This document shows positions 1-38,729 of a stretch of DNA of 38,729 nt, in pieces. The notes below the pieces were generated by a model, which was given only the letters and a program-made list of their open reading frames with translations, had not been told where the DNA came from and made no database searches. The position numbers were made by a program, and so were the translations under genes. Numbering within the stretch: the first letter of the stretch is position 1; the number at the start of each line of letters is the position of its first letter. This DNA comes from Actinomycetota bacterium (lineage in GTDB: Bacteria; Actinomycetota; Acidimicrobiia; Acidimicrobiales; Ilumatobacteraceae): assembly GCA_005793215.1 (NCBI GenBank), contig SXPV01000034.1, positions 1-38,729 on the forward strand, in the 5' to 3' direction.

Positions 1-505
1 TCACTCGCTGGCGCATGCCGCCAGAGAACTCGTGCGGGTACGACTGCGCGCGTTCGGCCGGCCGTGGAATGCCGACGATCTCCAGCAACTCAACGGCACG
101 CTTGAGAGCTGCTTCCTTGGAGATGTCGGTATGAATGTGGAGTGCCTCGGCAATTTGTCTGCCGATCGTGTGCACCGGGTTGAGCGCCGACAGCGGATCT
201 TGGAACACCATTGCAATGTCCTTGCCGCGATACTTCGACATGTCGTTGTCGTTGAGTTCGAGGAGATTGACACCGTTGTAGGTGATAGAACCTGTAACCG
301 ATGCACTCTCGGCGAGCAGGCCGATCATCGACAACGACATCACCGTCTTGCCCGAACCCGACTCGCCCACGATGCCGAGCACTTCACCTGCACGTACGTC
401 GAGCGATACGTCGCGAACGGCACGAACGATGCCGGCTTCGCTCGGGAAGGTCACCGAGAGATTGCGGATCTCGATGAGGTTGAGTGGAGCGTTGACGGAA
501 GTCAT
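1..505 (-). CDS. Oligopeptide/dipeptide ABC transporter ATP-binding protein (DppD/OppD-like), 3' truncated by window edge
   Basis: Minus-strand translation from ATG at 505: MTSVNAPLNLIEIRNLSVTFPSEAGIVRAVRDVSLDVRAGEVLGIVGESGSGKTVMSLSMIGLL...; Walker A GESGSGKT, Q-loop VFQDPLSALNP, C-terminal part runs off the window. Directly follows the permease genes. Confidence 0.9.
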   Translation of the reverse strand, partial: MTSVNAPLNLIEIRNLSVTFPSEAGIVRAVRDVSLDVRAGEVLGIVGESGSGKTVMSLSMIGLLAESASVTGSITYNGVNLLELNDNDMSKYRGKDIAMVFQDPLSALNPVHTIGRQIAEALHIHTDISKEAALKRAVELLEIVGIPRPAERAQSYPHEFSGGMRQRV

Positions 506-1432
506 CTAGATCTTCTTGCTCTTTGACGAACCCGGGTCGAACGCATCGCGCATACCGTCACCGATGAAGCTGACCGCTAGTACGGTCAGCACCAACGACG
601 CGCCAGCAAACATAAAGAGCCACGGATACGTGAGCGCGGCCCCGGTGCCCTCAGCAATGAGTGTTCCGAGCGATACATCGGGCGCTTGAACTCCGAAACC
701 TAGATAGGACAAGCCGGTCTCACCGAGAATTGCGCCACCCACGTTGAGCGTCGCGGCGATAATGATGATCGACGCCATGTTCGGCAACAAGTGACGAGCG
801 ATGATCTTGCGGGTCGGCACACCCATGTATCGAGCTGCACGAACGAAATCGCGCTCGCGCAAACTCATGGCAATACCGCGGACTACACGTGAGGTAATCA
901 TCCAGTCAAAAATGGTCAAGCCCACCACCAGTAACAGCCACGACTTGCCCTGGTAATAGCGCGACAAAATCACCAACACGAGGAGTGAAGGAATCACCAA
1001 GAGAAGGTCGACCACCCACATGATCGTGCGATCGGTTCTCCCGCCGACATAGCCCGCAACTGATCCGATGAATGCCGACAACGAGGTGGAGAAGACGGCG
1101 ACCAGAAGGCCGATGATCAAAGACTTCTGTAGTCCACGCATTGTCTGGGCAAAGACATCGACTCCGATTTGTGTGGTACCAAACCAGTGCTCGCGCGAGG
1201 GAGCAGCGAGGAGGTTGTCGAAATCATTCTCGTAATAGTTCCACTTGGCGAGGTACGGCCCCACGAAAGCCATGAGAAACATGAACACCACCACACACAA
1301 ACCAAACGCCGCCAACTTGTTGCGAAAGAAACGACGTCGAATCAGGGCACCGCGTGATAACCGATCGACGCTGAGCCCGTCGGCGCCTGCAAAACCTTTG
1401 TCGGAAGTTCGATCGAGAGATGTATCGGTCAT
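506..1432 (-). CDS. Peptide ABC transporter permease (DppC/OppC-like)
   Basis: ORF 506..1591; likely start is the internal ATG at 1432 (MTDTSLDRTSDKG...), overlapping the dppB stop as TGATG. EAA-type motif region ...RAARYMGVPTRKIIARHLLPNMASIIII, several TM segments. Confidence 0.88.
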   Translation of the reverse strand: MTDTSLDRTSDKGFAGADGLSVDRLSRGALIRRRFFRNKLAAFGLCVVVFMFLMAFVGPYLAKWNYYENDFDNLLAAPSREHWFGTTQIGVDVFAQTMRGLQKSLIIGLLVAVFSTSLSAFIGSVAGYVGGRTDRTIMWVVDLLLVIPSLLVLVILSRYYQGKSWLLLVVGLTIFDWMITSRVVRGIAMSLRERDFVRAARYMGVPTRKIIARHLLPNMASIIIIAATLNVGGAILGETGLSYLGFGVQAPDVSLGTLIAEGTGAALTYPWLFMFAGASLVLTVLAVSFIGDGMRDAFDPGSSKSKKI

Positions 1433-2463
1433 CAACGTGTCCTTACACGTGGGTCGAGTGCCACCAGCACCACGTCGGCGAGAAATCCCGAGAACAATAC
1501 GAGCACCGACGTAAAGGTCACGACTGCAGTAACCGAGTTGATATCGTTTTTCGCAACTGCGACAAGAAACCATTGACCCATACCGAACCATCCGTAAATG
1601 GTCTCGGTGAATGCAGCTCCGGCCACCAAGAGACCGAACCCGTAGGCAAAGAATGTTGCCATCGGGGAGATTGCAACTCGCAACCCGTGACGGAAGAGTG
1701 ACTGTCTCTTCGTAAGACCTTTTGCGCGAGCCGTTCGCAAGTGGTCACTCGACAGAACGTCCAACATGGAGTTGCGCTGATAGCGGGAGTAAAACGCAAT
1801 GCTGCCAAGCGCGATGGAGAGTGTCGGCAAAATCATGTGTTGCAAACGATTGAGAAAGAACTCAAAAGTGGTGCCGTCGAATCCCGCGGAGTATTCGCCC
1901 TGAGTAAAGAACACCGTGGTACCAACCGTGTCGTTGAACTTGATCCCGCTGAATTTCAACAAGATGGCCAGGAGAAACACCGGAGTGGATAGAAGGAAGT
2001 ACGCACCAAGCCCGAAACCTCTATCAAAGACTTTGTATTGCCGAACAGCACTCACCACCCCGACGAGCACACCCAATGTCGCCCCGATAATCGAGCCGAT
2101 AACCAGTAGCCGCAAACTCACCCAGATTCGACGACCGAACTCGTCGTTGATTCGATTGCCATCAAGATCCAAACCAAAGTCACCACGAATCACCCCGCTC
2201 GCCCATGTGCTGTATCTCTCCAGCAGTGGAGTTTCATCATTGACGTTGGAGCGGTCAAGCACCGCATCGATGGACTCTTTGGGTATCGGCGGATTCGCCG
2301 CCTCGTAGTTTCCTCTCGGAAAGAGAGCAGACGACGCCAGGAAATACCCAGCCGTGGAAGCAAAAATCACCATCACCAAGGTGTTCAATAACCGTTTGAA
2401 AATGTAGCCCAGCACCGATGGTCCCCTCTTGGTATTGCTGATGCCCGTTGGGTGGGCGTTCAC
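1432..2463 (-). CDS. Peptide ABC transporter permease (DppB/OppB-like)
   Basis: 343-aa ORF with BPD_transp_1 features (TARAKGLTKRQSLFRHGLRVAISPMATFF) and multiple TM segments; adjacent to dppC and dppD. Confidence 0.88.
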   Translation of the reverse strand: MNAHPTGISNTKRGPSVLGYIFKRLLNTLVMVIFASTAGYFLASSALFPRGNYEAANPPIPKESIDAVLDRSNVNDETPLLERYSTWASGVIRGDFGLDLDGNRINDEFGRRIWVSLRLLVIGSIIGATLGVLVGVVSAVRQYKVFDRGFGLGAYFLLSTPVFLLAILLKFSGIKFNDTVGTTVFFTQGEYSAGFDGTTFEFFLNRLQHMILPTLSIALGSIAFYSRYQRNSMLDVLSSDHLRTARAKGLTKRQSLFRHGLRVAISPMATFFAYGFGLLVAGAAFTETIYGWFGMGQWFLVAVAKNDINSVTAVVTFTSVLVLFSGFLADVVLVALDPRVRTR

Positions 2464-2667
2464 ACGCTAGTCACTATCGGTCCCGTCTAGGCAAGGCTCG
2501 GAATTGCCGCTCGGCCCCTCACCGATTCGGGGTCGGAAAAGGGTGAAGCCGAGGTAGGCGATTGGGAAACGTCCGCCTAGCCTGAGGTTAAGAATCCGAA
2601 AAAAGCGAAGGGGATTACCCAAGTGAGCCCCTCGTTCGATACATCCAGATATCCGAGAGGGGAACAC

Positions 2668-4344
2668 ATGAAAGTAAGCACCGTAAGAAAGGCGATCGCC
2701 GTCGCATTTGCCATGGCGCTCGTCGCACCACTGAGCTTGGGTAACCAAGCCAGCGCGAGTGAAAGCTCTCGTCAAATCAACGAGAAGCCAGTCTCCGCAC
2801 TGAAGCAGGGTGGAACGTTCCGCTTCGTGCAGGTGGACATCTGCCCGAACTTCAACACCAGCGCGATTGAGGGCAACCTCCTCAACTGCTCACAGGTGAT
2901 GGGCACCATGTTGCCAGGCTTCATCTATTTCGATAAAGACGCCAAGATCCAGATTGACACCAACTACGCCACGAGCGTGAAGGCAAGTCGTGTGGGTGGC
3001 AAGCAGACCGTAACTTTCTCGCTCAACCCGAAGGCCACCTGGTCTGACGGCAAGAAGATCGGCCTCGCCGACTTCGTGGGTATGTGGAACGCTCTGAAGG
3101 GCGTCGACAAGTCATACAAGATCACGTCGTCGGTTGGCTACGAGAAAATCGAGTCGGTCAAGAAGGGTGCAACCGAGAACGACATCGTTGTGACGTTCAA
3201 AGAGACCTACGCCGACTGGCAACCGCTGTTCGGCGGTCTGAAGCCGGCATCACTCACCAAGGACGCCGCGACGTTCAATGATGCGTGGAAGAACGGCCCA
3301 ACCGTTTGGGCTGGTCCTTTCCGTCCGGCGACTGGCAAGGGTGCTTCGTCATTCCTTGACAAAGTCGGTCGTTTGATCACGGTCGAGCGCAATCCAAAGT
3401 GGTGGGGTGACAAGCCGGTACTCGACAAAGTCGTGTTCAAGGCACTGCCACAGGCTGCTCAGATTGCAGCGTTGCTCAACGGTGAAATCGACTACATGGA
3501 CATTGGCAACGACATCAACGCGTTGAAGCTGGCACGTGAGAACTCGAAGATCTCGGTGCGACTTGCCAAAGCCCCAACCCACGAGCACTTCACCTTCGGT
3601 CCTCCGACCGTCGTGACGAAGGAAGTTCCGGTTCGTCAGGCCATCATGCTGTCGGTCGACCGCGAAGCAATCGCCAAGGCGATTCAAGGCGTCGTTGATC
3701 CAAAGGTGAAGCCGAACAACAACCACGTGTTCCTCGATGGCACAGCGTGCAACCAGGACAACACGGGCAAACTTGGCAAGCGTGACGTCGCAGCAGCCCA
3801 GAAACTGCTGACCGATGCCGGCTGGGCAAAGGGTGCCGATGGCATCTACGCCAAGGGCGGCAACCGTCTGTCGGTGAAGCTCATCTACCCGAGCAACAAC
3901 GACAACCGTCGTGACACGGTGCTGTTGGCATCGGCTCAAGCGAAGGAAGCCGGCATCGAGCTGGTTCCAACCTTGATCCCGACTGCCGACTACTTCGGTA
4001 AGTACGTGTTGGTCTCCAACTTCGAGATGGCGCTCTTCGCATGGGTGGGAACGAACTTCCCAATCTCCTCGACGAGCAACGTCTTCCGCCAAGGCGCTGC
4101 GCAGAACTTCGGCAACATCGGCTCAGCCGAAATCGATGGTCTGTTCGCCCAGGCGAACAACACCCTCGACCCGAAGAAGCGCTGTGCGTTGGCCAACCAG
4201 GCCGATGCAAAGGCCTACGAGTTGGTGCACTCAATCACCTTGTTCCAACGCAACAACGTGGTGGGTGTTCCAAAGAACGTTGCCAACTTCGGTGCGTTCG
4301 GCTTCACGTCCCTTGACTGGACGAAGGTCGGATTTACGAAGTAA
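2668..4344 (+). CDS. ABC transporter substrate-binding protein, family 5 (DppA/OppA-like)
   Basis: ORF 2623..4344; likely start ATG 2668 (MKVSTVRKAIAVAFAMALVAPLSLGNQASA signal peptide) after GAGGGG. SBP_bac_5-type features (TWSDGKKIGLADFVGMWNALKG, VRQAIMLSVDREAIAKAI). Divergent from dppBCD. Confidence 0.88.
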   Translation: MKVSTVRKAIAVAFAMALVAPLSLGNQASASESSRQINEKPVSALKQGGTFRFVQVDICPNFNTSAIEGNLLNCSQVMGTMLPGFIYFDKDAKIQIDTNYATSVKASRVGGKQTVTFSLNPKATWSDGKKIGLADFVGMWNALKGVDKSYKITSSVGYEKIESVKKGATENDIVVTFKETYADWQPLFGGLKPASLTKDAATFNDAWKNGPTVWAGPFRPATGKGASSFLDKVGRLITVERNPKWWGDKPVLDKVVFKALPQAAQIAALLNGEIDYMDIGNDINALKLARENSKISVRLAKAPTHEHFTFGPPTVVTKEVPVRQAIMLSVDREAIAKAIQGVVDPKVKPNNNHVFLDGTACNQDNTGKLGKRDVAAAQKLLTDAGWAKGADGIYAKGGNRLSVKLIYPSNNDNRRDTVLLASAQAKEAGIELVPTLIPTADYFGKYVLVSNFEMALFAWVGTNFPISSTSNVFRQGAAQNFGNIGSAEIDGLFAQANNTLDPKKRCALANQADAKAYELVHSITLFQRNNVVGVPKNVANFGAFGFTSLDWTKVGFTK

Positions 4345-4364
4345 TCAAGCAATTTCGCAATAGC

Positions 4365-4400
4365 GAGGGGCGGCCCGAAAGGGCCGCCCCTTTCGTTTTA
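4365..4400 (+). terminator. Rho-independent terminator after the substrate-binding protein gene
   Basis: AGGGGCGGCCC GAAA GGGCCGCCCCT: perfect GC-rich hairpin with GAAA tetraloop followed by TTCGTTTTAT, 21 nt after the stop codon. Confidence 0.9.
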
Positions 4401-4473
4401 TATCCGCCCCCCAGCTGGGCGAGCGCAACGCGCCATGAACGCCGGATGCGGCTTCTCGTGTGCTTCGAGTGTG

Positions 4474-5202
4474 TTACGCGGTGAAGGCGTCGTAGCCGTC
4501 GCGCTCGAGTTGGTCGGCCAGTTCCGGCCCACCGCTTGCAACGATTCGTCCCTTGGAGAGGATGTGCACGAAGTTGGGTTTCAGATCCGCAAAGATTCGG
4601 CTGTAGTGCGTGATCACCAACACACCCAACTTGCGCTCGTTGGTGAGGTCCTCCACGCGTCGCGCACAATCACGTAGAGCGTCGATGTCCAACCCCGAGT
4701 CGAGCTCGTCGAGCACGACGATGCGCGGGTCCAGCATGGCAAGCTGCAAGGTCTCGTTGCGCTTCTTCTCCCCACCCGAGAAATCGACGTTTACGGCGCG
4801 ATGGATGAGTGCTTCATCCAGCCCGATTCGGACGGCCTCTGCACCGATACGCGTGGCGAGTTGTGACTGGTTGCTCCCCCGCTCCGCGAGTGCCTCGTTG
4901 AGCAGTTCGTCGATTCCCACTCCGGGAATCTCGGTTGGGTACTGCATTACTAGGTGCAGTCCGGCAAGTGCCCGCTTCCATGTCGGCAGCGACACGACGT
5001 CGACATCGTCCAGGGTGATGGATCCTTGTGTGATGGCGTAACCGGGTTTGCCCATGATCGCCGCCGAGAGCGTCGACTTTCCGGCGCCGTTTGGCCCCAT
5101 CACCGCGTGCACCTCGCCCGAGCGAACGGTGAGGTTGATGCCATTCAAAATCTGTGTGTCGCCCGCCTTGGCGTGAAGATCACGAATGGACAGCACGGTC
5201 AC
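4474..5202 (-). CDS. sufC: Fe-S cluster assembly ATPase SufC
   Basis: Likely GTG start at 5202, overlapping the Rieske stop (GTGA): MTVLSIRDLHAKAGDTQILNGINLTVRSGEVHAVMGPNGAGKSTLSAAIMGKPGY...; SGGEKKRNETLQ and LDELDSGLDIDALR are SufC-typical. Confidence 0.93.
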   Translation of the reverse strand: MTVLSIRDLHAKAGDTQILNGINLTVRSGEVHAVMGPNGAGKSTLSAAIMGKPGYAITQGSITLDDVDVVSLPTWKRALAGLHLVMQYPTEIPGVGIDELLNEALAERGSNQSQLATRIGAEAVRIGLDEALIHRAVNVDFSGGEKKRNETLQLAMLDPRIVVLDELDSGLDIDALRDCARRVEDLTNERKLGVLVITHYSRIFADLKPNFVHILSKGRIVASGGPELADQLERDGYDAFTA

Positions 5203-5564
5203 GGCTGCGCCCGCCTTACTCGGGGGGCGGACGATGCGGCGTTCAACGAGGGCTGATCGGAGATGTACACGTCGCTGCCACGAACTTCGACGACGAACAC
5301 AGGTACGGGCTGCGTAGCGGGAAGCGTGCTTGGCACGCCGGTTTCCAAACTGAATGCGCTGCCGTGGCGAATACACGACAACTGTTTGGTGTCGCAATCA
5401 ACGTCACCATCGGCGAGTGCCACATCGGCGTGACTGCAACGGTTGCCGATGGCATACACCTTGTCGTTGATTCGCACCACTGCCACAACATGTTTGCCAA
5501 CCTCGAACTTTGCGGCAGCACCGTTGGACAAGTCGTCGAGTGCGCAAATGCGGTGCATGGTCAT
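5199..5564 (-). CDS. Rieske (2Fe-2S) / non-heme iron oxygenase ferredoxin-type protein in the suf operon
   Basis: 121 aa; Rieske-type CSH...CIRHGSAF motif pair; overlaps sufD stop (ATGA) and sufC start (GTGA). Confidence 0.88.
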   Translation of the reverse strand: MTMHRICALDDLSNGAAAKFEVGKHVVAVVRINDKVYAIGNRCSHADVALADGDVDCDTKQLSCIRHGSAFSLETGVPSTLPATQPVPVFVVEVRGSDVYISDQPSLNAASSAPRVRRAQP

Positions 5565-6706
5565 GCCCGCGCTCCGGCGTTGCTTGTAGCACTGGTTGTA
5601 TCGCCCAGCAACTTGCGGCCTACCTTGTCGCGAAGCGCATCGGGTTGTGCGGCTGCCGGCAGACGATTGATCACATCAGCGAAGAAACCGAACACCACCA
5701 AGCGCTCGGCGATCTCCGGCCGTATGCCGCGGCTTTCCAAATAGAAGCGCTGCTCATCGTCGATGGGGCCAACGGTGCTGGCGTGACTGCACTTCACGTC
5801 GTTGGTTTCGATCTCCAGGTTGGGCACGCTTTCGGCCCACGAACCACTGGAGAGCGTGAGGTTGCGGTTGGTCTGGAACGCTTCCGACTTGTCCGCGTTG
5901 TCACGAATCTTGATGAGCCCCGTGTACACGCTCTTGGCGTGATCCTTTACCGCGCCCTTGAACAACAGATCGCTGTGTGTGCGTGGGGCTGCATGATCCT
6001 GCAATGTGCGGAAGTCGTGCATCTGCGTGCCGTCGGCGAAATACAACGCAACTTGTTTGGCTGATGCGCCTTGGCCAATCAATCGAACCCCGGCACGAAT
6101 ACGCGCATAGTCGCCGCCGAGGGCAATGGTGGAAGTTGAGATGGTCGAGTCACGCCCACCGAGTGCTCGCTGATAGCCGATGAGCCAGGTGTTTGCGCCC
6201 AACTCGTTGATTGCAACATAGGTAACGCGGGCGGATTGTGCGGCACGAATCTTCACCATCGGCACCACGAGTGAACGGCACTGGTCGTCGGATTGGAATC
6301 GCTCCACCACCGTGACTTCGCTGTTCTCTGCTGCGTCGATCTCCAACGACGGAAAGCACATGATTCCCGTGTCGTGCACGTGGTGAGTGATGAGAATCGG
6401 GTCCGCAATTACTTGACCACGAGTCGTGCCAATGCGCACCACGCCGCGATGCGTGGTTCCAACAGTGTCGGGCTGGCCGCCCGGGGCCGTGTGCTGTGCA
6501 TGCAACTGCTCGAATACGTCGGCCGGCTCCACCGTTACATCGCTCAACATCAACTGTGCGTCGCGAGAGACCACCGACTCGTCGCCCAACACCGTGGTGG
6601 TGCTGGCTCCGACTGAGTACGCGCCGAGATCAAGCTCGCCGATACGGCTGTAACGCCACAGTTCCTGCTCAGCGGTGGGCAGCACGAGATCGGCAAGTAC
6701 GGACAC
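5561..6706 (-). CDS. sufD: Fe-S cluster assembly protein SufD
   Basis: 381 aa, SufBD core family (DLLFKGAVKDHAKSVYTGLIKI..., KCSHASTVGPIDDEQRFYLESRGI); in the suf operon. Confidence 0.92.
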   Translation of the reverse strand: MSVLADLVLPTAEQELWRYSRIGELDLGAYSVGASTTTVLGDESVVSRDAQLMLSDVTVEPADVFEQLHAQHTAPGGQPDTVGTTHRGVVRIGTTRGQVIADPILITHHVHDTGIMCFPSLEIDAAENSEVTVVERFQSDDQCRSLVVPMVKIRAAQSARVTYVAINELGANTWLIGYQRALGGRDSTISTSTIALGGDYARIRAGVRLIGQGASAKQVALYFADGTQMHDFRTLQDHAAPRTHSDLLFKGAVKDHAKSVYTGLIKIRDNADKSEAFQTNRNLTLSSGSWAESVPNLEIETNDVKCSHASTVGPIDDEQRFYLESRGIRPEIAERLVVFGFFADVINRLPAAAQPDALRDKVGRKLLGDTTSATSNAGARA

Positions 6707-6711
6707 TGCGC

Positions 6712-7050
6712 CTACTTCTTGCGCTTCTTGTTGCGCTTGAACTTCTTCGGTTTGCCACGCTCCAACTCACTCACTACGTCGGGTGCAATGGCGTTGATGA
6801 TCGACTCGGCCTCGCTCAGAATCGCTGCAGCACTGCCGTCGTCGAGGCTGGCTGGTGCCGCCGGAGCGGCACCCGTTACGAGCGTGCCGTGGGTCCAGCC
6901 CACATCCATTGCACGGCGGTCGAACTTGGGGCAATCGGCTGGACAACGCCAGGGTGCCTCGGGCGCAAGACCCAATTTGCAACCACGTACGGTGTCGCCG
7001 TTCTTGTAGGTGCGACTTTCAAAGTGGCGACAATCGGTGCGCATCGACAT
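6712..7050 (-). CDS. Hypothetical small protein embedded in the suf operon; four Cys (C-x16-C-x11-C-x3-C) and Lys/Arg-rich C-terminus
   Basis: ATG at 7050: MSMRTDCRHFESRTYKNGDTVRGCKLGLAPEAPWRCPADCPKFDRRAMDVGWTHGTL...ERGKPKKFKRNKKRKK. 5 nt upstream of sufD and 38 nt downstream of sufB. It is an in-frame internal start of the longer 6712..7950 ORF. Confidence 0.75.
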   Translation of the reverse strand: MSMRTDCRHFESRTYKNGDTVRGCKLGLAPEAPWRCPADCPKFDRRAMDVGWTHGTLVTGAAPAAPASLDDGSAAAILSEAESIINAIAPDVVSELERGKPKKFKRNKKRKK

Positions 7051-7088
7051 GACGAGAGAAACGGTAGTTCGCAAAGGCTGCAGTGGGT

Positions 7089-8489
7089 TCAGCCCACCGA
7101 ACCTTCCATCTGCAACTCGATCAGACGGCTCCATTCCACTGCGTATTCCATCGGCAACGTGCGGGTGACGGGTTCGATGAAACCGTTCACCACCATGCCC
7201 ATGGCCTGCTCGGGTGTCAGCCCACGACTGGTGAGGTAGAACAACTGTTCGTCGGCGATCTTGGACACGGTGGCTTCGTGGCCGATTTGCGCATCGCGCT
7301 CGCCCACTTCCATGTACGGGAAGGTGCGGCTCTCTGAATCTTCGTCGAGGATCAGTGCATCGCACTGCACATGGCTCTTGCAGCCAGTTGCACCCTCTTC
7401 TACCCGCACCAAACCTCGATATGCGGTGATGCCGCCGTCTTTGCTGATCGACTTGGAAACGATCTTCGAGGTGGTCTCCGGAGCAGCATGCACCATCTTG
7501 GCGCCGGCATCTTGATGTTGACCGGCACCTGCATATGCAACCGACAACACTTCGCCCGTGGCCTTGGGGCCGACGAGATACACGCTTGGGTACTTCATGG
7601 TGAGTTTGGAGCCGATGTTGCCATCGATCCACTCCATGTGTCCCTCGGCCTCCACTCGCGCCCGCTTGGTAACGAGGTTGTACACGTTCGGTGACCAGTT
7701 CTGAATGGTGGTGTAGGTGACGTGCGCACTCGGCTTCACCACGATTTCCACCACGGCAGAGTGCAACGAGTCGTTGGTGTATACGGGAGCCGAGCAACCT
7801 TCGATGTAATGCACCTTGGAACCCTCGTCGGCGATGATCAGCGTGTGCTCGAATTGTCCGGCATTTTCGGAATTGATGCGGAAATACGCCTGCAACGGCA
7901 TTTCGCACTCCACTCCCGGCGGCACGTAGATGAACGAACCGCCCGACCACACCGCGGTGTTGAGCGCGGAGAACTTGTTGTCACCAGGTGTAATCACGGT
8001 GCCGAAGTACTGCTTCACCAAGTCGGGATACTCGCGGAGCGCGGTGTCCATGTCGCAGAACAGAATTCCCTGCTGTTCGAGATCATCACGATTGCGGTGG
8101 AACACCACTTCGCTCTCGTATTGCGCGGTAACGCCGGCGAGGTACTTGCGCTCGGCCTCGGGGATGCCGAGTTTTTCGTAGGTTGCCTTCATCTGCTCGG
8201 GGAGGTCGTCCCACTCGCTCACCTGTTCGGTCGCGGGCTTCAAGTAGTAATAGATGTCCTGGAAGTCGAGATCCGGCATGTTGACCGCGAACCACTCGGC
8301 CATGGGCTTTTTGTCGAAAGTGTTGAGGGAACGAAGGCGCATCTTGCGCATCCACTCCGGCTCGCCCTTCCACCACGAGATCTGCTCCACCACTCGGTCG
8401 TTGAGACCCTTCTCCGGGGTGAAGGCGTATTCGACGTCGTCGCTCCAACCCAGAGAGTATTTGGAGAGGTCGAGATCGAAGCTGGTCAT
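7089..8489 (-). CDS. sufB: Fe-S cluster assembly protein SufB
   Basis: 466 aa; SufB-typical sequence (YVPPGVECEMPLQAYFRINSENAGQFEHTLIIADEGSKVHYIEGCSAP..., KTNxH-like C-terminus IGHEATVSKIADEQLFYLTSRGL). AGGAG ribosome binding site upstream. Confidence 0.96.
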   Translation of the reverse strand: MTSFDLDLSKYSLGWSDDVEYAFTPEKGLNDRVVEQISWWKGEPEWMRKMRLRSLNTFDKKPMAEWFAVNMPDLDFQDIYYYLKPATEQVSEWDDLPEQMKATYEKLGIPEAERKYLAGVTAQYESEVVFHRNRDDLEQQGILFCDMDTALREYPDLVKQYFGTVITPGDNKFSALNTAVWSGGSFIYVPPGVECEMPLQAYFRINSENAGQFEHTLIIADEGSKVHYIEGCSAPVYTNDSLHSAVVEIVVKPSAHVTYTTIQNWSPNVYNLVTKRARVEAEGHMEWIDGNIGSKLTMKYPSVYLVGPKATGEVLSVAYAGAGQHQDAGAKMVHAAPETTSKIVSKSISKDGGITAYRGLVRVEEGATGCKSHVQCDALILDEDSESRTFPYMEVGERDAQIGHEATVSKIADEQLFYLTSRGLTPEQAMGMVVNGFIEPVTRTLPMEYAVEWSRLIELQMEGSVG

Positions 8490-8611
8490 GGGTAATTTCT
8501 CCTATGCAGATAGTAACAATTATTTGGTCCCGCCCCACCGCTGAAGGCTGTGTCGCACGGCGCAGCCCAGCGATGCAGTCGGGGTGAACAGGCGTAGCGT
8601 CGTTGCGTCGT

Positions 8612-9709
8612 ATGGAGCGCTTCGGACTGGTCGGTCTTCCCAACGCGGGGAAGTCGTCGCTCTACAACGCTCTCACTGGATCCAACGCGCTTGCCGCCCC
8701 GTACCCGTTCGCCACGAAAGATCCCAACATCGGTGTGGCCAAGGTGCTCGACCCTCGCCTAGATGCCCTGGCGAAGATGTCGGAAAGCAAAAAAGTGGTG
8801 AATGCCACCATCGAAGTGGTCGACATCGGCGGCTTGGTGGAAGGTGCGAGCAAAGGTGAAGGCCTCGGCAACAAGTTCCTCGCAAACATTCGCGAGGTCG
8901 ATGCAATCGTGTTCGTGCTTCGCGCCTTCGTGGACGACGACATTCCCGGACCGAGCGACCCACTCGAACACTTACGCGTGGTGGAGCTCGAGTTGGCACT
9001 GGCCGACCTGGAAAGTGTGGAGACCAAACTCGGCAAGATGAAAAAGGCTGCGCGCATGGACAGTTCCATCGCCGACGAGGTCGAGGCGTTGGAGCGCGCA
9101 CAAGTGTTGCTTGCCGAAGGTCGACCGTTGTATCGCGCCGGAATCTCCGAAGCAGACCGCACGCTGTTGGCACCGCACTTTTTGCTGACGGCGCGTCGCG
9201 TGCTTGCAGTGGTGAACGTCGCCGAAGACGCACTCGACACGATTCCGGCCCATGTTGCCAAGGTTGCAGCCGAATTGGCTCCCCCAGGTTCGGCCAGCGA
9301 ACACGAGGTGGAGGTGCTGGGCATGAGCGTGCAGATCGAAGCCGAAGCAGCCCAACTGGTTGGACAAGATCGCATCGACATGCTCGAGGCACTCGGCCTG
9401 GGTGAAGGTGCTCTGCCCCGCTTGGTGCGCTCGGCGTACCACCTGCTTGGCTTGCGCACGTTCTTCACCACCGGCGACAAGGAGTCGCGAGCATGGACCT
9501 TCCACGCCGGCGCAAAGGCTCCGGAGTGCGCCGGAAAAATCCATACGGACTTGCAGCGCGGCTTCATTCGCGCCGATGTGATTCACTGCGATGAACTGTT
9601 GTCGATTGGTTCTTGGTCGAAAGCACGCGATGTGGGCAAACTTCGCGTGGAAGGCAAGGACTACGAAGTTGCCGACGGCGACGTGATGGAGATCCGTTTC
9701 AACGTATGA
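8612..9709 (+). CDS. ychF: Redox-regulated ATPase/GTPase YchF
   Basis: MERFGLVGLPNAGKSSLYNALTGS...; C-terminal TGS-like end (GKDYEVADGDVMEIRFNV); ORF 8603..9709 with likely ATG at 8612. Confidence 0.95.
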   Translation: MERFGLVGLPNAGKSSLYNALTGSNALAAPYPFATKDPNIGVAKVLDPRLDALAKMSESKKVVNATIEVVDIGGLVEGASKGEGLGNKFLANIREVDAIVFVLRAFVDDDIPGPSDPLEHLRVVELELALADLESVETKLGKMKKAARMDSSIADEVEALERAQVLLAEGRPLYRAGISEADRTLLAPHFLLTARRVLAVVNVAEDALDTIPAHVAKVAAELAPPGSASEHEVEVLGMSVQIEAEAAQLVGQDRIDMLEALGLGEGALPRLVRSAYHLLGLRTFFTTGDKESRAWTFHAGAKAPECAGKIHTDLQRGFIRADVIHCDELLSIGSWSKARDVGKLRVEGKDYEVADGDVMEIRFNV

Positions 9710-9719
9710 CCTCGACCAA
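9706..9719. repeat. Left copy of exact 14-bp direct repeat ATGACCTCGACCAA flanking the two-gene islet
   Basis: aacgtATGACCTCGACCAAaatt; contains the ychF TGA stop. Identical to 11793..11806. Confidence 0.9.
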
Positions 9720-9745
9720 AATTGACTACCTTGGTGGGTGGACTC

Positions 9746-10510
9746 ATGTTTTCGATAGATGACAAAGTGGCAGTTCGAATAGGCAAAAACGTCACCATCA
9801 GTGTTGACAAGTTCTCGATCGGTGATGGGGTCCTCATCAAGGACAATGTCGTAATCGAAGGACCCGAGGTAGCAATCGGCGACTATACGGTGATTGGCGA
9901 AAACACCGAACTTGTAGCCAAGAGTCCCTGCCACATCGGTATGAGTTCTTGGATTGGTCGAGACTGCATTATCGACGCAACCGGTCGATTGATAATCGGC
10001 AATGGGGTGGCAGTGGCTGCAGGCTGCCAGTTGTGGACCCATATGAAATTTGGCGACACGCTGCAAGGTTGTAGATGGGAATGGCAACGAGAGTTGAACA
10101 TCGGCGACGACGTTTACTTCGGCGGCAAATGTTTGGTTGGGCCAGTCACCGCTCAGAACCAAAGCCTTGCCCTCATGGGCTCCGTCGTGACGCACGACAT
10201 GAGACAGAATCGCGTCTACGCAGGCGTCCCAGCAATTGACATCACTGACAAGGTCGGCACCCACTACGAAGAGGTACCAATTGAACAAAAGTTCCATCTG
10301 CTCCAAACCAAACTCCGAGAATTCTCCGATCATTTCGATCCCGGTAAGCAAATCGAGATTGTCAAAGAGTGGCCCGAGTCAATGGATAACGAAGTGACCT
10401 ACTTCAATGTTGCAACTCGGGAGTACACCAAACGACTCTCCGAAGTCGAGGTCAAATTCATGCTGCACCTCTTGATGCCGATCAAGTTCTTCCCAGTAGC
10501 GACATCATGA
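9746..10510 (+). CDS. Hexapeptide-repeat (left-handed beta-helix) acyltransferase-like protein
   Basis: ORF 9722..10510, likely ATG 9746 (MFSIDDKVAVRIGKNVTISVDKFSIGDGVLI...). Repeated [IV]G-x4 hexapeptides and terminal NRVYAGVPAIDI typical of LbH acetyltransferases. Confidence 0.8.
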   Translation: MFSIDDKVAVRIGKNVTISVDKFSIGDGVLIKDNVVIEGPEVAIGDYTVIGENTELVAKSPCHIGMSSWIGRDCIIDATGRLIIGNGVAVAAGCQLWTHMKFGDTLQGCRWEWQRELNIGDDVYFGGKCLVGPVTAQNQSLALMGSVVTHDMRQNRVYAGVPAIDITDKVGTHYEEVPIEQKFHLLQTKLREFSDHFDPGKQIEIVKEWPESMDNEVTYFNVATREYTKRLSEVEVKFMLHLLMPIKFFPVATS

Positions 10511-11796
10511 TCGGTGAAAAAATTCTCTCATTTGCAAGAGAGCTCTATCCAATCAATCGCAGTCTCACTGGCAGCGGTGTTCGTGAAACTCTGAGTCGAA
10601 TCAAACTTCATTTACCAGACCTTCGCTTACTCGAGGCGCCCTCAGGTATTGGCGCCTCGGACTGGACGATTCCCGACGAGTGGGAAATCTCCGAGGCCTA
10701 TATAGAGGACTCAGACGGACAGCGAATCATCGACTTCTCAAATCACAATCTTCACGTTGTCGGCTACTCAGCTCCCATTGATGTCACCCTCTCGCTGGAT
10801 GAACTACAGCAGCATCTTCACTCAATTCCAGAAAAACCCAACGCCATACCGTACGTAACTAGCTACTACGCAGACCGTTGGGGCTTTTGCATGACACATC
10901 GTCAGCGTGAGGGTTTAAGGGACGGAAACTACCGAGCGGTGATACGTTCGCGAAAATTCAAGGGCGTAATGAATTACGCCGAACTTGTGATTCCTGGAGC
11001 ATCGAGGGAAGAGGTGCTGCTTTCAACCTACGTCTGCCACCCATCCATGGCCAACAACGAGACGTCAGGGCCTGCAGTACTGACATTTCTGGGCCGATGG
11101 CTTCTTGAACAACCTCGCCGACTTACTTATCGAATCGTCTTTGCACCTGAAACTATTGGTGCAATTCATTACATCAGCCAGAACTTAAACCATCTCAAGC
11201 AACGAGTTGTTGCGGGGTTCAACATTTCATGTGTAGGAGACGACAGAAACTACTCCTTCGTGTCGTCACGAAAGGGCGCAACGCTCGCTGACCGAGTCGC
11301 CGAGCATGTCCTTTCACAACTTTCATCATCGTATGTGCGGCACTCATTTTTGGAAAGACAAAGCGACGAAAGGCAATATGGAAGTGTTCTCGTTGATCTT
11401 CCATTTGTGGCACTTAGTCGAACCAAATATGGCTGCTACGACGAGTACCACACATCCTTGGATGACTTCAGTGTTGTTACCGCGACAGGCCTTGCAGGAG
11501 GCTTCAACATGGTGGCTCAGTGCATCACGGCGCTGGAACTTAATAGGACATTGGTTGCAACCACGCTCTGCGAGCCCCAACTCGGAAAACGTGGTCTCTA
11601 TCCAACACTTGGAGGAGGGAAGGTCTCCTCTTCGGTAGAGGCGCTGTTGAACGTTCTGGAGTATTGCGATGGAAGTGAGGATCTGCTGGCAGTCGCCGAA
11701 AGATGCAAACTTTCAATCACGGAAGCTGCGCAAGCTGCAAGCCTGCTGGAGAGCCACGAACTGCTTCGTGAGATCGCCACGCCCCTCCGAAAATGA
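10507..11796 (+). CDS. DUF4910 / aminopeptidase-like domain protein (polysaccharide-locus type) with winged-helix-like C-terminus
   Basis: 429 aa; MIGEKILSFARELYPINRSLTGSGVRETLSRI..., STYVCHPSMANNETSGPAVLTFLGRWLL, FAPETIGAIHYISQN, EYHTSLDD resemble the DUF4910/M28-like family. ATGA overlap with the upstream gene. Confidence 0.75.
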   Translation: MIGEKILSFARELYPINRSLTGSGVRETLSRIKLHLPDLRLLEAPSGIGASDWTIPDEWEISEAYIEDSDGQRIIDFSNHNLHVVGYSAPIDVTLSLDELQQHLHSIPEKPNAIPYVTSYYADRWGFCMTHRQREGLRDGNYRAVIRSRKFKGVMNYAELVIPGASREEVLLSTYVCHPSMANNETSGPAVLTFLGRWLLEQPRRLTYRIVFAPETIGAIHYISQNLNHLKQRVVAGFNISCVGDDRNYSFVSSRKGATLADRVAEHVLSQLSSSYVRHSFLERQSDERQYGSVLVDLPFVALSRTKYGCYDEYHTSLDDFSVVTATGLAGGFNMVAQCITALELNRTLVATTLCEPQLGKRGLYPTLGGGKVSSSVEALLNVLEYCDGSEDLLAVAERCKLSITEAAQAASLLESHELLREIATPLRK

Positions 11797-11806
11797 CCTC
11801 GACCAA
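11793..11806. repeat. Right copy of exact 14-bp direct repeat ATGACCTCGACCAA flanking the islet
   Basis: gaaaATGACCTCGACCAAtgcg; contains the stop codon of the DUF4910 gene and the first codons of the DUF192 gene. Confidence 0.9.
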
Positions 11807-12197
11807 TGCGTGGCTGGTTGCACAGGGCCGCGTGTTGGCAAGTGCCACGGTTGCCGATACCCGCGCACAGCGGCGACGCGGGATGCTCGGGCAACAAGAC
11901 CCCGAATTCGCCATGGTGTTGCCCGACTGCAGGTGGGTGCACACCATTGGGATGAGATGCGCACTTGACATTGCGTATCTCGATGACGAATCTCGGGTAA
12001 TGAAGGTGCAGCGATTGAGCCCCATGCGATTGCCGCTACCCGTCTTGGCCGCGTGCAGCGTGGTGGAGGCTCGCGCAGGGTCGTTCGAACGTTGGGGTGT
12101 GCGCGTCGGCGACATCGTGGAAGTGCGGCGCGTCAGCGACGCACCGGCAACCTCTCGGCGCGCCAGCGACGCACCGGCAGAAAGTCGTCGCGCATGA
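11793..12197 (+). CDS. DUF192 family protein
   Basis: 134 aa; RRRGMLGQQDPEFAMVLPDCRWVHTIGMRCALDIAYLDDESRVMKV... matches the DUF192 pattern (RGLMgr...F.F.......fwMknt...lDi.fld). Confidence 0.85.
   Translation: MTSTNAWLVAQGRVLASATVADTRAQRRRGMLGQQDPEFAMVLPDCRWVHTIGMRCALDIAYLDDESRVMKVQRLSPMRLPLPVLAACSVVEARAGSFERWGVRVGDIVEVRRVSDAPATSRRASDAPAESRRA
12131..12190 (+). repeat. Imperfect 30-bp x2 tandem repeat in the DUF192 C-terminus
   Basis: cgtcagcgacgcaccggcaacctctcggcg / cgccagcgacgcaccggcagaaagtcgtcg, encoding RRVSDAPATS RRASDAPAES. Confidence 0.85.
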
Positions 12198-13024
12198 GCG
12201 GCAAGCTCGTCCTCGTTGCCACGCCCATCGGCAATCTCGCCGACATCACGTCGCGCGCCATCGACGCCCTGCGCGAAGCCGATGTCATCTGCTGCGAAGA
12301 CACGCGACACTCCGGCAAGCTGCTGCAGCGCATTGGGGTGAGCGACAAGCCGCTCCTCGTCGTGAACGAACACACGGAGTACGACTCGCGTGACAAGATC
12401 GTGGAGCTCGTCGTCAGCGGCAAGACGGTTGCGCTCATCACCGACGCAGGTAGCCCAGGGGTGAGCGACCCGGGTGAACGAATCGTTCGTGCGGTCATCG
12501 ACGCTGGCGGTGTGGTTTCGGCCACGCCCGGGCCGTCGGCGGCAATCATGGCGGTGACCATCAGCGGTCTGCCCGCCGGGAGGTTCGTGTTCGAGGGATT
12601 TCTGCCGCGATCCGGAGTGGAGCGAAAGGAACGTCTCGAGGCCGTCGCCAGCGAGATGCGCACCACCGTGCTGTACGAAGCACCACACCGACTGCACAAG
12701 ACACTCACCGACTTGGAAACCATGTGTGGCCCGCATCGTGTAGTGGCAATTGCCGCCGAACTCACCAAGATTCACGAAGAGGTGTGGCGTGGTACGTTGC
12801 ACGACGCCGTGAAGCGATACGCCGATGGCGAACCACGCGGCGAATTCGTGCTCGTGTTGGCGGGTGCCACACCAGTAGCACCGCCGACGGACGACGAACT
12901 GATCAGCGCATTACGCGCAGAAATTGCCAGCGGTGTGTCACGCAAGGATGCAGCGTCGAAAGTGTCGGCGCGCTTCGGGGTGTCGAAGCGTCACGTGTAT
13001 GAGTTGACGCTGACGCTCGGCTAG
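12194..13024 (+). CDS. rsmI: 16S rRNA (cytidine(1402)-2'-O)-methyltransferase RsmI
   Basis: ATG 12194, ATGA overlap with DUF192: MSGKLVLVATPIGNLADITSRAIDALREADVICCEDTRHSGKLL...; ITDAGSPGVSDPG, TPGPSAAIMA, YEAPHRL. Confidence 0.95.
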   Translation: MSGKLVLVATPIGNLADITSRAIDALREADVICCEDTRHSGKLLQRIGVSDKPLLVVNEHTEYDSRDKIVELVVSGKTVALITDAGSPGVSDPGERIVRAVIDAGGVVSATPGPSAAIMAVTISGLPAGRFVFEGFLPRSGVERKERLEAVASEMRTTVLYEAPHRLHKTLTDLETMCGPHRVVAIAAELTKIHEEVWRGTLHDAVKRYADGEPRGEFVLVLAGATPVAPPTDDELISALRAEIASGVSRKDAASKVSARFGVSKRHVYELTLTLG

Positions 13025-13076
13025 CGCAGCGGCCGGACCAACAGGTATCAGCGCAGCGGCTGGACCAGCGGGAATC
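13023..13076. repeat. Imperfect 27-bp x2 tandem repeat filling the convergent rsmI/thioesterase junction
   Basis: agcgcagcggccggaccaacaggtatc / agcgcagcggctggaccagcgggaatc followed by partial third copy agcgcggcagc; spans both stop codons. Confidence 0.85.
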
Positions 13077-13869
13077 AGCGCGGCAGCAACGCGAGTTGTC
13101 GCGATTGCGCCACCAACTCCCCCGACGCATTCCAGATGGAGCCGTCCTCTTCGAACATGCCGTTGTGCAATTCGCGCGTGGTGAACTCGGCACACACCGG
13201 TGCACCATCGGGGATTCCACGCAGGTAAAACGACAACTGCACGGTGGGAACCCAGCCCGGCGCCCCCGACAGATTGAACATTGCTGGTGGCAATGCGTCG
13301 CAAAACAGCGTGAGCGAAAGGGCATCCACTGGACGCTCGTCACGAAACGCACACCATCCACGAACGTGTGCCTCGCCCTTGGGCTTGCCCGTGGCAAAAC
13401 CCGTGTCGTCGGGATGCAGCCGAACGTCCACATTGTTCATGAGCCCGGGCAATCCCGCACTCGTCGAGCCGCGCGGGACCGCCTTGTCGAAACCGGGCAT
13501 CTCTGGCATTACCAAAGTCGTCTGTTCGACTGCACCGGTTACCAAAGCGTCGCCACAGGTTCCGAGTGCGGTCACGATCACGCGATCACCATGACGCATG
13601 GTGGCAAGTGCCGTGGTGAACGCCTTTCCGGTTTTCATCACGGTGGTGTCGATGGTGACGTCGGCGTCATTCACCGGGCCCAAGTAGTGACATGACAGTG
13701 CGACTGGCAGCGGCCGACCCGTTGCCTCGCGCAACGCAGATGCCACCAGCGCCAACAGATATCCCCCGTTTGCGTTGCCGCCGATATCCCAACCGTCGTG
13801 CACTCGGGCAGCAAAGACGCCACCACCAATCGCTCGAACCTGCGTGGCGGTATCAAACCGAAAAGTCAC
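13075..13869 (-). CDS. Acyl-CoA thioesterase-like (TesB/hot-dog fold) family protein
   Basis: ORF 13075..13917; start uncertain (GTG 13869 avoids overlap with metG; upstream start at 13917 possible). VTFRFDTATQVRAIGGGVFAARVHDGWDIGGNANGGYLLALVASALREATGRPLPVALSCHYLGPV... is typical of TesB-like thioesterases. Confidence 0.75.
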   Translation of the reverse strand: MTFRFDTATQVRAIGGGVFAARVHDGWDIGGNANGGYLLALVASALREATGRPLPVALSCHYLGPVNDADVTIDTTVMKTGKAFTTALATMRHGDRVIVTALGTCGDALVTGAVEQTTLVMPEMPGFDKAVPRGSTSAGLPGLMNNVDVRLHPDDTGFATGKPKGEAHVRGWCAFRDERPVDALSLTLFCDALPPAMFNLSGAPGWVPTVQLSFYLRGIPDGAPVCAEFTTRELHNGMFEEDGSIWNASGELVAQSRQLALLPR

Positions 13870-13889
13870 GGGGTTGAGCGTAGGTTGGA

Positions 13890-15401
13890 GTGGTGCCAAA
13901 CTTCTCGGCGACGACACCGATTTACTACGTAACGGCCAAGCCGCACCTCGGGCACGCCTACACCACCATCGTGACCGATGCCGTCTGCCGATGGCATCGC
14001 CTGTGCGGGGATGATGTTCATCTCCTCACCGGCACCGACGAACATGGCCTGAAGGTGCAGCAGTACGCCGACGCAGCGGGAAAAACTCCGAGCCAATTCG
14101 TCGACGAAATCGCCCCGCTGTATGCCGACACTTGGAAGCGTCTGGATGTTCGCTACGACGACTTCATTCGCACCACCGAAGAACGTCACAAGCGTGGCGT
14201 CAACAAACTGTTACAAGCGTGCTTCGATGCAGGCGACATCGAGCTCGACGTGTACCGCGGCCACTACTGCGTGGCGTGCGAGGCCTACTACACGGACGAA
14301 GAGCTGGTCGGCGGTAACTGCCCCATTCACACCACCACCAAGGCAGTGTACGTGGAGGAAGAGAACTACTTCTTCCGTCTGTCGCGTTTCGAGCAACGTT
14401 TGCTCGACTGGTACGACCAACACCCGGATGCAATCGTGCCCGGATTCCGACGCAATGAAGTGATCGGGTTCATCAAGGGCGGACTCAACGACTTTTCCGT
14501 CAGCCGCAAGACCCTGAAGTGGGGCATTCCCCTGCCGTGGGACGCGAACCACGTCGCCTACGTATGGTTCGACGCGTTGGCCAACTACATCACCGCGCAC
14601 GGCTACGGCACCGACGACAAGCAATTCGCCGAGCATTGGCCGGTGGACTGGCACTTCATCGGCAAGGACATCATCCGGTTTCACTGCGTGTATTGGCCCG
14701 CAATGTTGATGTCCGCCGGCATCGATCTGCCGAAGGGTTGGGCGGTTGGCGGATTCCTCTTGGTTGGTGGCGAGAAGATGTCAAAGACCACCGGCAACGT
14801 GGTGAGCCCACTGGATTTGGTGGATGAATTTGGCGTGGATGGATTCCGCTACTACGTCTTGGCCGACACGGTGTACGGCAATGACGGCGACTTCACCTAC
14901 GAAGGACTCGTCGCGCGGTACAACTCCGATCTTGCCAACAACCTCGGCAACCTCGCTGCACGCGTGGCAACCGTGGTGGAAAAGAAGTGTGGCGCTCGTG
15001 GCCCTGCCCCACGCAAAGACTCGCCACTTGCCGCAATCGCAGCCAACGTCGTACGCGACACCGATGCTGCATGGCGCGGTGCACAGCCGAGTCGTGCACT
15101 TGAAGCAACGTGGAACCTCATCCGCGCCACCAACGCGCATCTCGAACAACACGAGCCGTGGAAGATGGAACCCGGTGATGCGGTCGACGATGTGATGGGC
15201 GATGCACTCGAAGCACTGCGCATCGTGGTGATTCTCGCCAATCCGGCATTGCCCACGACGACGCAGGAAATCTGGCGACGAATCGGTTTGCCGGGACGAA
15301 TCGAAGACTGTCGCATCGGCACCGACACTGCTTGGGGCGCATACCCTGGCGGGCTCACCGTAGAAAAAGGCGAACCGCTCTTCCCACGCAAGAAGGGCTG
15401 A
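13890..15401 (+). CDS. metG: Methionine--tRNA ligase
   Basis: TTPIYYVTAKPHLGHAYTTIVTDAVCRWHRLCGDDVHLLTGTDEHGLK (HIGH-like HLGH), KMSKTTGN signature, zinc-type CVACEAYY...CPIH knuckle. Confidence 0.96.
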   Translation: MVPNFSATTPIYYVTAKPHLGHAYTTIVTDAVCRWHRLCGDDVHLLTGTDEHGLKVQQYADAAGKTPSQFVDEIAPLYADTWKRLDVRYDDFIRTTEERHKRGVNKLLQACFDAGDIELDVYRGHYCVACEAYYTDEELVGGNCPIHTTTKAVYVEEENYFFRLSRFEQRLLDWYDQHPDAIVPGFRRNEVIGFIKGGLNDFSVSRKTLKWGIPLPWDANHVAYVWFDALANYITAHGYGTDDKQFAEHWPVDWHFIGKDIIRFHCVYWPAMLMSAGIDLPKGWAVGGFLLVGGEKMSKTTGNVVSPLDLVDEFGVDGFRYYVLADTVYGNDGDFTYEGLVARYNSDLANNLGNLAARVATVVEKKCGARGPAPRKDSPLAAIAANVVRDTDAAWRGAQPSRALEATWNLIRATNAHLEQHEPWKMEPGDAVDDVMGDALEALRIVVILANPALPTTTQEIWRRIGLPGRIEDCRIGTDTAWGAYPGGLTVEKGEPLFPRKKG

Positions 15402-15406
15402 GCACC

Positions 15407-16195
15407 GTGCCGAACTGGATCGACACGCACTGCCACGTGTACGACGAGCGCACGCCCGGTGGCAGCGATGCGTCCATCGCCAATGCACACGCACATGACG
15501 TCGACAAAGTCATCGTGATCGGCACCGACGCCAACACCACCGCGCAGGCACTTGCACTTGCTCAGCGACACGAAAACGTATGGGCAACCGTTGGTTTGCA
15601 TCCACACGAGGCGAAGTTCGGTGTCGACACGATCACACCGTTCGTTGACGGGCTCAGCTCGGCCCAACTCGACGAAAAGAAGATCGTTGCAATCGGAGAA
15701 TGCGGGCTGGACTTCTACTACGACCATTCCGATCGCACCGCGCAGCGCGAGGCATTCGCCCAGCAGATTGCCCTCGCCAAGCAGCATGACCTCACGCTCG
15801 TGATCCACACTCGAAACGCATGGCCCGACACGTTCGATGTGCTCGACACCGAAGGAATGCCCGAGCGCGTGGTGTTCCATTGCTTCACGGGTGACGAAGC
15901 CGAGGCGCGGGAGTCGGTGAAGCGCGGTGCTTGGTTGTCGTTTTCGGGAATCGTCACCTTCAACAAGGCCGACGACATTCGTCGTGCTGCAAAGTTTTGT
16001 CCGAGCGACAAGTTGCTCACCGAAACCGATGCGCCATGGTTGGCTCCGGTCCCACATCGCGGCAAGGAAAACGAACCGGCTCACGTTCGACTGATCGGTG
16101 AGTGCTTGGCGAGCGTGCGCGAAGCATCGATCAGCGACATTGCGCGTATCACCGTGGAAAATGCCCATAAGGCGTTCCCGCGACTCTCTCGCTAG
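15407..16195 (+). CDS. tatD: TatD family metal-dependent hydrolase (DNase)
   Basis: GTG 15407: MPNWIDTHCHVYDERTPGG...; GECGLDFYY, ETDAPWLAPVPHRGKENEPAHV. Confidence 0.92.
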   Translation: MPNWIDTHCHVYDERTPGGSDASIANAHAHDVDKVIVIGTDANTTAQALALAQRHENVWATVGLHPHEAKFGVDTITPFVDGLSSAQLDEKKIVAIGECGLDFYYDHSDRTAQREAFAQQIALAKQHDLTLVIHTRNAWPDTFDVLDTEGMPERVVFHCFTGDEAEARESVKRGAWLSFSGIVTFNKADDIRRAAKFCPSDKLLTETDAPWLAPVPHRGKENEPAHVRLIGECLASVREASISDIARITVENAHKAFPRLSR

Positions 16196-16208
16196 CGTTT
16201 TATTCCCC

Positions 16209-16706
16209 ATGTTCCTCAGCGCACGTGATCGACGCCGAGTCACGCTCGTCGGGCTGCTCACGCTGGTGGTGGTGCCGGCGGTGTTGTTCTTCACCCGTGG
16301 CGAGCCGCAGGCGGACGTTGCCACGGTGGCAGCCGCTGGTGTCGACATCGAGGCTTCGTCGGCCACGAGCGATGCCCCAGCACCGGTGTTTCTTTCTGGT
16401 CCAGCAGGGGTTGCACCAACTGGAACCGCACCAATCGCCTACCCCAGCGGAGACAGCGCAAAGCTCACCGGCCAGGCCACCTTCAGCAGTTTCAATGGTG
16501 CACCAAACACGGTGTGCAACGCTCCGTTGGCCCCGTACGGGTCCACGCTCGTGGTGAAAAACCTCAATAACGGCCGCTCCATTGCCTGCTCCAACGTGAT
16601 GATGCCCTCCACCCCGGCCAACATCATGGTGGTGTTGCACACCCGCTTGTTCGTGGAGTTGTCCGATCTGGTGAACGCGCCGATCCCCGTGTCCATCACC
16701 TGGTGA
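16209..16706 (+). CDS. Small membrane-anchored/secreted protein with C-terminal DPBB (RlpA-like/3D-like) domain
   Basis: MFLSARDRRRVTLVGLLTLVVVPAVLFF (signal anchor), then low-complexity linker, then TFSSFNGAPNTVCNAPLAPYGSTLVVKNLNNGRSIACSNVMM...VVLHTRLFVELSDLVNAPIPVSITW, resembling the RlpA/DPBB core (A..PyGt.v.V.nl.NGrs..v....). Located between tatD and rsmA. Confidence 0.75.
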   Translation: MFLSARDRRRVTLVGLLTLVVVPAVLFFTRGEPQADVATVAAAGVDIEASSATSDAPAPVFLSGPAGVAPTGTAPIAYPSGDSAKLTGQATFSSFNGAPNTVCNAPLAPYGSTLVVKNLNNGRSIACSNVMMPSTPANIMVVLHTRLFVELSDLVNAPIPVSITW

Positions 16707-17539
16707 CACTCACTCGCTCGCAAACCTCGGAGTTGCTCGAGCGATACGGCCTCGCCCCTCGTCGGGCATTCGGGCAGAACTTCGTGGTGGAACCCGAGAC
16801 GGTTCGACGCATTGCTGCTCTCGCGCGAGTTGGCGCCAGCGATCACGTGGTGGAAATTGGTGCGGGTCTCGGTGCGCTCACCCTGGCTCTGGCCGAAACT
16901 GGTGCCGATGTTCTCGCAGTGGAAATCGACTCCGGAATCGTGCAGGTGTTGCGCGACAACGTGGCCAAGCTCCCCAACGTGCGCGTGGTGCACGACGATG
17001 CCATGCAACTCGACTGGAACGAACTGCTTGCAGCTGCACCAAAGTGGACGGTGGTCGCAAACTTGCCGTACAACGTCGCGACTCCTCTAGTAGCCGACTT
17101 GCTCGACGACGTGCCACAAGTGCAACGCTTGCTGGTGATGGTGCAAAAGGAAGTTGCCCAACGATTCGTGGCAAAACCCGGCAACGACGCATTCGGTGCG
17201 GTGAGCGTGAAGGTGAACTACTGGGCCACTGCCAACATCGTTGGCGAAGTGTCGTCGGCGGTATTTTTACCTCGGCCACGCGTGGCCTCGTCGTTGGTGG
17301 AGATCGTTCGTCGCGAAGCACCCGCGGTAGCCGCCCCGTTTGCCGACATGTTTGCATTAGTTCGCCAGGGTTTTGCCACGCGACGCAAGATGCTGCGACG
17401 CGCTCTTGATGGAGCCGTGATTGCGGGGGATTTCACAGCCAGCGGTGTCGACCCGCAGGCTCGCGCCGAGCAACTCTCGATGGATGATTGGTCGCGACTC
17501 ACGCTCGCCGTCATGGCACGCAAGCAGGCACGATCGTGA
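16703..17539 (+). CDS. rsmA: 16S rRNA (adenine(1518)-N(6)/adenine(1519)-N(6))-dimethyltransferase RsmA
   Basis: GTGA overlap with upstream gene; FGQNFVVEPETVRRI, VEIGAGLGALTLAL, VANLPYNVATPL. Confidence 0.95.
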   Translation: MTLTRSQTSELLERYGLAPRRAFGQNFVVEPETVRRIAALARVGASDHVVEIGAGLGALTLALAETGADVLAVEIDSGIVQVLRDNVAKLPNVRVVHDDAMQLDWNELLAAAPKWTVVANLPYNVATPLVADLLDDVPQVQRLLVMVQKEVAQRFVAKPGNDAFGAVSVKVNYWATANIVGEVSSAVFLPRPRVASSLVEIVRREAPAVAAPFADMFALVRQGFATRRKMLRRALDGAVIAGDFTASGVDPQARAEQLSMDDWSRLTLAVMARKQARS

Positions 17540-18357
17540 CCGACACGGACTCCAGATCCGATGGCGGCACACGGGACGCGGTGCTGGAAGCCCCGGCAAA
17601 ACTCACGCTGTCACTGCGCGTGGTTGGTGTACGCAACGACGGCTTCCATCTCATCGATGCCGAGATGGTCACGCTCGCCCTGCACGACATCGTGCAACTG
17701 AGCCCAGGACCAACGGCACTCAGTGTGAGTGGCCCATTCGCAGAGGGCGTACCAACCACACCCGACAACTTGGTGGCGCGTGCACTTCAGTTGACCAACC
17801 GCACTGCCGCGGTGCACATCGAAAAACGCATTCCCAACGGTGGGGGCTTGGGCGGCGGCTCGGCCGATGCTGCCGCAGTACTGCGCTGGGCGGGCTTCAC
17901 CGACCTGGTGGCAGCATCGCGACTCGGCGCCGACATTCCGTTTTGCATGGTGGGTGGCCGTGCACGCGTGCGTGGCATCGGCGAAATCATCGAACCACTC
18001 CCCCTGGCCCAACGGAGCGACGAGCCACTCGACATCACGTTGGTGGTGCCGCCACTGCACGTATCCACTCCGGCGGTGTATCGCGCATGGGACGAACTGA
18101 ACGATGGCAGGCAACGTGCCACACCTACAGCGGTGCACGACTCCGACGTGAACGAATCAACCTTCGGAGAAAACGACCTGCAGTCGGCAGCGCTGGTGGT
18201 GGAGCCGCAACTCGCACGTTGGCGTGATCGCATCCGCGAAGCTGCGGGTGTTTTGCCAACCTTGGCCGGTAGTGGCGCCACGTGGTTCTTGCGTGGTCAG
18301 CACCACATCGGCGATGCCCTACGCGACGCAACGGTGATCGTTACTCGCAGCCGCTAG
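17536..18357 (+). CDS. ispE: 4-diphosphocytidyl-2-C-methyl-D-erythritol kinase
   Basis: Likely GTG 17536 overlapping rsmA stop; APAKLTLSLRVVGVRNDGFHLIDAEM, GHMP-kinase motif IPNGGGLGGGSADAAAVLRW. Confidence 0.93.
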   Translation: MTDTDSRSDGGTRDAVLEAPAKLTLSLRVVGVRNDGFHLIDAEMVTLALHDIVQLSPGPTALSVSGPFAEGVPTTPDNLVARALQLTNRTAAVHIEKRIPNGGGLGGGSADAAAVLRWAGFTDLVAASRLGADIPFCMVGGRARVRGIGEIIEPLPLAQRSDEPLDITLVVPPLHVSTPAVYRAWDELNDGRQRATPTAVHDSDVNESTFGENDLQSAALVVEPQLARWRDRIREAAGVLPTLAGSGATWFLRGQHHIGDALRDATVIVTRSR

Positions 18358-18374
18358 CGCGACGAACGACGACG

Positions 18375-18470
18375 TTATTTGCTGTTGCGTTGGTGACGAG
18401 TGCGGCGAAGCATCTTCTTGTGCTTCTTCTTGCGCATTCGCTTACGGCGACGCTTGACGAGTGATCCCAT
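18375..18470 (-). CDS. Small ribosomal protein bS22 / AURKAIP1-COX24 domain protein (31 aa)
   Basis: Not in the ORF track (too short). Minus-strand ATG 18470 to TAA 18375: MGSLVKRRRKRMRKKKHKKMLRRTRHQRNSK, closely resembling the mycobacterial bS22-type sequence recalled as [22 protein letters not shown].TR... Confidence 0.9.
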   Translation of the reverse strand: MGSLVKRRRKRMRKKKHKKMLRRTRHQRNSK

Positions 18471-18521
18471 GCGAGCCACGACGCTACCCTGAAAGTGAGC
18501 ACATCTGTGCATCTGGTTCTC

Positions 18522-18595
18522 TCCGGGGTCGTTCAACGGCAGGACAGCGGGTTTTGGTCCCGCATATAGGGGTTCGAATCCTCTCCCCGGAACCA
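18522..18595 (+). tRNA. tRNA-Gln (anticodon TTG), 3' CCA encoded
   Basis: TCCGGGG...CCCCGGA acceptor stem, anticodon stem GCGGG/CCCGC with loop TTTTGGT, T-arm GGGGTTCGAATCCTCT, then discriminator A and CCA. Confidence 0.95.
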
Positions 18596-18701
18596 GATCG
18601 TCTCGTCAATGACGTGCAGACTGCGCCGTGACCCACGGCAACGGGTTGCGGACCTTGGGCGAATGGTGCGGCTGGCACCCTGCGTTCTATGCTGGCTCAA
18701 A

Positions 18702-19706
18702 GTGAACAAATCGATCGACAAAGTCACCACCAAACGGATGGTGCTCTACACCGGTCGCGCTCACCCCGAACTTGCTCGCGAGGTGGCAAGTCACCTCAAC
18801 ATTTCGCTCGGCGAAGCCGATGTCATCGAGTTTGCAAATGGTGAGATTCGCCCTCGATTCGGCGAAAGCATCCGTGGTGGTGACGTGTTCATCATGCAGT
18901 CGCACTACGGACACAACGGGTACAGCATCAACGACGCCATCATGGAGCAGCTCATCATGATCGATGCGGCGTACCGCGCGTCGGCAAAGCGCGTCACCGC
19001 CGTGTGCCCGTTCTATGGTTACGCGCGGCAAGACCGCAAGGCTGCCGGTCGCGAACCAATCACCGCACGAGTCGTGGCCGACATGTTCAAGGCCGCGGGC
19101 TCCAAGCGAATGGTGTCGGTGGACTTGCACAGCGGACAGATTCAGGGCTTCTTCGAGGGCCCCGTCGACCACCTCACCGCCATGCCGGTGCTGGAGAAAT
19201 ATCTTCGCGAGAATGCGCGCGAAGGTGTGGTGATCGTTTCACCCGACACTGGTCGAGTGAAGGTCGCTGAACGATTCGCCCAGCACCTGGCCGACATGAG
19301 CGCCGACGTTGCATTCGTTTACAAGCGCCGTGAGAAGAACTCCATCAACGTGGCCAGCGCCAAGGAAGTCATCGGCGACGTGGAAGGGCGTCTCTGCGTG
19401 CTCACCGACGACATGATCGACACGGCCGGCACCATCACCTCGGCTGCAGAATTGCTCATGGCACGAGGCGCCAAGGAAGTGTGGGCCATGGCCACCCACG
19501 GCGTGTTGTCCGACCCGGCCATCGAGCGACTACAGAAGTCCCAGATCAGCCGAGTGGTGCTGACCAACACCATTCCACTGCCGAAGGAAAAGCGCATCGA
19601 TCGCATCGAGGTGCTGTCCGTCGCCAAGATCATCGCCGATGCGTTGGCCGCGGTGTTCGAAGAAACCAGCGTGAGCGAGCTCTTCGGCGGCGAAAACCTC
19701 GCCTGA
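18702..19706 (+). CDS. prs: Ribose-phosphate pyrophosphokinase
   Basis: ORF 18609..19706 (start uncertain; GTG 18702 likely, VNKSIDKVTTKRMVLYTGRAHPELAREVASHLNISLGEADVIEFANGEIRPRFGESIRGGDVFI...); PRPP-binding VLTDDMIDTAGTI. Confidence 0.94.
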   Translation: MNKSIDKVTTKRMVLYTGRAHPELAREVASHLNISLGEADVIEFANGEIRPRFGESIRGGDVFIMQSHYGHNGYSINDAIMEQLIMIDAAYRASAKRVTAVCPFYGYARQDRKAAGREPITARVVADMFKAAGSKRMVSVDLHSGQIQGFFEGPVDHLTAMPVLEKYLRENAREGVVIVSPDTGRVKVAERFAQHLADMSADVAFVYKRREKNSINVASAKEVIGDVEGRLCVLTDDMIDTAGTITSAAELLMARGAKEVWAMATHGVLSDPAIERLQKSQISRVVLTNTIPLPKEKRIDRIEVLSVAKIIADALAAVFEETSVSELFGGENLA

Positions 19707-19747
19707 GCGGTGGCGCCACCTGGCACGCCGACGAAAACCTCGCCTGA
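19691..19747. repeat. Exact 16-bp direct repeat CGAAAACCTCGCCTGA (19691-19706 and 19732-19747) duplicating the prs 3' end including its stop codon
   Basis: ggcgg[CGAAAACCTCGCCTGA]gcGGTGGCGCCACCtggcacgccga[CGAAAACCTCGCCTGA]tgcggg. Copies are 41 bp apart start to start; a 12-bp perfect palindrome GGTGGCGCCACC lies between them (19709-19720). Confidence 0.9.
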
Positions 19748-19780
19748 TGCGGGCGCAAAGTACGCCCATAGACTGACCAA

Positions 19781-20494
19781 ATGCCAACAGCCCTGAAGAC
19801 CAGCCTCGGACGCCCGCTCGGTAGCGCCGCCGCCCGCCGCTTGCTCGCCCAAGATCAAATTCCTGCCGTCGTCTACGGACACGGCATGACCCCAACACCC
19901 GTCACCGTCGACCGCAAGGAGTTGCGTGTTGCGTTGTCGGGTCCGGCGGGTCTCAACACCGTGCTCGAACTGCACGTTGGCAGCGACTCCTACCCCGCCA
20001 TCGTGAAGGAAGTGCAGCGCGACCCCGTGAAGCGCATCGTTCGTCACGTCGACTTCCAACAGATCAGCCTCACAGAAATCATCACCGTGCACGTGCCGTT
20101 GCACGTGAAGGGTGTTGCGAAGGCAGTGCTCGCCGAAGGTGGTCTCGTCGACCCGGTGGTCAACTCCATCGACGTGCGTGCAACTGCCGCCAACATTCCG
20201 AACGAGATCGTCGTCGACATCACCAACATGACCATGGACAGCGTCGTTCGACTTGGCGACTTGCTGATGCCAGAGGGCGTCACGGTCGTGGGCGATCCAG
20301 AGTTCGTCGTGGTCACCGTGGTTACCACCAAGGTGGAGGAAGTTGCACCAGTTGCCGCAGCAGCCGAAGGCGAAGCCGCTGCCGATGGCGCGACTCCTGC
20401 CGAAGGTGCTGCCGAGGGTGCCGCAGCCGCGGGCGATGCCGAAAAGCCAGCCGCAGGTGGCAAGCCTGCTGCAGGCGGCAAGCCCACCAAGTAA
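19781..20494 (+). CDS. rplY: 50S ribosomal protein L25/general stress protein Ctc, with Ala/Gly/Lys-rich C-terminal tail
   Basis: IPAVVYGHGMTPTPVTVDRKELRVAL..., VKEVQRDPVKRIVRHVDFQQI; TL5/CTC C-terminal domain; gene order prs-rplY-pth. Confidence 0.94.
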   Translation: MPTALKTSLGRPLGSAAARRLLAQDQIPAVVYGHGMTPTPVTVDRKELRVALSGPAGLNTVLELHVGSDSYPAIVKEVQRDPVKRIVRHVDFQQISLTEIITVHVPLHVKGVAKAVLAEGGLVDPVVNSIDVRATAANIPNEIVVDITNMTMDSVVRLGDLLMPEGVTVVGDPEFVVVTVVTTKVEEVAPVAAAAEGEAAADGATPAEGAAEGAAAAGDAEKPAAGGKPAAGGKPTK

Positions 20495-20515
20495 TTCGCG
20501 ATGCGGTAGTCCGCG

Positions 20516-21133
20516 ATGGCGCTGTTTGGTCGCTCCTCGCGACCGGAGCGACGTGGAACTCCGTTCTCTGCGCTCATCGTTGGCGTGGGAAACCCCGGAC
20601 GCGAATACGAGCGAAGTCGTCACAACGTTGGCTTCGAAGTGATCGACGAACTTGCGCGACGCACCTCCGCCTCGTTGAAGGCCGGCCGCGACAAGGCACT
20701 CGTTGCCGAAGTCCACGGCGAGTTCCTGCACTACGTGTTGGCCAAGCCGATGACCTACGTGAACAATTCCGGGCAAGCAGTCGGGCCACTCGCGCGCCGT
20801 TACGGCGTGACCGAGATCGAGCGCGTGGTGATCGTGCACGATGAACTCGACCTCCTGCCAGGAGTGGTGCGAGTGAAGGTCGGTGGTGGACTCGCGGGCC
20901 ACAATGGTTTGCGGTCGATCACGCAGCATCTCAAATCACAAGACTTCGTTCGCGTGCGCATTGGTGTAGGCAAACCACCGAGCAAAGAGCGCGGTGGCGA
21001 CCACGTTCTCGGGCGGATTCCCACCGCCGAGCGCGAACTTCTCGACATTTCCGTGCAGCGCGCTGCTGACGCGGTGGAAATCATCCTGAAGCACGGCGCG
21101 GATACCGCCATGCAGCAAACCAACGCCGAATAA
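20516..21133 (+). CDS. pth: Peptidyl-tRNA hydrolase
   Basis: LIVGVGNPGREYERSRHNVGFEVIDELA, LAKPMTYVNNSGQAVGPL, VIVHDELDLLPGVVRVKVGGGLAGHNGLRSI. Confidence 0.96.
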   Translation: MALFGRSSRPERRGTPFSALIVGVGNPGREYERSRHNVGFEVIDELARRTSASLKAGRDKALVAEVHGEFLHYVLAKPMTYVNNSGQAVGPLARRYGVTEIERVVIVHDELDLLPGVVRVKVGGGLAGHNGLRSITQHLKSQDFVRVRIGVGKPPSKERGGDHVLGRIPTAERELLDISVQRAADAVEIILKHGADTAMQQTNAE

Positions 21134-21143
21134 TCGGCCTGTC

Positions 21144-24100
21144 ATGAACCACTCCGGCTCGTTGAGTGCGCTCGCCGAACTTGCAGCCAGCCACGGGCGA
21201 TCACTCGGCATTGGATTGCCCAATGGGTCGGTGGTGGCGTGGGCCGACCACGTTCGGCCGGTGCTGCTGGCCGCACTTGCTCGCACCCGCCCCAACGACA
21301 CACTCGTGGTGGCAGTGCCCACCGACTCCCAGGCACGCGTCGTGTTTGACGACCTGCAGGTGTACTCCGACGCACAAGTGACGTACTTCCCGGCGTGGGA
21401 GACGCTGCCGTTCGAACGTGTGAGCCCCGATATCGAAACGATGGGCCAGCGCATGCGGTTGCTTGCACAGTTGCGCGACTGTGCACCGCGCATCGTGGTG
21501 GCACCGATTCGTGCGCTGTTGCAGCGACTCAGTCCATCGTCGCTCACGTTCTCCCCCATTGTCTTGCGTCGGGGCGAAGCAGTCGACCTCGACAGCATCA
21601 CTCGAACGTTGGTGGAATGGGGCTACGTACGCGAGCAACTCGTGGAACATCGTGGTGAGTTTGCGCATCGCGGCGCGATCTTCGATGTGTTCAACTCCAC
21701 CGACGATGCACCGGTGCGCGTGGAGTTGTGGGGGGACGAGGTAGAGCGCGTTACCACCTTCTCCGTCAGCGACCAGCGCAGTACCGAAGAACTCGATGAG
21801 GTGGTGCTGTATCCGGCGCGCGAATTGGTGATCGACGATCACATCGTGAGGCGTGCAGAACAACTGGCATCGCGCGAACCATGGGGACGCGAACAGTGGG
21901 AGCGGATCGCACAACGCAGCGAGTTCGATGGCATGGAGAATTGGCTGGCGTGGTTGGTGGACGAAGAAACCACGCTGCTCGACGTACTGCCGGAGCGTGC
22001 CGGTCTTGTGGTGTGCGACCCCGCCTACTTGCGGTCGCGGGCCCGCGAATTGGAGAAGGAAGAACGTGCCGTGGCCGAAGCGTTGGCGTCGACCTGGTCG
22101 TTCGAGGTCGAGTCTGCGATGCCACGGCTACACATGGATGTCGACACCATGTTGTCGCGTACCACTGCACCGTTGGTGTTGTCGGTGACGTCACCAGGAC
22201 TTGGTGAACCCACCGAAGGCGCCGTTGATGTCATCGCCAGCCGATGGGGATCGCCAGCCAATACCACGGAGGCATTGGCGGCACGACTTCGAGATCAGTT
22301 GGAGCTCGATTATTGCATCGTGCTGGCGTACGACAGCGTGGAGTCGGCCACGCGGGTTCGCAATGAGTTGTCTACACATGGTGTACCAGCGGTGCTTGCA
22401 CCACACGAGTTCACCACTGGCGCCGTCACCGTCGTAGTACAGGCACTGCACGAGGGTTTCGTGCTGCCGACCGCGCAACTCATGGTTGCCACCGAAGCGG
22501 AGATCACCGGTCGCCGTGTCACTCGACGTCGCCGCACCGCGCGTCGTGGTGCCGCAACCATGTTCGAGGATTTGAAGGCCGGCGACCACATCGTCCACGA
22601 TGTGCACGGCATCGGTGTGTTCGAAGGAATGGCGCGCCGAAAACTCGACGGCGTCGAGCGCGACTTCCTCCAACTTCGCTACGCCGACGGAAACCTGTTC
22701 GTACTCAGTGATCAGATCGACTTCGTTCGTCAATACGTGGGTGGTGATGCACCACCGCTCAACCGCATGGGTGGTGCAGACTTCGCCCGCACCAAGCAGC
22801 GCGTACGCAACGAGTTGCGCGTCATCGCACAAGAGCTGGTGGTGCTCTATCAACGACGACTACACACCACCGGGCATTCGTTCGCTCCCGACACACCATG
22901 GCAGGCCGAGATGGAAGCGGCATTCCCCTTCGTGGAAACCCCCGACCAGATGGACGCCATCCTCGCCGTGAAGAGCGACATGGAGAACGCCAGCCCGATG
23001 GACCGGTTGGTGTGCGGCGATGTGGGTTTCGGAAAGACCGAGGTTGCTCTTCGTGCTGCCTTCAAGTGCGTGCAGGACGGCAAACAAGTTGCCGTGTTGG
23101 TGCCCACCACGTTGCTGGCTTCACAGCACATGGGCACCTTCAGCGAACGCTTCAAGCCCTACCCAATCAAGGTGGAAATGCTCTCACGCTTCGTCACGCC
23201 GGCCAAGGCCAAACGAATCGTGGCGGGTCTCGCTACGGGTGAGGTTGACGTGGTGATTGGAACCCACCGTCTGTTGCAGGAACACATCCGATTCAAGAAT
23301 CTCGGACTCCTCGTGGTGGACGAAGAGCAACGCTTCGGTGTGCAGCACAAGGAATCCATCAAGATGATGCGCACCAACGTGGACGTGCTCACGTTGTCGG
23401 CAACTCCCATCCCACGCACGCTGGAGATGAGTTTGGTCGGCATTCGCGACATGTCGCTGCTCAACACCCCGCCCGCCGATCGCCAGCCGATTCGTACCTA
23501 CGTGACGGCGTACGACAACCGCGTGGCAGCAGAAGCAATTCGGCGCGAGTTGCTACGCGAAGGCCAGGTGTTCTGGGTGCACAACCGCGTGGAATCCATT
23601 GAAGAACGCACCGAAGAACTGCGGCGCCTGGTGCCCGAGGCCCGGATCAACTTTGCACACGGTCAAATGGACGAGGCACTCCTCGAACGGACCGTCATCG
23701 ACTTTTGGGACGGCAAGTTCGACGTGCTGGTGTGCACCACCATCATCGAGAGCGGAATCGACATGCCCGCCGTCAACACCTTGGTGGTGGAAGATGCGCA
23801 TCGCCTCGGGCTCGGCCAGTTGCACCAATTGCGAGGCCGCGTCGGACGTGCGGGCCAACAGGCCTACGCATTCTTGTTTCATCCGCGCGATCAAGTTCTC
23901 ACGGAGATTGCATACGAACGGTTGAAGACCATCGGAGAATCCACCGACTTGGGAAGCGGCTACAAAATCGCGCGACGCGATCTGGAGTTGCGCGGTGCCG
24001 GAAGTTTGCTCGGCGAGCAACAGAGTGGTCGCATCACCGCGGTGGGTTACGACTTGTACTGCCAGATGGTGAGCGAAGCGGTCGCCGACATGAAGGGTGA

Positions 24101-24545
24101 GCCACCACAGACACCGCTGGAGTTGAAGATCGACATGGTGGTGGATGCGTTCCTTCCGCACGACTACGTGGATTCCGAAGAACTACGGCTCGACGCGTAC
24201 CGAAAACTTGCGCTCGTCACTCAAGAAGACGAACTCGACGTATTACGCGCGGAGTGGAGCGATCGCTTCGGACCGCTTCCCACCCAAGCCGAGGCACTCC
24301 TTCGCATCGGCAGCGTGCGCGTGGCATGTCACCGTGCCAAGCTCACCCGCGTGGTGGTGCAGGATGCCAGCGTTCGACTGTTCCCGGTGCGCTTCAGCAA
24401 GCTCGACGAGCGTCGCTGCGACACCATTGCTCCGCAGAGCAACTACGACCGCGACGCGCTGACCCTGCGAATGGACGTTCCACGCGACGAAGCCGCCGTG
24501 GAGTTTTTGTTGCGCGTACTGCCCCTCGTATTTGCCGACAACTAG
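21144..24545 (+). CDS. mfd: Transcription-repair coupling factor Mfd
   Basis: 1133 aa; FEDLKAGDHIVHDVHGIGVFEGM RID-like region, DRLVCGDVGFGKTEVALRAAFKCV, VVDEEQRFGVQHKE, TLSATPIPRTLEMSLVGIRDMS, RGRVGRAGQQAYAF. Confidence 0.97.
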   Translation: MNHSGSLSALAELAASHGRSLGIGLPNGSVVAWADHVRPVLLAALARTRPNDTLVVAVPTDSQARVVFDDLQVYSDAQVTYFPAWETLPFERVSPDIETMGQRMRLLAQLRDCAPRIVVAPIRALLQRLSPSSLTFSPIVLRRGEAVDLDSITRTLVEWGYVREQLVEHRGEFAHRGAIFDVFNSTDDAPVRVELWGDEVERVTTFSVSDQRSTEELDEVVLYPARELVIDDHIVRRAEQLASREPWGREQWERIAQRSEFDGMENWLAWLVDEETTLLDVLPERAGLVVCDPAYLRSRARELEKEERAVAEALASTWSFEVESAMPRLHMDVDTMLSRTTAPLVLSVTSPGLGEPTEGAVDVIASRWGSPANTTEALAARLRDQLELDYCIVLAYDSVESATRVRNELSTHGVPAVLAPHEFTTGAVTVVVQALHEGFVLPTAQLMVATEAEITGRRVTRRRRTARRGAATMFEDLKAGDHIVHDVHGIGVFEGMARRKLDGVERDFLQLRYADGNLFVLSDQIDFVRQYVGGDAPPLNRMGGADFARTKQRVRNELRVIAQELVVLYQRRLHTTGHSFAPDTPWQAEMEAAFPFVETPDQMDAILAVKSDMENASPMDRLVCGDVGFGKTEVALRAAFKCVQDGKQVAVLVPTTLLASQHMGTFSERFKPYPIKVEMLSRFVTPAKAKRIVAGLATGEVDVVIGTHRLLQEHIRFKNLGLLVVDEEQRFGVQHKESIKMMRTNVDVLTLSATPIPRTLEMSLVGIRDMSLLNTPPADRQPIRTYVTAYDNRVAAEAIRRELLREGQVFWVHNRVESIEERTEELRRLVPEARINFAHGQMDEALLERTVIDFWDGKFDVLVCTTIIESGIDMPAVNTLVVEDAHRLGLGQLHQLRGRVGRAGQQAYAFLFHPRDQVLTEIAYERLKTIGESTDLGSGYKIARRDLELRGAGSLLGEQQSGRITAVGYDLYCQMVSEAVADMKGEPPQTPLELKIDMVVDAFLPHDYVDSEELRLDAYRKLALVTQEDELDVLRAEWSDRFGPLPTQAEALLRIGSVRVACHRAKLTRVVVQDASVRLFPVRFSKLDERRCDTIAPQSNYDRDALTLRMDVPRDEAAVEFLLRVLPLVFADN

Positions 24546-24554
24546 TGTGATGCG

Positions 24555-25448
24555 GTGCCTCGCCGACTGATTTCATTGCTCATCGCCACCATTGTTGTTG
24601 CCGCGTGTGGAACCACCAACAGCGCCGCCACCATCAACGGCAGCGACATTCTCACTACCGACCTCGAGCAGACAATTACCGATTTCGTCACGATCGGCGA
24701 GGCAGCGAGCACGAACGGTGTCGTGGATGCCGAGACGGTCCGCAGTTTGTTGACCTCGCTCATTCGAGCCGAAGCAACCAATCAGGTGATCGCCGCCGCT
24801 GGCGAGGAAGTCACCGACGAGGATCTCGCTTCGGTCCGCGAGCAACTCGCAGAACAAGGCACGGAAGACCTGCCAGAAACGTTGCGCGAACTGATCGTGC
24901 AACTCAACGCTGCGCAGGCGGTACTCGGTCGTGTGAAGGCGCCCAGTCCGCAAGACATCGCAGAGCGCTACAACAGCAATCCGAAGTCACTCGGAATGCT
25001 GTGTGTGAGCCATCTCGTGGTCAACGACGAGTCCACTGCCAAGACCGCACGGGCGGAACTCGACGACAAACCCACCGACGCACAGTTCGCAGAGGTTGCC
25101 GGGAAGTATTCGATCGAACCCAATGCGAAGGAGTCAGGTGGCGCGCTCACCGGGCAAAGCGGCACCTGTATCAGCATCAATGAATGGCAGGCGGGTTTCG
25201 ACCCCGACTTCGTTGCCGGAGCACTTGCCGCTCGTACCGGCATACCCACGCAGCCCGTGAAGTCCAGCTTCGGTTGGCACGTCATCTTCATCCGTCCATT
25301 CACCGCAGTGTCAGAGAGCGTGTCGGCGAACATCACCTCGGCACCCGGTGAATACTTGCTGCTCGGCGCACTTGCCGATGCCGACATTTCCGTTGCCTCG
25401 CGATACGGACGTTGGGATCCGCTCGCGGGCACCGTCGTCGCCCCATAG
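24555..25448 (+). CDS. Lipoprotein with SurA_N/PpiC-type peptidylprolyl isomerase domain
   Basis: Lipobox-containing signal MPRRLISLLIATIVVAACGTT; parvulin-like region KSLGMLCVSHLVVNDESTAKTARAELDD...FAEVAGKYSIEPNAKESGGALTGQSG...PVKSSFGWHVIFIRPF. Confidence 0.82.
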   Translation: MPRRLISLLIATIVVAACGTTNSAATINGSDILTTDLEQTITDFVTIGEAASTNGVVDAETVRSLLTSLIRAEATNQVIAAAGEEVTDEDLASVREQLAEQGTEDLPETLRELIVQLNAAQAVLGRVKAPSPQDIAERYNSNPKSLGMLCVSHLVVNDESTAKTARAELDDKPTDAQFAEVAGKYSIEPNAKESGGALTGQSGTCISINEWQAGFDPDFVAGALAARTGIPTQPVKSSFGWHVIFIRPFTAVSESVSANITSAPGEYLLLGALADADISVASRYGRWDPLAGTVVAP

Positions 25449-25454
25449 CTTTTC

Positions 25455-26978
25455 GTGTCACGTCCGGTTGTCACCGTCGTTGGTCTCGGGCCAGGTCCGA
25501 TTGGGCTGGTGACGCAAGAAACGATCGATGCGATTGCTGCGTCAACGACCCGCTTCGTGCGCACTACTCGCCATCCAAGCGCCTCATTGGTTGATCAAGC
25601 CGTGTCGTTCGACGACGAATACGAACGCCACGACACCTTCGCCGAGGTGTACGCCGCAATCGCCGCGCGAGTTGCCGACGCCGCGTTGAGCAACGGCTCG
25701 GCGTTGTATGCGGTACCAGGTTCTCCCGGCGTGTTGGAGGATGGCGTGCGTCGACTGCTCGCCGACGCACGGCTCGACGTTCGTGTGCTGTCTGCCGTGA
25801 GCTTTCTCGACCTGGCATGGTTACGACTGGGCATCGATCCGGTCGATGTCGGAGTGCGAATGGTGGATGCCCACCGCTTCGCCGAGGCAGCCGCCAACAG
25901 CACCGGTCCGTTCTTGGTTGCCCAGTGCCATGCCGATTGGGTGTTGTCGCAGGTGAAACTTGCACACGAATCGGCTCGTGGCGACGAACGCGTGGTGGTG
26001 CTGCATCACCTCGGTCTTGCCGATGAACGCGTGATCGACACCACATGGGATGACCTCGATCGTCTTGAGCGCGCACATGAACTGACGGCTGATCACCTCA
26101 CGTCGTTGTACATCCCCCAACTTGCCGAGCCCGTGGCTGGCGAGATGGCGCGCTTGCACGCACTCGCCCGCACGCTTCGCGAGCAGTGCCCGTGGGACCG
26201 CGAGCAGACGCATGCGTCACTCGTGCGATATCTGATCGAAGAGACCTACGAGGTGGTCGATGCGCTGAATGCACTCGACGAAGACGATCCGTCCACGGAC
26301 GACGCACTCATCGAGGAGCTCGGCGACTTGTTGTATCAGATCGAATTCCACACCACCATCGCCGAGCAGCAAGGTCGCTTCAGCCTGGCCGACGTTGCGC
26401 GCACAACCCACGACAAGTTGGTGCGTCGACACCCTCACGTGTTTGGCGACGTGCAAGCCACCACCGCGGGCGACGTGGTGACCACCTGGGACGAAATCAA
26501 ACGCGCTGAACGTGCGGCCAAGAGTGCCGGAACCGCTCGGGACGGTGTCACTCCAGCCGGAACCGCTCGGGACGGTGACGCACCCGACTTTTTTGCCGGC
26601 GTGTCGCGCGCGGCCCCCTCGTTGTCGCTGGCTCAAAAATTGCAGAAGCGCGCAGCCGAAGTGGGATTTGACTGGCCAGACGTTCGTGGCGCCAGCGCAA
26701 AACTCGACGAAGAAATCGCCGAGCTTCGAGTAGCGGCAGAAACTGGCGACCCCGCGGTGGTGCGCATGGAACTTGGTGATGTGTTGTTCAGTGTGGTGAA
26801 TGTGGCGCGCAAACTGGGGTTGGACGCTGAAACTGCGTTACGTGGTGCCGCAGACAAGTTCGTGGCTCGTTTCACTCGCGTGCAACAACTCGCCTCGCAG
26901 CGCGGAGTTGATCTTGCTGAGTGCGATCTTGTGCAACTCGACTCGCTCTGGGACGAAGCCAAGCGTCAACTCAACTAG
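25455..26978 (+). CDS. mazG: MazG-family nucleoside triphosphate pyrophosphohydrolase fused to N-terminal SAM-dependent (tetrapyrrole) methylase-like domain (YabN-like)
   Basis: N-term VTVVGLGPGPIGLVTQETIDAI...YAVPGSPGVLEDGVRRLL; MazG motifs LREQCPWDREQTHASLVRYLIEETYEVVDAL, EELGDLLYQIEFH, and second copy KLDEEIAELRVAA...ELGDVLFSVVNVARKL. Confidence 0.92.
   Translation: MSRPVVTVVGLGPGPIGLVTQETIDAIAASTTRFVRTTRHPSASLVDQAVSFDDEYERHDTFAEVYAAIAARVADAALSNGSALYAVPGSPGVLEDGVRRLLADARLDVRVLSAVSFLDLAWLRLGIDPVDVGVRMVDAHRFAEAAANSTGPFLVAQCHADWVLSQVKLAHESARGDERVVVLHHLGLADERVIDTTWDDLDRLERAHELTADHLTSLYIPQLAEPVAGEMARLHALARTLREQCPWDREQTHASLVRYLIEETYEVVDALNALDEDDPSTDDALIEELGDLLYQIEFHTTIAEQQGRFSLADVARTTHDKLVRRHPHVFGDVQATTAGDVVTTWDEIKRAERAAKSAGTARDGVTPAGTARDGDAPDFFAGVSRAAPSLSLAQKLQKRAAEVGFDWPDVRGASAKLDEEIAELRVAAETGDPAVVRMELGDVLFSVVNVARKLGLDAETALRGAADKFVARFTRVQQLASQRGVDLAECDLVQLDSLWDEAKRQLN
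26526..26585 (+). repeat. Imperfect 30-bp x2 in-frame tandem repeat between the two MazG domains
   Basis: gccggaaccgctcgggacggtgtcactcca / gccggaaccgctcgggacggtgacgcaccc (first 22 nt identical), encoding AGTARDGVTP AGTARDGDAP. Confidence 0.9.
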
Positions 26979-28262
<1,284 letters not shown>

Positions 28263-28359
28263 GTTCCACACAGCGACCACCACGGGTCGTTCGGGCAAGG
28301 TTCGCCACGTCATGGTCGGAGTCCCCCGACATCCGCTATGTAGCCGTCACAATGGAGGG

Positions 28360-28785
28360 GTGAACTTTCCGCTGGTGGTCGCCAATCGGCTGCGCCCCTT
28401 CACCATGCCGATCATCGTCATCGGCGTGATCGCGTTGATCGTGACCTTCTTCGTCGTACCGGTACGCACCTGGACGAGTCAACGCGACCTCCTCGACTCG
28501 CGATCCACCCAATACGGCGTCTATGAAGAAGTCAACGACGCGCTACAGGACGAGGTGGATGCTCTGACTGCCCCCGAGGGCGTGCGTCAGGCGATTCGGT
28601 CGCAACTCGGATACCTTCTGCCCAATGAGCGTCGAATTCCGTTGTTGGCCCTGCCTGAGGCCCCGGTGACGCTGCCCGATCGCTGGCCGTACAACTTGGT
28701 GGTGGGCATCGTGAACCTGCGCGAAATGCAGAATGTGGGCGTGGAACGGGGCAACCTCGACACGTTCAACCCGCTTCAGCCGTAA
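28360..28785 (+). CDS. FtsB/DivIC-family septum formation initiator protein
   Basis: GTG 28360: MNFPLVVANRLRPFTMPIIVIGVIALIVTFFVVPVRTWTSQRDLLDSRSTQYGVYEEVNDALQDEVDALTAPEGVRQAIRSQLGYLLPNERRI; single TM plus coiled coil and the eno-ftsB position typical of actinobacteria. Confidence 0.82.
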   Translation: MNFPLVVANRLRPFTMPIIVIGVIALIVTFFVVPVRTWTSQRDLLDSRSTQYGVYEEVNDALQDEVDALTAPEGVRQAIRSQLGYLLPNERRIPLLALPEAPVTLPDRWPYNLVVGIVNLREMQNVGVERGNLDTFNPLQP

Positions 28786-28862
28786 ACCACCGCACGGTTG
28801 AGGTCGGCGCGGCGCGCGGGCGGAGGGGACCACCTCGCGTCGGTCTGCAGTAACTTTGCGAT

Positions 28863-31133
28863 ATGGCTGGAAGCATTCTCGGCAACCGCGTGTTGCGCAA
28901 GGAAGACCCGAAGTTCCTCACCACTGGTGGCGTGTATGTGGACGACATGCAGAACGAGCCACTTCTCCAAGGTGCCGCCCATGTCACCTTCGTGCGATCC
29001 CAAGTGGCGCACGCACTCATCAACGGGATCGACATCAGCGCAGCACTCGAGGCACCTGGCGTCATTGCAATCTACACCGCGGAGTCGCTCAACCTGGCAC
29101 CCGAGGCGTCGTCGTTCAACCCGGGTGTAACACGAACCCTGCTGGCAAGTGGCCGCGTGCGCTACGTGGGCGAACCCGTGGCAGTGATCGTCACCGAAGA
29201 GGCCAACCAGGGTGAAGATGCCGCCGACTTGGTGGTTGTCGATTACGAACCGCTCGAAGTCTTGGTGGACCTCGAACGAGCAATGACGTCATCCACGCTC
29301 ATCTACCCGGACGCCGGAAGCAACGTCGTGGTCGACTCCACCGTCTGGGGAATGCCCGACGTCACCGGTGACGATTTCTTTGCCGACTGTGACGTGGTGG
29401 TGAAGGGTCGCTACGTCAATCAACGCGTGGCACCGTGCCCACTTGAAGTTCGTGGCTCGGCAGTCGCGTGGGTGGATGGTCGTTTGTACCAGTGGATCTC
29501 CACGCAACACGCTCAGGGTGTGCGTGACCAGATCAACAAGAGTGATGCGACCAGCAACGTGCGCGTGATGACACCCGACGTTGGCGGTGGATTCGGAGCA
29601 AAGATCTCGGCGTACCCGGAAGAAATCGTGCTCGGGCGTGTGGCTCAGGCCGTCGGTCGTCCATTGCGCTGGCGCGAAACGCGCAGCGAATCGATGTTGG
29701 CACTCGGCCATGGTCGTGCGCAGTTGCAATACATCTCCATCGGTGGCACGCGCGACGGCAGAGTACTCGCCTATCGCCTGGAAGCCATTCAAGACTCCGG
29801 CGCTTTCGTCGACGTTGGCGCGGTCCTGGCACCAGCCTGCACTCGCCCGATGAGCAGCGGTGTCTATGCGATCCCCAAGATCGAATGCCGTACCAAGTCG
29901 GTGGTCACCAACACCACGCCGATCGTTGCGTACCGCGGTGCGGGTCGGCCCGAGGCCACCGCTGCAATCGAACGTGCGATGGACATGTTCGCTGCCGAAA
30001 TCGGTATGGATCCCGCCGAAGTTCGTCGCAAGAACCTGATTCCGAAGTTCATGGAACCGCACACCACGGCGATTGGACAGGCGTACGACGTAGGTGATTA
30101 CGAAGTTGCGCTCGACAAGGTGCTTGATGCCGCCAACTACTCGGCACTGCGCAAGGAACAAGCCGAGCGGCGCCAGCGCGGCGACCGTCATCAACTCGGC
30201 ATTGGCGTGAGCGTGTACGTGGAGATCACCAGCGGTGGAACCAACCACGAGGATGCTCGCATCGAGGTGCTGCCCGACGGACGAGCCATCGTGTACACCG
30301 GCACTTCACCACACGGCCAAGGGCATGTCACCGCGTGGTCGATGATCGCGTCGGAGCACACTGGCATTCCGATGGACAAGATCGACGTCGTGTGGGGTGA
30401 CACCGACATCATTCCCGATGGTCTCGGCACGTACGGTTCACGCTCACTGCAACTGGGTGGTGCAGCCGTGCATCAAACGGCACAGAAGTTGGTGGAGCTT
30501 GCGCGCTCCGTTGCCGCCGCCGCACTCGAGGCAGCAGAAGCCGACGTGGTGCTCGACAAATCGCGTGGTGCCTTCCACGTTGCAGGAACACCTGCGGTGG
30601 CAGTGACCTGGGGCGAGCTCTCCGCACGACGAGCAAGCGAGGGTGGCTTGACCATTGCCGAACGTTTCACTTCCGGTGGAGCCACGTTTCCATTCGGCGC
30701 CCATGTCGCCGTGGTGGAAGTGGACGTCGAAACGGGCAAGGTCACGCACCTGAAGCAGGTGGCATGTGACGATGCCGGCACGGTGTTGAATCCGTTGTTG
30801 CTGGAAGGACAGATTCACGGCGGCATCGCACAAGGGTCGGCACAGGCGCTGCTCGAAGAATTCGTGTACGACGAGGACGGCAACCCGAAAACCGGAAACC
30901 TCGCCGAGTATGCATTCATCTCGGCGGTCGAGGCTCCGTCCATCGAGTTGGTGTCGATGGAAACACCAACGCCACGCAATCCTCTCGGAGCAAAGGGCGT
31001 TGGCGAATCCGGCACCATCGGCTCCACTCCTGCAGTGCAGTCAGCGGTGGTGGATGCGGTGAGCCATCTGGGCGTTCGTCACATCGACATGCCCACCACT
31101 CCCGAACGCGTGTGGCGAGCCATCAATCAGTAA
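28863..31133 (+). CDS. Molybdopterin-binding large subunit, xanthine dehydrogenase/aldehyde oxidase family (form II CoxL-like)
   Basis: 756 aa; GGGFGAKISAYPEE, active-site loop AYRGAGRPEATAAIE, conserved Glu region AKGVGESGTIGSTPAVQSAVVDAV. Confidence 0.9.
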   Translation: MAGSILGNRVLRKEDPKFLTTGGVYVDDMQNEPLLQGAAHVTFVRSQVAHALINGIDISAALEAPGVIAIYTAESLNLAPEASSFNPGVTRTLLASGRVRYVGEPVAVIVTEEANQGEDAADLVVVDYEPLEVLVDLERAMTSSTLIYPDAGSNVVVDSTVWGMPDVTGDDFFADCDVVVKGRYVNQRVAPCPLEVRGSAVAWVDGRLYQWISTQHAQGVRDQINKSDATSNVRVMTPDVGGGFGAKISAYPEEIVLGRVAQAVGRPLRWRETRSESMLALGHGRAQLQYISIGGTRDGRVLAYRLEAIQDSGAFVDVGAVLAPACTRPMSSGVYAIPKIECRTKSVVTNTTPIVAYRGAGRPEATAAIERAMDMFAAEIGMDPAEVRRKNLIPKFMEPHTTAIGQAYDVGDYEVALDKVLDAANYSALRKEQAERRQRGDRHQLGIGVSVYVEITSGGTNHEDARIEVLPDGRAIVYTGTSPHGQGHVTAWSMIASEHTGIPMDKIDVVWGDTDIIPDGLGTYGSRSLQLGGAAVHQTAQKLVELARSVAAAALEAAEADVVLDKSRGAFHVAGTPAVAVTWGELSARRASEGGLTIAERFTSGGATFPFGAHVAVVEVDVETGKVTHLKQVACDDAGTVLNPLLLEGQIHGGIAQGSAQALLEEFVYDEDGNPKTGNLAEYAFISAVEAPSIELVSMETPTPRNPLGAKGVGESGTIGSTPAVQSAVVDAVSHLGVRHIDMPTTPERVWRAINQ

Positions 31134-31143
31134 GACTGTCGGG

Positions 31144-32103
31144 GTGAACAACGCCCCGATCATTGCAGAACAACTCGCCCGCCACTTCGGCGATGTAAAA
31201 GCCGTCGACGGCATCAACTTGACCGTCAACCAGGGTGAAATATTCGGATTTCTCGGTCCCAACGGCGCGGGCAAGAGCACAGCGGTGCGAATGCTCACCA
31301 CTTTGTTGCGCCCCACCAGTGGCACGGCACGCGTTGCCGGCTACGACGTGGTGAAGCAAGCCGACGAAGTGCGGCGCAACATCGGTGTGGCGTTGCAGGA
31401 CGCCGCAATCGACCCGTTGATGACCGGTTACGAACTTCTGGAACTGCAGGCGGTGCTCTACGGCATTGCAGCGACCAAGATGAAGCAGCGCGCCAACGAA
31501 TTACTGGAACGCGTCGGGCTTACCGCTGCGGCCGATCGTCGAGTGGCCACCTACTCGGGCGGTATGCGTCGTCGTCTCGATCTTGCACTCTCGCTGATTC
31601 ACCAACCAGCCGTGTTGTTCTTGGACGAACCCACCACGGGTCTCGACCCCATGAGCCGCCTCACGTTGTGGGAGGAAGTGCGTCGTCTCAACCGGGAAGG
31701 AACCACGGTGATGCTGACGACGCAATACTTGGAAGAGGCCGACCAATTGGCGGATCGCATCGCCATCATCGATCACGGCAAGATCGTGCGTGAAGGAAAG
31801 CCCAGCGAACTCAAGCGATCAGTCGGCGATCCGACGTTGCTCATCAACGTGTCGCGTGAACATTCCGACGCTGCCAGGTCAGTACTCGCACGATTCGGCG
31901 ACATGCGACCCACCGCAGAAGGGACACTCGGTGTGGGCTTACGTGGCGGTGCCGAGCGCGTGGCCGAGGTGGTGCGTGCACTCGACGAAGCCAAGCTCGT
32001 CGTGGAGCACCTGGAATTGAACCAGCCCAGCCTCGACGATGTGTTTGCCGAAGCCACGGGTTATCGCCTTGAAGGGGCCGATAATGCGCCGCAAGCCGGC
32101 TGA
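31144..32103 (+). CDS. ABC transporter ATP-binding protein, DrrA/ABC-2 type
   Basis: VDGINLTVNQGEIFGFLGPNGAGKSTAVRMLTTLLRPTSGTARVAGYDV; YSGGMRRRLDLALSLIHQPAVLFLDEPTTGLDP. Confidence 0.93.
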   Translation: MNNAPIIAEQLARHFGDVKAVDGINLTVNQGEIFGFLGPNGAGKSTAVRMLTTLLRPTSGTARVAGYDVVKQADEVRRNIGVALQDAAIDPLMTGYELLELQAVLYGIAATKMKQRANELLERVGLTAAADRRVATYSGGMRRRLDLALSLIHQPAVLFLDEPTTGLDPMSRLTLWEEVRRLNREGTTVMLTTQYLEEADQLADRIAIIDHGKIVREGKPSELKRSVGDPTLLINVSREHSDAARSVLARFGDMRPTAEGTLGVGLRGGAERVAEVVRALDEAKLVVEHLELNQPSLDDVFAEATGYRLEGADNAPQAG

Positions 32104-32872
32104 CACGGTGCGGCAGTTCGTCGCACTCTCCCGCCGTTCCACGCTGGCGATCTTTCGTCAGCCTGCACTCGTCGGGCCATCGTTGATATTCCCGCTGTTC
32201 TTTGCTGCGCTCGGCTCCTCGTCATTCAGCCGAGCCATCAGCCTCCCTGGCTTCCCCAAGGTGGACTCGTATCTGCAATTCACGTTGGCCGGCACGGTGA
32301 CACAAGGTGTGCTGTTTGGTTCGGTTACCGGTGCTGCGGCCCTTGCCACCGACATCGAAGAGGGATTCTTTGATCGCCTGTTGGCGGCGCCAACATCGCG
32401 AACGTCGATCTTGTTCGGAAGATTGGCCGGCAGTTCGCTGTTCGGCGCATTGCAAGCACTCATCTTCCTACTGGCGCTGCTGCCCTTTGGCGTCACGGTG
32501 CAAGCAGGATTGCTCGGGTACGTGTCGATCGTGGTGGCGGGATTCATCACCGCGTTCGCCGTCGGTGCGCTCATGTCTGTGGTGGCCCTGAAAACCGGGT
32601 CGGCAGAGGCGGTACAAGGAACGTTTCCGGTGCTCTTCATCTTGTTGTTTCTCTCGAGCGCGTTCTTCCCTCGCGAAACCATGAGCGGCGCGTACCGACA
32701 CATCGCCGACTTCAACCCCATCTCCTACATGGTGGAAGGACAACGCTCACTCTCCATCGATGGGGTATCTCTCGTGGCGATAACCCAAACGTTGGTGATT
32801 CCTGCGGGCATCGCGGTGCTTACCACCATGTTGGCGTTGCGACAACTTTCGGTTCGACTGGCGGCACGATGA
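32084..32872 (+). CDS. ABC-2 type transporter permease (DrrB-like) 1
   Basis: Likely ATG 32084 (MRRKPADTVRQFVALSRRSTLAIFRQPALVGPSLIFPLFFAALG...), overlapping the ATPase gene; multiple TM segments, FNPISYMVEGQRSL. Confidence 0.88.
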   Translation: MRRKPADTVRQFVALSRRSTLAIFRQPALVGPSLIFPLFFAALGSSSFSRAISLPGFPKVDSYLQFTLAGTVTQGVLFGSVTGAAALATDIEEGFFDRLLAAPTSRTSILFGRLAGSSLFGALQALIFLLALLPFGVTVQAGLLGYVSIVVAGFITAFAVGALMSVVALKTGSAEAVQGTFPVLFILLFLSSAFFPRETMSGAYRHIADFNPISYMVEGQRSLSIDGVSLVAITQTLVIPAGIAVLTTMLALRQLSVRLAAR

Positions 32873-33648
32873 GCACCGGTCGGAGCGTCGGCATCCTGGC
32901 CGCGCGCAGTATTCGAAACATTCGGCGACTTCCGTCGGCATTCTTCCCCGCACTCGCGATGCCGATCTTCAACATGGTGGTGTTCGCCGGCACGTTCTTT
33001 GCGGTGACGAAGATCCCTGGGTTCCCCACCGATCGTTCCATCAACTGGTACATGCCATTGGGAATCATGATGGGTGCAGCATTCGCCGGCGTGGGTCTTG
33101 GTTTCACCACCATTCGCGACATCGAAACCGGTTTCTATGACCGCCTGCGAATGTCACCCACTTCTCGCATGTCGTTGGTGATCGGTCCGCTCATGGGCAC
33201 GCTCACCCGCGTGGTGATGATGACCACCGTGGTGATCGCCATCGGCATCGCACTCGGTGCGCGATTCTCTGGCGGAGTGCTTGGAGTGTTGTGTTTGTAC
33301 ATCGCTGCGCTCGGGCTGTCCACCATCGGTGCGGGTTGGGGGCTCGGCCTTGCATTCATCTTCAAGGACATGCGGGGTGCGGCAATCATGCAGTTGTCGA
33401 TCTTCCTCGTGATGTTCTTGTCGTCGGCACAAGTGCCGCTCAACGTGATGGACGGGTGGCTGCACACGGTGGCACGAGTCAACCCCGCCACCAACATCCT
33501 GCGCCTCGCGCGAGTGGGCCTGGTGAACGAATCCAACGTCGATCACCTGTCGTTCGGCGCCGTCTGGGGCGGTTTGCTCGCCATCCTGCTGATGGGCGGG
33601 TTGAGCCTCGGCTTTGCCCTGCGCCAGTTGCGCAAGCTCTCCAACTAG
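32869..33648 (+). CDS. ABC-2 type transporter permease (DrrB-like) 2
   Basis: ATGA overlap with permease 1; [30 protein letters not shown]..., [16 protein letters not shown]. Confidence 0.88.
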
Positions 33649-33673
33649 GCCGAGGCGGGCACCACCACCGGAT

Positions 33674-33699
33674 TTGCCCCCCGACCCCACTTGGGGCAA
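33674..33699. promoter_or_regulatory. Inverted repeat TTGCCCC-N12-GGGGCAA in the permease2/coxS-like intergenic region (terminator or attenuator candidate, no U-tract)
   Basis: gattTTGCCCCccgaccccacttGGGGCAAtac, 7-bp perfect arms. Confidence 0.45.
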
Positions 33700-33713
33700 T
33701 ACTGCGCATACGG

Positions 33714-33730
33714 GGTTCAAGGGGTGAACC
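33714..33730. promoter_or_regulatory. Perfect dyad GGTTCA-AGGGG-TGAACC upstream of the Mo-hydroxylase small-subunit gene (operator candidate)
   Basis: cggGGTTCAaggggTGAACCtcg, 6-bp arms, ends 25 nt before ATG 33756. Confidence 0.4.
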
Positions 33731-33755
33731 TCGTCACACACGACGGAGGGACTGC

Positions 33756-34211
33756 ATGCAAGTGTCCATCACCATCAACGGCACGAAACAATCGCACGAT
33801 GTGGAGCCACGCACCTTGCTGGTGCACTACATCCGCGAGCACGCCAACCTGACGGGAACCAACATTGGCTGCGACACGTCCAGTTGCGGTGCCTGCACCC
33901 TGCATCTGGACGGCGAGGCCGTGAAGAGTTGCACGATCCTTGCCGCACAAGCCGACGGTGGATCGGTCACCACGATCGAAGGTCTCTCCAAGAACGGTGA
34001 GATGCATCCGATGCAAAAGGCATTCATGGAAAACCACGGACTGCAATGCGGTTACTGCACACCCGGCATGGTGATGGCTGCAATCGGATTGTTGAACGAA
34101 AACCCCAAACCCACCGAAGACGAGGTCCGCCTCGGCTTGGAAGGCAATCTGTGCCGGTGCACGGGGTATCACAACATCGTGAAGTCAGTTCTCGCAGCGG
34201 CAAAGAAGTAG
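33756..34211 (+). CDS. (2Fe-2S)-binding small subunit of molybdenum hydroxylase (CoxS-like)
   Basis: [53 protein letters not shown]...[14 protein letters not shown]...[17 protein letters not shown]. Confidence 0.95.
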
Positions 34212-34220
34212 GAGGCAGAC

Positions 34221-36632
34221 ATGAGCATCACCGAAGAGCGCACCAACAACGTGATTGGTCAGCGCATGTTGCGCCGAGAAGACCCGGCGCTGTTGACCGG
34301 CGAAGCAAAGTTCGTGAACGACCTGGTGATTCCGGGCGCATTGCACCTCGCAGTTCTTCGCTCGCCCTATGCGCACGCGCGAATCGTCAGCATCGACGTG
34401 TCAGACGCGGCGTCCATGCCGGGCGTGGTTGCGGTGTACACCGGCAAGGATCTTCACTCCACATGGGCAGCACCGATGCCGTGTGCGTGGCCCGTAACGC
34501 CGGATATGAAGAACCCGGCGCACTATCCACTGGCCATCGACAAGGCGTGCTACGTGGGCGATGGTGTCGCTGCTGTGCTTGCCACGAGCGAAACGGCGTC
34601 ACGTGATGCACTCGATGCCATTGATGTGGTGTACGAGCCACTGCCTGCAGTCATCGATCTGGAAGATGCCCTCAGCGATCGTGTGATCATCCACGATGCC
34701 ATCGGCACCAACAAGTCCTACACATGGAACTTGAAGGTGGAGTCTGCCGAAGGTGCAGTCGATCAAGCATTCAAGAACGCGGCATACACGGTGAGCGAGC
34801 GTTACATTCAGCAACGACTCATTCCCATGGCCATGGAGCCGCGCGCAGTTGCCGCCGTACCGCAGCCATTCGGTGGTGATGTCACGCTGTATTCAGCCAC
34901 GCAAGTGCCGCACATTCTCAAGGTGATGACGGCCATCACGCTCGGCATTCCCGAGCACCAAATGCGTGTGGTGGCCCCGTCAGTCGGTGGCGGATTCGGA
35001 TCCAAGTTGGATGTGTACGCCGAAGAACTGTTGTGCGTTGCGTTGGCCCGTAAGCACGGGGCGCCAGTGCGATGGGTGGAGGAACGTTCGGAGAACACCC
35101 AGGCCACCATCCACGGTCGTGGACAAATTCAGAACATCGAATTGGCTGCCGACAAGGACGGCAAGCTCACGGCGGTGCGCGTTCGCCTGATTGGCGACAT
35201 GGGTGCCTACCTGCAGTTGGTCACTCCCGGCGTGCCGCTCCTTGGTGCATTCCTCTACGGCGGTGTGTACCACTTGCCGCAGGCCTACGACTTCTCCTGT
35301 ACGTCGGTGTTCACCACCATGACCCCCACCGACGCATACCGCGGGGCCGGTCGTCCCGAAGCCACGTATGCCATCGAGGTGGCGATGGATGCACTCGCGC
35401 GAACGATGGGTATCGACCCGTACGAACTGCGGAAGCGCAACTACATCCAAAAGGAACAGTTCTATGACGCAACCGGCAATCACGTCGGGTACACCGCGTT
35501 CCATGGACTCAACTACGACTCGGGCGATCACCTCGCTGCCGCCGAAAAGGCCATGCAACACGCCAACTACGCCGGAATTCGCAAGCAACAAAAAACCCAG
35601 AACGTCCCAGGCGCCCGCAAACGATTGGGCATCGGCATGACGTCGTACTTCGAAATGTGCGGGTTGGCGCCGTCACGTGTGCTCGCGTCGCTCAACTACG
35701 GTGCGGGCGGTTGGGAATCGGCCACAGTTCGCGTGCTGCCAACGTCGAAGGTGCAAGTGGTGACAGGAACCTCACCGCACGGACAGGGCCATGAAACGTC
35801 GTGGGCAATGATTGCAGCAGAGAAGTTGGGGGTTGCACCGGAGGATGTCGACGTGTTGCACAGCGACACCGCGATTGCTCCGCTGGGTCTCGACACGTAC
35901 GGCTCGCGTTCACTGGCGGTTGGTGGTGTCGCCATAGCTGGTGCATGCGACAAGGTGATCGACAAAGCGCGACTCATCGCCGCTCACCAGTTGGAGTGTG
36001 CCGCAGAGGACCTGCAATTCGACAAGGGAACGTTCAGCGTGAAGGGTTCTCCCGACAAGGCGGTACCAATTGCAGCGATTGCATTCGCTGCATTCACCGC
36101 ACACAACCTGCCCGATGGAGTGGAACCCAACCTCGAAGCCCAGTACACGCACGACCCGAAGAACTTTTCGTGGCCGTTCGGAACGCACATCTGCGTGGTG
36201 GAGATCGACACCGAAACCGGCAAGGTCGACGTGTTGAAGTACGTCGCGGTGGATGACTGCGGTAATCAGATCAATCCGTTAATCGTCGAGGGTCAGGTGC
36301 ACGGTGGTGTAGTGCAGGGCATGGCACAAGCGCTGTACGAAGAGGCGGTGTACGACAAGGACGGCAACTTGAAGACGTCGAATCTTGCGGAGTACCTGGT
36401 ACCTGCAGCATGCGACGTCCCACCGATTACCACCGACTTCACCGTCACGCCCTCCACCACGAATCAACTTGGCGTGAAAGGCATTGGCGAGGCCGGCACC
36501 ATCGGTGCAGCGTCGGCAGTGATGAATGCGGTAATCGATGCCCTGTCCGGGCTTGGCATCACCAAGTTGGACATGCCGGCATCACCCAACAACGTGTGGA
36601 AGGCAATTCAGTCCGTTCAAGGAGGCAAGTAA
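34221..36632 (+). CDS. Molybdopterin-binding large subunit (form II CoxL-like)
   Basis: 803 aa; VGGGFGSKLDVYAEELL, active-site loop AYRGAGRPEATYAIE (not AYRCSFR), GVKGIGEAGTIGAASAVMNAVIDAL. Confidence 0.93.
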   Translation: MSITEERTNNVIGQRMLRREDPALLTGEAKFVNDLVIPGALHLAVLRSPYAHARIVSIDVSDAASMPGVVAVYTGKDLHSTWAAPMPCAWPVTPDMKNPAHYPLAIDKACYVGDGVAAVLATSETASRDALDAIDVVYEPLPAVIDLEDALSDRVIIHDAIGTNKSYTWNLKVESAEGAVDQAFKNAAYTVSERYIQQRLIPMAMEPRAVAAVPQPFGGDVTLYSATQVPHILKVMTAITLGIPEHQMRVVAPSVGGGFGSKLDVYAEELLCVALARKHGAPVRWVEERSENTQATIHGRGQIQNIELAADKDGKLTAVRVRLIGDMGAYLQLVTPGVPLLGAFLYGGVYHLPQAYDFSCTSVFTTMTPTDAYRGAGRPEATYAIEVAMDALARTMGIDPYELRKRNYIQKEQFYDATGNHVGYTAFHGLNYDSGDHLAAAEKAMQHANYAGIRKQQKTQNVPGARKRLGIGMTSYFEMCGLAPSRVLASLNYGAGGWESATVRVLPTSKVQVVTGTSPHGQGHETSWAMIAAEKLGVAPEDVDVLHSDTAIAPLGLDTYGSRSLAVGGVAIAGACDKVIDKARLIAAHQLECAAEDLQFDKGTFSVKGSPDKAVPIAAIAFAAFTAHNLPDGVEPNLEAQYTHDPKNFSWPFGTHICVVEIDTETGKVDVLKYVAVDDCGNQINPLIVEGQVHGGVVQGMAQALYEEAVYDKDGNLKTSNLAEYLVPAACDVPPITTDFTVTPSTTNQLGVKGIGEAGTIGAASAVMNAVIDALSGLGITKLDMPASPNNVWKAIQSVQGGK

Positions 36633-37456
36633 TGATTCCCGCAGCATTCGACTACAAGCGAGCAGGTTCCGCAGACGAGGCAATCGCGCTCATCGGACAA
36701 TACGGTGACGAAGCCAAGTTCTTGGCAGGTGGACACAGTCTCATCCCGTTGATGAAGTTGCGCCTCGCACAGCCCACGGTGCTGGTGGACATTGGTCGCG
36801 TGAAGGACTTGTCGTACGTGAAGGACGCAGGCGATCACATCGCCATTGGCGCTCTGACCCGTCACATGGATGTAGAGAAGTCACCCGTGCTCGCCCAGCA
36901 CGTGCCGCTGCTGGCACATGCGGCAAGCCATGTGGGCGATGCGCAGGTGCGACACCGTGGCACCATCGGCGGCTCCATCGCGCACGCCGACCCTGCCAGC
37001 GACTTGCCGGCAACCACCCTTGCCCTTGGTGCCACGTACGTGGTGCAGGGTCCGAAGGGCAAACGAGAGATCGCTGCAAAGGACTTCTACAAGGGTTTCT
37101 TGGAGAGCGCGTTGGCCGCCGACGAGATGCTTGTGGAAATCAAGGTGCCGAAGATGAACGGTGCTGGTTGGAGTTTCCAGAAGTTCAACCGACGCGCACA
37201 GGACTGGGCCATCGTCGGTGTGGCCGCATGGCGCAACAACGGCACCAGTGGTGTGGCATTGGTGAACATGGGTTCCACACCCGTTCTCGCGTCGGCAGTG
37301 AGTACCGCGTTGTCGAAAGGTGCCTCGGTGGCTGATGCCGCCGCACACGCCGCCGATGATGCCGAGCCGCAAGGCGACCTCAACGCAAGTGTGGAATACC
37401 GCACGCACTTGGCCAAGGTGCTGGTGCGCCGCGCGCTGGAAGAAGCATCGAAGTAG
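36632..37456 (+). CDS. FAD-binding medium subunit of molybdenum hydroxylase (CoxM-like)
   Basis: ATG 36632 overlaps the large-subunit TAA (TAATG); FAD motifs AGGHSLIPLMKLRLAQP and RGTIGGSIAHADPASDLPA. Confidence 0.94.
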   Translation: MIPAAFDYKRAGSADEAIALIGQYGDEAKFLAGGHSLIPLMKLRLAQPTVLVDIGRVKDLSYVKDAGDHIAIGALTRHMDVEKSPVLAQHVPLLAHAASHVGDAQVRHRGTIGGSIAHADPASDLPATTLALGATYVVQGPKGKREIAAKDFYKGFLESALAADEMLVEIKVPKMNGAGWSFQKFNRRAQDWAIVGVAAWRNNGTSGVALVNMGSTPVLASAVSTALSKGASVADAAAHAADDAEPQGDLNASVEYRTHLAKVLVRRALEEASK

Positions 37457-37486
37457 ACGCGTCGCACTGACCGCACTGCTTGCGTG

Positions 37487-38233
37487 CTACAGCAAGCCTG
37501 CGTAACTGCCGCCGTCCACCGGCACGTGCGCGCCGGTGATGAAACGCGCCGACTCGCTGCACAGGAATGCAACCACCCGACCGAAGTCAGCCGGGTCGCC
37601 CACGACACCGGCGGGAATTCCTAGTTGTTGGGCGTTGGGTGTTGAGCCGTACAACTGGGTGATGCGATCGGTTGCGTGGATTCCCGGCTGCACGGAGTTG
37701 ACCGTTACGCCGTCGCCGGCAACCTCGCGGGCCAGCGTTTTGAGGAATCCCGTTACACCAGCACGTGCCGTGTTGGACAACATCAAGTTGGCGATCGGTT
37801 GTCGAACCGACAGCGACGTGATGGCCACCACCCTGCCCCATTTGCGTTCGCGCATGGCCGGCACCGAGGCTTCGCACATGGCCACCACCGACAACAAACT
37901 TTGTTGCAGTGCCGGCAGGTAGTCGTCCACCGTGAGTGAGGCGAAGTTGCCGGGTTTTGGTCCGCCACCATTGGCGACCAGCACATCGATGTGGCCGAGT
38001 TGCTCGCGAGCCAATTCGACGAACATGGCTGCACCACCCGCGGTGGACACGTCACACTCGATACCCGACGCGTTGTCACCCAGGGCAGCCACTGCTGCAT
38101 TCACGCGATCGGCAGTGCGACCACAAATGACCACTCGCACACCGGCATCGACCAAAGCTCGTGCAGATGCAAACCCGAGCCCTGCAGTTGCCGCTGCCAC
38201 TGCCGCAGTACGACCACGAATACCAAGGTCCAT
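37487..38233 (-). CDS. SDR family oxidoreductase
   Basis: Likely ATG 38233 (MDLGIRGRTAAVAAATAGLGFASARALVDAGVRVVICGRT...); VANGGGPKPG, NSVQPGIHATDRI, FITGAHVPVDGGSYAGLL. Confidence 0.88.
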   Translation of the reverse strand: MDLGIRGRTAAVAAATAGLGFASARALVDAGVRVVICGRTADRVNAAVAALGDNASGIECDVSTAGGAAMFVELAREQLGHIDVLVANGGGPKPGNFASLTVDDYLPALQQSLLSVVAMCEASVPAMRERKWGRVVAITSLSVRQPIANLMLSNTARAGVTGFLKTLAREVAGDGVTVNSVQPGIHATDRITQLYGSTPNAQQLGIPAGVVGDPADFGRVVAFLCSESARFITGAHVPVDGGSYAGLL

Positions 38234-38298
38234 TGCGAACTCACCGTACCCGAGCGCCAACCAGAGCGCGAGTGGACGGCCTTCCTAGGCTCAAGGTC

Positions 38299-38729
38299 GT
38301 GGCGGCACCGCGCGCATCCCTTGGCTCCGTCCAACACGTTCGTGACGCACTGCAAGGTGCGGGATATCTCGCCGACGAGGGCCTCGCCACCGCCGTGTTC
38401 CTGGCACTTTCACTGAAACGCCCGCTCCTGCTCGAGGGCGAGGCTGGAGTCGGTAAGACGGAACTAGCAAAGGTGCTGGCGACGGTGCGCGGGAGTGAAC
38501 TGATTCGCCTGCAGTGTTACGAGGGCATCGACGCCAGCCAAGCGGTGTACGACTGGGACTACTCGCGTCAACTACTGCACCTTCGCGCTGCCGAGGCCAG
38601 CGGCGAAGCAGCAGGAAAAGCAACCGAGAAATTGGAGAACGAGTTGTACGACGAACGATTCCTCATTCGTCGCGCACTGTTGCGTGCCATCGAGCCACGC
38701 AACGGTGTGGCACCCGTGTTGCTGATCGA
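38299..38729 (+). CDS. MoxR/CoxD-like AAA+ ATPase, 3' truncated by window edge
   Basis: GTG 38299: VAAPRASLGSVQHVRDALQGAGYLADEGLATAVFLALSLKRPLLLEGEAGVGKTELAKVLATVRGSELIRLQCYEGIDASQAVYDWDYSRQLLHLR...; Walker A GEAGVGKT. Confidence 0.9.
   Translation, partial: MAAPRASLGSVQHVRDALQGAGYLADEGLATAVFLALSLKRPLLLEGEAGVGKTELAKVLATVRGSELIRLQCYEGIDASQAVYDWDYSRQLLHLRAAEASGEAAGKATEKLENELYDERFLIRRALLRAIEPRNGVAPVLLI

Follow-up and report, generated by a model that had tools for sequence, protein, structure and literature searches.

The window, that is, the whole stretch of 38,729 nucleotides that was analysed, contains the gene order metG-tatD-X-rsmA-ispE, in which the neighbours of the gene here called X have been identified by Pfam. 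The X frame comprises 165 codons, from an ATG at 16209 to the stop codon TGA at 16704-16706. A gap of 13 nt separates the tatD stop from the X start, and the X stop overlaps the GTG start of rsmA (16703) by 4 nt, GTGA. The features of the locus are as follows, with DPBB standing for double-psi beta-barrel and "slot" for the place between tatD and rsmA.

13890-15401: metG (Pfam)
15404..16195, + strand: tatD, the upstream neighbour of X (PF01026, E=7e-77)
16209..16706, + strand: gene X, encoding a membrane-anchored, degenerate DPBB protein of 165 aa in the tatD-rsmA slot (open reading frame; family orthologs)
16209..16292, + strand: X N-terminus, residues 1-28, MFLSARDRRR plus hydrophobic anchor, with no evident lipobox and a predicted topology (sequence, 26-member alignment)
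16293..16445, + strand: X low-complexity linker, residues 29-79, varying in length and sequence between orthologs (alignment)
16446..16703, + strand: X DPBB domain, residues 80-165, ~86 residues (profile, AlphaFold, Foldseek)
16515..16517, + strand: Cys103, conserved in 87/88 X sequences and in 59/59 slot DPBBs; probable disulfide with Cys127
16521..16523, + strand: Ala105, in place of the CAHRT His of active slot DPBBs
16587..16589, + strand: Cys127, invariant (88/88 X sequences)
16599..16601, + strand: Met131, at the position of the DRGP Asp; 0/88 have an acidic residue (Asp or Glu) at this column or up to 2 columns away
16632..16634, + strand: Val142, at the position of the IDL Asp, which is Asp in 59/59 slot DPBBs of other families and in 0/88 X sequences
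16638..16640, + strand: His144, specific to X, conserved in 77/88, two residues past the lost IDL Asp
16703..17539, + strand: rsmA/ksgA, the downstream neighbour, overlapping X by 4 nt (PF00398, E=2.2e-49)
17488-18357: ispE; the Pfam match is to the GHMP kinase domain, and the name IspE comes from position

It had been predicted from the sequence that X is a short anchored protein with a low-complexity linker and a C-terminal domain, and that it occupies the slot used by rpfB or yabE elsewhere. The sequence and the 26-member alignment bear out the layout: the hydrophobic anchor (residues ~11-28) directly follows DRRR, R8 and R10 are nearly invariant, and the linker is rich in Ser, Thr, Ala, and Pro. 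The placement has also been confirmed, since X lies between tatD and rsmA, as identified by Pfam, in 110/110 loci (30 that were read and 80 from a public genome collection, two sets that share some organisms), a constancy that rules out chance placement.

The family that carries X is Ilumatobacteraceae, to which the relatives have been provisionally assigned. Among 61 related genomes, X matches were found in 38. All genomes of the window's family except one gave a match; in other families of the order, 2 of the 24 genomes gave matches, which were weak. Within the family, an X ortholog is present in 182/201 genomes and in 75/79 of the good ones. Several genomes filed as Bifidobacterium breve or Ferrithrix thermotolerans (L112, L120, L122, L128, L132-L135, L156, L159) encode X in the gene order of this family and are probably mislabelled MAGs. 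A viral collection was also searched, and no relative of X was found in it.

As a single sequence, X has no significant Pfam match. DUF6023 and SCO2207, which were considered as identities after single-sequence searches of Pfam and NCBIfam, were rejected; these matches were weak and covered the anchor or linker only. However, the profile of the 26-member family matches PDB 4avr (PA4485, an RlpA-like DPBB) with E=0.002. An AlphaFold model made from an alignment of 47 sequences has a pLDDT of 85.4 and a pTM of 0.73, and when it was compared with the PDB by Foldseek, 4avr ranked first (prob 1.00, TM 0.70, E=2.3e-4), followed by expansins and designed DPBBs; SPI (5ntb) and barwin-like proteins were also among the matches. 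The predicted structure contains the six-stranded double-psi beta-barrel that defines the fold. Thus the domain, which the original prediction had called DPBB-like, is indeed predicted to be a DPBB on the basis of profile and model, its own sequence scoring low against Pfam DPBB_1. The lack of DUF348, G5, and Rpf had likewise been proposed, and it agrees with the Pfam searches of X, in which none of the Rpf domain (Transglycosylas, PF06737), DUF348, G5, or 3D/Sps was detected.

What occupies the slot elsewhere was surveyed within Acidimicrobiia by reading a single representative for most of the other families in the class and checking the domains with Pfam. The slot was found to encode DUF348-G5-DPBB, DUF348-G5-Rpf, linker-DPBB, linker-Rpf, or nothing, and it is empty in many genomes of the class, including those of many other families. 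In the deeper branches, DUF348-G5-DPBB proteins are present in L084, L086, L087, L089, and L098 and DUF348-G5-Rpf proteins in L091, L092, and L096; the DPBB protein of L090 has DUF348 only, and that of L088 has neither DUF348 nor G5 over threshold. Within the order to which the window belongs, slot proteins consist only of anchor, linker, and DPBB in L063, L067, L068, L070, and L073 and of anchor, linker, and Rpf in L064, L065, L066, L071, L081, and L083 (L083 by eye). When the C-terminal domain is removed, the DUF348-G5 parts of the two types are homologous (L086 versus L091, 38% over 250 aa, E=1e-36), which indicates that a single protein has had its end domain swapped. Domain displacement, between L086, L087, L090, and L098 (DPBB) on the one side and L091, L092, and L096 (Rpf) on the other, is thus seen within one class and even between sister lineages.

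Two other features of these slots were noted. The slot proteins of L086, L091, L092, and L098 share a conserved motif, VRPSPARAxPHDPxAWLPxPD, upstream of the membrane segment, in what is presumably the cytoplasmic part, and some slot proteins have 2-3 copies of it. In L076, a short ORF lies in the slot 3' of tatD; it encodes a membrane segment and a linker rich in Thr, without any domain that could be recognised. The related L077 has no slot ORF, and the L076 ORF is possibly the slot gene minus its end domain.

In a tree of tatD plus rsmA, the deep branches of which are partly unresolved, X forms one clade (100/100) that falls within the order, with the G5 types placed outside it and with L086 (DPBB) and L092 (Rpf) as sisters (99/95). 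Given this nesting, the loss of DUF348-G5 most likely occurred before the origin of X. This tree replaced one in which metG had also been concatenated and in which some genomes with a divergent metG (27-29% identity to the window MetG in L065, L071, and L083, and 24% in L086) distorted the result. The metG adjoining tatD in L065, L071, L083, L086, and L097 is 24-29% identical to the window MetG, whereas most others show 50-64%; the pattern looks like a replacement of metG at its original location.

The relationship of X to the DPBBs that share its slot can be followed at the level of the domain. An HMM built from 11 slot DPBBs of other families matches 107/107 X domains (window E=3.9e-11, worst 2.5e-8, Z=1); in the control with the same HMM, the best of 1070 shuffled sequences reached 8.9e-5. 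An alignment of X with the slot DPBBs by hhalign gave a probability of 99 over 84 columns, and whole-genome scans of three family genomes with the slot-DPBB profile returned X at its slot (E ~1e-7). Furthermore, both positions of the Cys pair, filled in 87/88 and 88/88 X sequences, are Cys in all 59 slot DPBBs outside the family, whereas the pair is absent from 18 non-slot DPBB paralogs of the same order, with the second Cys in 0/18. (A tree of the DPBB domain had too few columns and joined long branches, and only group counts have been used.) X is almost certainly a DPBB homolog of the slot enzymes. By the location of its gene between tatD and rsmA, and by homology to the slot DPBBs of other families together with their Cys pair, it belongs to the tatD-rsmA slot family of Acidimicrobiia. 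Its place in the RpfB/YabE slot family is supported by position, the anchor-linker-DPBB layout, the Cys pair, and profile homology, X itself being devoid of DUF348 and G5.

This descent bears on one alternative, that X works outside the cell as a protein inhibitor or a receptor built on a DPBB scaffold, like the Streptomyces papain inhibitor, and has nothing to do with wall remodelling. SPI and the barwin-like proteins among the Foldseek matches are in keeping with such a role, as is the use of the DPBB scaffold by non-catalytic inhibitors (PMC7662947). However, X is membrane-anchored, fixed in a wall-gene slot, and derived from the wall enzyme of that slot, and the alternative is unlikely.

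X has lost the residues with which its relatives would cut. In slot DPBBs of other families, the IDL Asp is found in 59/59, the DRGP Asp in 54/59 (with 3 Glu, 1 Ser, and 1 Thr), and the CAHRT His in 35/59. All three are absent from X in 88/88 distinct sequences, and the SWY aromatics and the Thr of PFGT, which are general groove residues, have also been replaced. PF03330 (DPBB_1) does not exceed its curated cut-off in any of 151 family genomes, and the best member reaches E=0.011. The functional Asp of expansins is Asp82, and GH45 and MltA have a counterpart that is likewise functional (PMC5072189). Because the 11-residue spacing of Asp71-Asp82 matches that from DRGP to IDL, the IDL Asp is probably the counterpart of Asp82. 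A catalytic Asp168 is described for Pseudomonas aeruginosa RlpA, whereas Escherichia coli RlpA is described as inactive owing to a Ser in place of that Asp, yet still able to bind FtsK (PMC9712689). The D145A mutation of Vibrio cholerae RlpA abolishes function while septal localisation is kept (PMC8820737). Judging from its residues, X very probably has no lytic transglycosylase activity. As a separate case, in L224-L230 (family f22, slot DPBB) the His has been lost and DRGP has become TDTEA, TDRQA, TDHEA, or TDSQP, with both Asps kept; this erosion of the site represents an intermediate state independent of X.

These results speak against X being a minimal lytic transglycosylase that still works or, as the original prediction had suggested, an ancestral form of the Rpf/YabE family. 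Although the slot position and the DPBB fold would suit either idea, the test proposed in that prediction, the catalytic Asp/His constellation, failed, and X is a single clade nested in an order that carries catalytic DPBB or Rpf slot domains, with DUF348-G5-DPBB and DUF348-G5-Rpf proteins on the deeper branches; both ideas are now very improbable. The slot survey that had been proposed across classes, carried out within Acidimicrobiia, did reveal DPBB or Rpf proteins, with X as the reduced, derived form rather than the ancestral one. No match to Rpf, DPBB_1, G5, or 3D was found in the assembly that contains the window (82% complete). A bona fide rpfB elsewhere in the genome was likewise rejected, none being found in this 82% complete assembly or in 12 further genomes of the genus; across the family, Rpf is over the cut-off in 16/151 genomes, none of them in the window's genus.

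In place of the lost residues, X has conserved residues of its own: N129 (70/88), P136 (75/88), H144 (77/88), and P158 (88/88), with a DAP motif. N129 and H144 are each two positions away from one of the lost Asps and may therefore be on the same strand faces and point into the same groove. It could be argued that X is still an enzyme, with a rebuilt groove in which H144 and N129 create a new catalytic centre that acts on peptidoglycan or some other glycan; H144, N129, and the DAP motif are all absent from active slot DPBBs, and X is under strong purifying selection. However, several genera of the family have D, P, N, S, or G instead of H144, a result that weakens a reading of new catalysis. 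In addition, no acidic residue is left at either catalytic position, and the groove aromatics and Thr are gone, so that this possibility is rather doubtful.

Loss of catalytic residues and accessory domains, together with the absence of the slot gene from many other families of the class, might instead mark X as a decaying remnant, a pseudogene in progress. For the family as a whole, this has been refuted. The frame is open in 110/110 loci, 182/201 genomes are positive, and the dN/dS of X against eight relatives is 0.07-0.14, compared with 0.03-0.12 for tatD and 0.06-0.13 for rsmA. The purifying selection on X is comparable to that on its two neighbours. Furthermore, constraint on the domain mostly equals or exceeds that on the linker, and it is the stronger of the two in the closest pairs. 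A frame artefact is ruled out by the open frame in the 110 loci and the low dN/dS.

Taken together, the fold that has been kept, the cutting residues that have been lost, and the selection that has been maintained suggest that a former enzyme is now a binding or regulatory part. The most fitting reading of X is that it belongs to the slot family as a reduced and derived form, confined to one aquatic bacterial family. It is probably a conserved pseudo-transglycosylase, an ex-enzyme that now serves wall remodelling as a binding or scaffold module tethered to the membrane; that its function is specifically to scaffold or regulate wall remodelling has about an even chance of being correct. In this model, X would represent in its family the ortholog of the cell-wall protein that Gram-positive bacteria encode in the tatD-rsmA (rpfB/yabE) slot, and it would no longer cleave peptidoglycan. 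The N-terminal anchor would hold X in the membrane, and the linker would carry a DPBB, presumably stabilised by the disulfide, into the wall space. There the reshaped groove, with its conserved N129, P136, H144, and DAP158, may bind a wall component or an envelope-protein partner, and X could then scaffold or regulate the remodelling of the wall or cell division, a role proposed earlier for E. coli RlpA.

Known systems resemble X in part. The RlpA/DPBB_1 lytic transglycosylases (PF03330; PA4485, P. aeruginosa RlpA) share its fold, domain length and order, NxxNG turn, and profile homology, but X lacks their catalytic Asps and His, has an anchor rather than a lipobox, has no SPOR domain, and falls below the Pfam cut-off. 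E. coli RlpA (PMC9712689) is also a DPBB protein retained after losing its catalytic Asp. However, it has SPOR and a lipoprotein anchor where X has a transmembrane anchor, and X has lost the whole catalytic set, a loss common to a whole bacterial family. RpfB and YabE/Sps (PMC1084345) have the same position, tatD-X-ksgA, and are anchored, wall-facing proteins, whereas X contains no DUF348, G5, Rpf, or 3D. The slot DPBBs of other Acidimicrobiia families (L063, L067, L084, L098, etc.) share slot, anchor, linker, DPBB, and Cys pair with X but keep CAHRT and/or DRGP and the IDL Asp, and the deeper ones also have DUF348 and G5. Finally, expansins (EXLX1 D1) have the DPBB fold, for which a non-lytic action on walls is known; unlike X, they need Asp82, the counterpart of which X has lost, and X has no D2 domain.

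An exchange of Rpf and Sps in one slot protein between phyla has been proposed previously as "non-orthologous domain displacement" (Ravagnani et al. 2005; PMC1084345). The present survey shows that DPBB and Rpf end homologous DUF348-G5 slot proteins within one class, that accessory domains were then lost, and that in one family catalysis was lost and the protein kept. As a tentative extension, this whole family may have turned the resuscitation/stationary-phase lytic enzyme of the slot into a non-enzymatic regulator of wall remodelling with a rebuilt groove (N129, H144, DAP158). The group to which the X family belongs occurs abundantly in fresh water and has for the most part not been cultured, and its slot proteins and those of its relatives provide matched natural pairs for testing what role the slot protein has beyond cutting peptidoglycan.
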